Positions 1 to 64,000 of a stretch of DNA of 64,000 nt are shown in pieces. The position numbers and the translations under genes were made by a program. The stretch's first letter is position 1; each line of letters opens with the position of its first letter. The DNA comes from Marivirga atlantica (GTDB lineage: Bacteria; Bacteroidota; Bacteroidia; Cytophagales; Cyclobacteriaceae). A model generated the notes under the pieces. It saw nothing but the letters and a program-made list of their open reading frames with translations, did no database searches and was not told the DNA's origin. The stretch lies in the NCBI RefSeq assembly GCF_016734805.1, contig NZ_JAERQG010000001.1, positions 744,001-808,000 of the forward strand. Direction: 5' to 3'.

Positions 1-188
1 GCTTTGTTAAAGCTTAATGAGCTAAAAAGTAAAATTCGTTAAACATTTGCACCTTAATAGTTAAACAATACCAACATTAGCATGTTCTAAATCCACTCAG
101 AAAGTAAAAAGGATGCAGTAATTACTGTAATCTGATTTTTTGATTGTTCTGATATGCAATAGGTAATCCTATTTTTAAATTTTTTAGC

Positions 189-1199
189 ATGCAAAAAGTG
201 GTAAACATCAAGCAAAAGGAAGATCCTCTGGAATATTTCGATCAGAATACAATTCTGTTTTCTTTCGATAATGACTTCAAAATGATGTCATGTAATAAAT
301 CTTTTGAGCAAATTACAGGTTTCAAAGAAGTAGACATTAAAGACAGTCATGTCTTTCTGGATTTATTTAACAAGCTTCCATTATACACAGTTGATGATAT
401 TCAGTATACCATTAAGCAAGGTAAAATTTGGGAAGGCAACTTGAAACTACCACATCCTGATAAAAAGAGTGCTTGGTATAATGTGCATATCATGCCTACA
501 CATAACAATTTAGGAGAGAAAATAGGATATACCACAATAGGCGCAAGAGGCAAAAGCCAGGCAGATATGATAACCGCGAGTAGCTCAACAGAAACCTGGA
601 TGAAAGCGATTTTTAATGATCCTGAAGAGGCCAACATCCTCATTAATATGGACGGAAGCATTATTGAGTTTAATAAGGCTGCCTTCAATTTTGCAGAGTG
701 GTATGCTCAAAAGGAACTGTCTTTAGATTCAAGCATATTCGATTACTTCAATACTAAATTTATTAAAACGCTTAAAGCCTTAATGGGTAAAACCAAAAAA
801 GGAAGGCGTCAAAAGTTTTGCAGAAGGTTTAACAATATTGCGGGTTACAATAAAACGTTTGATATTGAACTAAGGCCAGTTTTTTCCAGTGACATGTCGA
901 TAATGGGTTGCATAATGGTAATTGTTGATATCACGGCTAAAGTTGAACTTTCAAAAAGAATAAAGAAATCAGAAAAACGCCTGAGCGATATTGCCTTTAT
1001 TAATGCACACGAGGTTAGAGCTCCTCTTGCTTCAATACTTGGTTTACTGCATTTACTGGATTTTGAGAATGTTGATGATAACAGCAAACAAATTGTTAAT
1101 CGTCTTAAGCGATCAGCCTCTGATTTAGAGAAAATTATACATAAGGTATCCGAATCTACCTATATTGATGGTTACGACAAATCTACTAAATCCGCCTAG
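189..1199 (+). CDS. PAS-PAS-HisKA protein lacking a kinase ATPase domain
   Basis: Cytoplasmic sensor-like protein of 336 residues. Two PAS-like domains are visible, roughly residues 15-120 and 135-255, the second ending in a PAC-like strand (VIVDITAK). They are followed by a histidine kinase dimerisation helix pair with an H-box (INAHEVRAPLASILGL, phospho-acceptor His274). The protein then stops at residue 336, just where a HATPase_c domain should begin. No N, G1 or G2 box occurs in the remaining codons or in the 98 bases downstream, so I see no simple frameshift. No signal peptide or membrane segment is present. It may dimerise with, or receive phosphate from, another kinase, or may be a decayed kinase. 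The assignment of domains is good; the function is inferred. Confidence 0.75.
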   Translation: MQKVVNIKQKEDPLEYFDQNTILFSFDNDFKMMSCNKSFEQITGFKEVDIKDSHVFLDLFNKLPLYTVDDIQYTIKQGKIWEGNLKLPHPDKKSAWYNVHIMPTHNNLGEKIGYTTIGARGKSQADMITASSSTETWMKAIFNDPEEANILINMDGSIIEFNKAAFNFAEWYAQKELSLDSSIFDYFNTKFIKTLKALMGKTKKGRRQKFCRRFNNIAGYNKTFDIELRPVFSSDMSIMGCIMVIVDITAKVELSKRIKKSEKRLSDIAFINAHEVRAPLASILGLLHLLDFENVDDNSKQIVNRLKRSASDLEKIIHKVSESTYIDGYDKSTKSA

Positions 1200-1297
1200 G
1201 CATTAAGCATACTTCAAAAGTCATCTTCTAAGATAAAACCTACATAATTAAAACTTTTCCAATAATTTTAAAGCTTGATAAAAATTACTAGTTCAAG

Positions 1298-2098
1298 ATG
1301 AAATATTGGTTTGTTGTTGTATGTGTCATTTTTGCTTTCTCAAAGTCATTTGCGCAATATGGTGAGGTGTTGGCATCTGGTAGACCAGGTAATGCCAATG
1401 GTGCTGGTACAGTTGGGCAAGGTGTTTTACAATTTCAGGCTGGTGTTCAATATGATGAATTCAGGGATAATCAAGGAGTCAATGAGATCTATCAAAGTAC
1501 ATTTGCTGAAAACTTGGTGGTGAGGTTTGGCCTGTGGGAAACAATAGAGGTGAGTACGGTAATAAATCATCAGAGAACGACTTTAGAATCCACTTTTAAT
1601 GGAGATACTGATAAAAATACTTTTACTGGGTTTAATACCACTATGCTGAGAGCCAGATGGGCTGTTGTAAAGAATCTGGCGGTTCAGGTTGGTTTAGATT
1701 TGCCAGTTTTGGAGAACGATTTCAAAAGTGATTATCCTGCTCCAAAAATACGCGTAATGTACAATGCGCCATTTACCGAAAATATAGCTCTAACGACCAA
1801 TTTAGGAGCACAATGGAATGGTATTGAAGAAGATTTTACAAGAGACCCAGTGGGTTTCTATGTGTTTAGTTTATCATGCGGCTTGCCGGCAAAATTTTCC
1901 TTGATACTTGAATCTTATGGAAATTTCACAAAAACATCATGGGCTAATAGTTTTGATGTAGGTTTAGGATATTTAGTAAATAACGATTTCCTTTTAGATG
2001 TTAATGCTGGCTGGGGTGACAATACAGGAGCATCCGCTTATTTCATCACTGCGGGTGTTTCTTACAGAATGGTTACTGGATTTAGAAGGCAAAAGTGA
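1298..2098 (+). CDS. Outer-membrane beta-barrel protein, transporter-like
   Basis: 266-residue exported protein with a clear signal peptide (residues 1-19, ending SKSFAQ). The rest consists of alternating amphipathic strands typical of a 10-14 stranded barrel, with a Gly-rich start (GRPGNANGAGTVGQGVLQFQAG) resembling the 'transporter' / phenol MetA-pathway barrel families of Bacteroidetes. It overlaps the next gene by 4 bases (GTGA), and that gene has the same architecture, so the two probably form an operon of paralogous barrels. The ligand is unknown. Family-level assignment only. Confidence 0.7.
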   Translation: MKYWFVVVCVIFAFSKSFAQYGEVLASGRPGNANGAGTVGQGVLQFQAGVQYDEFRDNQGVNEIYQSTFAENLVVRFGLWETIEVSTVINHQRTTLESTFNGDTDKNTFTGFNTTMLRARWAVVKNLAVQVGLDLPVLENDFKSDYPAPKIRVMYNAPFTENIALTTNLGAQWNGIEEDFTRDPVGFYVFSLSCGLPAKFSLILESYGNFTKTSWANSFDVGLGYLVNNDFLLDVNAGWGDNTGASAYFITAGVSYRMVTGFRRQK

Positions 2099-2841
2099 AA
2101 TATTTCGAAAGGGAGAAGCTAATACTTGTATTTATATTCTCTTGCTTTGCCATAGTTGCTAAAAGTCAAATTCCTGAGTATGTTTTTTCTGGTGGAAAAG
2201 GATTGATTGGTAAAGGGGTTATCCAATCTGATTTTGGCCTCAGCACTGCCAGAAATGAACTAGATACCACAGGTTTCAGCTTACAATATGGTCCGTATGT
2301 GTCATTTAAATATGGTGTAGGCAAAAACACTCATATTTCCTTCAATTATAGTTTTTCCAGAACTAGTCAGTTTATTTCGGATGTAGTTCAGAAATCGAAC
2401 GTTAGTCCTAGTTATACTGTTGGTGTAGCTCAAGGATTGTTTAATAATTGGAGTATAAGATCAAATCTAAGTTTTTCAAGTATAAACCCAACCTGGTCTA
2501 ATACTTCATGGCAAAATCAGATCATTGCGGAGTATCCAGTTGGGGAACGATTTACCTGGCAAAACAATCTTGGCTCATCATGGAATTTAAATAGCATTCA
2601 ACCTACATTCAATTATCTTTCAGGGCTTACTTATACTATTCCTAGACCATTTGACCTTATCCTTGAGTTTTATGGTAATTTCAATAGAGATGTTCAGAAC
2701 TACTTTACTAATGTTGGTACAGGTATTTATTTTAGTAAAAACCTCATGACTGAAATATATTTAGGTTACGGTTTGCAGGCAGGGCAAACAAGCGCATTTG
2801 GCTCAATAAATTTCTATTATAGGTTATTGCCTGCTAAATAG
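2095..2841 (+). CDS. Outer-membrane beta-barrel protein, paralogue of the preceding gene
   Basis: 248 residues, GTG start translationally coupled to the preceding stop codon. A signal peptide spans residues 1-25 (hydrophobic core LILVFIFSCFAIVA, cleavage near AKSQ). After it comes a GGKGLIGKGVIQSDFG segment that matches in spacing the GNANGAGTVGQGVLQF segment of the upstream gene, followed by aromatic-rich amphipathic strands ending in Y-Y-R-L. The similarity suggests an old tandem duplication and a barrel made of two kinds of subunit or two specificities. Substrate unknown. Confidence 0.68.
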   Translation: MKYFEREKLILVFIFSCFAIVAKSQIPEYVFSGGKGLIGKGVIQSDFGLSTARNELDTTGFSLQYGPYVSFKYGVGKNTHISFNYSFSRTSQFISDVVQKSNVSPSYTVGVAQGLFNNWSIRSNLSFSSINPTWSNTSWQNQIIAEYPVGERFTWQNNLGSSWNLNSIQPTFNYLSGLTYTIPRPFDLILEFYGNFNRDVQNYFTNVGTGIYFSKNLMTEIYLGYGLQAGQTSAFGSINFYYRLLPAK

Positions 2842-2886
2842 TACGAACTATATTTCTTTTCTCTACGTTTCGTATTTCTTCAATAG

Positions 2887-2894
2887 TATATTTG
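2887..2894 (+). promoter_or_regulatory. Bacteroidetes -7 box of the desaturase promoter
   Basis: TATATTTG fits the Bacteroidetes -7 consensus TAnnTTTG exactly and lies 24 bases before the desaturase ATG. No good TTTG -33 element is seen at the usual 19-base spacing, so this is moderate support. Confidence 0.45.
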
Positions 2895-2917
2895 CCTTAA
2901 ATTAACACCAAGAATAC

Positions 2918-3853
2918 ATGGCTGCAACACAACAAAACCTTAGGCTTAGAAAAAAAGGAAGCTGGAAGAAAGAAATCAGCTTTGCTATAGTACACCTATT
3001 ACCCTTAGCTGCTATCTGGACTGGCGCGACACTATTTGATTGGATCGTTTGTGCAGTGCTATATATATGGCGCATGTTTTGGGTAACAGGAGGTTATCAT
3101 AGGTATTTTTCACATAGAAGTTATAATACTTCCAGATGGTTTCAGTTCTTAATAGCTTTCTTCTCTCAAACATCAGCGCAGAAAGGCGCTCTTTGGTGGG
3201 CTTCTCATCACCGTCATCACCATAGAAATAGTGATACTCTTAAAGATCCTCATTCTATGCTTCATTTCGGATTTTGGTATTCTCATGTAGGATGGATCAT
3301 AGGCTCTGATTTTAAGAATACTGATTTCAAAGTGATTTCAGATTATAGTAAATACCCTGAGTTGGTTTGGTTAAATAAATATTACCTGGTGCCACCTACG
3401 GTCTTAGCCCTCTTTGTGATGGCACTAGGCGGTATAGTAAATGGAGGTAGTATAGCTGCTATGTTTACATCTGCAGGTTTTTCTACTTTGTTCATAGGCT
3501 TCTTTTTGAGCACTATAATTTTATACCATGCTACGTTCTCTATTAATAGCATCATGCATAAGTTTGGAAAACAACGCTATCAAACTGGTGATGAATCAAG
3601 AAATAGCGTATGGCTTGCCCTATTGACTTTGGGAGAAGGTTGGCATAATAACCACCATTATTACGAAGTGTCAGCTCGTCAAGGTTTTTTCTGGTGGGAA
3701 GTTGACTTGACTTATTACGGGCTTAAGTTCATGTCATGGATTGGCTTGATTTGGGACTTAAAGGCTGTGCCTAAGCATATTAAGTATTCTAAAAATAAGC
3801 AAGAGGCAAAAGAATTAAGAGATAAAATGAAACATGATAAAGTAGCTGCATAA
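2918..3853 (+). CDS. Acyl-CoA / acyl-lipid delta-9 desaturase
   Basis: 311-residue integral membrane di-iron desaturase that inserts a double bond in fatty acyl chains, controlling membrane fluidity. The three histidine boxes of the SCD/DesC family are present: H61RYFSH66, H97HRHHH102 and GWHNNHH near residues 243-249. Hydrophobic segments at roughly 24-56, 160-180 and 185-215 fit the usual four transmembrane helices. Length is normal for bacterial stearoyl-CoA desaturases. It has its own promoter-like -7 box and is followed by an AT-rich hairpin. Whether the substrate is acyl-CoA or a phospholipid cannot be told from the sequence. Confidence 0.9.
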   Translation: MAATQQNLRLRKKGSWKKEISFAIVHLLPLAAIWTGATLFDWIVCAVLYIWRMFWVTGGYHRYFSHRSYNTSRWFQFLIAFFSQTSAQKGALWWASHHRHHHRNSDTLKDPHSMLHFGFWYSHVGWIIGSDFKNTDFKVISDYSKYPELVWLNKYYLVPPTVLALFVMALGGIVNGGSIAAMFTSAGFSTLFIGFFLSTIILYHATFSINSIMHKFGKQRYQTGDESRNSVWLALLTLGEGWHNNHHYYEVSARQGFFWWEVDLTYYGLKFMSWIGLIWDLKAVPKHIKYSKNKQEAKELRDKMKHDKVAA

Positions 3854-3881
3854 AAAAGATTCAATTTTTTTTGAATTTTTT
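3852..3881 (+). terminator. AT-rich hairpin after the desaturase gene
   Basis: ATTCAA / TTGAAT stem with flanking A and T runs directly after the stop codon. A short AT stem, so only weak support for an intrinsic terminator. Confidence 0.4.
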
Positions 3882-3891
3882 GGCTCAAGCT

Positions 3892-3922
3892 ATTGATTTT
3901 TAAAATACCCCTATTAAATTTG
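3892..3922 (+). promoter_or_regulatory. Promoter of the tRNA-Gly / tRNA-Leu unit
   Basis: TTG at 3893-3895, a 19-base spacer and TAAATTTG at 3915-3922 match the Bacteroidetes -33/-7 pattern (TTTG-N19-TAnnTTTG). It lies 53 bases before tRNA-Gly and is one of the better promoters in the window. Confidence 0.6.
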
Positions 3923-3974
3923 CAATCCCATTCAGGAAGAAGGTTAAACAAAACTTTCAAAATGAAAGGAAAAA

Positions 3975-4047
3975 GCGAGAGTAGCTCAGCTGGTAGAGCG
4001 CAACCTTGCCAAGGTTGAGGTCGCGAGTTCGAACCTCGTCTCCCGCT
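3975..4047 (+). tRNA. tRNA-Gly (GCC anticodon)
   Basis: A 73-base cloverleaf with D-arm AGCTCAGCTGGTAGAGC, anticodon stem CAACC/GGTTG with loop TTGCCAA (anticodon GCC), T-arm GCGAG-TTCGAAC-CTCGT and acceptor GCGAGAG/CTCCCGC. CCA is not encoded. The acceptor stem has an A4-C69 mismatch where a G-C pair is usual, and the T-stem begins with a G-T pair; otherwise canonical. Confidence 0.95.
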
Positions 4048-4054
4048 CTTAGCG

Positions 4055-4087
4055 AATAAGTGAGCTGGAATGCTCACTTATTTTTTT
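4055..4087 (+). terminator. Intrinsic terminator between the two tRNA genes
   Basis: An 11-bp perfect stem AATAAGTGAGC / GCTCACTTATT with loop TGGAAT and a run of seven T. Its position between tRNA-Gly and tRNA-Leu implies either read-through or a separate start for tRNA-Leu. Confidence 0.75.
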
Positions 4088-4104
4088 ACAACACTAATCT
4101 CTTT

Positions 4105-4188
4105 GCCGGGATGGTGAAATTGGTAGACACGCAAGACTTAAAATCTTGTGAGCATTTGCTCGTGCGGGTTCAAGTCCCGCTCCTGGCA
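4105..4188 (+). tRNA. tRNA-Leu (TAA anticodon)
   Basis: An 84-base class II tRNA with acceptor GCCGGGA/TCCTGGC, D-loop TGGTGAAATTGGTAGACAC, anticodon stem CAAGA/TCTTG with loop CTTAAAA (anticodon TAA), long variable arm TGAGC-ATTT-GCTCG, T-arm GCGGG-TTCAAGT-CCCGC and discriminator A. CCA is not encoded. All stems are intact, so this is the functional copy. Its 3' portion, from the end of the anticodon stem, is repeated downstream at 4462-4580. Confidence 0.96.
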
Positions 4189-4224
4189 CGAAACCTGATC
4201 ATTGCGGTCAGGTTTTTTTGTTTT
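4146..4224 (+). repeat. Direct repeat, copy 1: 3' part of tRNA-Leu plus terminator
   Basis: Bases 4146-4161 (variable arm) equal 4462-4477, and 4167-4224 (T-arm, acceptor, terminator) equal 4523-4580 with one mismatch (G4204 against A4560). This copy belongs to the intact tRNA. Together the two copies flank the GIY-YIG gene as attachment-site duplications do. Confidence 0.9.
4191..4219 (+). terminator. Terminator of tRNA-Leu, first copy
   Basis: AACCTGA / TCAGGTT stem around TCATTGCGG, followed by a T run. An almost identical copy lies at 4547-4575, after the GIY-YIG gene. Confidence 0.8.
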
Positions 4225-4230
4225 GTAGCC

Positions 4231-4467
4231 ATGTATACAGTTTATGCCATTAAAAGTCTTTCAAGTAATTATGTCTATAAAGGACTCACATCAGATTTGG
4301 AAGAAAGATTGCGAAGGCATAATGCGGGCTTAGAGAAAACAACAAAACCTTATTGTCCCTTCAAACTAATTTACAAGAAAGAGTTTGAGACTCGTTTAGA
4401 AGCGAGAAACCATGAGAAGTATTTAAAGAGTGGAATAGGCCGAGAATTTCTTAAACGGTATTTGTGA
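4231..4467 (+). CDS. Small GIY-YIG nuclease nested in a duplicated tRNA-Leu 3' end
   Basis: 78-residue single-domain GIY-YIG endonuclease. The family signature reads VYAIKS...YVYKGLT; the conserved Arg lies in EERLRRHN, the catalytic Glu in EARNHEKYLKSG, and the protein ends GREFLKRYL, the usual end of this family. I start it at the ATG at 4231; the longer frame upstream merely translates tRNA-Leu (a KLVDTQDLKS-like artefact). The gene begins seven bases after the tRNA-Leu terminator T-run, and its stop codon TGA lies inside the repeated tRNA sequence (TTGTGAGC). No integrase or other gene accompanies it. Role unknown; a homing-type or target-site nuclease is the natural inference. Confidence 0.85.
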   Translation: MYTVYAIKSLSSNYVYKGLTSDLEERLRRHNAGLEKTTKPYCPFKLIYKKEFETRLEARNHEKYLKSGIGREFLKRYL

Positions 4468-4480
4468 GCATTTGCTCATT

Positions 4481-4524
4481 CAGGTTTGCCTGCCGAAGTG
4501 CGGGCCTGCCTGTCGGCAGACAGG
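4481..4524. repeat. REP-like GC-rich palindrome inserted in the tRNA remnant
   Basis: Two overlapping hairpins: CTGCCGA (4490-4496) with TCGGCAG (4513-4519), and CCTGTC (4509-4514) with GACAGG (4519-4524) around GGCA. GC content is far above the surroundings. Palindromes of the CCTGTCGGCAGACAGG kind recur in Bacteroidetes intergenic DNA to my recollection, but I cannot check copy number here. Confidence 0.7.
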
Positions 4525-4546
4525 TTCAAGTCCCGCTCCTGGCACG

Positions 4547-4575
4547 AAACCTGATCATTACGGTCAGGTTTTTTT
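4547..4575 (+). terminator. Terminator, second copy, after the GIY-YIG gene
   Basis: Same AACCTGA/TCAGGTT hairpin and T run as 4191-4219, with A for G at 4560. It would end the GIY-YIG transcript. Confidence 0.75.
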
Positions 4576-4599
4576 GTTTTAAGCCCAATTTATAATAAT

Positions 4600-4638
4600 A
4601 AAAAAGCCGTGTTAATATTCAGTAACAAGGCCTTTTTT
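4600..4638. terminator. Imperfect hairpin downstream of ndk
   Basis: A run of A with AGCCGTGTT pairs imperfectly with AACAAGGCC and a T run. It lies after the convergent ends of the GIY-YIG cassette and ndk and could serve both strands. Confidence 0.4.
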
Positions 4639-4654
4639 ATGAAGTAGTTTAAGC

Positions 4655-5074
4655 TTAGAACTTCTCTATTCCAGCAAAAAAGAAACTTCCTTCAATTTCA
4701 GCATTTTCATCAGAGTCAGAACCATGAATAGCATTTGCCTCAATTGATTTGGCAAACATTTTTCTGATAGTTCCTTCTTCAGCTTCAGCAGGGTTTGTAG
4801 CACCTATAAGCTTTCTGAAATCTGCAACTGCGTTATCTTTTTCAAGAATCATTGCTACAATATGTCCACCAGACATATAATCACAAAGATCTTGATAGAA
4901 AGGTCTTTCCTTATGAACTGCGTAAAACTGACCTGCACGCTCTGCAGAAAGTTTTGTCATCTTCATAGCTACAACTCTAAAACCATCAGCTTCGATCATT
5001 TTTGTAATTGCACCTATGTTGTTCTCAGCCACGGCATCTGGCTTAATCATCGTAAATGTTCTGTTTCCAGCCAT
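4655..5074 (-). CDS. ndk: Nucleoside-diphosphate kinase
   Basis: 139-residue enzyme that transfers the gamma-phosphate of ATP to nucleoside diphosphates through a phospho-histidine. The N-terminus [11 protein letters not shown] and the catalytic histidine motif NAIHGSDS near the C-terminus are diagnostic, and the length is that of the family. I start at MAGNRTF (5074), not the longer frame from 5101, because a -7 box lies at 5099-5106 and would make the longer start untranscribed. It is divergent from nrnA; the ndk-nrnA-GldI-like order resembles what I recall of gliding Bacteroidetes. Confidence 0.96.
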
Positions 5075-5098
5075 TGTAATTTTCTTTAAAATTTGGCG

Positions 5099-5106
5099 CA
5101 AATTTA
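5099..5106 (-). promoter_or_regulatory. -7 box of the ndk promoter
   Basis: On the minus strand this reads TAAATTTG, an exact TAnnTTTG match, 25 bases before the chosen ndk ATG. The -33 element is unclear. Confidence 0.5.
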
Positions 5107-5190
5107 AGAGGATATATTTTTAATACCTGCTTACTGGAAAGAAATTAATTATTACTTAACACTTTAAGCCACTTTGACCAACCCTTGAAG

Positions 5191-5221
5191 TTTGTTTTTG
5201 ATGAAATTCTTGGCAACTTTG
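5191..5221 (+). promoter_or_regulatory. Promoter of the nrnA-FKBP operon
   Basis: TTTG (5191-5194), exactly 19 bases, then CAACTTTG (5214-5221), one base off the TAnnTTTG consensus. The ATG follows 38 bases later. Confidence 0.55.
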
Positions 5222-5259
5222 CAAATCAATTTAATCCGAGTCTGGATTAATAGTTGCCA

Positions 5260-6300
5260 ATGCAAGAAATAGCGAAGCTAAAAGAGGTGCTGAAAGCACC
5301 TCAAAATATAATCATTACTACACACCATAAACCAGATGCAGATGCATTAGGTAGTAGTCTTGGCCTTTATAATTACTTAATAAGTAAAGGTCATACTGTC
5401 AAAGTAATATCTCCATCTGATTATCCTGATTTCTTAAAATGGATGAAAGGAAATAGTGAGGTGATCGTTTATGATGAGGAAGATGGATCGAAATCTAAGA
5501 AATTAGTTGAAGAAGCTGATATAATTTTCTGTCTTGATTTCTCGGTATTAAATAGAATTAATGGTTTGGGCGAGTATGTAAGAGAGGCCAAAGCTGTTAA
5601 AGTACTAATTGATCATCATCGTGATCCTGAAGCATTTGCTGATTACGGCAGTCATGATATTCATTCCGCATCTACAGCTCAATTGGTATACAAAATGATT
5701 GTTTCTTTTGGAGATAAGGCCCTTATTACCAAGGATATTGCAGAATGCTTCTATGCGGGCATTATGACAGATACTGGTTCCTTTAAGCATCCTAATACCA
5801 ATAAAGAAGTTCACGAAATTGTTGCTCAACTCATTGATTTGGGAGCGGATAATTCTGAGGTAAGCAGACTTATATACGATACTAACTCATTAGATCGTTT
5901 GAAGTTTCTTGGTTTCGCCCTTAGTGAAAGGCTACAAGTGTATCCGGAATATCACGCAGCTTTTTTTGCCGTGTCAATGGAAGATTTAAAGAAGTTTAAT
6001 TCAAAAACCGGAGATACTGAAGGTTTAGTGAATTATGCTTTATCAATAAACGGGATAACTATGGCCGCCCTTTTTACAGAAACGGAAGATGGCACTAAGT
6101 TATCGCTTCGTTCAATTGGTGACTTTGAAGTAAATACATTGGCCAATCAGTATTTTAGTGGTGGAGGTCATAAGAATGCTGCCGGAGGTAAAACCGACAG
6201 AAACTTGTCTGAGACAGTTGAATTATTTAAGAAAATAATAGTTAAGTATAATAAAGAATTAGAAAATAAAACACCAATAGAATCTTATGATGAATTTTAA
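5260..6300 (+). CDS. nrnA: DHH-family nanoRNase / pAp phosphatase
   Basis: 346-residue DHH/DHHA1 phosphoesterase of the NrnA type, which degrades oligoribonucleotides of a few bases and dephosphorylates 3'-phosphoadenosine 5'-phosphate. Visible motifs are HHKPDADALGSSLG (metal site, residues about 20-33), the DHH signature LIDHHRDP and the C-terminal substrate-binding SGGGHKNAAGG of DHHA1. The ATG at 5260 is preferred to the TTG two codons earlier. Its 3' end overlaps the following FKBP lipoprotein gene by 14 bases, so the two are co-transcribed. Since a sulfotransferase is encoded elsewhere in the window, pAp recycling may matter to this cell, but that is inference. Confidence 0.9.
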   Translation: MQEIAKLKEVLKAPQNIIITTHHKPDADALGSSLGLYNYLISKGHTVKVISPSDYPDFLKWMKGNSEVIVYDEEDGSKSKKLVEEADIIFCLDFSVLNRINGLGEYVREAKAVKVLIDHHRDPEAFADYGSHDIHSASTAQLVYKMIVSFGDKALITKDIAECFYAGIMTDTGSFKHPNTNKEVHEIVAQLIDLGADNSEVSRLIYDTNSLDRLKFLGFALSERLQVYPEYHAAFFAVSMEDLKKFNSKTGDTEGLVNYALSINGITMAALFTETEDGTKLSLRSIGDFEVNTLANQYFSGGGHKNAAGGKTDRNLSETVELFKKIIVKYNKELENKTPIESYDEF

Positions 6301-7225
6301 GAGAAACACTCTATTAATATTATCAATTTTAATCTTGGCGGTAGGTTGTAACAAGCCTGAAAAGTTATCAACAACGGATGGCGTAGAGTACTATTTGTTA
6401 GCCTCCGATAATGGAGAAGCTTTTGTGCAAAATGATTATGGTACATTTTACATTAAAATGGTTGACAGCAATGATTCTGTTTTAATTGATAGTGATGAAG
6501 TAGGTATGCTTCCAATAAAAATTGATAGTGCTTCTTTAAAGAAAAGAGGTAGTTTATTCTCGATTTTGAAAGAGATTAAAGTGGGTGATAGTATTAGAAC
6601 TACACTTTCTGCTAGCGAAGTATTTACAAAAGGCTTTAGACAACCACTATCTGATGATATGCAGCCAAATGATAGAATCACCGTTTTTGCCACTGCTAAA
6701 GAGAAATACGATTCAGCTGGTTTTATGGCTTGGCAACAAGAAATGCGTCAGGAAATGATTGAGAAGATGCAAAAGGAAGCTGAAGCTCAAAAAGGTGTAG
6801 ATGAAGATATCATCAAACAATATCTAACAGAAAACAACATAAATGCTGATTCTACTGAGTCTGGTTTGTTTTATGTAATTACAGAAGAAGGTGATGGCCC
6901 TAAGCCAGAAGCAGGTCAAACTGTACAAGTTAATTATGTTGGTAAACTGTTAAATGGAAAAGTATTTGATACTTCTATTAAAGAAGTTGCGCAAGAAAAT
7001 GATCTTTATGATGAAAGAAGAGAGCCATATAGCCCTTTAGAATTTCCTATTGGAAAAGGTAGAGTTATCAAAGGTTGGGATGAAGGTATATCTTTATTAA
7101 ATGTGGGATCTAAAGCCACTTTAATCATTCCTTCTTATTTAGCTTATGGACCAAGAGGTGCTGGAGGAGACATAGGGCCAAATGAAGTTTTAGTGTTCGA
7201 TGTTGAGCTAGTAGGAGTAAAATAA
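6287..7225 (+). CDS. Two-domain FKBP-type peptidyl-prolyl isomerase lipoprotein
   Basis: 312-residue lipoprotein with signal peptide II and lipobox LAVGC (Cys21). The C-terminal FKBP domain (about 205-312) keeps the active-site residues: NYVG, VFDTS, LEFPIG, VIKGW, AYG and VFDVEL. The N-terminal part (about 30-145) has the strand pattern of a second, degenerate FKBP fold (GSLFSILKEIKVGDSIRTTL) without active-site residues, and a charged helix, 155-190, links the two. It starts inside the 3' end of nrnA. Gliding protein GldI of Flavobacterium is an FKBP lipoprotein in a similar gene context, so this or the next gene may be the GldI counterpart. The protein acts in the periplasm, probably folding exported proteins. 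Confidence 0.85.
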   Translation: MMNFKRNTLLILSILILAVGCNKPEKLSTTDGVEYYLLASDNGEAFVQNDYGTFYIKMVDSNDSVLIDSDEVGMLPIKIDSASLKKRGSLFSILKEIKVGDSIRTTLSASEVFTKGFRQPLSDDMQPNDRITVFATAKEKYDSAGFMAWQQEMRQEMIEKMQKEAEAQKGVDEDIIKQYLTENNINADSTESGLFYVITEEGDGPKPEAGQTVQVNYVGKLLNGKVFDTSIKEVAQENDLYDERREPYSPLEFPIGKGRVIKGWDEGISLLNVGSKATLIIPSYLAYGPRGAGGDIGPNEVLVFDVELVGVK

Positions 7226-7230
7226 ATTTA

Positions 7231-7761
7231 GTGAAAAGAGGTTTTTTATTATTAATCATCGCTATTGCATTCACGGCTTGCGATAAGGAATGCACCAATG
7301 AATTTGGTGAATGTCCTGAAAAACAGTTAAAAGAGGATTTGGTTATTATCGAATCTTATCTTGAAGATAATAATTTGGAGGCAGAGGTGCATTCTTCTGG
7401 CCTCCATTATATTATTGAGGAAGAAGGAACTGGAGAAAAGCCAAACAATGGTCAGCAGGTTGTTGTCGATTATGTTGGGCGCTTTCTTGATGGAAGAGTA
7501 TTTGATACTTCTATTGATTCAGTTGCAAGAGCAGAAGGAGTTTACAATGAAAACCGAAATTATCAACCATTTCAATTTACTTTAGGGGTTGGTGCGGTAG
7601 TAAGTGGTTGGGATATAGGAATAGCCTTATTAAATGAAGGCAGTAAAGCTCAGTTTATTTTACCGTCTTATCTTGGTTATGGATCGAATGGGTCAGGCGG
7701 TACAATTCCTGCAAATACAGTAATAATGTTTGAAGTAGAATTAATAGACATTAAGTTCTAA
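7231..7761 (+). CDS. FKBP-type peptidyl-prolyl isomerase lipoprotein, GldI-like
   Basis: 176 residues, GTG start five bases after the previous stop. The signal peptide ends in lipobox FTAC (Cys17). A single FKBP domain fills residues 70-176 with an intact binding pocket: DYVGRFLDG, VFDTSID, PFQFTLG, VVSGWDIG, YLGYGSNG and MFEVELIDI. Size and architecture equal those of GldI, a periplasmic PPIase required for gliding in Flavobacterium; orthology would need a tree. Second of three consecutive FKBP lipoprotein genes, all sharing a 'YLEDNN...SGLHYIIEEEGTG'-type linker before the domain. Confidence 0.85.
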   Translation: MKRGFLLLIIAIAFTACDKECTNEFGECPEKQLKEDLVIIESYLEDNNLEAEVHSSGLHYIIEEEGTGEKPNNGQQVVVDYVGRFLDGRVFDTSIDSVARAEGVYNENRNYQPFQFTLGVGAVVSGWDIGIALLNEGSKAQFILPSYLGYGSNGSGGTIPANTVIMFEVELIDIKF

Positions 7762-7762
7762 A

Positions 7763-8272
7763 ATGAGAAAAGCTTATTTATTAATATTATCGTTTCTTTT
7801 TTTTGCTTGTATAGAAGAAAGAGACTGCAATGAAAAACCAAATATTTCTGGTATAGACCAGCAGCAGTTAGCAAATGATGTTCAGGAAATCGAGAGTTAT
7901 TTGGAATCAAATAACATAAGCTACCAAACTGATGCTTCCGGTGTTCGTCTGTCTACATTAGAAGACGGTACTGGTGATGTACCAGATAATTGTAGCATAG
8001 TAGTGGCTGATTATGAAGGAAGAGTACTCGGAAGCAGTTCAAAATTTGATACTGGAATAGGCACTCAATTTACACTAAGCAGTAATAACCTTATTGCGGG
8101 CTGGAAATTTGGTCTATATAATATGAGAAATAATGGTGAGTACAGATTGTATATCCCCTCGGGCTTAGCCTATGGTGACGATACTGTCAAAAATGCAGCA
8201 GATAGTGTAATCATCCCACCAAATTCAAATCTTGAATTCCGAATCCGTCTAGTAGGTGTAGGCAGTAACTAA
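7763..8272 (+). CDS. Third FKBP-type lipoprotein, divergent
   Basis: 169 residues, ATG one base after the previous stop. Signal peptide II with lipobox FFAC (Cys16) and a short spacer. The FKBP domain (about 65-168) is shorter than in the two upstream paralogues: the flap between VFD and the following strand is reduced (SSKFDTGIGTQFTLSS), but ADYEGR, FDTG, LIAGW, AYGDD and the final LEFRIRLVGV are kept. It may therefore still bind proline peptides. Tandem duplication within the operon is the simplest origin. Confidence 0.82.
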   Translation: MRKAYLLILSFLFFACIEERDCNEKPNISGIDQQQLANDVQEIESYLESNNISYQTDASGVRLSTLEDGTGDVPDNCSIVVADYEGRVLGSSSKFDTGIGTQFTLSSNNLIAGWKFGLYNMRNNGEYRLYIPSGLAYGDDTVKNAADSVIIPPNSNLEFRIRLVGVGSN

Positions 8273-8278
8273 AGTGGA

Positions 8279-8869
8279 ATGGAAATTTGTTTTGCCACAA
8301 ATAATGACAATAAAATTAAAGAGGTAAAGCAGTTGCTAGGGGAGCAATTCCAATTATTAAGCCTTAAGGAGATTGGTTGTACAGAAGAGCTAGCTGAAGA
8401 TCAAAGCACACTTGAAGGTAATGCCAGACAAAAGGCTCAGTACGTCTTTGAAAATTATCATGTGAACTGTTTTGCTGATGATACCGGCCTTGAGGTATTT
8501 GCTTTAAACAATGAACCGGGTGTTTATTCTGCTAGGTACGCAGGCTCTCACCGATCCAATAAGGATAACATCAACTTACTTCTCGATAACTTGAAAGCTT
8601 CTCCAAATAGAGGGGCACAATTCAGAACAGTCATTTCAGCTTTTATAAATAATAAAGAATATACTTTTGAGGGTAAAGTTGAAGGAGTAATCACAAATGA
8701 ACAATCAGGTAATGATGGTTTTGGTTACGACCCTATATTCAAACCGAATGGATTTGATAAAACTTTTGCAGAAATGAGTATGGCTCAAAAAAATATGATA
8801 TCTCATCGAGGAAGAGCAGTAGCAAAGTTTGTCGAATTTTTAAAAACTAATTTTCTAAACGCAGATTAA
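8279..8869 (+). CDS. rdgB: Non-canonical purine NTP pyrophosphatase (Ham1/RdgB)
   Basis: 196-residue house-cleaning enzyme hydrolysing dITP, XTP and ITP to monophosphates. It shows the family N-terminus FATNNDNKIKEVK, the metal-binding FADDTGLEVFAL with adjacent PGVYSARYAG, NDGFGYDPIF and the C-terminal SHRGRAVAKF. Length is normal. It lies six bases after the third FKBP gene, probably the same transcript. Confidence 0.95.
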   Translation: MEICFATNNDNKIKEVKQLLGEQFQLLSLKEIGCTEELAEDQSTLEGNARQKAQYVFENYHVNCFADDTGLEVFALNNEPGVYSARYAGSHRSNKDNINLLLDNLKASPNRGAQFRTVISAFINNKEYTFEGKVEGVITNEQSGNDGFGYDPIFKPNGFDKTFAEMSMAQKNMISHRGRAVAKFVEFLKTNFLNAD

Positions 8870-8873
8870 ACAG

Positions 8874-8881
8874 TACTTTTG
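8874..8881 (+). promoter_or_regulatory. -7 box upstream of the uridine kinase gene
   Basis: TACTTTTG matches TAnnTTTG exactly and ends six bases before the ATG at 8887. Transcription starting at the usual distance would give an almost or fully leaderless mRNA. Confidence 0.45.
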
Positions 8882-8886
8882 TGGCT

Positions 8887-9507
8887 ATGAGTAAGCCTTT
8901 CATAGTCGGTATAACAGGTGGTAGTGCTTCAGGAAAAACCCTGTTTCTAAAAAGTTTAATTGATCACTTCAGTGCAGAAGAAATCTGCTTAGTTTCTCAA
9001 GATAATTATTATAAAGACAGACACCTTCAGCCAAAAGATGAAAACGGGGTTGAAAACTTCGATACGCCTCAGTCAATCGAGTTTGATGAATACGCGCGTG
9101 ACATTAAAGCTTTAAAAGAAGGAAAAGTAGTAACTCGGAAAGAGTATACCTTCAATAACCCCAATGTAGTTCCTGAAATGCTTACCTTCAACCCTGCAAA
9201 AATTATTGTGGTGGAAGGCTTATTTGTTTTCTACTTTCCGGAACTGACCAAGTTGCTTGATCTAAAGGTGTTTATTGACGCTAAAGATTATGTAAAACTC
9301 AAAAGGAGGATATTTCGTGATAATTCTGAGCGTGGCTATGATTTGGACGATGTGCTTTACAGATACGAAAAGCATGTGGCGCCAACATATGAAAAGTATA
9401 TTGAACCGTTTAAGTTTGATGCAGATATTATAATACCTAATAACAATAAGTTTGATAAAGGGTTAGAAGTGCTTGTATCCTATCTAAAAGAACAATCTCA
9501 TGACTAA
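8887..9507 (+). CDS. udk: Uridine kinase
   Basis: 206-residue P-loop kinase of the uridine/cytidine kinase (phosphoribulokinase) family, phosphorylating uridine in pyrimidine salvage. The Walker A motif GITGGSASGKT lies at the N-terminus, SQDNYYKD and NFDTPQSIEFDEY follow, and VVEGLFVFY precedes the lid region RRIFRDNSERG. I choose the ATG at 8887 rather than the GTG at 8881 because the last base of a -7 box coincides with that GTG. Overlaps ktrA by 8 bases. Confidence 0.9.
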   Translation: MSKPFIVGITGGSASGKTLFLKSLIDHFSAEEICLVSQDNYYKDRHLQPKDENGVENFDTPQSIEFDEYARDIKALKEGKVVTRKEYTFNNPNVVPEMLTFNPAKIIVVEGLFVFYFPELTKLLDLKVFIDAKDYVKLKRRIFRDNSERGYDLDDVLYRYEKHVAPTYEKYIEPFKFDADIIIPNNNKFDKGLEVLVSYLKEQSHD

Positions 9508-10192
9508 TAGATTTGCGGTAATTGGTTTAGGACAGTTTGGTGAATCCATAGCTAGAACTTTAGCTGATAGAGGTGCTGAAGTACTTGCAATAGATATCGA
9601 TCTTGACAAAGTTGAGCTAATGAAAGATGATGTGGCCTATGCTGTTGCATTAGACTCTACAGATGTCAAAGCTTTAAGAGCTCAGAATATACAAGATATG
9701 GATGCTGTTGTAGTAGCCATTGGTGAAAATTTTGAAGGCTTACTATTAACTACTGTACTACTTTTAGAGCTTGAAGTTAAAAGAATTATTGCGCGCGCGG
9801 CAAACTCGCAACAACGTATGATCCTTGAAAAAATGGGTATTACAGAAATACTTTCTCCAGAAGAAACTGTGGGAAAAACCGTAGGAGAAATGTTGCTTCA
9901 TCCTAACATGCGTTCCTTCTTGCCTTTACCTGACAACTATGAAATTGTTGAAATTAATACACCTACGAGAGTTGTAGATCAAACCATTAGCGAGATAGGT
10001 TTAAGAGAAAAGTATAACCTCAACCTTATAACCGTTAAGCGTTTCTTTGATGAGAAAAAGGGAGATAAGATGGAAAAGGTCGAGCATATCATTGGCGTGC
10101 CACGTGCTGATACCTTTCTCAAAGAGACTGATATCATGATTATTTTAGGCAAATCTCAGGATGTAAATAAATTTATTGAGGTAAATAAATAA
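9500..10192 (+). CDS. KtrA/TrkA-type potassium channel regulator
   Basis: 230-residue cytoplasmic RCK protein that gates a membrane K+ transporter. The N-terminal Rossmann domain has VIGLGQFGESIARTLADRGAEVLAIDID with the NAD-binding Gly motif and acidic strand-2 end; a C-terminal RCK_C domain (about 140-220) follows. Its start lies inside the end of udk. The pore subunit (KtrB/TrkH) is not in this window, so pairing cannot be shown. Confidence 0.88.
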   Translation: MTNRFAVIGLGQFGESIARTLADRGAEVLAIDIDLDKVELMKDDVAYAVALDSTDVKALRAQNIQDMDAVVVAIGENFEGLLLTTVLLLELEVKRIIARAANSQQRMILEKMGITEILSPEETVGKTVGEMLLHPNMRSFLPLPDNYEIVEINTPTRVVDQTISEIGLREKYNLNLITVKRFFDEKKGDKMEKVEHIIGVPRADTFLKETDIMIILGKSQDVNKFIEVNK

Positions 10193-10270
10193 GCTTTCTT
10201 TCCTTATCTTTTTCTGAGCCTGATTAAAATTTTGTAGCTTCATTTTAATTTATTCAAGGCTCAAATTTTA

Positions 10271-11182
10271 ATGAAGCAAAAAGTAGCACTCGTATTAGGT
10301 AGTGGTGGCGCCAGAGGTGTAGCACACATAGGTGTAATAGAATCCCTTCTCAAAAATAATTTTGAAATAACATCAATTGCTGGTTCAAGTATGGGAGCTG
10401 TTGTTGGTGGTATGTATGCAGCCGGAAAACTTGAGGACTACAAAGACTGGGTTACAAATTTTGATAAAATTGATGTGTTCAAGCTGCTTGATTTTACATT
10501 TAGTCTTCAAGGCTTTGTACGGGGGGAAAAGGTATTCAAAGAGATGAGAAATCTCATGGGTGATATTTTAATTGAAGAGATGTCCATCCCATTTACGGCA
10601 ATAGCTTCAAATATAAGAGCGCAGCAAGAGGTTATTTTTGAAAAGGGAGAATTGATGGATGCCTTAAGAGCTTCATGTGCTATTCCGACCGTTATAACCC
10701 CAGCCTATATAGATGATGAGGAAATTGTAGATGGAGGAGTGCTCAACCCTATACCTTTAAACAGGGTAAAGCGTACAGAAGGTGATATACTTATAGCGGT
10801 TGATGTTAATTCTAACGTGCCCTTTAAGCCTAAAGTGGTAGAAACTGAGGATGAAATTGCTAAAGAGCAAAATTACTCTAGGCTTATTGAAGACTTCAGA
10901 AATAGATTAAAAAGCTTCTGGCCAACTTCTAAAGAACCATCGACACCAGCTATCAAAAAACTAGGGTTCTTTGATTTGCTTAACAGGTCAATTGATCTTA
11001 TGCAAGAACGTATGACAGCCCTTCAAATGCAGCAAATAAAGCCTGACATGGTTGTCAGAATATCTAGAGACAGCTGCGGAACATTTGAGTTCTATCGCTC
11101 AAAGGAATTAGTTGAAGAAGGTATTTCCGCATTTAATAGCGCTTATGACAGCTACCGTCATGAATTGGAGAGAACTCAATAA
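10271..11182 (+). CDS. Patatin-like phospholipase, RssA family
   Basis: 303-residue serine hydrolase with a Ser-Asp dyad. It has the oxyanion motif GSGGARGVAHIG at residues 10-21, the nucleophile elbow GSSMG (about 40-44) and the catalytic Asp in VDGGVLNP (about 156-163). The C-terminal 90 residues are charged and less conserved. No signal peptide, so cytoplasmic or membrane-associated. Substrate lipid unknown. The 3' end overlaps the following methyltransferase start by 23 bases. Confidence 0.9.
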   Translation: MKQKVALVLGSGGARGVAHIGVIESLLKNNFEITSIAGSSMGAVVGGMYAAGKLEDYKDWVTNFDKIDVFKLLDFTFSLQGFVRGEKVFKEMRNLMGDILIEEMSIPFTAIASNIRAQQEVIFEKGELMDALRASCAIPTVITPAYIDDEEIVDGGVLNPIPLNRVKRTEGDILIAVDVNSNVPFKPKVVETEDEIAKEQNYSRLIEDFRNRLKSFWPTSKEPSTPAIKKLGFFDLLNRSIDLMQERMTALQMQQIKPDMVVRISRDSCGTFEFYRSKELVEEGISAFNSAYDSYRHELERTQ

Positions 11183-11783
11183 GCATATAGGCAATATTGA
11201 TATTTATTGGTTAGATTTTATCCTTAAAGGATATCTTCAGGATGATGCGAGAATACTGGATGTCGGCTGCGGAGAAGGCCGAAATTTGATTTATTGCATG
11301 AAGCAGGGGTATGATGTTTTTGGTATTGATAAAGATGAACTTTCTATTCAATATATCAGGCATATTGCCAAATCATTAAAAATCAAGGATTATGAAGGTC
11401 GCTTTCAGTTAATGAATGCCTCAAAATTGATTTTTCCTGATCAAACGTTCGATGTGGTTTTGTCCTCGGCTGTATTTCATTTCGCCAATAGTTTAGAACA
11501 ATTTATTTCAATGCTTCAAGAATCCTTTAGAGTTTTAAAACCAGGAGGACACCTTGTAATTAGAAGTATGACCACACATTTTTTATCAAAAGATGAACAA
11601 AAGAATGTAAAACATAATATTTATACTTTTGGTAATGGTGAGAGACGCTTTTTAATTGATAACGATATCATCAATCAATTCATCTCAGATTGGGGAATGC
11701 GCTGGGTTGAGCCATTTAAATATGTAGTCATAGAGAACAAGCGCTCAATGGGTACTTTCATTCTCGTAAAGTCTAAGGCATAA
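11160..11783 (+). CDS. Class I SAM-dependent methyltransferase
   Basis: 207 residues with the Rossmann motif ILDVGCGEGRNL (motif I), FGIDKDE (end of strand 2), LSSAVFHFANS (motif II/III) and RVLKPGGHLVI, typical of the methyltransferase type 11 family. I start it at MNWRELN (11160), the last Met in an overlap with the upstream gene; longer frames start at 11112. The acceptor substrate cannot be inferred. Confidence 0.82.
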   Translation: MNWRELNKHIGNIDIYWLDFILKGYLQDDARILDVGCGEGRNLIYCMKQGYDVFGIDKDELSIQYIRHIAKSLKIKDYEGRFQLMNASKLIFPDQTFDVVLSSAVFHFANSLEQFISMLQESFRVLKPGGHLVIRSMTTHFLSKDEQKNVKHNIYTFGNGERRFLIDNDIINQFISDWGMRWVEPFKYVVIENKRSMGTFILVKSKA

Positions 11784-11961
11784 TTATCTGTAATATTACA
11801 CTAACTAAATTGATTCTTATCTGGAAAAATTGTATAATTGGCTAGTTTTCAGTCGATAACGATTTAAATCCATCCAAAACCCTACATGGCCTGGCACAAG
11901 TGATTAATAAAATGAAATCCTTTTAGATCAATTAATAAGTATATTCAAATAAATATTTCTG

Positions 11962-13647
11962 TTGATTTCTCTAAAGAAAATAGTTTTAGGCGAGGAAGTT
12001 TATATTGCTTCAGAAAGTAATTACCGCAAAGCCCTCATGGTTGGGGTAGCAGCAATTATTATGGTATCGGTATGCTTATTTAATTGGTCCCTCAATACTA
12101 TCATCTGGGGCTATGCCATTTTATCACCAATATTTATAACAGGTGTTCTAGGTGGTATGGCAGTTTATATTACAAATAGATCCGGATATTACGAAACGGC
12201 CAAACACCTCATCCTTATTGTAGCACTTGCTATGTTGTTTGTTTTTATGGTGAGTAGCGGTAAATATTATGGGGCGCAACTTTATTTATTTGATGTGATA
12301 GTTGCATCAATATTTCTATTTGGCCTTAAAAGAGCATATTTCTGGATAATTTATGGGCTATTGGCTCTTTTATGTTTTATCGTAAGTGAAGCAAATTTAA
12401 TTTTCCCTATTACGATTGATGATATTGATTCTGCCAAGGAGAGCTATATCTATTTCATGAACTTTATATTCTCTTTCCTGATAGTTGTTGTAGTTATTTA
12501 CTTTCAAATCAAACTTCAGGATAGATCAGAAAAGGATTTAAAAGAGAAGGATAGAAAATTAAAAGAAAGTGAAGAAAGGTTTAGACTAGCAGTTGAAGGT
12601 ACCAATGCAGGTATTTGGGATTGGGAAAATATAAATAAGGATCAGCAGTGGTGGTCACCCAAGCTTTATGAGCTATTGGGATATGAGCCTGATGAGATAG
12701 CTCCTAACAAAGTAACATTTAAGAATTTGTTAGCTGAAAGAGCTGATTATCCACGGCTAGTCAAAGATTTTCAGAATCATTTGCAGAAGAAAGAACCTTT
12801 TTCAGTTGAATACAAATTCAAATGTAAAGATGGAAGCTATAAATGGTTTCAAGGTTCGGGCCAGGCCAAATGGGCAGAAGGCGAGAAACCACTTAGGATG
12901 GTTGGTTCTCTTGTTGATATTACTGAAAAGAAGGAGTGGGAAGAACAAATACAAGAAAAAAACTCACTGCTGGAAAAGACTAATGCCGAGCTTGATCGCT
13001 TTGTTTATAGCGTATCACATGATTTGCGCGCTCCTCTAAACTCTATTCAAGGTCTAATCAATATTTGCGACACAACAGATGATGCTAATGAGCTAAAGCA
13101 GCTCATGAACATGATGAAAACGCGCGTAAAAAAACTCTATACTTTTATTGATGAGATAATAAGTTTTGCCAGAAACACCCGTACTGAAATTCAGCGAGAG
13201 GAGGTTAAACTTTTTGATCTCGCTTCTGAGGTTGTAAATAATGCGCAATACCGTGAGCAAGCTGCTACAATTGATTTCAGAATTGATATCGATGAGTCTG
13301 ACGAAATATTCACTGATGCAAGCAGGCTAAATATTGTGCTCAATAATTTAGTAGACAATGCCATTAAGTACCACAGGCACAATCAACGAGGTAAATACAT
13401 AGCCGTGAACGGAAAATCATTAGGTAGGACTTATAAGATTGAGGTTTCTGACAACGGACAAGGCATACCTGATCAGGCACAGAGTAAAATATTCGATATG
13501 TTTTTTAGAGCGTCTGACAATTCAATTGGCTCGGGCTTAGGCTTGTTCATAGTCAAAGATATGGTTGAGCGAATTGGCGGCAGCATCAGGCTTGATTCTA
13601 AGCTCGGTGAAGGCACAGCTTTCACAATTGAGCTTCCCAAAGAATAA
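11962..13647 (+). CDS. Membrane-bound PAS histidine kinase
   Basis: 561-residue sensor kinase. About six hydrophobic segments occupy residues 25-175, followed by a charged linker and a PAS/PAC domain (about 200-325, WDWENINKDQQWW ... MVGSLVDITEKK). The HisKA domain has the H-box VSHDLRAPLNSIQGL, and the HATPase_c domain shows the N-box NNLVDNAIKYH, G1 DNGQGIP and G2 GSGLGLFIV. The start used is a TTG; an ATG 25 codons in (12037 region) is an alternative that would cut into the first helix. No response regulator is adjacent, so it is an orphan kinase. Confidence 0.85.
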   Translation: MISLKKIVLGEEVYIASESNYRKALMVGVAAIIMVSVCLFNWSLNTIIWGYAILSPIFITGVLGGMAVYITNRSGYYETAKHLILIVALAMLFVFMVSSGKYYGAQLYLFDVIVASIFLFGLKRAYFWIIYGLLALLCFIVSEANLIFPITIDDIDSAKESYIYFMNFIFSFLIVVVVIYFQIKLQDRSEKDLKEKDRKLKESEERFRLAVEGTNAGIWDWENINKDQQWWSPKLYELLGYEPDEIAPNKVTFKNLLAERADYPRLVKDFQNHLQKKEPFSVEYKFKCKDGSYKWFQGSGQAKWAEGEKPLRMVGSLVDITEKKEWEEQIQEKNSLLEKTNAELDRFVYSVSHDLRAPLNSIQGLINICDTTDDANELKQLMNMMKTRVKKLYTFIDEIISFARNTRTEIQREEVKLFDLASEVVNNAQYREQAATIDFRIDIDESDEIFTDASRLNIVLNNLVDNAIKYHRHNQRGKYIAVNGKSLGRTYKIEVSDNGQGIPDQAQSKIFDMFFRASDNSIGSGLGLFIVKDMVERIGGSIRLDSKLGEGTAFTIELPKE

Positions 13648-13691
13648 TTATATTTTTTCAACTCTGCCCTCGCCTACTTATCTAATTAATT

Positions 13692-13699
13692 TATCTTTG
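13692..13699 (+). promoter_or_regulatory. -7 box upstream of glyQS
   Basis: TATCTTTG fits TAnnTTTG and ends only four bases before the ATG, which predicts a leaderless transcript if it is used. No clear -33 element. Confidence 0.45.
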
Positions 13700-13703
13700 C
13701 ATC

Positions 13704-15185
13704 ATGGCAAAGAATGATCAAAACAACGAAAACAATTTATTTAAAGATATAGTAGCACACGCCAAAGAATATGGCTTTGTGTATCAATCAAGTGAAATTT
13801 ACGATGGTCTTCAAGCGGTGTATGATTACGGTCCTTATGGCGCTGAACTGAAGAAGAATATCAAAGAGTTATGGTGGAATACCATGACGCGTTTTCATGA
13901 TGACATTGTAGGGCTCGATTCTGCTATTTTCATGCATCCCGATACCTGGAAGGCATCTGGTCACATCGATAGTTTTAACGACCCGATGATTGACAACAAA
14001 GATTCAAAAAAGAGATACAGAGCAGATGTACTGATTGAAGATAAAGCTGCCGCTTATGAAAAGGATGGTGATAAAGATAAGGCACAGGCTTTATTAGATA
14101 AGATGGGTCAGTTGATGACAGATGAAGACATGGAAGGTCTTCGAAATCTTATTATAGAGGAAGGCATTAAGTGCCCGGTTTCTGGCACTGATAATTGGAC
14201 AGAAGTACGCCAGTTTAACTTAATGTTTTCAACTCAGATTGGTAGTGTTGCAGATGATTCCAACAAAATATATTTAAGACCAGAAACAGCGCAGGGTATA
14301 TTTGTAAATTTTCTAAATGTTCAGAAAACTGCAAGAATGAAAGTACCTTTTGGAATTGCTCAGATAGGCAAAGCTTTCAGAAATGAGATTGTTGCAAGGC
14401 AGTTTATATTCAGAATGCGTGAGTTTGAGCAAATGGAAATGCAATTTTTTGTAAGACCTGGCGAAGAACTTGACTGGTATGAAAAGTGGAGAGATACCAG
14501 AATGAAGTGGCACAAAGCACTTGGTATTCCTGAAAATAAACTGAAGTTTCATATTCATGAGAAACTGGCACATTATGCAAATGCTGCTGTTGATGTTGAG
14601 TTTGAGTTTCCGTTTGGTTTTAAAGAAATAGAAGGGATTCACAGCAGAACTGACTTTGATTTAAAGCGCCACATGGAAGTATCGAAGAAAAAGATTCAGT
14701 ACTTCGATCCTGAAATAAGCAAGAATTACATTCCGTACGTGGTAGAAACATCTGTTGGTTGCGATAGACTATTCTTGATGCTAATGTGCAATGCCTTTAC
14801 TGAGGAAGTAACAGGTGAAGAAGGTAATGAAAAGAAAAGAATTTACTTAAAGTTTAAACCTGCTTTGGCTCCTGTAAAAGCGGCAGTTTTACCTCTTACC
14901 AAAAAAGACGGGCTTCCTGAAAAGGCAAGGGAGATTTACAAACAACTTAAATCAATGCATAATGTAGTTTATGAGGAGGCCGCTTCTATAGGAAAACGTT
15001 ATACCCGTCAGGATTTAATTGGTACGCCTTACTGTATTGCTGTTGACCATCAAACATTAGAAGATGATACAGTAACTATAAGAGACCGTGACACTACTTC
15101 ACAAGAAAGAATGTCAATAGATGATGCGATAAAGTTTATCAATGACAAATGTTCATTTCAACATATTTTTGCGTCTTTAGATTAA
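13704..15185 (+). CDS. glyQS: Glycyl-tRNA synthetase, single-chain type
   Basis: 493-residue class IIa synthetase of the eukaryote/archaea-like homodimeric type. It has the family N-terminus (DIVAHAKEYGFVYQSSEIYDG...YDYGPYGAELKKN), motif 2 (FRNEIVARQFIFRMREFEQMEMQFF), motif 3 (PYVVETSVGCDRLFL) and the C-terminal anticodon-binding domain (APVKAAVLPLTKK onward). Length is normal. Monocistronic, with its own -7 box. Its tRNA-Gly(GCC) substrate is encoded about 9.7 kb upstream. Confidence 0.96.
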   Translation: MAKNDQNNENNLFKDIVAHAKEYGFVYQSSEIYDGLQAVYDYGPYGAELKKNIKELWWNTMTRFHDDIVGLDSAIFMHPDTWKASGHIDSFNDPMIDNKDSKKRYRADVLIEDKAAAYEKDGDKDKAQALLDKMGQLMTDEDMEGLRNLIIEEGIKCPVSGTDNWTEVRQFNLMFSTQIGSVADDSNKIYLRPETAQGIFVNFLNVQKTARMKVPFGIAQIGKAFRNEIVARQFIFRMREFEQMEMQFFVRPGEELDWYEKWRDTRMKWHKALGIPENKLKFHIHEKLAHYANAAVDVEFEFPFGFKEIEGIHSRTDFDLKRHMEVSKKKIQYFDPEISKNYIPYVVETSVGCDRLFLMLMCNAFTEEVTGEEGNEKKRIYLKFKPALAPVKAAVLPLTKKDGLPEKAREIYKQLKSMHNVVYEEAASIGKRYTRQDLIGTPYCIAVDHQTLEDDTVTIRDRDTTSQERMSIDDAIKFINDKCSFQHIFASLD

Positions 15186-15251
15186 TGCAAGATTGCTTTT
15201 GTCTATATGAATATGGATATTATCAATTTAACAAATAACTAAACATCTACT

Positions 15252-15259
15252 TATCTTTG
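15252..15259 (+). promoter_or_regulatory. -7 box upstream of the thioredoxin gene
   Basis: TATCTTTG, an exact TAnnTTTG match, 29 bases before the ATG; same sequence as the box ahead of glyQS. Confidence 0.45.
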
Positions 15260-15288
15260 CAGTTCGAAAAAGTGAAAACAAAAGAGAA

Positions 15289-15600
15289 ATGATAGAATTA
15301 GAAAACGATAATCTAAAAGAAATAGTAGACAACAACGAAACTGTAATGGTGCAATATGGAGCTACCTGGTGTGGAAATTGCAGAATTACTAAACCAAAAT
15401 TCAAGCGATTGGCAGGTGAAAACGAAAATATAAAGTTTGTTTATGTTGATGCTGAAAAGCAGCCTGATTCACGTGCTTTAGTAGAGGTAAGTAATTTACC
15501 AACTTTTGCAGCTTTTAAGAATGGACAGTTAGTAAACTCTATAGCAGGAAATAAACCAAGTATTATAACAGATTTATTAAATGAGGTTACCAGTAATTAA
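15289..15600 (+). CDS. Thioredoxin-family protein with CGNC active site
   Basis: 103-residue thioredoxin fold. The redox motif is WCGNC rather than the classical WCGPC, which is expected to change redox potential; the cis-proline strand SNLPTFAAFKNGQ is present. No signal peptide, so cytoplasmic. Its last 20 bases overlap the next gene, indicating co-translation. In related bacteria I recall this pair beside a peroxiredoxin gene, which is absent here. Confidence 0.88.
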   Translation: MIELENDNLKEIVDNNETVMVQYGATWCGNCRITKPKFKRLAGENENIKFVYVDAEKQPDSRALVEVSNLPTFAAFKNGQLVNSIAGNKPSIITDLLNEVTSN

Positions 15601-15838
15601 GCACGTTGTTGAGTTTATTGAAAAGAATGATGAAGATTATGTAGTGGAAACTATGGATCTTCTTGAAGACCTTATTGAAGCTAAAGGTATTAAACCTGAA
15701 GAGTTGGATGTAATCGGTGAGTTACTCTCTAATTTTTCAGGAGCTCTGGAAGTTCACAAAGACATAAAAGGAGGAACTTCACAAAAGGATGCGCTCAATA
15801 ATTTTATGAAGCGTGTAATGGGTTCAATAGGCAAATAA
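15581..15838 (+). CDS. Small acidic helical protein, DUF6952-like
   Basis: 85 residues with no transmembrane segment or cysteine. It is predicted largely helical, with acidic N-terminal half (EFIEKNDEDYVVETMDLLEDLIEAKG) and a basic C-terminus (KRVMGSIGK). It starts within the thioredoxin gene and the two are followed by one terminator, so they are an operon. I recall this family accompanying thioredoxin/peroxiredoxin genes in Bacteroidetes (DUF6952), which suggests a redox-linked role, unproven. Confidence 0.75.
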   Translation: MRLPVIKHVVEFIEKNDEDYVVETMDLLEDLIEAKGIKPEELDVIGELLSNFSGALEVHKDIKGGTSQKDALNNFMKRVMGSIGK

Positions 15839-15857
15839 AATAGGAATAGTTATATTT

Positions 15858-15890
15858 AAAGGGCATTTCAGAAATGAAAAGCCCTTTTTT
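15858..15890 (+). terminator. Terminator after the thioredoxin operon
   Basis: AAAGGGC ... GCCCTTT stem with inner ATTTC/GAAAT pairing and a run of six T. Confidence 0.75.
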
Positions 15891-15904
15891 ATTTAATAAC
15901 AGTT

Positions 15905-16783
15905 ATGAGTTGCCTAAAATTTTTCTGCTTGCTTTTCTTATTCAATATGGTGAACCTACGTGCCCAAATTGAAGGAACCCAGTTTAAAAATGCCCTAATT
16001 GAGAAAGAAGCTGAACTCCATTATATTTTTTCAAATGCTCCTGGTTTTTCTGATTTTCAACATGGTAGATTGGTAGGTATCTGTGTGGATATAATGGCTG
16101 ATTTTGAATTCTTTTTGCTGGATAAGTACGGAATCAGAACAAAATCTATATTACATAAAGAATTTGTGGATGATTTTCCAACTTTCCTGATGACAGTGGA
16201 AAATGCCAAATATGGATCTTTTGGTTTGTCAAATGTAACCATGACAAAGAAGCGGGCAACAAGATTCCAATTTAGTCCACCTTTTATCAGGAATTATGCC
16301 GTAATGCTTTCTAACAATAGTATTGCTGAACTTTCTTCCCTAACTAATATTGCTAATGAGTTTTCCGGACTTAAAGCACTGACTGTTAAAGGTTCAACAA
16401 ATGAGGAACAACTGCTAGCCTTAAAAAATGATTTCTATCCTAATTTAGAGATAGATTATGTGCCTAATTTTAATGAAGTTCTTAATAAAGTGAGTGAAGA
16501 TGGGCACTATTTTACCATTATTGATTTTATTTATTTGGTAGAGGCACATAAGAGTAATATGTCAATTAAAGAACATAGGGTTGGGGTACAAAAAGTGGAA
16601 GAATTGGCTTTTATTTTACCAATGGAAACTGATTGGAACATCCCGCTTAACAAGTTTCTTACAACTGAGTATAAAAAGAGCCATTCATACAGAAAAATAA
16701 TTGTAAGGCATTTAGGGCTGGAAGCGCTGCGTTGGCTTGATGAGATGGATGCGGTTGAAGCTATTTTAAAGGCCAATAAATGA
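15905..16783 (+). CDS. Periplasmic solute-binding-like protein (SBP_bac_3 type)
   Basis: 292 residues. Signal peptide 1-20 (FFCLLFLFNMVNLRAQ). The body resembles family 3 extracellular binding proteins: HYIFSNAPGFSDFQHGRLVGICVDIMADFEFFL corresponds to the first lobe, NVTMTKKRATRFQFSPPFIRNYAVML to the typical 'T.eR...v.FS.P' hinge, and TIIDFIYLVE to the second lobe. No transporter genes neighbour it, so it may be a sensor or remnant of a signalling protein. Ligand unknown. Followed directly by a strong hairpin. Confidence 0.72.
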   Translation: MSCLKFFCLLFLFNMVNLRAQIEGTQFKNALIEKEAELHYIFSNAPGFSDFQHGRLVGICVDIMADFEFFLLDKYGIRTKSILHKEFVDDFPTFLMTVENAKYGSFGLSNVTMTKKRATRFQFSPPFIRNYAVMLSNNSIAELSSLTNIANEFSGLKALTVKGSTNEEQLLALKNDFYPNLEIDYVPNFNEVLNKVSEDGHYFTIIDFIYLVEAHKSNMSIKEHRVGVQKVEELAFILPMETDWNIPLNKFLTTEYKKSHSYRKIIVRHLGLEALRWLDEMDAVEAILKANK

Positions 16784-16813
16784 AAAAGCCGCATTTTACT
16801 GCGGCTTCTTACT
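16784..16813. terminator. Hairpin after the binding-protein gene
   Basis: AAGCCGCA / TGCGGCTT, an 8-bp perfect stem flanked by A and T runs, just after the stop codon. The remaining 220 bases before the NDH-2 gene show no gene; TATCTTTA at 17009-17016 is a possible -7 box. Confidence 0.65.
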
Positions 16814-17035
16814 TACCAAAACATCAACCATTCACTATGAATTAAACTATTACTCTTAAAAGCTAATTTGACCTCAATTAGTTCCTCACTATCAAAAAAT
16901 TACGGTCAATTATTATAGTATTTTTCCAATAATAGTTTTTTGACGACCAACGGCTTATTTTCTTCTATGAAACTTCAGGTTTAATGACACATTTGTTAGG
17001 CTACTTTTTATCTTTACTAATAAAGAACAAGTTCA

Positions 17036-18364
17036 ATGGATAAGAAAAACCCACTAAGAGTCCCTAAAACTGAGCACAAGAGAGTTGTTATTATAGGAGG
17101 CGGTTTTGCCGGTATTCAATTGGCAAAAAAACTTGCTAACACAGAAGTTCAGGTGGTCTTATTTGATCGAAATAACTACCATACTTTTCAACCTCTATTA
17201 TATCAGGTGGCTACAGCGGGTCTTGAACCTGATGCCATCGCGGGTCCGCTACGCAAACTTCTGGAAAATTCGAAGAATATCTTTTTTCGAATGGCGACAG
17301 TTAGTGAAATTAAACCCGATATCAATACTGTGTTTACTAATATTGGTAACCTCACTTATGATTATCTGGTGATTGCGTGTGGTTCCAAGACAAACTTCTT
17401 TGGTGATCCTTCTAAATTTGAGGGTGCCTTTCCCTTAAAGCAAATACCACAAGCACTAGATTTAAGAAGTCATATTTTACAAAATTTTGAGGAAGCTGTT
17501 TTAACCTCTGATCAGGAAGATCTTCAAAAACTATTGAATATTGTGATTGTTGGTGGAGGCCCTACAGGAGTTGAATTAGCAGGAGCTTTGGGTGAATTAA
17601 AAAAACACGTTTTACCTAAGGATTACCCTGATGTAGATTTTGACAATATGAATATATATTTGGTCGAAGGGATGGACGGTTTGCTTGGTGGTATGTCTGA
17701 TTTTGCCGATAAGCATGCCCAGAAATATCTCAAAAAGTTCGATGCTAAAGTGAAGCTAAAAACTTTTGTGGAGTCTTTCGATGGAGAATATGTAACTTTT
17801 AAAGGAGGTGAAAAGATTAGAACTAATACGTTGGTTTGGGCAGCAGGAGTAATTGGAAATGTTATTCCAGGTTTACCTGATGATTGTTTGGAAAGAAACA
17901 GATATAAAGTTGATCATTTCAACAAAATAAAGGGCACAGAGAATGTTTTTGCCATTGGAGACATAGCCTACATGGAAACAACAGACTTTCCTAAGGGGCA
18001 TCCCATGTTAGCTCCTGTAGCCATGCAACAAGGTGAATTACTCGCCAATAACCTAAAGCGACTTTCTCAAGATAAAGAGCCTAAACCATTCAAATACACT
18101 GATAAAGGAAGTATGGCTACTGTAGGCAGGAATAAAGCTGTCGTAGATTTACCGAAAGATGTCCATTTTGGAGGTTTCTTTGCATGGTTTGTTTGGATGT
18201 TTGTTCATCTTATTTCTATAGTGGGGTTCAGAAGTAAGTTAGTAATTCTTACCAACTGGATTTGGAATTATTTCACCTATGATCGTGGTACAAGGTTGAT
18301 TATTAGGCCGTTTAAACCATCTCAGTTTGGCAAACTCAATAAACAAGAGCAACCAATAAAGTGA
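17036..18364 (+). CDS. Type II NADH dehydrogenase (NDH-2)
   Basis: 442-residue FAD flavoprotein that oxidises NADH and reduces quinone without pumping protons. FAD-binding VVIIGGGFAGIQLAKKL lies at residues 16-33, NADH-binding IVIVGGGPTGVELAGALGEL at about 177-197, the second FAD motif NVFAIGDIAYM at about 302-312 and the quinone-site AMQQGELLANNL thereafter. The hydrophobic C-terminal segment FFAWFVWMFVHLISIVGF is the membrane anchor region of the family. It stands alone on the plus strand. Confidence 0.9.
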   Translation: MDKKNPLRVPKTEHKRVVIIGGGFAGIQLAKKLANTEVQVVLFDRNNYHTFQPLLYQVATAGLEPDAIAGPLRKLLENSKNIFFRMATVSEIKPDINTVFTNIGNLTYDYLVIACGSKTNFFGDPSKFEGAFPLKQIPQALDLRSHILQNFEEAVLTSDQEDLQKLLNIVIVGGGPTGVELAGALGELKKHVLPKDYPDVDFDNMNIYLVEGMDGLLGGMSDFADKHAQKYLKKFDAKVKLKTFVESFDGEYVTFKGGEKIRTNTLVWAAGVIGNVIPGLPDDCLERNRYKVDHFNKIKGTENVFAIGDIAYMETTDFPKGHPMLAPVAMQQGELLANNLKRLSQDKEPKPFKYTDKGSMATVGRNKAVVDLPKDVHFGGFFAWFVWMFVHLISIVGFRSKLVILTNWIWNYFTYDRGTRLIIRPFKPSQFGKLNKQEQPIK

Positions 18365-18437
18365 TTTTGATGGGCGGTTTTTCAATCAAGCAAAAAGGTA
18401 CTACTTTTCAAGTCTGAACAAGTAGTACCTACACCTA

Positions 18438-19472
18438 ATGAATAAAAAACGCTTATATTGGATTCTGCAACTTTCAGGCTGGACAGCCTACGGATTGCTT
18501 AATATTTATATAGCATATCTTTCCAATAATTTTACAGAACAACAAGCGGTAGGTCAGCTCATATTTATACCTATTTACATTGGGTTAACACATCTTTACA
18601 GAAACTACATCATACAAAAAGGGTGGTTAAAGCAGTTGATCCCCCAATTAATTTTCAAAGTAATTATTGCCTGCTTGGTACTAAGCGCGATTGACCACCT
18701 TTTTTTATTAATCGTGTCAACGCTTTTAGGCTCTTTAGAACCAGAGTATGATTTAAACTCTGTCGTCATTTTTATGAGCATTCTGGCCAACCTCATTCTT
18801 TATTTTTTATGGTCAATGGGCTACTTTATGTATTACTATGTTGAGAATTATAACAGGTCATTGAAGTTTAATGCCATAATGAATGAGGCAGAATTGAATA
18901 ACCTTAAGTCTCAGTTGAATCCGCATTTTATCTTTAACGCGCTTAATAGCGTTAGGGCCTTGGTTGATGAAGATCCTGCCAAGTCGAAAAAAGCGATAAC
19001 ACAGCTCTCTAATATTTTAAGGAACTCGCTGATTTTAGATAGAAAACGAGTAGTGAGCTTTTCAGATGAACTTAATACAGTAGTTGATTTCTTGGCGTTG
19101 GAAAAGATTCGTTATGAAGAAAGGCTTACTACTATTTATGAAATTCATCCTGATTCGAATAAGTTTTTAGTACCACCCTTAATGATTCAAACACTTGTAG
19201 AAAATGGCATTAAACATGGCATTGCAAAGCTTACAAAAGGTGGAGAGATTACTATTAAAACTGATGTGGAAAATGATATATTAACAATTTCTATTAGAAA
19301 CTCAGGCCGATACTTACCACCTTCTAAGAGAAAGGAGACTACAGGCTTTGGAATAGAAAATACCAAACAAAGACTTAAATTGATTTATGATAATAGAGCT
19401 TCTTTCAGTATAAAAAATGAGTTGGACGGACTTGTTTTAACTACAGTTAAAATACCGGACAGTACTTTGTAG
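18438..19472 (+). CDS. LytS/YehU-type sensor histidine kinase
   Basis: 344 residues. Four hydrophobic segments (about 10-28, 40-58, 70-100, 108-134) are followed by the His_kinase domain with the phospho-acceptor in QLNPHFIFNALNS (His163) and a HATPase domain with VENGIKHG and TGFGIENTKQRL. This is the usual partner of a LytTR response regulator, encoded 35 bases downstream. Signal unknown. Confidence 0.9.
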   Translation: MNKKRLYWILQLSGWTAYGLLNIYIAYLSNNFTEQQAVGQLIFIPIYIGLTHLYRNYIIQKGWLKQLIPQLIFKVIIACLVLSAIDHLFLLIVSTLLGSLEPEYDLNSVVIFMSILANLILYFLWSMGYFMYYYVENYNRSLKFNAIMNEAELNNLKSQLNPHFIFNALNSVRALVDEDPAKSKKAITQLSNILRNSLILDRKRVVSFSDELNTVVDFLALEKIRYEERLTTIYEIHPDSNKFLVPPLMIQTLVENGIKHGIAKLTKGGEITIKTDVENDILTISIRNSGRYLPPSKRKETTGFGIENTKQRLKLIYDNRASFSIKNELDGLVLTTVKIPDSTL

Positions 19473-19507
19473 AAGCTATCTGTTTACAGAAATAAAAAAT
19501 TACAGAC

Positions 19508-20230
19508 ATGAAAGCAATTATTGTTGATGATGAAAGATTAGCCAGAAAGGAATTGAATAACCTTTTGCAAGAGTTTAAAGATATTGAAGTAATAGGCGAA
19601 GCTGTTAATGTAGACGAAGCGGAGCAGCTTATTAACAAATTACATCCTGATTTAATATTTCTGGATATTCAAATGCCAGGTAAAACAGGCTTTGAGTTAT
19701 TAGAGTCTTTAGAGAAAACCCCTCAGGTAATTTTTACTACGGCTTATGACGAATATGCATTGAAGGCATTTGAATATAACGCTTTGGATTATGTGCTTAA
19801 ACCAATAGAACCAAAACGGTTAACAGATGCCGTTGAAAAGGTGAGAGGACAACTAGCTAAATTGACACCTACGGAGGAGAAATCAACAACTAAACTGACA
19901 ACCAACGACCAGGTTTTTGTGAAGGATGGTGATAATTGCTGGTTTGTAAAGCTAAAGGATGTGAGGTTATTTGAATCTGATGGTAATTACATAAAGGTTT
20001 ATTTTGATAAGTATAAACCTATGATTCACAAATCTCTAAATGCCTTAGACGAGAAGCTTGACAACAAATCTTTCTTCAGAGTTTCTAGAAAGCATATTAT
20101 CAACCTTGAATGGGTTGATGAAATTGAAACCTGGTTTAATGGAGGATTGATGGTTAAGCTAAAGGGAGGTGAAAAGGTTGAAGTAAGCAGAAGGCAGGCT
20201 ACTAAATTTAAAGACTTGATGAGCCTTTAG
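19508..20230 (+). CDS. LytTR-family response regulator
   Basis: 240 residues. Receiver domain (1-120) with acidic pocket DDE, phospho-acceptor Asp53 in FLDIQMPG and the conserved Lys in YVLKPIEP; LytTR DNA-binding domain (about 140-240) with FESDGNYIKVYF and FFRVSRKHIINL. It pairs with the preceding LytS-type kinase. Its stop codon overlaps the convergent hemW stop by 4 bases, with no terminator between them. Confidence 0.93.
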   Translation: MKAIIVDDERLARKELNNLLQEFKDIEVIGEAVNVDEAEQLINKLHPDLIFLDIQMPGKTGFELLESLEKTPQVIFTTAYDEYALKAFEYNALDYVLKPIEPKRLTDAVEKVRGQLAKLTPTEEKSTTKLTTNDQVFVKDGDNCWFVKLKDVRLFESDGNYIKVYFDKYKPMIHKSLNALDEKLDNKSFFRVSRKHIINLEWVDEIETWFNGGLMVKLKGGEKVEVSRRQATKFKDLMSL

Positions 20231-21357
20231 TCAACAATAAATAAATCGGCTGCTAGTTTATCAGCTAGCAGCATTCCTTTTAAAGTTAGTGTTATTCCGT
20301 TTTCATTTCTGAGGCACAACTTTTCTGCTTCCCAACTCTCAATAATAGAATTGTTTTCACCAAAAAAATTGTAATTGAAACGACTTAAAAGAATGTTGGT
20401 GTCAATACCTTCTGCAGTTCTCAAAGAAGTCATCAGATATTCGTTGATTCTGTCATTCTTCGTTAGTAAATCTTCTTGTAATGGCAGCCTACCCTGCTGA
20501 ATGGATTGAATATATTTAGGATTATTACTTATGTTGAACTGTCTATTACTTCCGTTAAAAGAGTGAGCTCCAGGGCCTATGCCTAAATACTTCACTCCTC
20601 TCCAATAGTTGTTATTATGAAACGATTCATAGCCTGGAAGGCAATAATTGGATACTTCATAATGTCTGTAGCCTGCTTTAGATAGTGTCTCGTCAATTAT
20701 TAAAAATTGATTAGCAGCTAATTCTTCATCAACCTCTTTTAATGTACCTTTCTCGAGCTTATGGCCGAAAACAGTTTTAGGTTCTATAGTTAAACAATAG
20801 GCTGAAATATGATTGGGTTCAAAAGCTATCAGCTGCTTGATGTCGTTTAATAACTGCTGATTTGAACCTGTAGGTATTCCATAAATTAAATCTGCACTAT
20901 AGTTTGAAATATCTGACTCCTTGATCCAGTTAAGGCAATTCATGGCTTCTTGTGCATCATGAGCTCTGTTCATCCATTTTAATATGTGTGGATCAAAACT
21001 TTGAACTCCTACGCTTAACCTGTTGATACCGGCATTATAAAATGCTTTCAGTTTTAAAGGAGTGATGTCATCAGGATTGGCTTCAAGAGTTGTTTCAGCA
21101 TGATCGGATAGATTAAAATGCTCACTAATAGTGATCATTATTTTAGTTAATTCGGCCTCATTTAATAAAGAAGGTGTTCCCCCGCCAAAGTAGATAGATT
21201 CTATTATTTCTGACTGTAAATAATCTTTTCGGAGCCTTAATTCTTTGCAGATAGCGTTTACCATTTCATCTTTTAATCTCATATTAGTTGAGAAATGGAA
21301 ATCACAATAGTGACAGGCTTGCTTACAAAATGGAATATGAATGTAAATACCGCTCAT
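20227..21357 (-). CDS. hemW: HemW-like radical SAM protein
   Basis: 376-residue radical SAM protein of the HemN-like group now known as HemW, a haem chaperone. The 4Fe-4S motif is C11KQACHYC18 in YIHIPFCKQACHYCDFHF, followed by IYFGGGTPS; HemW C-terminal domain motifs include NNYWRG and LGIGPGAHSF. The cluster Cys-x3-Cys-x2-Cys spacing and the length near 380 fit HemW rather than oxygen-independent coproporphyrinogen oxidase. Its start meets the start region of the divergent barrel gene with essentially no intergenic DNA. Confidence 0.88.
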   Translation of the reverse strand: MSGIYIHIPFCKQACHYCDFHFSTNMRLKDEMVNAICKELRLRKDYLQSEIIESIYFGGGTPSLLNEAELTKIMITISEHFNLSDHAETTLEANPDDITPLKLKAFYNAGINRLSVGVQSFDPHILKWMNRAHDAQEAMNCLNWIKESDISNYSADLIYGIPTGSNQQLLNDIKQLIAFEPNHISAYCLTIEPKTVFGHKLEKGTLKEVDEELAANQFLIIDETLSKAGYRHYEVSNYCLPGYESFHNNNYWRGVKYLGIGPGAHSFNGSNRQFNISNNPKYIQSIQQGRLPLQEDLLTKNDRINEYLMTSLRTAEGIDTNILLSRFNYNFFGENNSIIESWEAEKLCLRNENGITLTLKGMLLADKLAADLFIVD

Positions 21358-22983
21358 TTGAGAGCAAAGGTAGTTTATATTTTTATCCTTATGCTCACTA
21401 AGGTACTTACTATTTCAAGTGCGCAAGTATCAGAAGAATCAAAGAGTTTAGTTCTTCCCGCTAATCACCAGTTTGTTATTGATTCTTTAAAATCAAGAGG
21501 ATTTTTAGAAGCAAGATATGGGGAAATTGATGGTGTTCCTTCAGTGATTAAAGGGCCAACTTACTATTGGAATGAGGTGTCTTTAAAATTTGATAAAGAA
21601 CCAGTTGTTAGAAAAGGCCTTATCAATGTTGAAGGCGAAATAGCAGATCAAATTCTTTTAAAAGATATTACAAAGGGCATTCTTAAAAAATATGCCTATA
21701 ACCAGGGTTATCCATTTGCCGAAGCAGTTTTAGATATTGATAAAATTAATGGCTACACGGTAGATGCAACTGTACATATTAAATTAAGAAACTTAATCCT
21801 TTATGACTCAATTGAAGCCAATAATGATTTAATAAAAACTAAATACCTACAGAACTATCTTGACCTGCACTACCATGGAAGGTGGTCAATGCAAGAATTT
21901 AATGGTATTCAAGATAAAATCAGTCAAATTGAGTTTCTTGCTTTGTCAGAAGTCCCAAGAGTTAATTTCAGCAATGGAAAGGCACAAATTAATCTTGACA
22001 TCAATAAAGTTCCTTCTAATCGGTTTGATGCTATTATTGGAGTTATTCCAGTAGACAACAGAACATTAATAACAGGTCAGGCTGATTTTGCGCTAACAAA
22101 TCTCTTCAGGTCCGCTATCAAATGGCAATTAAACTGGCAAAAATATGATGAGCAGTCGCAATTTCTTAATACTTCAATAGCACAGTTTAGAAGCTTTTCT
22201 TCTCCTTTAGGATTTGAGACACATTTCAACTTACTCAAAGAGGATTCTACTTTTCTGAATCTTAGTTATGATATACTCCTAAATTATCCACTTAAATATA
22301 ATCTTTTCGTAAAGGCAGGCTATGCCCGTCAAAATAGTAGCGTAACTTTCTCGCTGAATGATTTAAATGAGCTGCCTACTACTCCATTAAGAAGTAGTCA
22401 AACTAACAGCTTAGTTCTGGGTATTACCTATAAAACACCTCTGGCAGCACCAAAACTAAAAAGTAATCATTATGCCGGGGCGGATATTTCCATAGGATCA
22501 AAAAATATAATAAACTATGAAAACCTTCCAGAGTCATGGCGCAATGTTCCTAAAAGAACCTCAAATATAAAGGTTGGATTAAAAGCAGGCTTTCAGCAGA
22601 AATTAGGTAAACGCTTTGTTATTGAAGAAACTTTCAGTTCTGAGACAATTATCAATGAGGCACTTGCAACTAATGATTATTTGCGTTTAGGCGGATTGCA
22701 AGATTTGAGAGGTTTTAACCAAAACTTTTTTTTCACGCAGCATTATAGCCTCCTGAATCTGAACTATAGATATTTTCTTAATAATAAGTCGAGTGCTTTT
22801 GGTCTTACAGATTTTGCCTACCTTAACAAAGACGATCGTTTTGTTTACAGTTTTGGCCTAGGGGTCGATGCCAGAACCAATAGCGGATGGTTTAGGTTGA
22901 TTTATGCGCTTGGCATAGAAAGTGGACAAAAAGCAAATATTTCATCTGCAAAAGTGCATTTTGGTTATATAGCCTTATTTTAG
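21337..22983 (+). CDS. Omp85/TamA-like outer-membrane protein
   Basis: About 549 residues. A hydrophobic segment (VVYIFILMLTKVLTISSAQ) acts as signal peptide. Residues about 40-235 hold POTRA-like modules (FVIDSLKSRGFLEARYGE; ILKKYAYNQGYPFAEAVLDI), and the remainder is a barrel ending in aromatic residues (HFGYIALF). That is the plan of BamA/TamA family proteins but shorter, and the family is common in Bacteroidetes. The start is uncertain: ATG 21337 and TTG 21358 both give a signal peptide, and the first overlaps the divergent hemW start by 21 bases. Confidence 0.78.
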   Translation: MNVNTAHLRAKVVYIFILMLTKVLTISSAQVSEESKSLVLPANHQFVIDSLKSRGFLEARYGEIDGVPSVIKGPTYYWNEVSLKFDKEPVVRKGLINVEGEIADQILLKDITKGILKKYAYNQGYPFAEAVLDIDKINGYTVDATVHIKLRNLILYDSIEANNDLIKTKYLQNYLDLHYHGRWSMQEFNGIQDKISQIEFLALSEVPRVNFSNGKAQINLDINKVPSNRFDAIIGVIPVDNRTLITGQADFALTNLFRSAIKWQLNWQKYDEQSQFLNTSIAQFRSFSSPLGFETHFNLLKEDSTFLNLSYDILLNYPLKYNLFVKAGYARQNSSVTFSLNDLNELPTTPLRSSQTNSLVLGITYKTPLAAPKLKSNHYAGADISIGSKNIINYENLPESWRNVPKRTSNIKVGLKAGFQQKLGKRFVIEETFSSETIINEALATNDYLRLGGLQDLRGFNQNFFFTQHYSLLNLNYRYFLNNKSSAFGLTDFAYLNKDDRFVYSFGLGVDARTNSGWFRLIYALGIESGQKANISSAKVHFGYIALF

Positions 22984-22999
22984 CCGAAAATTCTATTTC

Positions 23000-24073
23000 T
23001 TGAGAAAATTACTATCACTTATCATAATTCTTTCAGTATTTGCTCTAGCAAATACAAACGCCCAAAGTGTTGATACCCTGTTGATCGAGCTCGATAAGTA
23101 TGAGCTTATATCAGCCGATGAAGGTAATGAAGACTTCATTTTTCGATTACCAGTTGATAGTTTTCCTCAAAATTTTGATGCTGTTAAGCTAAAGAGCACG
23201 AAGCTATTTTATGTGTTCTTTCATGATAGTATCTATGGACATTCAAATGAAGACAACGAATTACTAGTCTATATACCGAATCATAAAAAAAGTAGATTAT
23301 CTGACATGAGAATTCACAGCCAGAATGCTCAACAGAAGGTATTTGTATCAACTCTAAAAAAAGCAATGCCAAAAGAAAGTCAGTTGAAAATTGAGATTCA
23401 GAAGAATAATGGAGCCAATAGCTCTTTTAAAGATGTTTTTATTGTTCTTTTGCTGGTCATAATTACGCTACTGACCATATTCCGGATAAGCTATCCTAAA
23501 AGGTTCAATGAAGTGTTTTCTGTCAGACGGAATTTTTCACTAAGACCCATAGAAAGTGATAACTCCAGGCTAAGATTGTTCGATGAAGATGGTTTGTTTG
23601 CGGCAGCCGTTTACATCATAATTTTATCATTCTTATTGCTTATTCTTTTCAACTATGAAGAGATTATTATAAGTAAGGCTGATAGATCACAGATTTTCAT
23701 AACTTTTCTTAAAACAGTACTGATTTTTTCCACGGTTCTTTTTACCAAGGTGGTAGTGGTTAGTTTAAACTCACGTTTGTTCCGGATCAATAAAATCAAC
23801 GCCTATTACATTAAAGAAATATTGAATTTAGGTCTCCTTTTTGGAATCATTCTGTTCTTATTTCTGGCTGTAATTTTTCTTTCAGGAGAATATCTTCCTT
23901 ACTGGAGCATCCTGGTTGTTAAAAATGGCATTATTGTTTTTTATCTGGCAAGGGTCTTTTTACTTTATTTTAAAATATTAAAACTGAGCGGTTTTACTTA
24001 TCTATATTTATTTTCTTACTTTTGCACCACAGAAATATTACCTCTTATTATAGGGCTCAAATATTTCTATTGA
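23000..24073 (+). CDS. DUF4271-like integral membrane protein
   Basis: 357 residues, TTG start. Signal-like N-terminus (LLSLIIILSVFALANTNAQ), a periplasmic region of about 120 residues, then hydrophobic segments around 147-163, 200-220, 230-255, 270-295, 303-325 and 335-355. This matches what I recall of the DUF4271 family, which sits beside hemD in many Bacteroidetes, as it does here (27 bases upstream). Function unknown; no enzymatic motif is visible. Confidence 0.72.
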   Translation: MRKLLSLIIILSVFALANTNAQSVDTLLIELDKYELISADEGNEDFIFRLPVDSFPQNFDAVKLKSTKLFYVFFHDSIYGHSNEDNELLVYIPNHKKSRLSDMRIHSQNAQQKVFVSTLKKAMPKESQLKIEIQKNNGANSSFKDVFIVLLLVIITLLTIFRISYPKRFNEVFSVRRNFSLRPIESDNSRLRLFDEDGLFAAAVYIIILSFLLLILFNYEEIIISKADRSQIFITFLKTVLIFSTVLFTKVVVVSLNSRLFRINKINAYYIKEILNLGLLFGIILFLFLAVIFLSGEYLPYWSILVVKNGIIVFYLARVFLLYFKILKLSGFTYLYLFSYFCTTEILPLIIGLKYFY

Positions 24074-24099
24074 TTCATCAATTTTGTAGAAGATAATTT

Positions 24100-24879
24100 A
24101 TGTCAACAGCAACTAAGGATCGTTTTTTCCCAGTAAAAAGTATTTTAGTTTCACAGCCTGAGCCAAAGGATATCACCAATTCACCTTATCATAAACTGGC
24201 CGATAAATACAATATTAAGATTGATTTTCGCCAATTCATTAAGGTAGATCCTATAGATGCTAAGGAGTTTAGGAAGCAAAAGATTGACATTCTAAAGCAT
24301 ACAGCTGTTATTTTTACTAGTAGAAATGCGGTTGATCATTTCTTTAGAATCTGTAAGGCAAGCAAAATTGAGATGCCACCAGAAATGAAATATTTCTGTA
24401 TTTCTGAGCAAACAGCAAACTATTTACAAAAGTATATTGTAGTAAGAAAGCGTAAAGTTTTTGTTGGTGAAAGAACCGCTCAGGATATTCTTGACGTAAT
24501 TAAAAAGCATAAGAATGAGAAGTACTTGTTCCCGTGCTCAAATATCCGTAAAGACGATATTCCGTCATTCATGAATGATAACGGGTATAACTTTACAGAG
24601 GCAATTATATATAAAACAGTAGCTGCTGATCTTTCAGACTTAGATGATGTTCTGTACGATGTAATTGCTTTTTTTAGTCCGTCAGGTATTAATTCATTGT
24701 TCGTTAACTTTCCGGAATTTAAGCAGAACAAAACGAGAATAGCTGTGTTCGGTCCTACTACAGCTAAAGCTGCGGTAGATGCGGGCTTAATTTTAGATAT
24801 AGAGGCGCCATTGCCAAATGCACCATCTATGACTGGCGCATTGGAACTTTATATTAAAAAAGCTAACGGTCTTAAGTGA
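24100..24879 (+). CDS. hemD: Uroporphyrinogen-III synthase
   Basis: 259 residues of the HemD family, which cyclises hydroxymethylbilane in haem synthesis. The sequence shows the two-lobed pattern: VDHFFRICKASKIEMPPEMKYFCISEQTANYLQKY in lobe one and FFSPSGINSLFVNF ... RIAVFGPTTAKAAVDAGL in lobe two, the second being the recognisable C-terminal HemD motif. The family is poorly conserved, so this rests on those segments and context. Immediately downstream lies the T9SS cluster. Confidence 0.82.
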   Translation: MSTATKDRFFPVKSILVSQPEPKDITNSPYHKLADKYNIKIDFRQFIKVDPIDAKEFRKQKIDILKHTAVIFTSRNAVDHFFRICKASKIEMPPEMKYFCISEQTANYLQKYIVVRKRKVFVGERTAQDILDVIKKHKNEKYLFPCSNIRKDDIPSFMNDNGYNFTEAIIYKTVAADLSDLDDVLYDVIAFFSPSGINSLFVNFPEFKQNKTRIAVFGPTTAKAAVDAGLILDIEAPLPNAPSMTGALELYIKKANGLK

Positions 24880-24941
24880 TTGATTTATAGAGCGTAATGT
24901 GCTTTATATTTTACAATTACTTTAATTAACTTACATAAGGT

Positions 24942-24971
24942 ATTGACAGAAAGTTATTTTTACTATATTTA
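24942..24971 (+). promoter_or_regulatory. Promoter upstream of porP
   Basis: TTG (24943-24945), 18 bases, TATATTTA (24964-24971), one base from the TAnnTTTG consensus, 22 bases before the porP-like ATG. It would drive the T9SS genes. Confidence 0.45.
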
Positions 24972-24992
24972 GCTTTCCAAAGTAATTAGGGT

Positions 24993-25955
24993 ATGAAGCA
25001 TAGTTTAAAATTAATTGCAATTTTATTGCTCCTATCAATAGGAGAATTGAGTGCTCAGGTAGATGCTCAGTTTTCTCATTATATGTTTAACAACGTATAC
25101 AATAACCCGGCATATTCGGGAGTGGAAGGTTACACCAAGCTTAACCTTTTTCACAGATCACAATGGGTGGGGTATTCACCAACAAGTAATTCTGCTCTAA
25201 GAGGAGCACCAGAAACTCAGCTATTCACATTAACAAGTCCGGTAATGCGCTTTAACGCAGGCTTTGGCTTTTATGTGATGTCAGATAAGATTGGAGCTCA
25301 AAACTTCACCCAGATTCAAGCCTCTGCGGCCTATCATTTAGGAATAAAAGATACTAAGGTGAGCATTGGTCTACGGGCAGGAACAATAACTCAAACAGTA
25401 GATAAAGGTGCATACGTGCCTATTGAAAGTGATGATCCAACAATTCTCGCTTCTACAAGTACCCAAACAAGGCCCGATTTTTCACTAGGTGTAAACTTTC
25501 AACATGAAGATTTTTATATTGGAGCGGCATTCAATCATATGATCGAGGCTCAATTTGATTTTGGCGCTGATGCAGTAAGAAATAGATATCCAAGAGAGGT
25601 GTTGTTGACAGCAGGATACACTTTTCCGTTAACTTATGATGTTTCTATTACTCCTAACATGTTCGTAAAATCTACAGAATTCACCTCATATACATTTAGT
25701 GTGGGAGCAATAGCGGAGTATAAGGAAAAAATATGGGGCGGCTTGTCTTTTAGACAACAGGATGCTGCTACCCTTTTATTAGGATACAGTTTCTTTAAAG
25801 AAAATAGTTTGCGTTTTGGTTATGCGTTTGATTATACGATAATAGCACAAGATGCTAAGAGTGCTACTTCACATGAAGTAATGATAAGTTATAGGTTGCC
25901 GGCTATTTCTACATCGGGTAAAAAGGTAGTACGAACCCCAAGATTTAGACATTAG
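24993..25955 (+). CDS. porP: T9SS outer-membrane protein, PorP/SprF family
   Basis: 320 residues with signal peptide (1-21, ending GELSAQ). The family N-terminus VDAQFSHYMFNNVYNNPAYSGVEG (the 'QfsqymfNp...NPAyaG' signature of PorP/SprF) is followed by a barrel rich in aromatic strands. In T9SS the PorP barrel connects the outer-membrane translocon to GldK/GldN. It is first in the order porP-gldK-L-M-N, the same as the P. gingivalis porPKLMN cluster. A terminator-like hairpin separates it from gldK. Confidence 0.9.
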   Translation: MKHSLKLIAILLLLSIGELSAQVDAQFSHYMFNNVYNNPAYSGVEGYTKLNLFHRSQWVGYSPTSNSALRGAPETQLFTLTSPVMRFNAGFGFYVMSDKIGAQNFTQIQASAAYHLGIKDTKVSIGLRAGTITQTVDKGAYVPIESDDPTILASTSTQTRPDFSLGVNFQHEDFYIGAAFNHMIEAQFDFGADAVRNRYPREVLLTAGYTFPLTYDVSITPNMFVKSTEFTSYTFSVGAIAEYKEKIWGGLSFRQQDAATLLLGYSFFKENSLRFGYAFDYTIIAQDAKSATSHEVMISYRLPAISTSGKKVVRTPRFRH

Positions 25956-26030
25956 TCGTAAAATATTTGTTATATAAATCTTTTTTATCAAAATTGTAGA
26001 AAGGATTTTATAATTTATTTAATATACAAT

Positions 26031-26055
26031 AAAACCTTACAGTGTAGGGTTTTTA
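26031..26055 (+). terminator. Hairpin between porP and gldK
   Basis: AAAACCTTA / TAGGGTTTT stem (one G-T pair) with a short loop and T run. It may attenuate read-through, letting porP be expressed above gldKLMN. Confidence 0.6.
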
Positions 26056-26125
26056 TTAATAGGTGTGTAAGCGTTAAATAAATAATAGCAATATATTAGC
26101 GTTTAGTTTGAAACAATTAGGTGTT

Positions 26126-27160
26126 ATGAATAATAAAAGTGTTTTAAGAAATTTAGGCCTTTCACTAGTGCTTATCGCTTCTGCTTTTCTTCAAGGGTGT
26201 GGTTTGTTTGGAGGATCAGCTGGAGACGGTGGTGAACTAGTAGGAGTAGCAGGTCGAGAAGGCTGGTACATGTCAGTACCTTATGGTATGATCTCAGTTC
26301 CGGCAGGTACCTTTCACATGGGGCAGGCAGATGAAGATGTAGCCTCAAGTCAGATCAACTTCAACAGACAAGTAACTATTGGTGGTTTCTACATGGATGA
26401 TACCGAAATTACTAATAACGAATACAGACAATTCGTTACACGTATGTTGGAGGATTCTTCTTCCTTAGGTAGGGACTATATTATGCAAGAACTTTATCCT
26501 GATACTACAGTATGGGTTAAAGATTTTGTTAATCACATGGGTGATCCAATGATGGAATATTATTATATGCACCCTGCATTTGATGATTTTCCTGTTGTTG
26601 GTGTAGACTGGGAAGCAGCTAATTTCTTCGCTAAATGGAGAACTGACTATCTAAACGCTTATCGTGAGTCTTTAGGGGAGTTTCCTATGCCTGCATTTAG
26701 ATTACCATCTGAAGCTGAATGGGAATATGCCGCTAGAGGTGGAAGAGACATGGCTAAATATCCATGGGGTAATCCATATATAAGAAATGCCAAAGGCTGT
26801 ATGTTGGCTAACTTTAAGCCTGGAAGGGGTAACTACTTCGATGATGGATATGCTTACACGGCTCAGGTTGCTGAGTATTTCCCTAATGACTGGGGATTAT
26901 ATGATATGTCGGGTAATGTGGCTGAATGGTGTGAAGATGCATATAATCCTGCATCAGTACCATTGGTATGGGATTTAAATCCAACGTTTTACGATGAGAA
27001 TGAACCAAGAAAAATTATTAGAGGTGGTTCATGGAAAGATATTGCTTACTATCTTGAGACAGGTACAAGAGCTTTTGAGCATAAGGATTCTTCAAGAGCC
27101 TTTATTGGCTTCAGATGTGCCATGACTTATTTAGGTAGATCAGCAGGAACAGAATTTTAA
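26126..27160 (+). CDS. gldK: T9SS ring lipoprotein GldK (PorK)
   Basis: 344-residue lipoprotein of the outer-membrane-associated GldK/GldN ring. Signal peptide II ends FLQGC (lipid Cys near residue 26). The body is a formylglycine-generating-enzyme-like (SUMF1) domain: ISVPAGTFHMGQ, TNNEYRQFV, FPVVGVDWEAANFFAKW, FRLPSEAEWEYAARGG, YDMSGNVAEWCED, IIRGGSWKD and FIGFRCAM. In GldK the fold is structural rather than catalytic. I start at ATG 26126 (MNNKSVL); an upstream TTG at 26108 adds six residues. Followed by gldL. Confidence 0.95.
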   Translation: MNNKSVLRNLGLSLVLIASAFLQGCGLFGGSAGDGGELVGVAGREGWYMSVPYGMISVPAGTFHMGQADEDVASSQINFNRQVTIGGFYMDDTEITNNEYRQFVTRMLEDSSSLGRDYIMQELYPDTTVWVKDFVNHMGDPMMEYYYMHPAFDDFPVVGVDWEAANFFAKWRTDYLNAYRESLGEFPMPAFRLPSEAEWEYAARGGRDMAKYPWGNPYIRNAKGCMLANFKPGRGNYFDDGYAYTAQVAEYFPNDWGLYDMSGNVAEWCEDAYNPASVPLVWDLNPTFYDENEPRKIIRGGSWKDIAYYLETGTRAFEHKDSSRAFIGFRCAMTYLGRSAGTEF

Positions 27161-27219
27161 TTGACATTTATAAAAAATTGAACAATATTTAAGGACATTA
27201 ACCATTAAAAACTACAAAC

Positions 27220-28035
27220 ATGAGCAATAAAAAAGGCGGATTTCAGGAACTACTCTTTAAAACCATCATGCCTAAAGTATACGGTATTGGTGCGGCAATC
27301 GTAATTGTTGGTGCGATGTTTAAAATTCTTCACCTTCCAGGTGCAGCGTTTATGCTTGGTGTCGGTTTAACAACTGAGGCTATTATTTTCTTGTTAAGTG
27401 CCTTTGAACCAGCTCATGAGGAAATTGATTGGAGTAAAGTTTATCCGGAACTAGCGGAAGATTTTGATGGAGATGGTCCAAAGAAAAAGCAGATTGCAGC
27501 TAAGTCAGGAAGTGGAAGCTCTACAGCTCAACAACTTGACAAAGTTTTAGAAGAAGGCAAAATTGGTCCGGACTTGGTAAAAAGTTTAGGTGACGGAATG
27601 AAAAGCATGGCTGAGTCTGCCAAGCAAATGTCCAACCTAAGTAGTGCAGCAGTAGCTACTAATGACTACGCTAATAATGTGAAGCAAGCTTCTAAATCAT
27701 TATTAGAAATGAATAAGTCTTATGATAGTACTGTAAAGGCAATGTCTGATATGTCTAATGCGTCAGTTGATGCCAAACAGTATCATTCACAGGTTCAGGC
27801 TGTAACTAAGAATTTGTCAGCATTGAATCAGGTATACGAAATGGAGCTTCAAGATTCTCAGAATCATGTGAAGGCTATGAATAAGTTCTACTCTAACCTT
27901 TCTGCAGCTATGGAAAACATGACTGAAGCAAGTAAAGATGCAGAACAGTTTAAATCTGAAGTTAAAAACCTAACAACTAATCTTTCGCAGTTGAATAAAG
28001 TATATGGTAATATGCTTTCAGCTATGAAAGGCTAA
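27220..28035 (+). CDS. gldL: T9SS motor protein GldL (PorL)
   Basis: 271-residue inner-membrane component of the proton-driven T9SS/gliding motor. Two N-terminal helices are visible: residues 20-37 (VYGIGAAIVIVGAMFKIL) and 40-62, the latter including Glu53 in GLTTEAIIF, the residue position known to be key for torque in GldL. The C-terminal 200 residues form a cytoplasmic coiled-coil region with a repeated pattern (AVATNDYANNVKQASKSLLEMN; ASVDAKQYHSQVQAVTKNLSALN; ASKDAEQFKSEVKNLTTNLSQLN), i.e. three roughly 55-residue repeats. Confidence 0.96.
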   Translation: MSNKKGGFQELLFKTIMPKVYGIGAAIVIVGAMFKILHLPGAAFMLGVGLTTEAIIFLLSAFEPAHEEIDWSKVYPELAEDFDGDGPKKKQIAAKSGSGSSTAQQLDKVLEEGKIGPDLVKSLGDGMKSMAESAKQMSNLSSAAVATNDYANNVKQASKSLLEMNKSYDSTVKAMSDMSNASVDAKQYHSQVQAVTKNLSALNQVYEMELQDSQNHVKAMNKFYSNLSAAMENMTEASKDAEQFKSEVKNLTTNLSQLNKVYGNMLSAMKG

Positions 28036-28068
28036 TCTAACGTGTTGTACAACTTTAAAAAATAATCT

Positions 28069-29652
28069 ATGGCTGGAGGAAAGGAAACCCCAAGACAGAA
28101 GATGATTGGTATGATGTACCTGGTGTTAACAGCATTGTTAGCATTGAACGTTAGTGTTACGGTACTAGACAAATTCATCGATATTAATGAGTCATTGGAA
28201 GTGTCGGTTGACGCTGCAAAAGAACAAAACTCAAATACGCTAAAAAGAATAGAAAACGCGGTGGAGGAATCTGGAAACAGACCTGCCGATGTAGCTATCT
28301 TAACAAAAGCTGAGCAAATCAGAAAAAGAACCAGAGAAATGATTGAAGTTCTGTCTGGTTATAAGGAACAGTTTATAGAGATTACTGGTGGTAGAGATGA
28401 GAATGGTGATTTAGTTGGTAAAACCAATTACGATTTGGTTGGTGATTACATGATGCCAGAGAATAAGAATAATGGCGAGCCGTTGAAAAAAGATTTAAAT
28501 GAGTATGCTCAATATTTAAATCAGACAGTTGCGGATTCTGCTGTAAGCTTCGAACCTTTGGCTTTAGATGCTGACAACAATCCGCGTTATTCAGACGATC
28601 CAAATCAAAAAGGTAAGGATTGGGCAACACTTGAATTTATGGGAACGCCTACACCAGCTGGTTTGGCCACTATTAGTGATTATCAGAATAAAGTGATGGC
28701 TTATGAAGCTTTGGCCTTAGACGTATTGGCCAGAAGAGTTGGTGCAGCCGATTTAAAATTTGATAATATCAATCTTGTTGCTTTACCTGAATCAAAAGTT
28801 GTAGCCGCAGGTGCTAAATATGTTGCTGACTTAATTGTAGCGGCTTCTTCATCTGCAGAAGATCCTGAAATGGCTGTTGATGGAAAAAGTATTCCGGTTG
28901 AAGGTGGATCTGGTAAAATTGAGTTTACCGCAACACCTGGTGCTTACGGTCCTGATGGAACAGTAAGAAAGACATTCAAGGCTAGTGCAAAATTGAAAGA
29001 TTCTGTATATCGAGATGAAATCGAGTATTTTGTGGCGAAACCTGTAATTCAGGTACAATCAGCTGCTTTAAGTACTTTATACTTAAACTGTGGAAACAAG
29101 TTAAATGTAGGAGTACCAGCTTTAGGCACATCTTATAATCCTAGTTTCTCTGTGAGAGGTGGTACTTCTATTGAAGGTAAGGAAATAGGTTTGGTAACTA
29201 TCGTTCCAAATGCACCAAAAGTTACTCTTGGTGTTTCGTCTAATGGTAACAAAATTGGTGACGTAGAATTTGATGTTCAAAGAATTCCTAAGCCGGATAT
29301 TCAGGTTTATGCTGGTTCAAAACCTGTTAATCAGAAGCAGGGTGAGTCAATCAGTTCATTAAGAGTTTTGAGAGCACAAGCGATTGCCGAAGACAACTTC
29401 AAGAGACAATTGCCGGATGATGCTCAATATAGAGTAACAAGATGGACAATCAGGTTGGCTAGAGGGCCAAGACCAATTGGTCAGCCTTTGAGAGCTACGA
29501 GCGAAACAGTTAATCTATCTCAAATTATGAGTAGTGCCAGAGCTGGTGATAGACTTATAGTTGAAATAGATCAAGTATTAAGAAGAAATTTTAGAGGAAA
29601 TACCGAGGAGGTAAACTTGGGAGAAGAAATTGTTGTTGTTCCTCTAAATTAA
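28069..29652 (+). CDS. gldM: T9SS motor protein GldM (PorM)
   Basis: 527 residues. One N-terminal transmembrane helix (about 11-33, KMIGMMYLVLTALLALNVSVTVL) partners GldL; the rest is a long periplasmic shaft of successive domains (about 40-225 helical, then beta domains starting near 225, 320 and 410) that reaches the GldK/GldN ring. The N-terminal MAGGKETPRQKMIGMMYLVLTALLALNVS segment is highly characteristic. Length is typical. It lies between gldL and gldN with short gaps and no terminators. Confidence 0.96.
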   Translation: MAGGKETPRQKMIGMMYLVLTALLALNVSVTVLDKFIDINESLEVSVDAAKEQNSNTLKRIENAVEESGNRPADVAILTKAEQIRKRTREMIEVLSGYKEQFIEITGGRDENGDLVGKTNYDLVGDYMMPENKNNGEPLKKDLNEYAQYLNQTVADSAVSFEPLALDADNNPRYSDDPNQKGKDWATLEFMGTPTPAGLATISDYQNKVMAYEALALDVLARRVGAADLKFDNINLVALPESKVVAAGAKYVADLIVAASSSAEDPEMAVDGKSIPVEGGSGKIEFTATPGAYGPDGTVRKTFKASAKLKDSVYRDEIEYFVAKPVIQVQSAALSTLYLNCGNKLNVGVPALGTSYNPSFSVRGGTSIEGKEIGLVTIVPNAPKVTLGVSSNGNKIGDVEFDVQRIPKPDIQVYAGSKPVNQKQGESISSLRVLRAQAIAEDNFKRQLPDDAQYRVTRWTIRLARGPRPIGQPLRATSETVNLSQIMSSARAGDRLIVEIDQVLRRNFRGNTEEVNLGEEIVVVPLN

Positions 29653-29671
29653 GTAAGAATAAATTTGTGTT

Positions 29672-30589
29672 ATGAAAAAGTTTGTGTTTTTATTTTCTGT
29701 AGCCGTAGGATTCTTATCCTCGTCTAGCTTTGCACAGGAGACCATTAACGAAGGTTTTAACCCGAATTCGGTCTATCGAATATATGATGACGACATCATG
29801 TTTAAAAAGCGTGTGTGGCGTAGAATGGACCTTCGTGAGAAGCAGAATAAACCTTTCTTCGCGATGGGTAATGAAATCTCAAAGATTATCATAGATGCTG
29901 CTAAAGCTGGTATCTTACCTATTTATAAAAATGACTCTTGTACTGCTAGATATACAAAAGAAGAATTTTTAGAGAACCTTGAAAACCCTGCTCTTAAAGA
30001 TTTAAATGCTGGCGGTGGAGATGACTGGGGTTCTGGTGGAGATAGCTGGGGTGACAGTGGTGGAGATTCCGGAGGCGGAGATGATTGGGGTTCTGACGAT
30101 GGATGGGGAGACTCAGGTTCTGATGATTCAGGATCGGATGATGCTGCTTCAGACATGGGACCGATTGATACTAAATTTGCTCCTAGGGATGTATCAGTTT
30201 TAGAAATTGTTGAGGATATGATTTTCGACAAGAAGCGATCAGTGTTGGTTTGGGATATTCAGGCTATTAAACTAGTAATCCCTGCTGAGAAGTTTACTGC
30301 AGGTATATTCAGAGAAGTGGGTGTTTTTAAGTATAAAGACTTAGTGAAGTTGTGGCAAAGCATGCCTGAAGAAGCTATTTGGTTTAATCCTCAGAATAGT
30401 GCGGCACACAAAAATTTGGCTGATGCTTTCGCATTAAGGTTGTTTGATGCAAGAATTACCAAAGTTGCTAACCCTGATGATAACGCCATCATTGATATTT
30501 ACAATGAAACTCCACGTCAAGGTGTCTTAGCCTCTAAATGGATGGAATATAAGTTGATGGAAAAGGAACACGAACTTTGGTCGTACTAA
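29672..30589 (+). CDS. gldN: T9SS ring protein GldN (PorN) with acidic glycine-rich insert
   Basis: 305 residues, signal peptide 1-21 (SSSSFAQ). GldN family features: NSVYRIYDDDIMFKKRVWRRMDLREKQNKPFF and SVLEIVEDMIFDKKRSVLVWDIQAIKLVIP. Between them, residues 113-161 (30008-30154) are a low-complexity run of Gly, Asp, Ser and Trp (repeats like GDDWGS, GDSWGDSGGD). The insert lies in the loop between two conserved halves. It adds about 20 Asp residues and could bind calcium or be a spacer; this is inference. The gene closes the T9SS operon with a strong bidirectional terminator. Confidence 0.95.
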   Translation: MKKFVFLFSVAVGFLSSSSFAQETINEGFNPNSVYRIYDDDIMFKKRVWRRMDLREKQNKPFFAMGNEISKIIIDAAKAGILPIYKNDSCTARYTKEEFLENLENPALKDLNAGGGDDWGSGGDSWGDSGGDSGGGDDWGSDDGWGDSGSDDSGSDDAASDMGPIDTKFAPRDVSVLEIVEDMIFDKKRSVLVWDIQAIKLVIPAEKFTAGIFREVGVFKYKDLVKLWQSMPEEAIWFNPQNSAAHKNLADAFALRLFDARITKVANPDDNAIIDIYNETPRQGVLASKWMEYKLMEKEHELWSY

Positions 30590-30613
30590 TTCTATAAAGA
30601 AACATATAATTTG

Positions 30614-30645
30614 AAAAGGCGAATTGATTAATTCGCCTTTTTTGT
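30614..30645. terminator. Bidirectional terminator between gldN and uvrC
   Basis: 12-bp perfect stem AAAAGGCGAATT / AATTCGCCTTTT with loop GATT, flanked by A and T runs; the uvrC stop codon lies inside its 3' arm. Confidence 0.85.
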
Positions 30646-32436
30646 TGTTTGTGCTTTAATTAACAGTTCCGCTTTTTTTGAGCCAACTACTTTGCTCAAC
30701 TCTTCATAAGAGGCTTCTTTGATTTTTTTCACTGATTTAAAGTAAGCCAAAAGCTCATTAACAGTTTTTTCTCCAATTCCTTTAATGTCTTCTAATTCAC
30801 TCGTAAAAGTTTGCTTACTTCTAACATTTCTATGAAAGGTTATGGCAAACCTATGTGCCTCGTCTCTAAGTCTTTGTAATAATTTTAGTGATTCGCTCTT
30901 TTTGCTTATATGTATTGGGTATTGATCACCAGGGAAATATATTTCTTCTAATCGCTTTGCAATACCTATGATAGGTATTTTACTATATAGGTCCAATGAC
31001 TTAAGTGCTTGAACAGCGGCATTCAATTGACCTTTGCCACCATCGATTACAATTAAATCTGGTAATGTAAGATTTTCTTTTAGTAGCCTTGAGTATCTTC
31101 TGCCCACGATTTCGGTCATAGAGGCAAAGTCATCAGGACCCACCACAGTTTTCACATGATAATGTCTATATTCACTTTTTTTAGGTCTTCCATTTCGAAA
31201 ATGGACCATGGAAGCTACAGGGTTAGTTCCTTGGAAATTACTGTTATCAAAACATTCTATTCTAAGTGGAACGTCCTTAAGCTGCAAATCAGCCTGGAGC
31301 TGTTTCACTACTCTTAACTCTTTAATTTTACTCGTTTCGTTTTGATTTAGCTTCTCCTTTTTAAAGTAGAGCCCATTCTTTAAACTGAGATCTACCAATT
31401 TTTTCTTATCACCTATTTGAGGTAGGATAAAGTGGAAGTACTCCGAAACATTTTGTAGTTCAATGTTAGTTAACACCTCTTTTGAATTACTTTCATATAG
31501 CTTACGCATATCTATAAGAGCGTGTAATAGAATCTCCTGATCGGACTCCTCTAGTTTCTTTTTTATTTCTATTGTTTTAGTGACGGTTATACTGCCATTC
31601 TTGATGATGAAATAGTTGATAAAGGCATAATTATCTTCTGATATTATTGTACAAACATCTATATCGGTTAGGCGCGGATTTACAACAAGCGATTTTGACT
31701 GAAAGCGCTCAAGTAGCTCTAGTTTGTCTTTGTATTTTTGAGCTGATTCAAATGATAAATTTGATGCAGCCTCATTCATCTGTTGTTTAAAATAAGTTTT
31801 AGGAATGTTCAGGTTACCTTTTAGTATCTCCTGGGCTTGTTCGATATCTTTTTGGTAGTCTGATGCACTTTGATAACCTTCACATGGTCCTTTACAATTA
31901 CCAATATGGTACTCAAGACATACCTTGAATTTTCCTGATTTAATATTGTGATCTGATAGATTTAGTTTACAGGTTCGTAGTGTATAGAGTTTACGAATTA
32001 GATCCAGCACATTGTTCATAGCCCTAACACTAGCGTACGGTCCATAGTACGTACCTCTATTTCTGATCTTTTTTCTTGTGGATATTATCCGGGGAAATGG
32101 CTCATTTGTAATACATAGATAAGGGAAGCTTTTGTCATCCTTTAAAAGGATGTTGTATTTGGGTTGAAGCTCTTTTATTAAGGAATTTTCAAGCAATAAG
32201 GCATCAAACTCTGTATTAACTATAGAAACTTCAATTTGCTTAATTTCCTTAACTAATTTAAGGGTCTTTCTATTATGCTGACGCGAGTTGTTGAAATAGC
32301 TCGAAACACGATTTCTTAGATTCTTGGCTTTCCCAACATAAATAATGTCATCGTTACTATTATGGAATTTGTAAACTCCAGGTTCTTTCGGAAGTTTGCT
32401 TAATTCATCAGTTTGATAAAAGGGAGCGTCATACAT
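30628..32436 (-). CDS. uvrC: UvrABC system protein C
   Basis: 602-residue excision nuclease subunit that makes both incisions at bulky DNA lesions. Domains: GIY-YIG nuclease (about 15-95, GVYKFHNSNDDIIYVGKAKNLRNRVSSYF), Cys-rich segment (CKLNLS...CLEYHIGNCKGPCEG), UVR motif (about 200-235), RNase H-like UvrC domain (LRIECFDNSNFQGTNPVASMVHF, VIDGGKGQLNAA) and C-terminal helix-hairpin-helix (LEDIKGIGEKTVNELLAYF). Full length. Adjacent to pbp1A on the same strand, 16 bases apart. Confidence 0.97.
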   Translation of the reverse strand: MYDAPFYQTDELSKLPKEPGVYKFHNSNDDIIYVGKAKNLRNRVSSYFNNSRQHNRKTLKLVKEIKQIEVSIVNTEFDALLLENSLIKELQPKYNILLKDDKSFPYLCITNEPFPRIISTRKKIRNRGTYYGPYASVRAMNNVLDLIRKLYTLRTCKLNLSDHNIKSGKFKVCLEYHIGNCKGPCEGYQSASDYQKDIEQAQEILKGNLNIPKTYFKQQMNEAASNLSFESAQKYKDKLELLERFQSKSLVVNPRLTDIDVCTIISEDNYAFINYFIIKNGSITVTKTIEIKKKLEESDQEILLHALIDMRKLYESNSKEVLTNIELQNVSEYFHFILPQIGDKKKLVDLSLKNGLYFKKEKLNQNETSKIKELRVVKQLQADLQLKDVPLRIECFDNSNFQGTNPVASMVHFRNGRPKKSEYRHYHVKTVVGPDDFASMTEIVGRRYSRLLKENLTLPDLIVIDGGKGQLNAAVQALKSLDLYSKIPIIGIAKRLEEIYFPGDQYPIHISKKSESLKLLQRLRDEAHRFAITFHRNVRSKQTFTSELEDIKGIGEKTVNELLAYFKSVKKIKEASYEELSKVVGSKKAELLIKAQTTKKAN

Positions 32437-32452
32437 TACTCAAAAAAGGGAA

Positions 32453-34747
32453 TTATTGTATATCGTCAACATCAAATTGATTTACTTGTTCTACAGAATC
32501 CACAACATTGTTTTGTTGCATATTATATTTATCGCAATCAATTTGTATAGATAAGTTTGCAGGTTTTTTAAAAGGGCCTTTCGAAATGCCTAATTCTTCA
32601 TCAGCATATACTTTACGCATAAATATCTCCCAAATTGGCATTGCCATTCTTGCCCCTTGTCCTAAAGCTATGTTTTTATAATGAATACTTCTTTCATCAC
32701 CACCTACCCAGGCGCCAGCTGCCAAGTCATTTGTTATGCCTACAAACCATCCATCAGAATAGTTCTGAGTTGTACCTGTCTTGGCTCCTATTTCATTGTC
32801 GATCCTTAAGTCCCTATCTAACCCGATAGCGGTTCCTACAGGTAGTTCAGTTGTACCCTTCAACATATGAAGCATTACATAGGCTGTTTCAGCGCTTAAA
32901 GCTTCTCCTGTTTTAGGAACAAACTGTTTTAACACTTTACCATTTTTATCTTCTATTCTTTCTATATAAAATGGCTTTGTGTAGAAGCCTTCATTCACGA
33001 AAGTACTATAGGCACCAATCAGTTCATAAATAGATACATCAGATGTACCCAAACATAGAGATGGCACAGCTTGTAAAGGACTTTCTATGCCTAATCTTTT
33101 TGCATAATCTACTACGGTTTGAGGCCCTACTTTCTTCATTACATAAGCGGTACCAGAGTTTAGTGATTGTGCCATTGCTTCACGCAGCGTCCATGTCTCT
33201 CCAGTATATTTTCCGCTTGCGTTAGAAGGTGTCCAAGTAGGAGGATCACCAACTACTTCAAATGTTACAGGAACATCTTGTATTTGATAGCATGGTGAAT
33301 AGCCATTGTCAATTGCTGCGGCATAAACAATTGGCTTAAAGGTAGAGCCTGGCTGACGTTTACCTTGCTGTACATGATCGTATTTAAAATATTTATAATT
33401 GATTCCTCCAACCCACGCTTTAATATGTCCGTTGTGTGGATTCATGGCCATAAAACCCGCATGAAGAAACTTTTTGTAATATTTAATTGAGTCTATGGTA
33501 CTCATGACGGTGTCAACTTCGCCATCCCAACTAAAAATGGTCATTTCCTTTGGCTTCTCAAGCTCTTTAAAAATCTTCTCTTCATCATCACCATATTCTT
33601 TTTCAAGCTGCTTGTAGATGTCTGTTCGTCTGGCAATTCGTTCAACAAAACCCTCAATTTCCCGACCGCTTTCATCTCTCCATGGATTTTTACCATCCCA
33701 ATGCTCAAGAAATAATTCCTGTTGGAATTTCATATGTTCTTTCACAGCCTCTTCAGCATATTTTTGCATCCTGCTATCGATGGTAGTATAAATCTTTAAA
33801 CCATCTTCATATAGGTCGTAGCCGTTTTCTTTACACCAAGCCAACAGATCCCATAGTACTTGCCCTCTAAAGTAGGTGGCTAAACCATCATTTTGGTTTT
33901 CAACATCATAATCTAATTCTATAGGTTTAGTTTTAAGTGTATCATAAGCTGTATCTGACAGATAACCATATTTATGCATCTGACCTAGAACAGTATTTTT
34001 TCTATGGAAAGCATTCTTAGGCTTATACACAGGACTATATAGGTTTGGATTTTTGCACAGTCCGACTAAAACTGCAGCCTGCTGCACGGTCAGTTGATCA
34101 GGTGTGGTATTAAAGAAGGTCTTTGATGCTGTTTTAACGCCAAAGGCATTACTACCAAACTCAAAAGTGTTCAAGTACATGGCAATAATTTCTTTTTTGG
34201 TGTAAGACTGCTCAAGTTTAACAGCCACAATCCATTCTTTCATTTTAGCTATTACCAGCCCTAAAACAGGGACATCGTTTAATTTACCATTAGATAAGTC
34301 GCTTCGTGTTCTAAAAAGTATTTTAGCCAATTGCTGAGAGATAGTACTACCACCTCCAGAACTCTTATCAAACATCAATATTGATTTAAAGAAAACTCGG
34401 CCTAAGCCCCATAGATCAATTCCTGAATGTTCGGTAAAGCGAATATCTTCTGTTGCTATAAGTGCATTAACAATATTAGGAGAGAGCTGATCAAAATTAA
34501 TCTGGCTTCTATTATATCTGTAATACTTACCCATCTCCTTATTGTCGGCAAAGTATAAAACTGAGGAGAGGTCACTTTCAGGATTCTCCAAGGATTTTAG
34601 GCTTGGAAGTTCACCATACCAGCCGTTTAAATTAATACTTATGCTGTAGATGAATATCATGAAAATTAACAGGCCGGAGATAAAAAGTGCCCATAGTGCT
34701 ATGATCACCTTTTTTATTTTGGAGCTGCTGGTATTATTCTCAGTCAT
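32453..34747 (-). CDS. Class A penicillin-binding protein (PBP1A)
   Basis: 764-residue bifunctional peptidoglycan synthase. A transmembrane anchor spans about residues 12-34. The glycosyltransferase 51 domain has EDIRFTEHSGID, GGGSTISQQLAK and EIIAMYLNTFEFGSNAFG. The transpeptidase has GSTFKPIVY (catalytic Ser of SxxK), SLNSGTA (SxN) and AKTGTTQ (KTG). Its ATG overlaps the stop of the upstream sprE-like gene by 4 bases (ATGA), so the two are translationally coupled: cell-wall synthesis and a T9SS lipoprotein made together. Confidence 0.95.
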   Translation of the reverse strand: MTENNTSSSKIKKVIIALWALFISGLLIFMIFIYSISINLNGWYGELPSLKSLENPESDLSSVLYFADNKEMGKYYRYNRSQINFDQLSPNIVNALIATEDIRFTEHSGIDLWGLGRVFFKSILMFDKSSGGGSTISQQLAKILFRTRSDLSNGKLNDVPVLGLVIAKMKEWIVAVKLEQSYTKKEIIAMYLNTFEFGSNAFGVKTASKTFFNTTPDQLTVQQAAVLVGLCKNPNLYSPVYKPKNAFHRKNTVLGQMHKYGYLSDTAYDTLKTKPIELDYDVENQNDGLATYFRGQVLWDLLAWCKENGYDLYEDGLKIYTTIDSRMQKYAEEAVKEHMKFQQELFLEHWDGKNPWRDESGREIEGFVERIARRTDIYKQLEKEYGDDEEKIFKELEKPKEMTIFSWDGEVDTVMSTIDSIKYYKKFLHAGFMAMNPHNGHIKAWVGGINYKYFKYDHVQQGKRQPGSTFKPIVYAAAIDNGYSPCYQIQDVPVTFEVVGDPPTWTPSNASGKYTGETWTLREAMAQSLNSGTAYVMKKVGPQTVVDYAKRLGIESPLQAVPSLCLGTSDVSIYELIGAYSTFVNEGFYTKPFYIERIEDKNGKVLKQFVPKTGEALSAETAYVMLHMLKGTTELPVGTAIGLDRDLRIDNEIGAKTGTTQNYSDGWFVGITNDLAAGAWVGGDERSIHYKNIALGQGARMAMPIWEIFMRKVYADEELGISKGPFKKPANLSIQIDCDKYNMQQNNVVDSVEQVNQFDVDDIQ

Positions 34748-37350
34748 GGTGCAAGCTTATAATTATCTTTAAAAAATTGGTCGTAACTGTCAGGTACTTT
34801 TGCCTGATAAAATATTTGGAAGTTATCTTTTGAGATAATGAATGAATCGAATGATAAACTGCTGAAGTTCTTCAATGGTGATAAGTCACTGTTAAATTTC
34901 AAATAGAATGATTCAGCCGTTTTTTTATCTTTGAACTCACTTAAAAGTATCATGGAGTATTCATTATTGAATACCAAATTACCTGCATTTAAGTTCTCAT
35001 CAGGATAGAATTTTTCGGCAAAACTTTCAATCGCTTCTGGCAATAAACCGGAAAGGGCCTTGTTGTTTTCATACAGAACTACAAAGTAATGTGCCTGATC
35101 AAAGTAGGGGATATATTTAATTTCACCTAATGCCTGTATCTTCTTCTTATAATCTTCAATAGCGGTCATTAACCTTTTGGCAAAGTCAACGAGTTCACTG
35201 TTAGGGTATTCTTTTACAAACTCCTGAAGTTTGAACAGATAGTTATTTTTGTCTTCAGTTTTGCCGACAATGAGGGCCTCTAACAATTTCATATTATCCT
35301 CATAGTCATTCTCAGGATAATTTTCTAAACCTTTTTGTACATAAAATGAGGCAGAATCAAAGTTAAGTGTGTCATAGGCTGAGTAAGCTTTTTCGTACAA
35401 TATTTTTACTTTGGCACTAGCTGCATTACTTTCTTCCTGATAATTTGGATTAATTACCAGTTTGGCAAAAATGGTCTCAGGATATTTTGATGTTAGCTCA
35501 TTGGCATACTGCTCTGATTTATCAGCTTCTTTACCCTTATAATAAACGTATAAAAGATAAAGCATTTCGGGCTTATACTCTGTTTGAGGGAACCTTTCTA
35601 AAAGTGTTTTGTAAGTTTCAATAGCATCTGTTTTTTCCTTTAAATCAAAGTTATAGATGTTACCTAGTGTATACAATGCTTTCTCTACTTCAACTAATAA
35701 TGCTTGCTGTTTACTTTCTTTAAAAGGAATACTGGCGTAGAAAGCCTGCTTATCCTGCTCATAAGCACTTAATTCAGAATTATTGGTGTCTTCGGTAGCA
35801 TTGTTGACCGCTGTTACATCATCAGGAGGAAGTTTTTCTGCATCTGTCTGAGTAATCCGACCAGATTCATAACGCCAGTTGTCTTGCAAAGATCTATCGC
35901 CCCAAACTCTTTTAAATTGAGCACTGCCTGTTGCTACCGTAGAGGCATCATAGAAATAAAATTTCCCGCTACTGTTTGAGTTTTGTGTAAAAGTGTTTTC
36001 CCCCGAAAAGCCGTTAAACTGACTTCCCTCTCCTTGATTTCTTGCTTCTTTTCTTTTTCTTTTGGCTTCTTCCTCTTCAGCTGCTATTCTCTCGTCCCTT
36101 AATTTTTCAAACATCTGATTAAGTGCGGAAGTATCCATTTTTGCCAGTGTGATGAGACTATCGTTAGTTTCTATAGTGTTAATCTGCTTTACAAAGTCTG
36201 CTAAAACCTGTTGCCTGTTGTATACCTTGTCATAAATTTCTTCATCTTTCGGCATGGTTTGAGCCGCGCTATCATAGTAGGCTTTTGCTAAGGTGTATTT
36301 TTTAAGATCTTCAAAATAGACAATGCCTAACTTGTGATAGGCAAAAGACTTCTGGCGTTGATTATTTACGCTTTCTCTAACGCTTGATTTGTAGTAATTA
36401 ATGGCTTTACTAAGGTTGTTTTGCTTCAACTCAAATTCAGCCATTTCGTAGTAAATTTTGTCTTTAAACTCTACGTTCTTTCCATCCTTTAAAAGTTGTT
36501 CGAAATACTTCCGGATTTTTTTAACATCCGCTCCTTCTGACAGCTCTGTAACTTGTGCCATGTTCAGTCGAGCATGGAAAAAGAATTCATAAGGTGGGTT
36601 ATTGTCAATTGTGAATTCATAATTTTCATAGGCGAGAGCGTCAAGTCCTGCTTTCTGGAATAGCTGACCGAGAATATAATGCATCCTGGCCTTGTTATCA
36701 CCATTGGGCATTATTTCAGTAGCTAAAGTTAGATATTTAATCAGGTTATTGGGGTCTCCAGTAACTTGCGCAAAATTTGCTGCCTGTATGTAGAAATCGA
36801 TTTTATTTTCTTTATTAAGCTTCTTTCTTAGCAGAAAGTCAATTACTGCTTGCGCATTATTATATTCATTATATTCAACAAAGGTTCTGATTAAGTTGAT
36901 GAGTGCTTTGTACCGTGTTTGTTTATCATCACTATTTACGTTCACATATTTGTAAGTTTCAATCGACTCCTCATACTCTCTATTGAGCATACGGGTTTTT
37001 CCAACCAGAATATAACTGTCATCAACCCACTTACTTACTTTATGCCTTTGTATGGCAATTGAAGCTTTCTTTATTACATCAGCCAGGATAGCTGAATCAG
37101 ACATTACAATATTGGTATCAATGGGTGAAAGTACGAGCAAGGTTTTATTAAAATTATGCTCGTGTGCCTCTTCTAATCTTAATAGAACTTCGTCTAGTTT
37201 TTCTCGGGCAATAAAATAGGCATTGTATTTAGCAGTTATATTATGGTAGGCATGACCTACTAAGCCTGAGCTTTCAGGAGAACAACCATGAAGTAGTGCC
37301 AAAAGTGGCAGCAATAAAAGCGTGTATTTTAAGTATCTAAATGTATTCAC
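34744..37350 (-). CDS. TPR lipoprotein, SprE/PorW-like T9SS component
   Basis: 868-residue lipoprotein: signal peptide II with lipobox LLHGC (Cys23). Most of the chain is helical TPR-like repeats (for example SYILVGKTRMLNREYEESIETYKYV, FAYHKLGIVYFEDLKKYTLAKAYYDSA, AIETYKTLLERFPQTEYKPEMLYLLYVYY). A charged low-complexity stretch (EEEEAKRKRKEARNQGEGS) follows near 415-435. The N-terminal HAYHNITAKYNAYF motif, size and position next to pbp1A agree with what I recall of SprE of Flavobacterium and PorW of Porphyromonas, needed for type IX secretion. A tree would settle it. Confidence 0.8.
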   Translation of the reverse strand: MNTFRYLKYTLLLLPLLALLHGCSPESSGLVGHAYHNITAKYNAYFIAREKLDEVLLRLEEAHEHNFNKTLLVLSPIDTNIVMSDSAILADVIKKASIAIQRHKVSKWVDDSYILVGKTRMLNREYEESIETYKYVNVNSDDKQTRYKALINLIRTFVEYNEYNNAQAVIDFLLRKKLNKENKIDFYIQAANFAQVTGDPNNLIKYLTLATEIMPNGDNKARMHYILGQLFQKAGLDALAYENYEFTIDNNPPYEFFFHARLNMAQVTELSEGADVKKIRKYFEQLLKDGKNVEFKDKIYYEMAEFELKQNNLSKAINYYKSSVRESVNNQRQKSFAYHKLGIVYFEDLKKYTLAKAYYDSAAQTMPKDEEIYDKVYNRQQVLADFVKQINTIETNDSLITLAKMDTSALNQMFEKLRDERIAAEEEEAKRKRKEARNQGEGSQFNGFSGENTFTQNSNSSGKFYFYDASTVATGSAQFKRVWGDRSLQDNWRYESGRITQTDAEKLPPDDVTAVNNATEDTNNSELSAYEQDKQAFYASIPFKESKQQALLVEVEKALYTLGNIYNFDLKEKTDAIETYKTLLERFPQTEYKPEMLYLLYVYYKGKEADKSEQYANELTSKYPETIFAKLVINPNYQEESNAASAKVKILYEKAYSAYDTLNFDSASFYVQKGLENYPENDYEDNMKLLEALIVGKTEDKNNYLFKLQEFVKEYPNSELVDFAKRLMTAIEDYKKKIQALGEIKYIPYFDQAHYFVVLYENNKALSGLLPEAIESFAEKFYPDENLNAGNLVFNNEYSMILLSEFKDKKTAESFYLKFNSDLSPLKNFSSLSFDSFIISKDNFQIFYQAKVPDSYDQFFKDNYKLAP

Positions 37351-37416
37351 AATGTTTACAAACGTCTAAATTAGTCGATTCATATAAGATTACTATTAAG
37401 ACTTGCGTATAATATG

Positions 37417-37424
37417 TACTTTTG
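37417..37424 (+). promoter_or_regulatory. -7 box upstream of the M23 peptidase gene
   Basis: TACTTTTG fits TAnnTTTG exactly, 18 bases before the ATG, in the 92-base divergent gap from the sprE-like gene. Confidence 0.5.
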
Positions 37425-37442
37425 TGATCAAATCAATGAATA

Positions 37443-38318
37443 ATGGCCTTACGCATTAGAAAAACAATGTCTAACTGGCTTACCACCCGCTATCAGATGG
37501 TGGTAAGAAATGAAGAAAACCTGGCGGAGGTATCTTCCTTTAACTTCACCTATGCAAAGGTAATAGTTATAAGTTTGTTAACCTTCGTTTTAATATTTAT
37601 TGGTGCGCTCTATTTGGCGCAAACAGCCCTTTCTCAATGGTTTGATCCGCGACATACCACCATGGAATATAATAGAAAGTTGTTGACTATGACATTAGAA
37701 CTTGATTCACTCAAGGCGAAGCTCGAAAATCAAGATCAATTCATCAATAATTTTCAAAATATTTTAAGAGGAGAGGTGCCTGAAGGTTCTGTATACAAAC
37801 AACCAAATAATTTGAGTACACAAGATCTTAATCGGGATATGAATCCTTCAGAAATAGGTAAAGGAGATTCAATTATTCGTGATGAGTTTGAAGACATGGA
37901 AGCCACTTTGACTTCTTACAGTAGAAATAGCTATACCGAAGAATTAAAGGATATTTTCTTTTTCCCACCCATTCAAGGAATAGTGAGCTCTCCTTATGAT
38001 CTTTCAATAGATCACTATGGTGTTGATATTGTAGCAAAAAATAACGAACCTGTGAAATCAATTGCTGATGGAACCGTTATATTGTCATCATGGACCCAAG
38101 AAGGTGGTTATGTTATAGCCATACAACATAGGGCTAATTTGATCTCGGTAGTAAGGCATAATTCTGCTTTATTGAAAAAAGTTGGTAATTTTGTGAATGC
38201 AGGGGAAGTAATATCTATCATTGGTAATACGGGAGAGTTAACAACAGGGCCTCATGTACATTTAGAGCTTTGGTATAACGGTAATCCGGTAGATCCAGAA
38301 GAGTTTATTACTTTTTAA
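37443..38318 (+). CDS. M23-family peptidoglycan endopeptidase
   Basis: 291 residues. One N-terminal transmembrane helix (about 38-62), a coiled-coil (about 75-105, LTLELDSLKAKLENQ) and a C-terminal LytM/M23 domain (about 175-290). Zinc ligands are visible: His and Asp of DHYGVDIVA, and the HxH of GPHVHLELWYNG. Membrane-anchored coiled-coil M23 enzymes next to bactofilin, as here, shape the cell wall in several bacteria. It lies 14 bases before the bactofilin gene. Confidence 0.9.
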   Translation: MALRIRKTMSNWLTTRYQMVVRNEENLAEVSSFNFTYAKVIVISLLTFVLIFIGALYLAQTALSQWFDPRHTTMEYNRKLLTMTLELDSLKAKLENQDQFINNFQNILRGEVPEGSVYKQPNNLSTQDLNRDMNPSEIGKGDSIIRDEFEDMEATLTSYSRNSYTEELKDIFFFPPIQGIVSSPYDLSIDHYGVDIVAKNNEPVKSIADGTVILSSWTQEGGYVIAIQHRANLISVVRHNSALLKKVGNFVNAGEVISIIGNTGELTTGPHVHLELWYNGNPVDPEEFITF

Positions 38319-38332
38319 AAATTTTAATAATA

Positions 38333-38773
38333 ATGTTTAATAATAAGCAAGAAAAAAATCAGATGGCGCAGGATGTAACTAGTTCTAGCAATACTGTAGG
38401 TAAAGGCACTGTAATTAATGGTGATTTAGAAACTTTCGGTAATATTAGAATTGATGGAAAAGTAATAGGTAATATCAAAACTAAGTCGAAACTAGTGCTT
38501 GGTGCAACTTCTCATATAGATGGTAATGTTTTAGCACAGAATGCAGAGATTGAAGGAGAAGTAAAAGGTGTAGTAGAAATAACTGAATTGTTGGTTTTAA
38601 AACCATCTGCTGTTTTACATGGAGATATAATTACCAATAAATTAATTGTTGAATCAGGCGCTACTTTTAATGGGGCATGTAAAATGGGCGTAGCTACTAA
38701 AAGCATAAAAATAGGAGAAGAGGCATCTAATGGACAAGCAACCTCAAAACTCAAAGAAGCCAAGCCAGTATAA
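38333..38773 (+). CDS. Bactofilin (polymer-forming cytoskeletal protein)
   Basis: 146 residues. After a short flexible N-terminus comes the bactofilin beta-helix with regular Gly/Val steps (GTVINGDLETFGNIRIDGKVIGNIKTKSKLVLGATSHIDGNVLAQNAEIEGEVKGVVEITELLVLKPSAVLHGDI). It polymerises without nucleotide and commonly scaffolds M23 peptidases; the gene order M23-bactofilin supports that. Its end overlaps the next gene by 44 bases. Confidence 0.93.
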   Translation: MFNNKQEKNQMAQDVTSSSNTVGKGTVINGDLETFGNIRIDGKVIGNIKTKSKLVLGATSHIDGNVLAQNAEIEGEVKGVVEITELLVLKPSAVLHGDIITNKLIVESGATFNGACKMGVATKSIKIGEEASNGQATSKLKEAKPV

Positions 38774-38972
38774 TAATTATATAAAATATTCAGGTCTGGC
38801 AATACAAATGGTGGTGGTTATCTACCTGGGGCACCTTCTTGGTGAATATTTAGATAACACTTATAATCCTGGATCCGATTTATATGCTAAAATATGTACA
38901 CTTGTTGCTGTTTTCCTATCGACCTTCATGGTTATCAGGCAAGTAATTTCAGGAGAAAAAAATAATGACTAA
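38730..38972 (+). CDS. AtpZ/AtpI-family membrane protein
   Basis: 80 residues with a hydrophilic N-terminus and two helices (about 20-38 and 55-73: YSGLAIQMVVVIYLGHLLGEYLD; YAKICTLVAVFLSTFMVIRQVI). This is the pattern of AtpZ/AtpI-type proteins encoded ahead of F0F1 operons, where such proteins assist c-ring assembly or Mg2+ uptake. It starts inside the bactofilin gene, an overlap of 44 bases, and overlaps the following gene by 8. Confidence 0.85.
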   Translation: MDKQPQNSKKPSQYNNYIKYSGLAIQMVVVIYLGHLLGEYLDNTYNPGSDLYAKICTLVAVFLSTFMVIRQVISGEKNND

Positions 38973-39345
38973 AAGATTATTGAGCTTTGCCCTGGCGGTA
39001 GTAGTACTTTCAGTATTGCTATACCTGGGGCATTCTTTTTTATTGACTTCTTTTGACGAGTCGATAAGTTTTACCTTAAGTGGGATTTATTATTTCAATG
39101 CTGCAGCTTGTATAATGATATGCGCCAGCGCTGAATTTCTAAGTGTTAAGCTACCCTCACAAGTTGGTTATGCCTATTTAGCTTCAATCTTTATTAAAAT
39201 CGGTTTGTTTACCCTTATTTTTAAAGAGGTTTTGTTAACCGAAGGAGAATTCCCTATGAGTGAACGACTTTCAATCGTTGTTCCTATGATGGTATTTCTT
39301 GTAATTGAAGCAGTATATTGCGGCAGATTAATGAATAAAGCATAA
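38965..39345 (+). CDS. Four-helix membrane protein preceding atpB
   Basis: 126 residues with four hydrophobic segments (about 4-27, 38-56, 67-88, 97-117). I do not recognise a named family with certainty; it holds the place of AtpI-like proteins between AtpZ and AtpB in Bacteroidetes atp loci. Its ATG overlaps the preceding stop. Probably an accessory of ATP synthase assembly, by position only. Confidence 0.7.
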   Translation: MTKRLLSFALAVVVLSVLLYLGHSFLLTSFDESISFTLSGIYYFNAAACIMICASAEFLSVKLPSQVGYAYLASIFIKIGLFTLIFKEVLLTEGEFPMSERLSIVVPMMVFLVIEAVYCGRLMNKA

Positions 39346-39412
39346 AAAATATAGACTTCTTTTTGGGTGTAAAAAAACGATTATGAAGAAGTGTTTCTTA
39401 ACGATAATTGAT

Positions 39413-39420
39413 TACCTTTG
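39413..39420 (+). promoter_or_regulatory. -7 box of the atp promoter
   Basis: TACCTTTG, an exact TAnnTTTG match, 36 bases before the atpB ATG, in the 111-base gap. A dedicated promoter for atpB onward is likely. Confidence 0.5.
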
Positions 39421-39456
39421 CACCCAAATTTGTTAGGTCTTTGTAAAAAATAGGTA

Positions 39457-40539
39457 ATGTTAAATAGGACTACCGGAATTTTCTTAATTTTTATTTTACT
39501 GCTTACTACCAGCAGTGCATTCGCATTAAGTGGTTCATCTGAAGAGGCAGCGGGCCAGGTGGATACTCCCGATGAAATAAACGATTACATTCGCCATCAC
39601 TTGCAAGATTCACATTACTTCACTTTATGGACTAATGGTAAAACAGGCCATCATATCGGCTTCCCATTACCTGTAATCCTAATAGACGAAGGACTTCACT
39701 TCTTTATGGCTTCTAAATTTCATCATGGTGAAACAGTGGCTGAGTCAAAAGGAAAATATTACAAACTTTATCACGGAAAGGTTTATGAAACCAACTCTGA
39801 AGGAGAGATCACATTAGATGATCATAACCACCCTACAAATGCAAAACCTTTGGATATTTCAATTACTAAAGGTGTGGTGGGTATGCTATTAGCTGGTTTG
39901 CTATTGCTTTTAGGTTTTGGTTCATTAGCAAAAAATTATAAATCAAGCGCTCTTCCAAAAGGTATTGGTAGAGTACTAGAGCCTTTAGTAATTTATGTGA
40001 GAGATGAAATTGCCAGACCTAATATAGGTGCAGGTAAATATGAAAAATACATGCCGTATCTGTTAACAGTATTTTTCTATATCTGGATTTTGAACCTCTT
40101 AGGGTTAACTCCTCTAGGGTTCAACGTAACTGGTAATATTGCCATAACAGCTTGCTTGGCTATATTTACTTTTATAATCGTTCAGTTTAGCGGTAATAAA
40201 GAATATTGGAAGCATATATTTTGGATGCCAGGTGTCCCAGTTCTAATGAAGATTGTTTTAATGCCAATTGAAATTTTAGGAATGTTCACAAAGCCATTTG
40301 CTTTGATGTTGCGTCTTTTTGCTAACATGACGGCAGGACACTTTGTAGTAATGAGCTTAATTGCCTTAATGGTAACCATGAAGTCACAGTTTGGAGCTAT
40401 TGGTTCGAGCAGTATGGCTTTTGCTTTGGCATTCTTTATTACTATAATAGAATTACTAGTAGCCTTTTTGCAGGCTTATATATTTACTATGTTATCAGCG
40501 CTTTTCATTGGAATGGCGACTGAAGAACATGATCACTAA
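39457..40539 (+). CDS. atpB: ATP synthase F0 subunit a
   Basis: 360 residues, longer than the 240-270 usual in proteobacteria. The extra N-terminus holds a signal-peptide-like segment (1-24) and a His-rich periplasmic region (about 25-135, HHLQDSHYF, GKTGHHIGF, KFHHGE), a form usual for Bacteroidetes. The C-terminal part has the essential proton-channel Arg in MLRLFANMTAGHFV and the final helix LLVAFLQAYIFTMLSALFIGMA. First gene of the atpB-E-F-H-A-G run. Confidence 0.95.
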   Translation: MLNRTTGIFLIFILLLTTSSAFALSGSSEEAAGQVDTPDEINDYIRHHLQDSHYFTLWTNGKTGHHIGFPLPVILIDEGLHFFMASKFHHGETVAESKGKYYKLYHGKVYETNSEGEITLDDHNHPTNAKPLDISITKGVVGMLLAGLLLLLGFGSLAKNYKSSALPKGIGRVLEPLVIYVRDEIARPNIGAGKYEKYMPYLLTVFFYIWILNLLGLTPLGFNVTGNIAITACLAIFTFIIVQFSGNKEYWKHIFWMPGVPVLMKIVLMPIEILGMFTKPFALMLRLFANMTAGHFVVMSLIALMVTMKSQFGAIGSSSMAFALAFFITIIELLVAFLQAYIFTMLSALFIGMATEEHDH

Positions 40540-40561
40540 AGAGAATTTTTGTTTAATTTAA

Positions 40562-40765
<204 letters not shown>

Positions 40766-40782
40766 TAATGTAAAACCGAAAG

Positions 40783-40820
40783 ACATATCTTGTAGCGATA
40801 GGCTGCAAGATGTGTTTTTT
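40783..40820 (+). terminator. Terminator-like hairpin between atpE and atpF
   Basis: ACATATCTTGTAGC pairs with GCTGCAAGATGTGT (14 pairs, two of them G-T) followed by a T run. Within the operon it would act as an attenuator, giving more atpB-atpE message than downstream message. Confidence 0.7.
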
Positions 40821-40852
40821 AAATTAGACAAAATACACCTTATTTATATACG

Positions 40853-41353
40853 ATGGAACAATTAATTAATGACTTTTCGCCTGGTTTGTTTGCAATGCAA
40901 ACCTTCATCCTTATTGTTTTAATCTTCTTACTTTCTAAAGTAGCCTGGAAACCAATAATGGGAGCCCTAAAGGCAAGAGAAGGTAGTATAAAGGATGCTT
41001 TAGAAGCCGCTGAAAATGCTAAGGAAGAAATGGCCAGGCTTCAAGCTGATAACCAAAAACTTCTTCAAGAGGCAAGAATGGAAAGAGAGCAGTTGTTAAA
41101 AGAGGCTACTGCAATTGCTAATAGAATAAAAGAAGAGGCAAAAACTGATGCTTCTAAGCAGGCTGAGAAAATCATTAGTGATGCTAAGAAAGCAATTGAT
41201 GTTGAGAAGAATGCTGCATTGGCTGAAGTTACTACTAAAGTTGCTGAACTTTCTTTAGAGATTGCTGAGAAGGTTATTAGAAAGAATCTTTCTGATGATA
41301 AGGCTTCTAAAGACTTAGTTTCTACTTTCGTAAAAGATATTAAACTCAATTAA
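40853..41353 (+). CDS. atpF: ATP synthase F0 subunit b
   Basis: 166 residues: one N-terminal membrane helix (about 13-30, FAMQTFILIVLIFLLSKVAW) followed by WKPIMGALKAREGSIKDALEAAENAKEEM and a long heptad-rich helix forming the peripheral stalk. Length normal. Nine bases before atpH. Confidence 0.95.
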   Translation: MEQLINDFSPGLFAMQTFILIVLIFLLSKVAWKPIMGALKAREGSIKDALEAAENAKEEMARLQADNQKLLQEARMEREQLLKEATAIANRIKEEAKTDASKQAEKIISDAKKAIDVEKNAALAEVTTKVAELSLEIAEKVIRKNLSDDKASKDLVSTFVKDIKLN

Positions 41354-41361
41354 TCTGATTT

Positions 41362-41919
41362 ATGTCAGTACAAAGAATAGCTACCAGATATGCAAAGTCG
41401 CTTTTAGACTTATCCCTTGAAAAGGATATTCTGGAGTCTGTAAAGGATGACATGGTATTATTCAATAAGGTTTGTCTGCAAAACAATGATTTTGTGCTTT
41501 TGCTCAAAAACCCTATTGTTCCGAATAGTACTAAAGGAAAAGTGATGAAGGAGATTTTCTCAGGTAAAGTACAGGAGCTTACTGAGAAGTTTTTGGATAT
41601 TGTTCTTAGAAAAGACAGAGAATCATATTTACCTGAAATAGGTAGAGAGTTTATAGCTCAGTACAATGCACATAATAATGTGGTTCGTGCTGATGTAACA
41701 ACCACAATTGAGTTGACTGATGATCTTAGAAGTGAAGTTTCAAAAGTTGTAAACAGCATTTCAGGTAAGAAAGTAGACTTAGTGGAAACAGTTGATGAGT
41801 CAATAATTGGTGGCATTATTATTAAAGTTGGTGACAAGCAGATTGATGCTTCAGTTAGCAGCAAGCTTAATGCACTTAAAAGAGATTTGACTAAGAATCA
41901 ATACGTAAAACAGATATAA
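41362..41919 (+). CDS. atpH: ATP synthase F1 subunit delta
   Basis: 185 residues of the OSCP/delta family linking the peripheral stalk to the alpha/beta crown: N-terminal RIATRYAKSLLDLSLEK, and C-terminal ETVDESIIGGIIIKVGDKQIDASVSSKLNALKRDL, the family signature. Located between atpF and atpA in the standard order. Confidence 0.95.
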   Translation: MSVQRIATRYAKSLLDLSLEKDILESVKDDMVLFNKVCLQNNDFVLLLKNPIVPNSTKGKVMKEIFSGKVQELTEKFLDIVLRKDRESYLPEIGREFIAQYNAHNNVVRADVTTTIELTDDLRSEVSKVVNSISGKKVDLVETVDESIIGGIIIKVGDKQIDASVSSKLNALKRDLTKNQYVKQI

Positions 41920-41946
41920 TATTAATTAACCTATAATAAAACAATA

Positions 41947-43521
41947 ATGGCAGAGGTTAGACCAGATGAGGTTTCAGCAATATTGAGAGAACAGCTTTCG
42001 AACTTTAAATCTGAAGCTGAACTAGAAGAAGTAGGCACCGTACTCCAGGTGGGTGATGGTGTAGCTCGTATTTACGGCTTAACACAAGCTCAATCAGGAG
42101 AGCTTCTAGAATTTGAAAATGGCCTACAGGCACTAGTGCTTAACCTTGAAGAAGACAACGTTGGTGCTGTACTTTTAGGTAATTCTAAAGGTATTAAAGA
42201 AGGTGACAGCGTAAAAAGAACTGGTAAAATTGGTTCTATTAAGGTTGGTGAAGGCATAGTTGGTAGAGTGGTTAATACACTTGGACAGCCTATCGATGGT
42301 AAAGGACCATTAGAAGGTGAAACTTATGACATGCCATTAGAGCGTAAGGCACCAGGTGTAATTTTCAGAGAGCCTGTTAGTGAGCCTATGCAAACTGGTA
42401 TCAAATCAATTGATGCAATGATCCCTGTAGGTAGAGGTCAGCGTGAGTTGATTATTGGTGACCGTCAGACAGGTAAAACTGCTGTGGCCATTGATACCAT
42501 TATTAATCAGAAAGAATTCTACGAAGCAGGTGAACCTGTATTTTGTATATATGTAGCAATCGGTCAGAAAGCTTCAACAGTAGCACAAATTGTTGCCGAG
42601 CTTGAAAAGGCTGGCGCAATGGCTTATACAACTATTGTATCGGCATCTGCTGCTGATCCTGCTCCATTACAGTTCTATGCTCCTTTCGCTGGTGCTGCTA
42701 TTGGTGAGTATTTCAGAGATACTGGTCGTCCGGGCTTGGTAGTTTATGATGATTTGTCTAAACAAGCTGTAGCATACCGTGAGGTTTCATTATTATTAAG
42801 AAGACCTCCGGGTCGTGAAGCATATCCTGGTGATGTATTCTACTTACACTCTCGCTTACTAGAGAGAGCTGCTAAGGTAATTAGTGATGATAGTATTGCT
42901 AAGAATATGAATGATCTACCTGAATCTTTAAAGGATAAAGTGAAAGGTGGGGGTTCTTTAACGGCTTTACCGATTATTGAAACACAAGCGGGTGACGTTT
43001 CTGCCTATATCCCAACCAACGTAATTTCTATTACTGATGGTCAGATTTTCCTTGAAACAAACTTATTTAATGCTGGTATTCGTCCGGCCATTAACGTAGG
43101 TATCTCAGTATCTCGTGTGGGTGGTAATGCTCAGATTAAACCGATGAAGAAAGTATCTGGTACGCTTAAGCTAGATCAGGCACAGTTCCGTGAACTCGAA
43201 GCATTTGCTAAGTTTGGTTCTGATTTAGATCCTGCTACAAAAAAAGTAATTGAGCGTGGTAGAAGAAACCAAGAAATATTAAAGCAAGCGCAGTACTCAC
43301 CAGTTGCAGTTGAGCAACAAGTGGCTATTATCATTGCTTCTACTAAAGGTTTTATTGATAACGTACCTGTTAATAAAGTGAAAGAGTTTGAGGCTGAATT
43401 TTCAACTATGATGTCAGCTCAGGCACAGGACACACTTGACGCTTTCAAAGCAGGTAAATTCAGTGATGATTTAATCGCGAATGTTGAGAAAGTTGCTAAA
43501 GATTTAGCTTCTAAATACTAA
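41947..43521 (+). CDS. atpA: ATP synthase F1 subunit alpha
   Basis: 524 residues with Walker [10 protein letters not shown], the alpha/beta signature [24 protein letters not shown] and [16 protein letters not shown]. Full length; non-catalytic nucleotide-binding subunit. Followed by a terminator hairpin before atpG. The catalytic beta subunit gene (atpD) and epsilon (atpC) are not here; in Bacteroidetes they commonly lie in a separate locus. Confidence 0.97.
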
Positions 43522-43531
43522 ATATATTCAG

Positions 43532-43565
43532 GAAGTGGTAAGCTTTAATTACCACTTCTTTTTAA
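43532..43565 (+). terminator. Terminator between atpA and atpG
   Basis: GAAGTGGTAA / TTACCACTTC, a 10-bp perfect stem with a 7-base loop and a run of T. A second small palindrome GCCAT-TAAA-ATGGC follows near 43577. Read-through or a separate promoter must supply atpG. Confidence 0.75.
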
Positions 43566-43611
43566 ATATCATATAAGCCATTAAAATGGCATCTTATTAC
43601 TTTTAAGCTGT

Positions 43612-44493
43612 ATGGCAAATTTAAAAGAGGTAAAAAACAGGATAAGTTCAGTTGTTTCAACACAACAAATCACTAAAGCCATGAAAATGGTGGCTGCAGC
43701 AAAGTTGAAAAGAGCGCAGGATAGAATTACTATGATGCGTCCTTACTCACAAAAGCTGTCATTGATTTTACAGAATGTGAGTAATGGTGAAGGGGAAATG
43801 AACAATCCGTTTGCTGCTGAAAGACCAATAAAAAATGTTTTACTGGTAATGGTAACTTCTGATAAAGGACTATGCGGTGCTTTTAACTCTACTGTTTACA
43901 GAAAGACACAATCATTAGTTGACAACGAATATAAGTCTCTTCATGAAACTGGTAATGTTCATTTTCTCCCTATCGGAAAGAAGGCGATTGATTATCTGAA
44001 GAGAAAAAAATATAGCTATACTACTGAGTTTGTTGATCTGTTTAATCCTTTAAGTTTCGATACAGTTAGTGATGCTGCAGAATCTATCATGAAGGATTTT
44101 GTGAATGAGAAATATGACAAGGTAGAGATCATTTATAATGAGTTCAAAAATGCAGCTACTCAGGAAATAAGAAATGAGCAGTTTTTACCAATAGAGCGTA
44201 CAGAACAAGAAACTGATGTAGCTCTTGGTAATGATTACATCTTTGAGCCATCTCAAGCTTATATAGAAGAGACTTTAATTCCTACTTCATTAAAAACCCA
44301 ATTGTTTAAAGCATTACTTGATTCAAATGCTTCCGAACACGGTGCTAGAATGACGGCAATGGATAAAGCAACTGATAACGCTGGTGAGTTACTCAAGGAA
44401 TTGAGATTAACTTATAACAGAACACGTCAGGCAGCAATTACTACTGAAATTTTAGAAATCACAGCTGGTGCTGAAGCACTTGCGGCTGATTAA
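43612..44493 (+). CDS. atpG: ATP synthase F1 subunit gamma
   Basis: 293 residues: N-terminal helix LKEVKNRISSVVSTQQITKAMKMVAAAKLKRAQ, TSDKGLCGAFNS in the centre and the C-terminal SEHGARMTAMDKATDNAGELLKELRLTYNRTRQAAITTEILEI, all diagnostic of the rotor shaft subunit. Separated from atpA by 90 bases with a terminator. Confidence 0.97.
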   Translation: MANLKEVKNRISSVVSTQQITKAMKMVAAAKLKRAQDRITMMRPYSQKLSLILQNVSNGEGEMNNPFAAERPIKNVLLVMVTSDKGLCGAFNSTVYRKTQSLVDNEYKSLHETGNVHFLPIGKKAIDYLKRKKYSYTTEFVDLFNPLSFDTVSDAAESIMKDFVNEKYDKVEIIYNEFKNAATQEIRNEQFLPIERTEQETDVALGNDYIFEPSQAYIEETLIPTSLKTQLFKALLDSNASEHGARMTAMDKATDNAGELLKELRLTYNRTRQAAITTEILEITAGAEALAAD

Positions 44494-44514
44494 GGAATTG
44501 ATAATATTGTAAGT

Positions 44515-44548
44515 GAAAAGGCTTTGAGTAATCTCAAAGCCTTTTCTA
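44515..44548. terminator. Bidirectional terminator after atpG
   Basis: 13-bp perfect stem AAAAGGCTTTGAG / CTCAAAGCCTTTT with loop TAAT, between convergent atpG and the CBS gene. Confidence 0.85.
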
Positions 44549-44573
44549 TTTTTAAGAAATCCGTAAAGTAATT

Positions 44574-45038
44574 TTACCACGAAGTTTCTTTCATTTTACT
44601 CACAGCTCTCATAATATCTCGCTGACTAATCTGGCCAACCAGTTTACCATTTTCAATAACCGGGAATCTTCTAAACCTTAGTCTTAAAAAAGTATTAGCG
44701 GCTTCAAAAATGTTCTTGTCGGGCGTTATAGAAATAACTTCTGTGGCCATGTAGTCACTTACCAAAGCAGGCAAGCTTGGTGTATTGTTATATTTACCTC
44801 GTACAATTTCTTTCAGACAGTCACCCTCAGAAACCACCCCTATTAAACTACCATCTTCATCAACGACTGGGGCACCAGAAATTTTATGCTTTAGCAAGGT
44901 TTCCATTGCTTCCTGCATGGTTTGATGAGGAGAGAAGGTAATCAACTTAGTAGCCATATAATCTGCTACTGTTACTGCTTGTTGTTCTTGCGGAGCCTTA
45001 GATTTCATTGTGAAAGCTCCTTGATAACTTTTAACCAT
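44574..45038 (-). CDS. CBS-domain pair protein
   Basis: 154 residues consisting of two CBS domains (about 22-82 and 92-150): VADYMATKLITFSPHQTMQEAMETLLKHKISGAPVVDEDGSLIGVVSEGDCLKE and DYMATEVISITPDKNIFEAANTFLRLRFRRFPVIENGKLVGQISQRDIMRAV. Such stand-alone pairs bind adenine nucleotides and act as energy sensors. No partner domain or signal peptide. A second Met at residue 11 is an alternative start. Confidence 0.9.
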   Translation of the reverse strand: MVKSYQGAFTMKSKAPQEQQAVTVADYMATKLITFSPHQTMQEAMETLLKHKISGAPVVDEDGSLIGVVSEGDCLKEIVRGKYNNTPSLPALVSDYMATEVISITPDKNIFEAANTFLRLRFRRFPVIENGKLVGQISQRDIMRAVSKMKETSW

Positions 45039-45113
45039 GGCTTTGTAGTTTAAGGTGTTTCTTAAGATACAAAAAAAATGGATCAGTTAAAAGAGCAAGC
45101 TGTTGGTTATCAG

Positions 45114-45869
45114 CTATTTCTCTTCTACATATAATTGATACTGCTCTTTTACATAGACTGCTATTTCATAGGAGCTAGCTTTTTCTACAAAGCCCGGGTC
45201 TATATCGAGGTATTTAATAAAATCTGTTAACTCTTCAGCTTCAAGACTAGTCAGTTCTTTTACTAATTCACGGTTGAATTTCTTATCAGCACTAATTTTA
45301 TCCTGCTTTCCAGCTTTAAGGCTATAATATTTAGCTTTATTCTTATACTCCTTGTTAACGGCTCTAACAGCTGATCTTAGTGGATGAAATATGGCTGAAC
45401 CAAGACTTTTACTTTTTTCAAGATTATACATAGCAGGAACTTTACCTCTTGGCTTGCCTGCTTTCATTCCGTAAGGCACAAAATCATTAGTTTCCTGATG
45501 CTCCATCCCTATCAGTTTCTTTCTGAAGTCTGCGGCAGTTTCGGGTAGGTTATTAACCACCACTTCCTCTAGCTGAATATTAGAAGGTGTTAAGTAAATA
45601 GTAGAATAAGCCAGGTTCTTAATGATAAACTGTCTGTTATCAAAATTGATGTTGGAAAAGTAAAGCGTGTCCGATACCTCAGCTTGAATTGTAAAGCTTC
45701 CGTCTGATAATGAAATGGCCATTTGCTCATTACTCAAGTTATAAATATGAGTCCCCTCTATTGAAGAAGTATCTTCCAGACTTAAAACACGACCTTCAAA
45801 GATTGATTGAGCTACCGTTTGTTTAGCTAGAAATATGAGTATTATTATCAAACAAGATTTTTGAGTCAT
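45114..45869 (-). CDS. Exported carboxypeptidase-regulatory-like protein, copy 2
   Basis: 251 residues from the Met at 45869, which follows the upstream stop by 7 bases (a longer frame from 45902 would overlap it). Signal peptide (CLIIILIFLAKQTVAQ). Residues about 20-105 are a CarboxypepD_reg-like beta domain (FEGRVLSLEDTSSIEGTHIYNLSNEQMAISLSDGSFTIQAEVSDTLYFSNINFDNRQF). The C-terminal half is basic and helical, ending LTDFIKYLDIDPGFVEKASSYEIAVYVKEQY. It closely resembles the upstream neighbour over its entire length: a tandem duplication. Role unknown. Confidence 0.75.
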   Translation of the reverse strand: MTQKSCLIIILIFLAKQTVAQSIFEGRVLSLEDTSSIEGTHIYNLSNEQMAISLSDGSFTIQAEVSDTLYFSNINFDNRQFIIKNLAYSTIYLTPSNIQLEEVVVNNLPETAADFRKKLIGMEHQETNDFVPYGMKAGKPRGKVPAMYNLEKSKSLGSAIFHPLRSAVRAVNKEYKNKAKYYSLKAGKQDKISADKKFNRELVKELTSLEAEELTDFIKYLDIDPGFVEKASSYEIAVYVKEQYQLYVEEK

Positions 45870-45876
45870 TAGCAGC

Positions 45877-46650
45877 CTATTTTTTATCTGTGTAGGTTTC
45901 AAATTGTTCTTTAATGTATACCGCGATTTCGTAGGCTGATGTTCTTTTTACATAGCCTGAATCCATATCAAGGAACTCTATAAATCGAGTGAGTTTCTCG
46001 CCTTCCAATCCTGTAAGCTCTTTAACTATACTCCTATTAAACTTTTTATCTGCAGCAATGTGATCTTCTTTTTCGGCCTTTAACTTATAATACTTCATCT
46101 CACTTTGATATTTTTTATTCAGTTTCTGAGCAAACCAGTCTATTGGGATTGCAATCATAGGCGCATAATTTTTATTAAAGCCAAGACCTACAATTTTCAT
46201 TTCCTGATACAAAGGTGGAATCTTAGCTTTAGGTTTAGCAGGCTGCATGGCGAAAGGGAGGAAGTCTTCATTTTCCTGATGTCCCATACCGATTACTTTT
46301 TTTCTAAAATCTGATGCTGTTTTCGGAAGGCTGTTGACAACGACTTCGTCTAAATGGATATTAGAAGGTTCAAGATAAATAATGGTTGGTGCTAAGTTCT
46401 TTATAATGAAAGTTCTGTTATCAAAATTAACGTTGGAAATGAACAGTGTGTCTGAGATACTGGCTTCAAGCTTAAAACTTCCATCAGCATTGCTAATAGC
46501 TATTTCCTTATTGCTAAGATTATACACATGTGAGCCTTCCACTCCAGTGCTATCTGTTTTACTAAGAATAAAACCTTTAAGCGCCTCTTGAGCAAGTAGC
46601 GAGAAGCATGGTATTGTTAAAAAAGCTGAAATGAGAAGTATCTTTTTCAC
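45877..46650 (-). CDS. Exported carboxypeptidase-regulatory-like protein, copy 1
   Basis: 257 residues, signal peptide 1-20 (LTIPCFSLLAQ). Same architecture as the downstream paralogue: a beta domain (GFILSKTDSTGVEGSHVYNLSNKEIAISNADGSFKLEASISDTLFISNVNFDNRTF), the conserved LPKTASDFRKKVIGMGHQ and a basic helical C-terminus (KEDHIAADKKFNRSIVKELTGLEGEKLTRFIEFLDMDSGYVKRTSAYEIAVYIKEQF). The peptidase domain normally linked to such regulatory domains is absent. Periplasmic or surface location likely. Confidence 0.75.
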   Translation of the reverse strand: MKKILLISAFLTIPCFSLLAQEALKGFILSKTDSTGVEGSHVYNLSNKEIAISNADGSFKLEASISDTLFISNVNFDNRTFIIKNLAPTIIYLEPSNIHLDEVVVNSLPKTASDFRKKVIGMGHQENEDFLPFAMQPAKPKAKIPPLYQEMKIVGLGFNKNYAPMIAIPIDWFAQKLNKKYQSEMKYYKLKAEKEDHIAADKKFNRSIVKELTGLEGEKLTRFIEFLDMDSGYVKRTSAYEIAVYIKEQFETYTDKK

Positions 46651-46677
46651 CAGCTTTTTAACGTACTTTTTTAATGG

Positions 46678-48009
46678 CTATTCTGTGGCTTTATCAATTA
46701 ATCTTTTATCCAGGGTTTTAGTCGCTTTTGCACCAAGCTCTTTAAGGATTTCTGTTCTTCTCACCAAATTACCTCTGCCATCATAAAGCTTCTTCATTGC
46801 ATCGCTAAAGCTATTCTGAGTAGTTTTTAAATTATTACCTACTTTCATTAGGTCTTCAGTAAAGCCGACAAATTTATCGTATAACTGCCCGGCCTGGGTG
46901 GCAATGTCAATGGCATTTTTATTTTGTAGATCTTGCTTCCAAATGTAGGAGATGGTTCTTAAGGTAGCCATCAAAGTAGTGGTAGATACGAGTACTATGT
47001 TTTTATCCAATGCTTTTTCATACAATGAGTGGTCCTCTTTTAAAGCCATAGTAAGGGCAGGTTCGTTTGCAACAAACATCATTACATAGTCAGGCTGCTG
47101 AATTTCATAAAGACTCTGGTAATTCTTTTCACCTAATATTTTGATGTGGTTGTTGATACTTTCAATGTGGCTTTTAAGATATTTGGCTTTTTCAGCTTCA
47201 TCTTCTGCATCAAAGTAATTACTGTAGGCTGTTAATGAAACTTTAGAATCGAGCACCAAGAATTTGTCATCTGGCATTCTGATGATGTAATCTAGTCGCT
47301 GATTGGCTCCTTCTTCATTTTTAAAGTTTTTCTCTTTTTCATAATGAATCCCTTTTTGCAAACCTACTTTCTCAAGAATCGCTTCGAGTTGCATTTCACC
47401 CCAGTTACCCTGAGTTTTCGAGTCCCCCTTAAGGGCTTTGGTTAAACTTTCGGCTTCTTTTGTAATTTGCATATTTAACTCTTTTAATGAGTTGATCTGC
47501 TCTTTTAGTGCACTATTCCACTGTAAATTCTCTTTGCTGCTCTTTTCTGCACGTTCCTCAAATTTCTCAATTTTCTCCTTTAACGGATTAAGCAATTCTC
47601 CGAGGTTCGACTTATTCTGATCAGTGAATTTCTTGCTTTTCTCCTCAAATATCTCTTGGGCTAAATTCTTAAACTCATTCTTAAACTGAGTCTGAATTTC
47701 AGTGAGCTCAGCTTTCTGCTCATTGAGTTTTTCCTGTAGGTTTTTATAGTCTCTTTCCAGCCCTGAAAGTTGACGGTTTAGTTGAACATTGCTCTCTCGC
47801 TCATTTGACAAATCTTTCTTGGTGCTGCTCAGCTCTTCTGTAAGTCTAGTTTTCTCACTCTCGGCTATGCGATGTGATGTTTGCAAGTTATTCTTTTCTT
47901 CTTCAAGCTGTTTAAGAGCGTCATTATTACTCAGTTTAGATTTTAAGAAGAAATAAGCGATAATACCACCCAATAAGAGACCTAGGAGAAGCCAAACTAT
48001 ATCCATCAT
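46678..48009 (-). CDS. rmuC: DNA recombination protein RmuC
   Basis: 443 residues. N-terminal membrane helix (MMDIVWLLLGLLLGGIIAYFFL), a long coiled coil (about 25-180) and a PD-(D/E)XK nuclease-like C-terminal domain: TQGNWGEMQLEAILEKVGLQKGIHYE, RLDYIIRMPDDKFLVLDSKVSLTAY and YVMMFVANEPAL. RmuC limits recombination at inverted repeats. Domain order and length match the family. Confidence 0.94.
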   Translation of the reverse strand: MMDIVWLLLGLLLGGIIAYFFLKSKLSNNDALKQLEEEKNNLQTSHRIAESEKTRLTEELSSTKKDLSNERESNVQLNRQLSGLERDYKNLQEKLNEQKAELTEIQTQFKNEFKNLAQEIFEEKSKKFTDQNKSNLGELLNPLKEKIEKFEERAEKSSKENLQWNSALKEQINSLKELNMQITKEAESLTKALKGDSKTQGNWGEMQLEAILEKVGLQKGIHYEKEKNFKNEEGANQRLDYIIRMPDDKFLVLDSKVSLTAYSNYFDAEDEAEKAKYLKSHIESINNHIKILGEKNYQSLYEIQQPDYVMMFVANEPALTMALKEDHSLYEKALDKNIVLVSTTTLMATLRTISYIWKQDLQNKNAIDIATQAGQLYDKFVGFTEDLMKVGNNLKTTQNSFSDAMKKLYDGRGNLVRRTEILKELGAKATKTLDKRLIDKATE

Positions 48010-48032
48010 AAACTTTATTTTATAGCTACAAA

Positions 48033-49190
48033 TTAACGGAACTCAGCTGACAAATCGTAACTATATTTTTGGGTTGGGTCTTTAGGCTTTATGGCTAGTA
48101 GGTACTGTTTACTTTTTGACTGCGCCTCAAATGAGAAGGGTATGGCTTTGGTTGATTCCATATTGCTCAGCTTAATTTTAAGTGTGCCATTAATGGCTCT
48201 ATTAAATCCGTTATTCACATAAAGCAAGGTGTAGTCGCCATATTCTTCAGCTACTATTTCAATATCATTATTGAGCTTTGAGGCCTCGATATTATCTTCA
48301 AATTTTTGCTCATTAAAAGTTTGATCATCTTTTACTTCGAATGAACCTTTACCAGGATGATATGCATAATAGCTTTTACCTTCCTGAGGAATAAAAGACT
48401 CAGACTTATAATTCAGAAATTGAACCGCTAAGGTTTTTGATTTGAAATCCTCATTATGAACTACCATAAAATGGAGATGAGGTCCGGAGCTGTAGCCTGT
48501 GTTACCGCTAAAACCAATAGCTTGACCAGCTTTTATTTGATCACCAACATCTACCCAAGAACCATCTTTTTTTAGATGAACATATTTAGCGATCGTGCCA
48601 TCTTCGTGATATACATTGATGTAGTTTCCATATTTTTCGAAGCTTAAATTATTGCCGCCTTTGTTAGAATCTTCTTTTACCTCATAAACTAGACCGTCTC
48701 GGCTTGCATAAACTGTGTCTCCAATTTGTAGATTAAAATCTATAGCGTTCACTCCGAAATGTGTGCCCGATCCATTGTTACCCTGAGCTATTCTTACCCT
48801 TTTTCCATGTTTATAGGGCAGAAGATAAGCATATTCATAGTCAGGTTTTTTCTCGGGTTCTCCTATGGTGTATACATAGTTGAAGTTGAAATTCCGGCTT
48901 TTATCTTTTTCTTGAGGGCTTAGTGTCAGTATCCTTTGTTTTTTCGCCATCGGGTAAATAGCAGGTGTGTAGGTATCTAGCTTAAAATTAGGCTCAAGAT
49001 TGGTAAGTTCGCTGAATTGAAATTTGAGGTAGTATGGTACTACAGTCGGATTGCTTGCGTAAAACACCCAATCATCTCCTTGCTTTTCATAGAAGACATT
49101 AATCTTTTCTTTCTGGGCAAATACACCTGAATAAGGTAACCACATTAAAAGAACTATAAGTGTTAGTTGTTTTACTGTGGCTTGTATCAT
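48033..49190 (-). CDS. Secreted M23-family metallopeptidase
   Basis: 385 residues, signal peptide (LIVLLMWLPYSGVFAQ). The LytM domain lies at about 140-260: zinc ligands in GTHFGVNAIDF and GPHLHFMVVHN. A beta-rich N-terminal region (25-125) and a C-terminal immunoglobulin-like tail (300-385, ending YSYDLSAEFR) flank it. Unlike the other M23 gene here it has no transmembrane anchor or coiled coil, so it is probably periplasmic and soluble. It likely cleaves peptidoglycan cross-links. Confidence 0.88.
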   Translation of the reverse strand: MIQATVKQLTLIVLLMWLPYSGVFAQKEKINVFYEKQGDDWVFYASNPTVVPYYLKFQFSELTNLEPNFKLDTYTPAIYPMAKKQRILTLSPQEKDKSRNFNFNYVYTIGEPEKKPDYEYAYLLPYKHGKRVRIAQGNNGSGTHFGVNAIDFNLQIGDTVYASRDGLVYEVKEDSNKGGNNLSFEKYGNYINVYHEDGTIAKYVHLKKDGSWVDVGDQIKAGQAIGFSGNTGYSSGPHLHFMVVHNEDFKSKTLAVQFLNYKSESFIPQEGKSYYAYHPGKGSFEVKDDQTFNEQKFEDNIEASKLNNDIEIVAEEYGDYTLLYVNNGFNRAINGTLKIKLSNMESTKAIPFSFEAQSKSKQYLLAIKPKDPTQKYSYDLSAEFR

Positions 49191-49196
49191 GGCTTA

Positions 49197-49886
49197 CTAT
49201 TCTTTTTTAAACTTACTTAAAGGGATTAAGTAGTTAATCGTAAAGGTTGGAGATTGGTTTGATGAAACAATAGGATTTTCTTTTTTAATGTGACTTACCG
49301 GCAAAATATTAGCGAATCCTGGTTTATAAGAACCTTCTAATTGGATTTCACCGAAACTGAAATCGTAAGAAACATTTATACCGAGCATTAATCCAAAGTC
49401 TGTTCTATTATCCGTTTCAATGTTGTATTCAGCAACTGATTGTTCTAAAGCAGTGAGGTTCACTATTTGTCTTGATGCCGATATAGCATAAGCTGCATAA
49501 ACGCCTCCATTAATACCGATATTAAATTTTCGATCTCCGAGAATTGCCCAATGTAAATAAACAGGCAGCTCTATATAATCAATAGTATTTTTGATGGTAT
49601 TGGCAACCTGCTGCTCAACGATAAGGTTTTGTCCCCAACCTTTCTGGGCATAAGCCAAGTCAAACTGAACCCCAATTTTAGGAGTGCTCATATGTCTATA
49701 ACTTATTGCAGCATAGGGCGCTGCAAAAATATACTGGCTATAGTTGGTTTCTAACGCAAAATCATTGAAATCAACAAATGGGATACTCACACCACCTTTA
49801 ACTCCAATGAAATGCTCTTGCGCATACATTGAGCCGCTAGAAAATGTTAAGAAGAGAAAGATGTATAAAGTACGGATCGACTTCAT
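49197..49886 (-). CDS. Outer-membrane beta-barrel protein, PorT-like family
   Basis: 229 residues from MKSIRTLYIF (49886), which gives a proper signal peptide ending SMYAQ; the longer frame upstream is rejected. The EHFIGVKGGVSIPFVDFNDF start and alternating strands (YAAISYRHMSTPKIGVQFDLAYAQKGWGQN; YIELPVYLHWAILGDRKFNIGINGG; YDFSFGEIQLEGSYKPGF) are those of the OMP_b-brl_2 family, which includes PorT. Similarity to PorT itself is only architectural, so I give no gene name. Confidence 0.75.
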   Translation of the reverse strand: MKSIRTLYIFLFLTFSSGSMYAQEHFIGVKGGVSIPFVDFNDFALETNYSQYIFAAPYAAISYRHMSTPKIGVQFDLAYAQKGWGQNLIVEQQVANTIKNTIDYIELPVYLHWAILGDRKFNIGINGGVYAAYAISASRQIVNLTALEQSVAEYNIETDNRTDFGLMLGINVSYDFSFGEIQLEGSYKPGFANILPVSHIKKENPIVSSNQSPTFTINYLIPLSKFKKE

Positions 49887-49914
49887 ACTTAAATTGGTTA
49901 AAAGCTTAATAGAA

Positions 49915-50049
49915 TTAAGCGTTTGAGTCAGATTCTTTATCTGTATTTCTTTTATCAATAAATGCAATAGCATTTACAAGGCCTACTAAGCCAGCTACAA
50001 TCCAGAAAAAAGTATCAGCACCTTCAGTTACAGGAATATCGAAAAACAT
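49915..50049 (-). CDS. 44-residue single-helix membrane peptide
   Basis: A complete small frame from ATG at 50049 to TAA at 49915. It begins MFFDIPVTEGADTFF, has one membrane helix (WIVAGLVGLVNAIAFI) and ends in a charged tail (DKRNTDKESDSNA). The sequence has the composition of a real protein and fills an otherwise empty gap between the barrel gene and hemA. I do not recognise a family. It may be a small membrane-protein regulator; function unknown. Confidence 0.6.
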   Translation of the reverse strand: MFFDIPVTEGADTFFWIVAGLVGLVNAIAFIDKRNTDKESDSNA

Positions 50050-50110
50050 AATTTTTTTTATTTTAATCTTTTACAAAAATAGAGATGACACCTTAACGAA
50101 CAAACTGTTT

Positions 50111-51385
50111 CTATTTATTTAGTTTTTCAGTGTCTTTTTCAAGGTTGAACAGACTGTTTAATACGTCTATCAAAGTTTCGGCTTCTCCTCTTTTACAAGC
50201 TGCCTTCAACTGAAGTACCGGTAGTTTGATGATCTTTTGCATCATGCTTTTAGTTACCAATTCTACCATTTCGCCTTGTTCTTTGCTGGCATTCTTCAAG
50301 TACCTTGCCAACTCTTCTTGCCTGATCTGTTCCAAGGCATTCTTCAAACTATTGATAGTTGGCGAAACAATCATTTCTTTCGACCAATCATTGAATTCTT
50401 CTATCGATTCAGCAATGATTTGCTCTACTTGAGGAATAGCCTTCACTCTTTTTTCCAGGGCACTATCAGCTTTACTCTTAATGCTATCAACATTATAAAC
50501 TATTGCAGCAGGATTTTCTTCCACTTCAGTTTCTACACTTCTTGGTATAGATAAGTCTATAAAGTATTTAAAGCTTAATATGTCTAAAGCAGAAACTTTC
50601 TCCTTTGTGAATAATGCTTTGTCCGCACCCACTGACGAGATGATTACATCTGCTTCATTTACACCTTCCCAAAGTAAATCGAAATCCAAAGTTTCAAAAT
50701 TGCATTCAGCCGCTAGCTGTCTTGCCTTGGTTTCAGTTCGGTTGGTGATTTTAACGGAAATGTTAGTAGCTCCAATTAAATTACGGCAAACATCTTCACC
50801 AATTTCTCCAACACCAACAACTAATACCTTCGGTTGAGATATTTCTGCGGTGAGTGATTTTACAAGTTCTGTTGCTGCATAAGAAACAGAAGCAGCTCCA
50901 TCTCTAAAAGGAGTTTCTTGCACCACTCTTTTGTTAGTAAAGAAAATAGTGTGCATTAACCTATGTAAAAAAGGACCGGCCAGATCTAAATCTGCTGATG
51001 CCTGATAAGCTCTTTTTACTTGGTTAGATATTTGAATATCGCCTACCACTTGAGCTTCTAAACCGATTGAAACATCGAATAGATGTTTAACGGCTTCTTC
51101 GTGATTGACAATGCTATTGAAATAAGGCTTGACTGACTCTACATTGTCAATACCTTTTTCTATCCCGATAAGTTTGATGATGTCTTCCGACAAATCAGCC
51201 TCATTGAGGTAATATATTTCTGTTCGGTTACAGGTTGATAGTATCAACACATCAGTAGCTGATGTGAATTCCTTTAAGTAATTCAATATCCGATTACTTA
51301 CAGTTTCATTCAAAGAAACCTCCTCCCTAATGTGAATAGGGGTGTTTTTAAATGATAAACTTAAGGCTTTAAAATGCTGATACAT
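50111..51385 (-). CDS. hemA: Glutamyl-tRNA reductase
   Basis: 424 residues from MYQHFKAL (51385). First committed enzyme of C5 haem synthesis, reducing glutamyl-tRNA to glutamate-1-semialdehyde. Catalytic Cys lies in LILSTCNRTEIYY, the substrate-binding segment is GLEAQVVGDIQISNQVKRAY, the NADPH domain has VLVVGVGEIGEDVCRNL and the tRNA-binding dimerisation domain follows (about 315-415). The longer frame from 51406 is rejected because a -7 box lies at 51404-51411. Haem genes hemW and hemD are elsewhere in the window, not linked in one operon. Confidence 0.95.
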   Translation of the reverse strand: MYQHFKALSLSFKNTPIHIREEVSLNETVSNRILNYLKEFTSATDVLILSTCNRTEIYYLNEADLSEDIIKLIGIEKGIDNVESVKPYFNSIVNHEEAVKHLFDVSIGLEAQVVGDIQISNQVKRAYQASADLDLAGPFLHRLMHTIFFTNKRVVQETPFRDGAASVSYAATELVKSLTAEISQPKVLVVGVGEIGEDVCRNLIGATNISVKITNRTETKARQLAAECNFETLDFDLLWEGVNEADVIISSVGADKALFTKEKVSALDILSFKYFIDLSIPRSVETEVEENPAAIVYNVDSIKSKADSALEKRVKAIPQVEQIIAESIEEFNDWSKEMIVSPTINSLKNALEQIRQEELARYLKNASKEQGEMVELVTKSMMQKIIKLPVLQLKAACKRGEAETLIDVLNSLFNLEKDTEKLNK

Positions 51386-51403
51386 ACTAATTATTCCAAT
51401 ACG

Positions 51404-51411
51404 CAAAAATA
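51404..51411 (-). promoter_or_regulatory. -7 box of the hemA promoter
   Basis: Minus-strand TATTTTTG fits TAnnTTTG and lies 19 bases before the chosen hemA start, within the divergent gap to the dehydrogenase gene. That gap (51386-51635) shows no other clear feature. Confidence 0.45.
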
Positions 51412-51635
51412 ATGTTTAAGTGCTTAGAAAAGAAACCTATTAATGCTGTCAATCTTATTTATCATCTTTCTAAATAAGCTCTTTCACTATTACCGCTATC
51501 CAACACGATAAAGCAGATGAAAATTCCATTAATATAGTATTAAACAATATCTGAACACCATCATTACCTTATTGTTAGCAAGGATAGTTTTATAGCTCCG
51601 TTTTTTTAACGAGATTCGTGCAAAATTTTGAGAAT

Positions 51636-52592
51636 ATGACATCAGAAACCTTATTGATTATTGGTGCTGCGGGCCAACTGGGTACGGAATTAACTGCTGA
51701 ACTTAGAAGTATTCATGGTAATGCAAACGTTATCGCTTCGGATATAAATAAACCTGGCAACGCACAGCTTAATGAAGGTCCTTTTGAAATGCTAGATGCA
51801 ACGGATGCAGACAGACTAGCCGCTATCATTGATCAGTATAAGGTTACTCAGGTGTACTTATTGGCAGCAATTTTATCTGCCAAGGGAGAGCAAAATCCTC
51901 GATTTGCCTGGCAGTTAAATATGCAAAGCTTATTAAATGTTTTAGAAATTGCGCGTGAGAAGAAGCTGAATAAGGTTTATTGGCCTAGCTCCATTGCCGT
52001 TTTTGGACCTACTTCTCCGGTAGATCATACACCGCAAGACTGCGTGATGGATCCTAACACCGTTTATGGTATTAGTAAGCAGGCTGGAGAAAGATGGTGT
52101 GAATATTACTTTGAAAAGTATGGGGTTGATGTCCGTAGTTTAAGATATCCTGGTCTGATTGGTTATAAGGCACTACCAGGAGGAGGAACTACTGACTACG
52201 CAGTTGATATTTTTCATAAAGCTATTAAAGGAGAGCATTTTGAATCGTTCCTATCGGAAAATTCTTATTTGCCTATGATGTATATGCCTGATGCTATTAA
52301 GGCTACAATAGATTTAATGGAAGCTCCGTCTGAAAACGTAAAAGTAAGATCAAGCTACAACCTTTCGGCTATCAGCTTTACGCCACAACAAATATTTGAG
52401 GAAATAAAAAAGCATAAACCCGATTTTACTATTTCATACAATCCTGATTATAGACAGAAAATAGCTGATACCTGGCCTAATAGCATTGATGATAGCCGTG
52501 CCCGAGCAGACTGGAATTGGAAACATCAATATGATTTAGCAGCTATGGTTCAGGATATTTTAGAACAGTTGCCTGTCTATCATAACCTTTAA
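51636..52592 (+). CDS. L-threonine 3-dehydrogenase-like SDR epimerase-family enzyme
   Basis: 318 residues from the ATG at 51636 (a GTG six codons earlier is possible). Extended short-chain dehydrogenase: NAD-binding IIGAAGQLGTEL, DINKPGN after strand 2, WPSSIAVFGP (catalytic Ser) and the YxxxK pair YGISKQAGE. The segment YPGLIGYKALPGGGTTDYAVDIFHKA is characteristic of the short-chain L-threonine dehydrogenases found in Bacteroidetes and animals, converting threonine to 2-amino-3-ketobutyrate. Not the zinc-type Tdh. Convergent with the giant PKD gene, three bases apart. Confidence 0.85.
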   Translation: MTSETLLIIGAAGQLGTELTAELRSIHGNANVIASDINKPGNAQLNEGPFEMLDATDADRLAAIIDQYKVTQVYLLAAILSAKGEQNPRFAWQLNMQSLLNVLEIAREKKLNKVYWPSSIAVFGPTSPVDHTPQDCVMDPNTVYGISKQAGERWCEYYFEKYGVDVRSLRYPGLIGYKALPGGGTTDYAVDIFHKAIKGEHFESFLSENSYLPMMYMPDAIKATIDLMEAPSENVKVRSSYNLSAISFTPQQIFEEIKKHKPDFTISYNPDYRQKIADTWPNSIDDSRARADWNWKHQYDLAAMVQDILEQLPVYHNL

Positions 52593-52595
52593 GCC

Positions 52596-55500
52596 TTAGT
52601 AGAAGACAACTTTTCTAACCACTTCATTTTGGTTGTAGCGGATACGAACAAAGTAGATGCCTTCTTTTAGGTCGTCCTTTGAGAGCGTAATTTCGTTGTA
52701 GCCGGCTTCAAGAGGTCTATTAAATTGTTTAGCAGTTTTACCGTCACTTTGTTCTATCAAGAATTCTACCGAAGCACTTTGCGGGATGATTATTGGAATA
52801 GTAATATTGTTTTTAGAGGGATTAGGATAAAGCGGTAAAACGTTAAAGGCACTTGTAATATTGATGCAACTTCTGTTGTCAGCAGTATTACTTTCTTCAA
52901 AAGCACCTTTTACTGCCACAGCTTCAACACAGACTCTATCAACACCTAATAATTGTTCCGGGGAGAGCTGCACACTTAGTCTTTCATTCTTAAGCTTTTC
53001 CGGTAATATTTCTGTTTCTAGCCTTTCCGTCACTGAATATTCACCAAAATTAAGCGATAGGTTATAGTAGTCAGGGACCAGACTGCCTTTGTTACTTAAG
53101 GTTAGAATGAATTCAGTAAAGCCGTTACCCTCAATAGCTTGAATATTATTGAGGGCAATATTTAATTCTGGCTTGCGGGCACTTAGCTGCTTATTCATTG
53201 TTTCGGTACAACCTTGCTCATTGCTAATTTCAAGGCTTACAAAATATAAGCCCACAGAATCAATAGTCTGTACTAGGTTTGCACTTTCAGAAATTAACTC
53301 ATCATTGAGATACCATTTTGCTGATTCTCCTGAATTTAAAGATGCGCTTAGGTTTAAATCGTAAGGAACTGCCACGATGGGTGAAGATAAATTGAAAATT
53401 GGATTAGGGCTGTTGGCTATATTTATTGTTTGGCTTGTGCTCACCATACAAGCTGTTTCCGTTTCTACTTCCAGTCTGATCTCAACACTTCCGGCATCCT
53501 CTGTAGTAAGCATTGGGTTTTCTTCAGTGCTAAAAAGTTCATCATCGAGAAACCATTTATAAGAGGAGACTTGGTTGCCATTTAAGGTGGAGTTATTAGT
53601 TAGCTGAATAGGACTGCCAACACATTGATTCTGTACTGTAAAAGCAACAGTAGGAGGAGCCAGAATGGTTATTTCTTCTTCTACTGTTTTGCTACAAAGT
53701 TGCTCCGTCTCCTGACGGTATGAAACTATATAATTACCAGATTCACTAAAGGTATAAGTAAGAGAAGGAGAAGTACTAGTGGTTAACTCATCTCCTTCAA
53801 TAGTTTTTAGGCTCCAAAAGTGGTTTTCAATGTTATTATTATCATTGCCCGAAAAAATAAATTCTTCACCCAGGCAACTTGGTGCAAAGTTTATGCTTGG
53901 TTCAGGACTTTCGCTAACTGTAATGGTTTTCGTTTCAAATGTTGTACAACCATCTTCAGTGGTAACTTGAAGTCTTACCTCATAGGTGCCGGCTTCTTCA
54001 TAAGCATAGAGTGGATTGGCGAGGTTCGAGATGTCTGATGAGATTCCTGTAACCCCAAAATCCCAAAGGTAATCAGCCACATTGGCATTATTCAAACTAA
54101 TATCTTCATTAAACTGAACTTCAGTATCCTCGCAGGCAGGATCTACTGTGAAGTTAACATCAGCAAGAGGAAACACTTCTATTTCTTCAGTGATGGTATA
54201 ATTACATCCGTTGGTAGTAAAAGCGGTAAGTTCAACAGTTTTAATACCAGGCGTATCATAGCTATGGACAGGGTTTTGCTGAGTGGAACTGCTACCATCT
54301 CCAAAGTTCCATGAGTAGCCCGTTATAAACTCCCCGGAGGAGATATTATTAAATTCAATTACCTGTCCGAAACAGTTGCTGGCTTCCACAAAGTTTACGT
54401 TAGGCCCCGGATTAACTTCAACTGATTGGGTGAGGCTTGAGGTACAACCGGCCATCTCAATAACCAATGCAACTTCATAGGTGCCTGCTTCTGCATAAAT
54501 ATGCTCAGGATTTTCTTCTACTGACGTATTGCCATCTCCAAAATCCCAAACAAACGAGGCTTCTGTTAGTAAGCTGCTAGTATTGGTAAACTGAATAGGT
54601 TTTTGCGAACAAAGTGCTCCTTTTGAAGATCCGCTAAAGGTGACAGTGGGTGGTTCGTAAATTTCAATTGTTTCTACGCGTCTGTTGGTGCAGCCGTTTA
54701 TGCTTTCCCCTTCTACTACCACTTCATAAGTGCCCGGTGTGTCGAATATATAGCTCGGGTTTTGAACATTAGCGCTGTCTCCATTTCCGAAAGTCCATAG
54801 CCAGTTGCTAATGTCATCTGGGCTGTTGGCTTCAAAATTTATGGTTGATCCAATGCATCTTTCGCTATTGGCTATCAGGGTGTTGATCTCTGGTGCTACA
54901 TCTGAGGTTACGGTAATTTCTTTTGTAAGGGATGCTGAGTTTCCGTTAGGATGATAGGCAGTTAGAGTGATTGGGTATGTGCCAGATGAATTGAAGTTTA
55001 ATATGGGAGAAGCTGAGTATGAAATAGCTTGATCTAAACTGCAATCATCATCAAACATAATTTTAATAACATCATCTAAATTGAAGTCTGTAAAGAATCC
55101 AATAAATCTTGAATTATTATTTTTAATAACATCTAGAGACCAGCTAGCATTTGAGCCTGTTGTAATACCATAGTTAGTTACATTAGGTATATTATTTATA
55201 TCATTTCCGAAATCCAACCTAAAGAATTCTCCTGCTCTATTTACAAGTAATGAGTAGTAGTTATCTCCCTCTTTAAATAATTGAGGTCCAGAAGGTCTAA
55301 CGAAAGTATTGCCAGTAATTGATAAATTCTCAATTGATGGGTCTGCATTAAGCGAGGAAGTGAATTGAAGCTTAATGAGATTGTTTCCGCCTACTTGGCC
55401 TAAGAGCATTATCCACTCATTAGGACTGAACTCTAAAATATCAAACGAGGCTAATTGGTTAGCACCAGGTATTACATACTCGTCCTCACTTATCGGCAAA

Positions 55501-58310
55501 TTTATATTAGCCTTATCAATAACAATTTTAGATAATTTGGCTGTTCCAAAATTACTAACAAACAAAAAGACGGAATCCTGATTGGTCTCTATTTTTATTC
55601 TTGAGGGATTATTGAGGCTTATATTGGTTAAAGGAAGTTCTTGTATAGAAGGATCAGCGTTTAAATCATCTCCAAAGTTTAATGAGTAGATTTTACTTTG
55701 AGTGAAATCTACAGCGTATCCAATCCAATTATCATCTACCCGAACTACATCTATAGAGATTGGTTCCTGAAAGAAAGTACTTACGTTTTGAATTGATGAT
55801 TGTGCATAGATAGCTTCAAAATCACTAGAGACGTGGTATTTTTGTATAGAATTGCTAGCTCTATTAGGTATGAATAAATAAAAACTAGTATCTGCTTCAA
55901 TTATCCTAGTTTCGAATGGAGTTGAAAGTCCTTGGTTTATGTAGGGTTCGAAGCTTGGAGTTAGTGTAAAGAATTCTTCAAAGCAGAAATCCCATTCATA
56001 ACTATCAGCATTCACAGAGGTGTTTTCAATCTGGAACCGCTCTTCCAAACATACAAGTGCAGGTAGATTGAAGTCAACAGTAGGTTCATCTGCCACGGAA
56101 ACTTCAATAGTACGCTGTTTTGTAAACACACAGTTATTGGCCGTTGTTACGGTCAAATCAATTATGTATATGCCTTCACTAAGATTATAAGTAGCAGTAT
56201 CGGTTGTTTGAATCTCACCATTTAGCTCCCATTGATAGGTTATGTTTTGTGTGCTATCGTAGCTATTTAGCCAGTCCACTCCTAATCTGAAAGGTAGGTT
56301 CTGAATAGCTTGAGTGGCCTTAATACTATCTATAATCTGATCATAAATTTGAATTGCTTGAGATGTAGAGGTGGCACACCCACTGGCATTACTTACTTCT
56401 AACGTAACAGTGTAGATTCCTGAATTAATATAGGTTGTTTGAGGGTTTTCTATGGTACTAGTTTGTCCATTTCCAAAATCCCAATTGTAACCTGTTATAG
56501 TTGTACCTGTACTCAAGTTCGTAAATTGGATAGTTTCATTTAGACAGTTGTAATCATAACTGAAATTTGGTAGTGGACCATCAATTATTTCTAAGGTTGA
56601 TTGATAAGTCGATACACATCCTAAAACCGTTGCTTCCAGGGTAATCGTTTTTGTTCCTGACATTTCAAAAGTAAACTCAGGATTTTTTAATGAACTGACT
56701 CCTTCTCCATTAAAATCCCATGACCATTCAACATTTTCTCCAAAATCGAAAGGTGTCAGGTTACTAAAATCAATTGTTTCAAATGTGCAATATTCAGTAG
56801 AAGCAGTTGAGAACTCTGGCTGAGGCTCTGGTAAGATGACAAGGGTGTCATAAAAAATGTTGGTACAACCGTCTGTATTTTCTACTTCTAAAGTTATAAA
56901 ATATTCACCATCACTTGCATATTGATATGTCGGATTACTTGCCATACTATTGTTTCCGTCCCCGAAATTCCATAAATAACTATTAATATTATCGGAAGTA
57001 TTAAAGGTGAAGTTTATATCATCTAACAAGCAATAGGCTGAATTTATATTGATTTGACCTGTTGGAGCTGTACTGGTATTTACCTCAATTGATTTTGAAG
57101 TAGTAGCAACTTCATCAAAAGAATTATAAGCATTTAGGTTGATGCTTTTAGTACCAGAAGAACTGAATTTAACAATAGGTTCTTCATTAGTAGAATATAC
57201 AGGAATAGCATTACATATGTCATCAAAACTAAGTTTAATGGCCAGGTTTGAATTAAATCTTGTAAAGAATCCAACAAATCTTGAATTATCATTTTTAACA
57301 ACATCTAGAGACCAACTGGCATTTGAGCCTGTTGTAATACCATAATTGGTAACATTTGGTGTATTGTTTATATTAGTTCCGAAATCCAACAGAAAGAATT
57401 CTCCTAATCTATTCACAAGTAATGAGTAGTACTTATCTCCCTCCTTAAATAATTGAGGGCCAGATGGTTTGGTGAAAGTATCGCCAGTAATTGGTAAATT
57501 CTCAATTGAAGGATATGCATTAAGTGAATTAGCAAATTTTAGCTTAATGAGATTGTTTCCACCTGCTTGGCCCAAAAGCATAATCCACTGATTCGGACTA
57601 AAATTTAAAATATCAAATGAGGCTAATTGATTAGCACCAGCTATCGCATATTCATCCTCACTTATCGGCAAATTTATATTAGCCTTATCAATTACAATTT
57701 TAGATAATTTGGCTGTTCCAAAATTACTAACAAACAAAAAGACGGAATCCTGATTGGTCTCTATTTTTATTCTTGAAGGATTATTGAGGCTTATATTGTT
57801 TAAAGGTAGTTCTTGTATAGAAGGATCAGCACTCAAATCACCTCCAAAGTCCAATGAATAAATTTTGCTTTGTGCGAAATCTACTCCGTAACCAACCCAA
57901 TTATCATCTAACCGAACTACATCTAGAGAAATTGGTTCCTGAAAGAAGGTACTCACGTTTTGAATTGATGATTCTGCATAGATAGCTTCAAAATCACTAG
58001 AGACGTGGTATCGTTTTATGGAATTATTATTTCTATTAGGTACGAATAAGAAAGAACTAGTATCTGCTTCAATTATTCTTGCCTCAAAAGGTAATGCTAA
58101 TCCTGAATTTGAAAATGACTCGAAACTTGGGGTTAAGGTAGAGAATTCCTCAAAACAGAAATCCCATTCATAACTATCAGCATTCACAGATGTGTTTTCA
58201 ATCTGGAACTGCTCTTCCAAACATACCCCTGTTGGCAGATTAAAGTCTGGAGAAATTTGTGCACTAACTTGAATAGATAGTACTAAGAAAAGTATTATGA
58301 AATATTTCAT
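52596..58310 (-). CDS. Giant PKD-repeat T9SS substrate with internal duplication
   Basis: 1904 residues. Signal peptide 1-18 (YFIILFLVLSIQVSAQ). Two copies of a roughly 345-residue module (about 22-366 and 746-1090), predicted propeller-like from repeated strands (SFDILNFSPNQWIMLLGQAGGNNLIKL and equivalents), are each followed by PKD-type domains: about four in the first set and seven in the second, carrying YxWNFGDG motifs (SYLWNFGDGN, SFVWDFGDGN, GYSWNFGDGS). A CARDB-like domain (about 1680-1800) and a type A T9SS sorting domain follow (LPLYPNPSKNNITIPI ... GIYFVRIRYNQNEVVRKVVFY). It is therefore probably exported by T9SS and anchored or released at the surface. Its ATG directly abuts the upstream glycosyltransferase stop. 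Confidence 0.9.
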   Translation of the reverse strand: MKYFIILFLVLSIQVSAQISPDFNLPTGVCLEEQFQIENTSVNADSYEWDFCFEEFSTLTPSFESFSNSGLALPFEARIIEADTSSFLFVPNRNNNSIKRYHVSSDFEAIYAESSIQNVSTFFQEPISLDVVRLDDNWVGYGVDFAQSKIYSLDFGGDLSADPSIQELPLNNISLNNPSRIKIETNQDSVFLFVSNFGTAKLSKIVIDKANINLPISEDEYAIAGANQLASFDILNFSPNQWIMLLGQAGGNNLIKLKFANSLNAYPSIENLPITGDTFTKPSGPQLFKEGDKYYSLLVNRLGEFFLLDFGTNINNTPNVTNYGITTGSNASWSLDVVKNDNSRFVGFFTRFNSNLAIKLSFDDICNAIPVYSTNEEPIVKFSSSGTKSINLNAYNSFDEVATTSKSIEVNTSTAPTGQININSAYCLLDDINFTFNTSDNINSYLWNFGDGNNSMASNPTYQYASDGEYFITLEVENTDGCTNIFYDTLVILPEPQPEFSTASTEYCTFETIDFSNLTPFDFGENVEWSWDFNGEGVSSLKNPEFTFEMSGTKTITLEATVLGCVSTYQSTLEIIDGPLPNFSYDYNCLNETIQFTNLSTGTTITGYNWDFGNGQTSTIENPQTTYINSGIYTVTLEVSNASGCATSTSQAIQIYDQIIDSIKATQAIQNLPFRLGVDWLNSYDSTQNITYQWELNGEIQTTDTATYNLSEGIYIIDLTVTTANNCVFTKQRTIEVSVADEPTVDFNLPALVCLEERFQIENTSVNADSYEWDFCFEEFFTLTPSFEPYINQGLSTPFETRIIEADTSFYLFIPNRASNSIQKYHVSSDFEAIYAQSSIQNVSTFFQEPISIDVVRVDDNWIGYAVDFTQSKIYSLNFGDDLNADPSIQELPLTNISLNNPSRIKIETNQDSVFLFVSNFGTAKLSKIVIDKANINLPISEDEYVIPGANQLASFDILEFSPNEWIMLLGQVGGNNLIKLQFTSSLNADPSIENLSITGNTFVRPSGPQLFKEGDNYYSLLVNRAGEFFRLDFGNDINNIPNVTNYGITTGSNASWSLDVIKNNNSRFIGFFTDFNLDDVIKIMFDDDCSLDQAISYSASPILNFNSSGTYPITLTAYHPNGNSASLTKEITVTSDVAPEINTLIANSERCIGSTINFEANSPDDISNWLWTFGNGDSANVQNPSYIFDTPGTYEVVVEGESINGCTNRRVETIEIYEPPTVTFSGSSKGALCSQKPIQFTNTSSLLTEASFVWDFGDGNTSVEENPEHIYAEAGTYEVALVIEMAGCTSSLTQSVEVNPGPNVNFVEASNCFGQVIEFNNISSGEFITGYSWNFGDGSSSTQQNPVHSYDTPGIKTVELTAFTTNGCNYTITEEIEVFPLADVNFTVDPACEDTEVQFNEDISLNNANVADYLWDFGVTGISSDISNLANPLYAYEEAGTYEVRLQVTTEDGCTTFETKTITVSESPEPSINFAPSCLGEEFIFSGNDNNNIENHFWSLKTIEGDELTTSTSPSLTYTFSESGNYIVSYRQETEQLCSKTVEEEITILAPPTVAFTVQNQCVGSPIQLTNNSTLNGNQVSSYKWFLDDELFSTEENPMLTTEDAGSVEIRLEVETETACMVSTSQTINIANSPNPIFNLSSPIVAVPYDLNLSASLNSGESAKWYLNDELISESANLVQTIDSVGLYFVSLEISNEQGCTETMNKQLSARKPELNIALNNIQAIEGNGFTEFILTLSNKGSLVPDYYNLSLNFGEYSVTERLETEILPEKLKNERLSVQLSPEQLLGVDRVCVEAVAVKGAFEESNTADNRSCINITSAFNVLPLYPNPSKNNITIPIIIPQSASVEFLIEQSDGKTAKQFNRPLEAGYNEITLSKDDLKEGIYFVRIRYNQNEVVRKVVFY
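55045..56075 (-). repeat. Internal duplication, downstream copy of the PKD giant
   Basis: About 1.03 kb that aligns with 57217-58247 at a constant offset of 2172 bases (724 codons, no frame change). Some stretches, such as 55521-55600, are identical for about 80 bases, while others differ at synonymous and non-synonymous sites. Confidence 0.9.
57217..58247 (-). repeat. Internal duplication, upstream copy of the PKD giant
   Basis: Partner of 55045-56075, encoding the N-terminal module just after the signal peptide. Homology starts at the mature N-terminus (VCLEEQFQIENTSVNADSYEWDFCFEEF against VCLEERFQIENT...) and ends where the PKD domains begin. Confidence 0.9.
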
Positions 58311-59498
58311 TTAACTCGTAAAAATCATTTCCCACTTGCTAATATAGCCACTGATTGCTCTTTCTCGTAAGCCAATTTTCCTAATTTTAGTTCTAGGCAA
58401 TCGCAATAACTCCTCTATTTCTCTAATCGAGATTTCCTCTATTTTATTAAAAACGACCCCAATGTTTTCTTTATCAATGATAATATAGTCATCCGAAATA
58501 CCTTCAGGTATTATTACAGGTAGCCCACAGGCCCAATACTCACCATTCTTGATAGGTGAAGAGTATCTTCTACTAGGTATAGCACGAATACCACAAAAAC
58601 CTATATCAGCAGCAGATAAATACTTATTAACATCTTCTTTTTTTAAATATTTCGAGTGAATCTTGTTATGAGGTAAATTAAATTTATCAAGTTTATTTTC
58701 TATTAAGTTATTAGAATAATTGGTAAGTAAAAAAAAATGAAATTTATCTGAATCGTACTCTAGGCACTTTTTAAGAAAAGAAAATAATTCATCTTCCATA
58801 TACATTCCTCCAATTTTGCCCAAATAAGCTATCACAATCTTATCATTCTCAATTTTTAATTCTGACCTTATTTGGTTTCGAGATTCCTGATCAAAATAGT
58901 ATTGGTTAGTATCTATGCAAGACGGAATAACATGGATAGGAGATTTAATTCCTTTTTTAATTAATATATCTTTATAAGCTTTAGTTGCGGTAATAATGTG
59001 TTGTGTGTTTTTTGCAATCGGAACTTCCATCTTTTTCAGAAATTGATATTCCCAGCTTGATTTTTCCCACACCTGGGATTCTAACATATAATCCGCATGT
59101 GGCTCAAAAGTGTGAATTGCATGTGGTTTTCTGGACAGCTTACTTAAATAATGACCTATTATAGCACCTGGAAATCCTTCTGAATATATTTTTTTACACT
59201 TGTGCTTTCTGATCAATCTTAAGCTCATGAATAAACCGGCTATAAAATCATAAATCTTTTTTACAAGCTTAAATCTGCCTGAGTGCCAATTGGTGGTGTA
59301 CCATTCAATGTTTTGTTCCTTCAAAGAGGCTCTTATTTTATTTTGCTCAGCTTTGTTAAGCTTAAAAGCTTGCTGTTCCCACGTTAGCAAAATAAACTTA
59401 ATGGGTTCAGAATAATTTAATTGCAAATAAGGAAGAACTGCACTTTGAAATACTGGGTCTTTATAACTGTAATAAGCAAAAACAAAAATAGTAGGCAT
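58311..59498 (-). CDS. Glycosyltransferase, GT4-like
   Basis: 395 residues with two Rossmann-like lobes. The first includes KIYSEGFPGAIIGHYLSKLSRKPHAIHTFEPHADYM, the second DKIVIAYLGKIGGMYMEDELFSFLKKC, LKKEDVNKYLSAADIGFCGIR and a donor-binding segment SPIKNGEYWACGLPVIIPEGISDD, as in GT-B enzymes. No signal peptide; cytoplasmic. It directly precedes, without any gap, the PKD giant gene and follows a GT2 gene by one base. Sugar specificity unknown. Confidence 0.82.
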   Translation of the reverse strand: MPTIFVFAYYSYKDPVFQSAVLPYLQLNYSEPIKFILLTWEQQAFKLNKAEQNKIRASLKEQNIEWYTTNWHSGRFKLVKKIYDFIAGLFMSLRLIRKHKCKKIYSEGFPGAIIGHYLSKLSRKPHAIHTFEPHADYMLESQVWEKSSWEYQFLKKMEVPIAKNTQHIITATKAYKDILIKKGIKSPIHVIPSCIDTNQYYFDQESRNQIRSELKIENDKIVIAYLGKIGGMYMEDELFSFLKKCLEYDSDKFHFFLLTNYSNNLIENKLDKFNLPHNKIHSKYLKKEDVNKYLSAADIGFCGIRAIPSRRYSSPIKNGEYWACGLPVIIPEGISDDYIIIDKENIGVVFNKIEEISIREIEELLRLPRTKIRKIGLRERAISGYISKWEMIFTS

Positions 59499-59499
59499 A

Positions 59500-60294
59500 C
59501 TAGAATAGGGAATTAACAGCTTTAATTATTTTCATTTTGCGAATATAAGCCAAAAACATAGCTCTCCTCCATTTATACTGATAACGCTTAAAGTCGTCCT
59601 GCTCAATCTCTTTCCAGTTTCTAATGATACTACCCACTGTGCGATACCCTTTCTCTAGACCTTCCAAATTACTCATGGCTGATTTCTCCGATTGTCTATA
59701 AATTAGTGTAGGTTCTTCTGTATAAGTATACTCACTGCCATCACGTGCCAGTTTCATAAAAAAAAGTAAGTCCTCACTATGGGTAAGGAACTCATTAAAT
59801 TTGTAGTTCTTGTTGGGATTACGTTTTATCATCCAGGTAAGCCCTAAAAATGATCGTCCCCCTAATCTACATAAATCATGCAATGGATTGCCTCGGAATG
59901 AAGGTTTCCATTCTTCGAAAACAGTGTTCATATCAGCAGATTTCTTTATGACAATCCCATCAGCAAATGCTAGTTGAGGGTTTTCATCAAACAACTTCCT
60001 GCGTGCTTTTAAGCTGTTAGGAGGTAAAACATCATCACTGTCTAAAAAAGTAATAAAATCACCTCTTACCATGCTTAGCCCTTTATTACGTGCTGCTGCT
60101 ACACCTTTATTTGACTGTTCATAATATTTTATTCTATTGTCATTAAAAGATAAAGCTATATTCTTGGAGGAATCTGTGCTTCCATCATTTATGAGAATTA
60201 GTTCCCAATCATCCAGAGACTGATTGAGAACAGAATGAATGGCATCTTTAAGATAATCCTGAGCATTATAGAAGGGGGTTATAATAGAGATCAT
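59500..60294 (-). CDS. Glycosyltransferase family 2
   Basis: 264 residues with the GT-A core: ISIITPFYNAQDYLKDAIHSVLNQSLDDWELILINDGSTDSS, the DxD-type FLDSDDV and the family acceptor region (FLTHSEDLLFFMKLARDG, with the catalytic ED). Cytoplasmic. One base separates it from each neighbour, so the operon is translationally compact. Confidence 0.9.
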   Translation of the reverse strand: MISIITPFYNAQDYLKDAIHSVLNQSLDDWELILINDGSTDSSKNIALSFNDNRIKYYEQSNKGVAAARNKGLSMVRGDFITFLDSDDVLPPNSLKARRKLFDENPQLAFADGIVIKKSADMNTVFEEWKPSFRGNPLHDLCRLGGRSFLGLTWMIKRNPNKNYKFNEFLTHSEDLLFFMKLARDGSEYTYTEEPTLIYRQSEKSAMSNLEGLEKGYRTVGSIIRNWKEIEQDDFKRYQYKWRRAMFLAYIRKMKIIKAVNSLF

Positions 60295-61413
60295 TTATGT
60301 ATAAATTAATTTCTCCACCCTTTTTATCTGGTTGCTATACGTATTGTTTAAAGCGTATTCTTTTCTTCTATTAGTTAGTTCGTTTGAGGACCACAGATTC
60401 ATATTATCTATCACATTGCCAAAATATTGAGTATATATATCTTTATCTTGTGCCATTAATATAAGTCTTTCTTCATTAAGTTCGGAGTATTCCTCTGACC
60501 AAGTACTAATTATCATTTTGCCTGACCCCAGATAGCCCATCATTTTATGAGGATTCGCCAATTGTTCTGGAAATTCTTGATATCTATATGTTATGATTAA
60601 TATATCCGTCAACATATAAAAATTGGTTAATCGATTTGAAGGAAGCTTACCTATATAAAAAAAGTTAGCCTTGGACTCCATAAACTTTTTTCTTTTTTCA
60701 TCCTCCCATGGACCGGCAAAGACAAAATCAATATTTTGAAATTCATTGACGAGATGTTCTAGCAGACTCCAATCAATATATTTAATATCTAAGTTTCCGG
60801 CATATCCAGCCTTTATCTTATTGTTACCTGGCAAGTTAAGATTGATCTCTTTCTTATTGCCAGCAACAGTTTTTTCATTGGAAGAAGGGAGATATCCATG
60901 GTGGATAAAATAGGAATTTTTATTGAACCTTTCAGAACGTTTAACGATGTGGCGAGTAGACCCCAGACAAATATCAGCTGTTCTAGATGATAGTTCAATA
61001 TTAAAATGTTGATTAAAATCAACGATATGCGAAATCTTTATTATACGGGAAGGAAGAGCTGAGAAATCGTAAAAAACTGAGTTGTCAAAACTCCAAACTA
61101 TATTTATTTTTCGGACAATTAATTTCTCAAATTGAAGAAGTTTTTTTCTAAAGATCTTATTCCTTAAAAATTTTGGTAGGTATCCAATACCTGAAATGAA
61201 TCCACCATAATCAATACATTTAATTGATTCGTATTCTGTCGCAGAAATCTTTATGTCTTTCAATTTTGGGGTTGGTGGATTAAGAAAGTAAACAGTATTC
61301 CCCAGACTAGTCAATTCTATTGCATAATAATGCTTTGAGACCTTAACTTCACTCCATTTTTGAGGTGATATAATAAGTATTATTTTGTCCTTAATATATT
61401 CCGTATGCAACAT
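60295..61413 (-). CDS. Glycosyltransferase, GT-B fold
   Basis: 372 residues. Second-lobe features: NKIKAGYAGNLDIKYIDWSLLEHLVNEFQNIDFVFAGPW, IGKLPSNRLTNFYMLTDILIITYRYQEFPEQLANPHKMMGYLGSGKMIIST, where the Asn-Pro-His-Lys-Met segment is a donor-sugar site seen in polysaccharide-type glycosyltransferases. It overlaps the upstream GT2 gene by 23 bases. Acceptor unknown. Confidence 0.78.
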   Translation of the reverse strand: MLHTEYIKDKIILIISPQKWSEVKVSKHYYAIELTSLGNTVYFLNPPTPKLKDIKISATEYESIKCIDYGGFISGIGYLPKFLRNKIFRKKLLQFEKLIVRKINIVWSFDNSVFYDFSALPSRIIKISHIVDFNQHFNIELSSRTADICLGSTRHIVKRSERFNKNSYFIHHGYLPSSNEKTVAGNKKEINLNLPGNNKIKAGYAGNLDIKYIDWSLLEHLVNEFQNIDFVFAGPWEDEKRKKFMESKANFFYIGKLPSNRLTNFYMLTDILIITYRYQEFPEQLANPHKMMGYLGSGKMIISTWSEEYSELNEERLILMAQDKDIYTQYFGNVIDNMNLWSSNELTNRRKEYALNNTYSNQIKRVEKLIYT

Positions 61414-62296
61414 TTGCAGTTATGATAAAATCATAAAATTTATAGCGAATAAACTTTGGTAAAAGAAGAAAATTTTGGTTTGAGTCACAAAAATCTATTA
61501 CCCTCTTTAATTTAAAAAAGTTGAAAAAAAATGATTTTAAGAAACTAGGTTTTGTAATAAACCTTTTAGGATCAAGCTCTTTTAGATCGCTATAAAGATT
61601 AAGCATTTCTAATTCTGCCTTTCTACTCTCTATTGCTCGATTTATATAATCCTTCAGTCCTTTAAAATCGTCATGGTAAACCCAAGTATCTCTTGAAAAG
61701 TAAACTTGTGTTTTAAAAATTTTATGAACCCTGTATGCTAGTGCAAAGTCTTCTTTGTCAGTTAAACGCTCATCAAATCCATTTACCCCTTCAAAAATAT
61801 TTCTGTGTATTGAGAAATTTGCTCCATTAATCCTAAGCGACTCAGATTTCAGATATTTATTAGTTTTCTGATACCAAGAGCTTTCCATTTCTTTTCGAAA
61901 GAAATTAAAATCATCTTTAAATTTAGAATCGTCATAAAAACATGCTCCTCCAAGAATATTATTTTCGCCATGCAATTTATGGAATTGTACATGTGAATCT
62001 ACACAAGACTTACTGGGTCTAACATCATCATCAAAAAAGATCAGTAAATCACCATTAGCTTGTTTAGAACCTAGATTTCTACTCCCCGCTCTGCCTTTAT
62101 TTGGAGAGTTTATTATGGTTATATTAAGCAGGGAATCAGCTTTAAAGTTATTTAAAGTTTCTAATGTATTATCTGAAGAGCCATCATTTACTACTATTAC
62201 TTCAAAGTCTTTATAAGTTTGACTCTCCAAGGACTTTAATAATGTTGTGATTTGACTAGATCTATTGTAGGTTGGAATTATGATGCTAACTTTCAT
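61391..62296 (-). CDS. Glycosyltransferase family 2
   Basis: 301 residues with GT-A motifs VSIIIPTYNRSSQITTLLKSLESQTYKDFEVIVVNDGSSDNT, GSRNLGSKQANGDLLIFFDDDVRPS (DDD metal site) and GFDERLTDKEDFALAYRVHK. The basic C-terminal 80 residues lack predicted membrane helices. Part of the minus-strand glycan operon, followed within 3 bases by the sulfotransferase-like gene upstream. Confidence 0.9.
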   Translation of the reverse strand: MKVSIIIPTYNRSSQITTLLKSLESQTYKDFEVIVVNDGSSDNTLETLNNFKADSLLNITIINSPNKGRAGSRNLGSKQANGDLLIFFDDDVRPSKSCVDSHVQFHKLHGENNILGGACFYDDSKFKDDFNFFRKEMESSWYQKTNKYLKSESLRINGANFSIHRNIFEGVNGFDERLTDKEDFALAYRVHKIFKTQVYFSRDTWVYHDDFKGLKDYINRAIESRKAELEMLNLYSDLKELDPKRFITKPSFLKSFFFNFFKLKRVIDFCDSNQNFLLLPKFIRYKFYDFIITANVAYGIY

Positions 62297-62299
62297 GAC

Positions 62300-63232
62300 T
62301 TAAATATTTGAAGGCATTACATTATCGGCAGAGTATATTTTTATATTAAATTGATGTAGTATACTCATTATATTATCGATTTGATCAGTCGATAATTCGT
62401 ATTTCCATTTATCTAATTGACTGGCAATTTTATCAGTTTCCGTCTTTTTAGTTGTAAAACTGAGGCTTTGAGACCTTTTAATTATCTCACTATTTATATC
62501 TGTTTGCCATTGCTTTAGTAATTTTTTTAATACTTCTTCAGTATTTACAAAAAGATCCTCAAAGTATACAAGTTCTATTTTGTCGTTATTTATTAAGTCA
62601 TGATTATTTATGCACCATTTAAAAGCTAAATTTTCCTCCACCGTTTTAATCCTATTAATTATATGCTGATAAGGGATATACGAGTTTGAATATAAATCTG
62701 GAATTACATATTGACTATCTACATCCGACCATGCTCCATGTTTTATTTGGGAAGCTATTACTGCACAAGGATGTCGAACTAAATGAATAGGTTTGTTTTC
62801 AAACTCGAAATTATTGATTAGCCAGTTTAACAATGCTCCTGCTCTGCAGAATTTAAACAATAATTGATTAGAGATGTAATGACTACGAATTCCCGAATAT
62901 TGTAATAGGTGCATGTTTATTAATTTTCCAGAAAATAAACTCTCGAAAAAGTAATATAGTCTTTCATTTGATACGTGCTCAGGAATTATTTGGGGATACC
63001 CAAAACCTAAATCATTAAGTTCTTTAACTTTCCCTATATGAAGTGGTTCCCAAATCATAGATAGTCCTCCAATTTGAAAAAGTGTTTCCGCAAGCCATGT
63101 ACTTCCTCCACGAGGATCACTTGATACTATTAAAGCTTTTTTAGGATCAAAACTTTTTAAATATGGTGCTATAAAACAAGCTGCTGAATTTCTAATTTTT
63201 GTTAGTCTCATTAGAAAAGTGATGAAATACAA
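62300..63232 (-). CDS. Sulfotransferase-family protein
   Basis: 310 residues. The PAPS 5'-phosphosulfate loop is KALIVSSDPRGGSTWLAETLFQIGG and the 3'-phosphate region is PIHLVRHPCAVIASQIKHG, followed by FEDLFVNTEEVLKKLL, as in the sulfotransferase-1/3 families. This suggests that the glycan made by this operon is sulfated. The start may be the Met at 63211 instead of 63232; either overlaps the next gene. The PAPS by-product pAp would be a substrate for NrnA (5260-6300). Confidence 0.82.
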   Translation of the reverse strand: MYFITFLMRLTKIRNSAACFIAPYLKSFDPKKALIVSSDPRGGSTWLAETLFQIGGLSMIWEPLHIGKVKELNDLGFGYPQIIPEHVSNERLYYFFESLFSGKLINMHLLQYSGIRSHYISNQLLFKFCRAGALLNWLINNFEFENKPIHLVRHPCAVIASQIKHGAWSDVDSQYVIPDLYSNSYIPYQHIINRIKTVEENLAFKWCINNHDLINNDKIELVYFEDLFVNTEEVLKKLLKQWQTDINSEIIKRSQSLSFTTKKTETDKIASQLDKWKYELSTDQIDNIMSILHQFNIKIYSADNVMPSNI

Positions 63233-64000
63233 GCTTTCGTAAAATAAACAGAGTAATCTTTACTTTTTTCCAAAAAGAAAGACTCTTAGCATAGCCGCTC
63301 CAGATTGTAATAATTGTTCTTGTATAGAGTTTAAAATAAATTAGTTGTCCTAATTGTTTTTCTAAAATATCATCTGGAGTTAAATCTATATATTTGTTTT
63401 TTACCTCCCTCTCGAGCCTTTCAAGTTCAATCAAATTATTCTCTTCTAAGGCGTTCGTACCTCTTGATTTATATGAGTTCAATAAATCAGCTGTAACAGA
63501 ATGGATATAATATTTTCGGATATTGCTAATTTGAAATTTAGTGAGAGATGCTATGTTAAGTTCATAGTAATAAAGATACTCTTTCAGATTTTGATAAGGG
63601 TATTTTAAAATCATTTTGGAGATCCAATACAAATCTTCATTCCCATCATTTCCAAAAAAAGGGTTGTAATAACCCACTTCATCTAAAAGGGTGGTTTTGA
63701 AAAATAGAGTCCCTGGTAAGAAATGATACTGTTCTGGTATCGCATTCTTTATATCGCTATAATTGGAAGGTAAGGAGGATTTATTTATAGTTTTATTTTT
63801 ATAACACTTGATAAACTGTGTGCCGCAAGCCTTACACTGTGGATTTTGTAATAAGAAGTTAAGCTGCTTTTCAATTCTTTCAGGATGAGAGCGATCGTCT
63901 GCATCTTGAAGCATTACATATGCCCCCTTTGCCTCTCTCAGGAGTAAGTTTCGTGTATAAACTACTCCTTTATTTTCTTGGTTTTCAAAAAATCGTATGC
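63192..64000 (-). CDS. Glycosyltransferase family 2, N-terminus beyond window
   Basis: Partial gene: the reading frame is open to the window edge (REAKGAYVMLQDADDRSHP just upstream of the first in-window Met at 63914), so the true start lies outside. It has the GT2 metal site LQDADDRSHPERIEKQLNFL, a CxxC-like QCKACGTQF and the acceptor-loop equivalent GNDGNEDLYWISKM. The end overlaps the sulfotransferase gene start by 41 bases (20 if the shorter start is right). Confidence 0.85.
   Translation of the reverse strand, partial: IRFFENQENKGVVYTRNLLLREAKGAYVMLQDADDRSHPERIEKQLNFLLQNPQCKACGTQFIKCYKNKTINKSSLPSNYSDIKNAIPEQYHFLPGTLFFKTTLLDEVGYYNPFFGNDGNEDLYWISKMILKYPYQNLKEYLYYYELNIASLTKFQISNIRKYYIHSVTADLLNSYKSRGTNALEENNLIELERLEREVKNKYIDLTPDDILEKQLGQLIYFKLYTRTIITIWSGYAKSLSFWKKVKITLFILRKLVFHHFSNETNKN

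What the first reader, a model, noticed from the sequence alone, without database searches (positions are those of the whole stretch)
4146..4580. Minimal GIY-YIG cassette enclosed by duplicated tRNA-Leu 3' ends
A 78-residue GIY-YIG nuclease gene sits between an intact tRNA-Leu and a second copy of that tRNA's 3' end plus its terminator: 16 bases of variable arm, then 58 bases with one mismatch. This is the footprint left when an element integrates into a tRNA and supplies a replacement 3' end, yet the unit is only about 360 bases and has no integrase. The nuclease's stop codon is made of the repeated tRNA sequence (TTG TGA GC). The simplest model is a homing-like mobile unit that spreads among tRNA genes by nuclease cutting and repair. 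I recall lone GIY-YIG genes next to tRNA or rRNA genes in Bacteroidetes, but not a described mechanism.
Basis: partly seen in the sequence, partly recalled or inferred. Interest (0 to 1): 0.82.

Follow-up and report, generated by a model that had tools for sequence, protein, structure and literature searches.

The report
Tiny nuclease elements invading tRNA genes
A family of very small, probably selfish DNA units, each carrying one 80-residue nuclease gene and a spare piece of a tRNA gene, appears to come and go at tRNA genes in several bacterial groups without destroying them.

Summary
In the window a 78-residue GIY-YIG gene lies between intact tRNA-Leu(TAA) and a second, partial tRNA-Leu plus terminator. 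The arrangement recurs. Of 110 related genes in 34 genomes, 73 touch a same-strand tRNA or tmRNA, and 53 of those 73 have a second piece of that RNA on the far side; 0 of 46 control tRNAs do at the matching distance. The protein tree sorts by tRNA isotype. A search by Leu-type protein alone gave 91 genes in 80 named loci (Bacteroidota, Balneolota, Ignavibacteriota, Patescibacteria); 77 touch a tRNA, 74 of them tRNA-Leu. Congeners are filled, empty or carry a remnant at two loci. Tandem arrays occur. Best reading: a homing-like selfish element that cuts a tRNA gene and brings a replacement half with it, like fungal mitochondrial mobile ORFs but in bacterial tRNA genes. Cutting, repair and movement are inferred, not shown. 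The palindrome's role is open. Seven paper searches aimed at it found no description.

The parts
4105..4189 (+). intact tRNA-Leu(TAA), host gene and presumed target
   Evidence: ARAGORN
4192..4219 (+). terminator-like hairpin after the intact tRNA (first copy)
   Evidence: read by eye in sequence; part of the 58-nt repeat
4231..4467 (+). GIY-YIG nuclease gene, 78 residues
   Evidence: Pfam PF01541 54.7 bits; Y16, G18, R26, H30, E62 invariant and Y5 at 90% or more in the 30-row alignment
4462..4477 (+). spare tRNA-Leu copy, variable-arm piece; overlaps the stop codon of the nuclease gene
   Evidence: repeat of 4146-4161
4478..4497 (+). first 20-nt insertion in the spare copy
   Evidence: alignment of intact to spare tRNA
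4505..4524 (+). 20-nt palindrome CCTGCCTGTCGGCAGACAGG splitting the spare copy
   Evidence: same class of 20-mer in spare tRNAs of other phyla
4523..4545 (+). spare tRNA-Leu copy, T-arm and acceptor end
   Evidence: repeat of 4167-4189
4548..4575 (+). second copy of the terminator-like hairpin
   Evidence: 58-nt repeat, one mismatch; bounds by eye

Best explanation
The unit is a homing-like selfish element specialised on tRNA genes. An 80-residue GIY-YIG nuclease recognises the DNA of one tRNA isotype family and breaks an unoccupied copy within the tRNA (inferred). The break is repaired from an occupied copy, with the two tRNA halves as homology arms (inferred). The inserted stretch carries the nuclease gene and a replacement 3' part (geometry A) or 5' part (geometry B) of the tRNA. 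One intact tRNA is thereby rebuilt and the other half stands on the far side of the gene as a spare (anatomy shown; which copy is the native one was not established). In many loci the spare is split by an exactly inserted palindrome, most often 20 nt, whose type goes with the nuclease type (shown). Its job may be to block cutting of the spare or to break up homology that would otherwise loop the element out (guess). Repeated cutting of the regenerated tRNA would explain the tandem arrays of units (inferred).
For: 73 of 110 genes touch a same-strand tRNA or tmRNA and 53 of 73 have the duplicated piece. In a second set the figures are 33 of 42 and 26 of 33. Control tRNAs 0 of 46; control ORFs beside a tRNA 2 of 301. 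The protein tree of 107 rows groups by isotype: 31 changes against 68.3 in shuffles, 0 of 200 as low. Leu-type proteins found by protein sequence alone touch tRNA-Leu in 74 of 77 tRNA-adjacent cases (five anticodons), and 71 of 77 have the duplicated piece. tRNA-Leu and tRNA-Met loci of 10 congeners are variously filled, remnant-only or empty. Arrays of exact period: 5 x 450, 5 x 315, 3 x 323 bp. In some loci the gene starts 4-20 nt after the tRNA with no terminator between, and in L173 and L184 a terminator-like hairpin follows the spare instead (by eye), as expected if the insert carries a new tRNA 3' end. GIY-YIG motif positions are conserved.
Against: The rebuilt tRNA should again be cuttable, and no feature that protects it was found. 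In the window the 58-nt repeat (tRNA end plus terminator) differs at one position, and 22 of 50 geometry-A single-unit rows have near-identical terminators: this looks like local duplication or conversion rather than a foreign 3' end. Grouping by isotype could partly be inheritance in place: the window protein and the same-locus protein of G004 are sisters (97/92). One clade for Patescibacteria is not rejected (pAU 0.276), so transfer between phyla is not proven by the tree. 37 of 110 genes show no adjacent tRNA, among them a supported 19-row clade. 20 of the 73 adjacent genes show no scored duplication. No cleavage or movement was tested.
Confidence: 0.66

Rival explanations
1. The nuclease is a structure-specific enzyme that mobilises short palindromes into hairpin loops; tRNA genes are hit because they are hairpin-rich, and the tRNA duplication is a by-product that lets the cell tolerate insertions.
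For: Closest solved proteins are UPF0213 (E 1.2e-16) and SLX1, named structure-specific endonucleases; phage I-TevI is far weaker at 0.0015. Two palindrome patterns occur in 24 of 34 GIY-positive against 6 of 25 GIY-negative genomes, 149 against 6 copies, p 0.0006 (some of the copies lie inside the GIY loci themselves). In the window's genome such palindromes also sit twice inside RNase P RNA and in loops of other hairpin repeats. Palindrome type follows the nuclease type: Leu-type GIY at tRNA-Ser 3 of 3 CCTG-type, other GIY at tRNA-Ser 0 of 12.
Against: The isotype-sorted protein tree and Leu-type targeting of tRNA-Leu imply recognition of tRNA sequence, not hairpins in general. Within the window's family the genome association is weaker, 20 of 30 against 2 of 7, p 0.095.
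Confidence: 0.17
2. An integrase or transposase acting in trans inserts the unit; the tRNA duplication is an attachment-site footprint and the GIY-YIG gene is cargo.
For: tRNA 3' ends are classic attachment sites (recalled), and geometry A looks like one. Palindromes are somewhat commoner in genomes with Y1 transposases: 26 of 46 against 4 of 13, p 0.13.
Against: No integrase domain among six neighbouring proteins scanned. Geometry B duplicates the 5' end. The type of the GIY-YIG gene matches the tRNA. Only 3 of 16 GIY-negative, Y1-positive genomes have the palindromes.
Confidence: 0.05
3. The arrangement is a host trait: spare, loop-altered tRNA copies act as decoys or dosage reserves against tRNA-cutting enzymes, and the nuclease amplifies them, as phage SegB amplifies tRNA-Tyr.
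For: Tandem amplification parallels SegB (PMC13096335). Spare copies keep parts of the tRNA and alter loops.
Against: The amplified copies aligned here are partial or split tRNAs, not whole ones, in nearly every array read (L196 and L022 have two copies that ARAGORN still calls tRNA). Presence is patchy among congeners.
Confidence: 0.06
4. Ordinary tandem tRNA duplications decay next to an old vertically inherited repair gene.
For: Near-identity of the two terminators in 22 of 50 single-unit rows.
Against: Empty loci in congeners, 0 of 46 control tRNAs duplicated, precise 20-nt palindromes at the same tRNA positions in different phyla.
Confidence: 0.06

Closest known systems
Mobile ORFs (mORFs) of fungal mitochondria (Allomyces atp6, Glomus atp6/atp9/cox2/nad3; PMC3630166, passages seen)
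   Same: Endonuclease gene inserts in a host gene and carries a replacement carboxy-terminal part, leaving the native end duplicated downstream; the paper says the endonuclease was biochemically shown to be responsible for mobility
   Different: There: mitochondria, protein genes, LAGLIDADG in three of the four Glomus cases and GIY-YIG in atp9. Here: bacterial chromosomes, tRNA and tmRNA genes, an 80-residue GIY-YIG domain alone, palindrome in the spare copy, and a mirror geometry
Phage T4/T6 SegB (PMC13096335 outline and sections 9, 10, 12 read; PMC2988022 passages seen)
   Same: Free-standing GIY-YIG nuclease near tRNA genes, cuts inside tRNA genes, drives tandem amplification
   Different: Phage; no duplicated half tRNA with palindrome is described in the sections read; five of our proteins have no PHROG match and the window protein none in 50,697 phage records
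GIY-YIG insertion sequences in CPR rRNA genes (PMC11270868, passages seen)
   Same: GIY-YIG ORFs in RNA genes outside group I/II introns; insertion sequences there lie mostly at tops or bases of stem-loops
   Different: rRNA not tRNA; [quoted passage not shown]
REP palindromes with RAYT (Y1) transposases (search listings and abstracts seen; detail recalled)
   Same: Short palindromes tied to a small enzyme gene in the same genome
   Different: Enzyme is GIY-YIG, not Y1; Y1 genes track these palindromes only weakly

Membership tests
GIY-YIG nuclease superfamily | GIY-YIG domain above the curated score | tested here: met
   PF01541 54.7 bits, cut-off 22.6
GIY-YIG nuclease superfamily | conserved motif Tyr, Gly, Arg, Glu | tested here: met
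   Y16, G18, R26, E62 invariant in 30 sequences, Y5 in 90% or more; their catalytic role is recalled
Homing endonuclease element | occupied and unoccupied alleles at the same site in relatives | tested here: met
   tRNA-Leu and tRNA-Met loci in 10 congeners; compared between species, exact junctions not defined
Homing endonuclease element | nuclease cuts the unoccupied allele | not testable with these tools
   needs purified protein
Homing endonuclease element | occupied allele is protected from cutting | tested here: inconclusive
   spare copy is often split by a palindrome but the rebuilt tRNA is whole
Fungal mORF type | insert supplies a replacement part of the host gene, native part left beyond it | tested here: inconclusive
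   a second part of the host RNA gene lies beyond the nuclease gene in 53 of 73, 26 of 33 and 71 of 77 adjacent genes; which copy is native was not established (one search found no congener to test it)
SegB family | sequence kinship to phage SegB | tested here: inconclusive
   no PHROG at E 1e-3 for five proteins, no phage record at 1e-5 for the window protein; SegB itself was not compared
Integrase-borne tRNA island | integrase within or beside the unit | tested here: not met
   the only ORF of 50 aa or more between the repeats is GIY-YIG; six neighbouring proteins show no integrase
Group I intron | intron RNA around the nuclease gene | tested here: not met
   only tRNA reaches a gathering score in the window locus L001

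The most novel reading that the evidence does not exclude
The nuclease and the palindrome together form a new kind of mobile system. A structure-sensitive GIY-YIG enzyme spreads 20-nt palindromes into the loops of RNA genes, including presumably working RNase P RNA, and the autonomous copies survive in tRNA genes by carrying half a tRNA. This would be a counterpart of REP/RAYT built on an unrelated enzyme.
Probability: 0.22. Interest if true: 0.92.

Novelty: new variant of a known kind. Interest (0 to 1): 0.82.

Why it matters
If right, tRNA genes of Bacteroidota and other phyla host a common selfish element of only about 300-450 bp (the protein family matches in 191 of 296 sampled genomes of the phylum at E 1e-8; tRNA context was checked for a part of these). 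That would be very small for a unit encoding its own mobility enzyme (judged from memory). It would show how a nuclease can live in essential genes without an intron: by carrying a spare half of the gene. It could explain lone GIY-YIG genes and short palindromes in these genomes, and it makes isotype-specific DNA recognition by a single 80-residue domain testable.

Tried and rejected
Integrase or transposase origin: no such gene among six neighbours; Y1 transposases track the palindromes only weakly (26 of 46 against 4 of 13 genomes, p 0.13). Phage or plasmid cargo: the window protein has no match in 50,697 phage and 72,556 plasmid records, nor in viral contigs with a single-protein query. Transfer between phyla from the tree: left open, because one clade of Patescibacteria is not rejected and the alignment has only 80 kept columns. 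Test of a foreign terminator in congeners of G020: no congener is held. Exact empty-site junctions at the Leu locus: downstream flanks differ between the species seen. Paper searches aimed at the element and one for the fungal precedent showed no description of a GIY-YIG/tRNA-half element in their listings; beyond listings I saw the outline and three sections of PMC13096335 and passages of PMC4162613, PMC3630166, PMC11270868 and PMC2988022. The library lacks most subscription papers and all preprints. The first tRNA control (10 of 62) included loci that do carry GIY-YIG genes and was replaced (0 of 46). That control looks only 280-540 nt downstream, so it tests geometry A; its set includes congener loci with remnant spares (L105, L106, L304) that lie nearer than 280 nt and so do not count.

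Full report
Observation. The window holds tRNA-Gly 3975-4048 and tRNA-Leu(taa) 4105-4189, a GIY-YIG ORF 4231-4467 and a second partial tRNA-Leu plus terminator. The 58-nt repeat has one mismatch and the 16-nt repeat is exact. Of six neighbouring proteins scanned five have a Pfam family and one none; there is no integrase.

The same plan in the window's own genome. A first search gave five relatives. Four lie by an RNA gene: tRNA-Leu, tRNA-Asp, tRNA-Val and tmRNA, on the same strand. The Leu, Asp and Val loci show intact tRNA, terminator, gene, then a split spare tRNA and terminator. At the tmRNA only a 35-nt stretch near the terminator repeats (86%), between tmRNA and gene. The fifth, L005, has no tRNA and lies between 74%-identical palindrome-rich flanks. 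A profile search later counted eight hits in this genome; the three further ones were not looked at.

Survey 1. The window protein matches in 34 of 59 genomes, G000 included. I fetched the listed places as 92 loci. Merging broken pieces gave 110 genes. 45 lie within 300 nt downstream of a same-strand tRNA or tmRNA (geometry A), 17 are later members of such arrays, 10 lie directly upstream of a tRNA (geometry B), 1 is both and 37 are neither; some of the 37 sit at contig ends. Of the 73 adjacent genes 53 have a second piece of that RNA on the far side; 20 do not score. Control: 2 of 301 ordinary ORFs in 384 kb of the genome meet the adjacency rule (that stretch holds only 3 tRNA genes and includes the window). 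0 of 46 tRNAs on 69 loci without a GIY-YIG hit show a duplication 280-540 nt downstream; three remnant loci in that set have their spare nearer than that.

Survey 2. A profile of 30 proteins matches 191 of 296 genomes of the phylum at E 1e-8, up to 18 per genome, with arrays of exact period. The 30 loci it returned held 42 genes: 33 adjacent, 26 with duplication. Two of these loci (L162, L182) are also in survey 1. Twenty further stretches, 15 of them chosen because several hits lay close together, show arrays such as five units of 450 bp at tRNA-Leu and five of 315 bp at tRNA-Asp. They are not in the counts above but are in the palindrome count below.

Survey 3. Four Leu-type proteins found 192 relatives in named genomes, of which the best 80 loci were kept. 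They hold 91 genes; 77 touch a same-strand tRNA: 74 tRNA-Leu (caa 34, taa 25, cag 7, gag 6, tag 2) and 3 tRNA-Ser; 14 do not. 71 of the 77 show the duplication. At least one locus repeats survey 1 (L250 and L015) and one survey 2 (L274 and L186). Hosts include Bacteroidota, Balneolota, Ignavibacteriota and several Patescibacteria groups. The search knew only protein sequence, so this is a clean test of isotype specificity within the Leu type.

Tree. 107 of the 110 proteins of survey 1 (three under 62 residues dropped) sort by isotype: 31 changes for 15 groups against a shuffled mean of 68.3, 0 of 200 as low. Near-copies in arrays help such clustering. A supported clade of 19 rows has no tRNA. 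The alignment keeps 84 columns, so many forks are open. In the Leu-type tree of 82 rows (first gene of each locus only) Bacteroidota form one side of a branch in 0% of 200 bootstrap trees, geometry changes at least 16 times, anticodon 28 and phylum group 14. The window protein pairs with the same-locus protein of G004 at 97/92, although its best identity is to a Balneolaceae protein (69% over 77 columns). Holding Patescibacteria together is not rejected (pAU 0.276). So the distribution suggests transfer between phyla, but the tree does not prove it.

Presence and absence. At tRNA-Leu(taa), of 10 congeners three are filled (G000; G004; G003, where the array is inferred across a contig break, L023 and L108), two keep a split spare without the gene (G007, G008), three have neither (G001, G002, G005) and two (G006, G009) have no Leu spare but a GIY-YIG gene on the opposite strand. 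At tRNA-Met, G001, G003 (gap of N), G005, G006 and G009 are filled; G007 has one broken gene and a degraded spare; G004 a remnant; G000 and G002 are empty; G008 was not resolved. Filled, remnant or empty was read by eye on printed sequence, with a profile scan for the gene. Gain and loss cannot be told apart.

Palindromes. Across the fetched sets 185 spares aligned, 161 unique. The longest perfect inverted-repeat arm is at least 7 in 84 of 161 spares, 25 of 161 intact tRNAs and 22 of 805 shuffles. So about half of the spares pass this test, and not each one. Of 159 clean insertions of at least 10 nt in spares, 94 have arms of at least 6 (5.0% in shuffles); 55 of the 94 are exactly 20 nt and 11 are 19. 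They sit in the D-arm 47, T-arm 25, variable 11, anticodon 4, other 7. In clean cases such as L015, L016, L017 and L020 no tRNA base is lost. Type by a rule set after seeing the data: with Leu-type GIY, 61 of 64 palindromic spares at tRNA-Leu and 3 of 3 at tRNA-Ser are CCTG-type; with other GIY at tRNA-Ser 0 of 12 are (p 0.002 for Ser). Two palindrome patterns are found in 24 of 34 GIY-positive and 6 of 25 GIY-negative genomes (p 0.0006; within the window's family 20 of 30 and 2 of 7, p 0.095); relatedness of the genomes was not otherwise allowed for. In the window's genome two lie inside RNase P RNA (191 bits).

Mechanism. Shown: anatomy, sorting by isotype, patchy presence, arrays, palindrome linkage. 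Inferred: cutting of the unoccupied tRNA, repair with the tRNA halves as arms, re-cutting as the source of arrays. For it: in some loci the gene begins 4-20 nt after the tRNA and a terminator-like hairpin follows the spare instead (L173, L184, by eye), as expected when an insert carries a new 3' end. Against: in 22 of 50 single-unit rows (two pairs of rows are the same or near-same locus) the two terminators agree at 33 or more of 40 positions, which fits local duplication or conversion. Open: what protects the rebuilt tRNA, and what the palindrome does.

Known relatives. Fungal mitochondrial mORFs carry a replacement gene end in the same way (PMC3630166). SegB of phage T6 cuts in tRNA genes, with motif RAWTSGAAC at 23 of 83 sites, and amplifies them (PMC13096335); the motif reads as a T-loop in reverse complement (my reading). 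The nearest solved proteins are UPF0213 and SLX1. GIY-YIG genes in CPR rRNA genes outside introns are reported (PMC11270868). Seven paper searches aimed at the element listed no description of it.

Noticed in passing
genome G000 C8:47419 and C8:47654 (L153, L154): Two TCCCGATNNNNATCGGGA palindromes sit inside the RNase P RNA gene (RF00010, 191 bits), so such palindromes are tolerated in a presumably working RNA.
   Followed up: partly
L005 1168-2077 and the 19-row clade (L069, L071, L074, L079 and others): A second GIY-YIG subfamily, mostly of about 92 residues, without an adjacent tRNA; in L005 it lies between 74%-identical stretches full of nested palindromes (GTCATTCC...GGAATGAC).
   Followed up: no
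L029, L050, L053, L061: GIY-YIG genes not next to a tRNA; in L029 a short direct repeat, in L050 and L061 a short inverted repeat, encloses the gene (read by eye): possible use of other hairpin targets.
   Followed up: no
L003, L024, L064: tmRNA genes are followed by the same family; in L003 only a 35-nt repeat near the terminator was found, and no duplicated tmRNA end scored in L003 or L024.
   Followed up: partly
L103, L104 (G009, G006): After tRNA-Leu a GIY-YIG gene lies on the opposite strand; in G006 it may belong to a tRNA-Asn unit running towards tRNA-Leu.
   Followed up: partly
L014 1956-2053 (complement), L002 1891-1962: A further palindrome-split tRNA copy lies upstream of the intact tRNA, so some loci carry split copies on both sides.
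   Followed up: no
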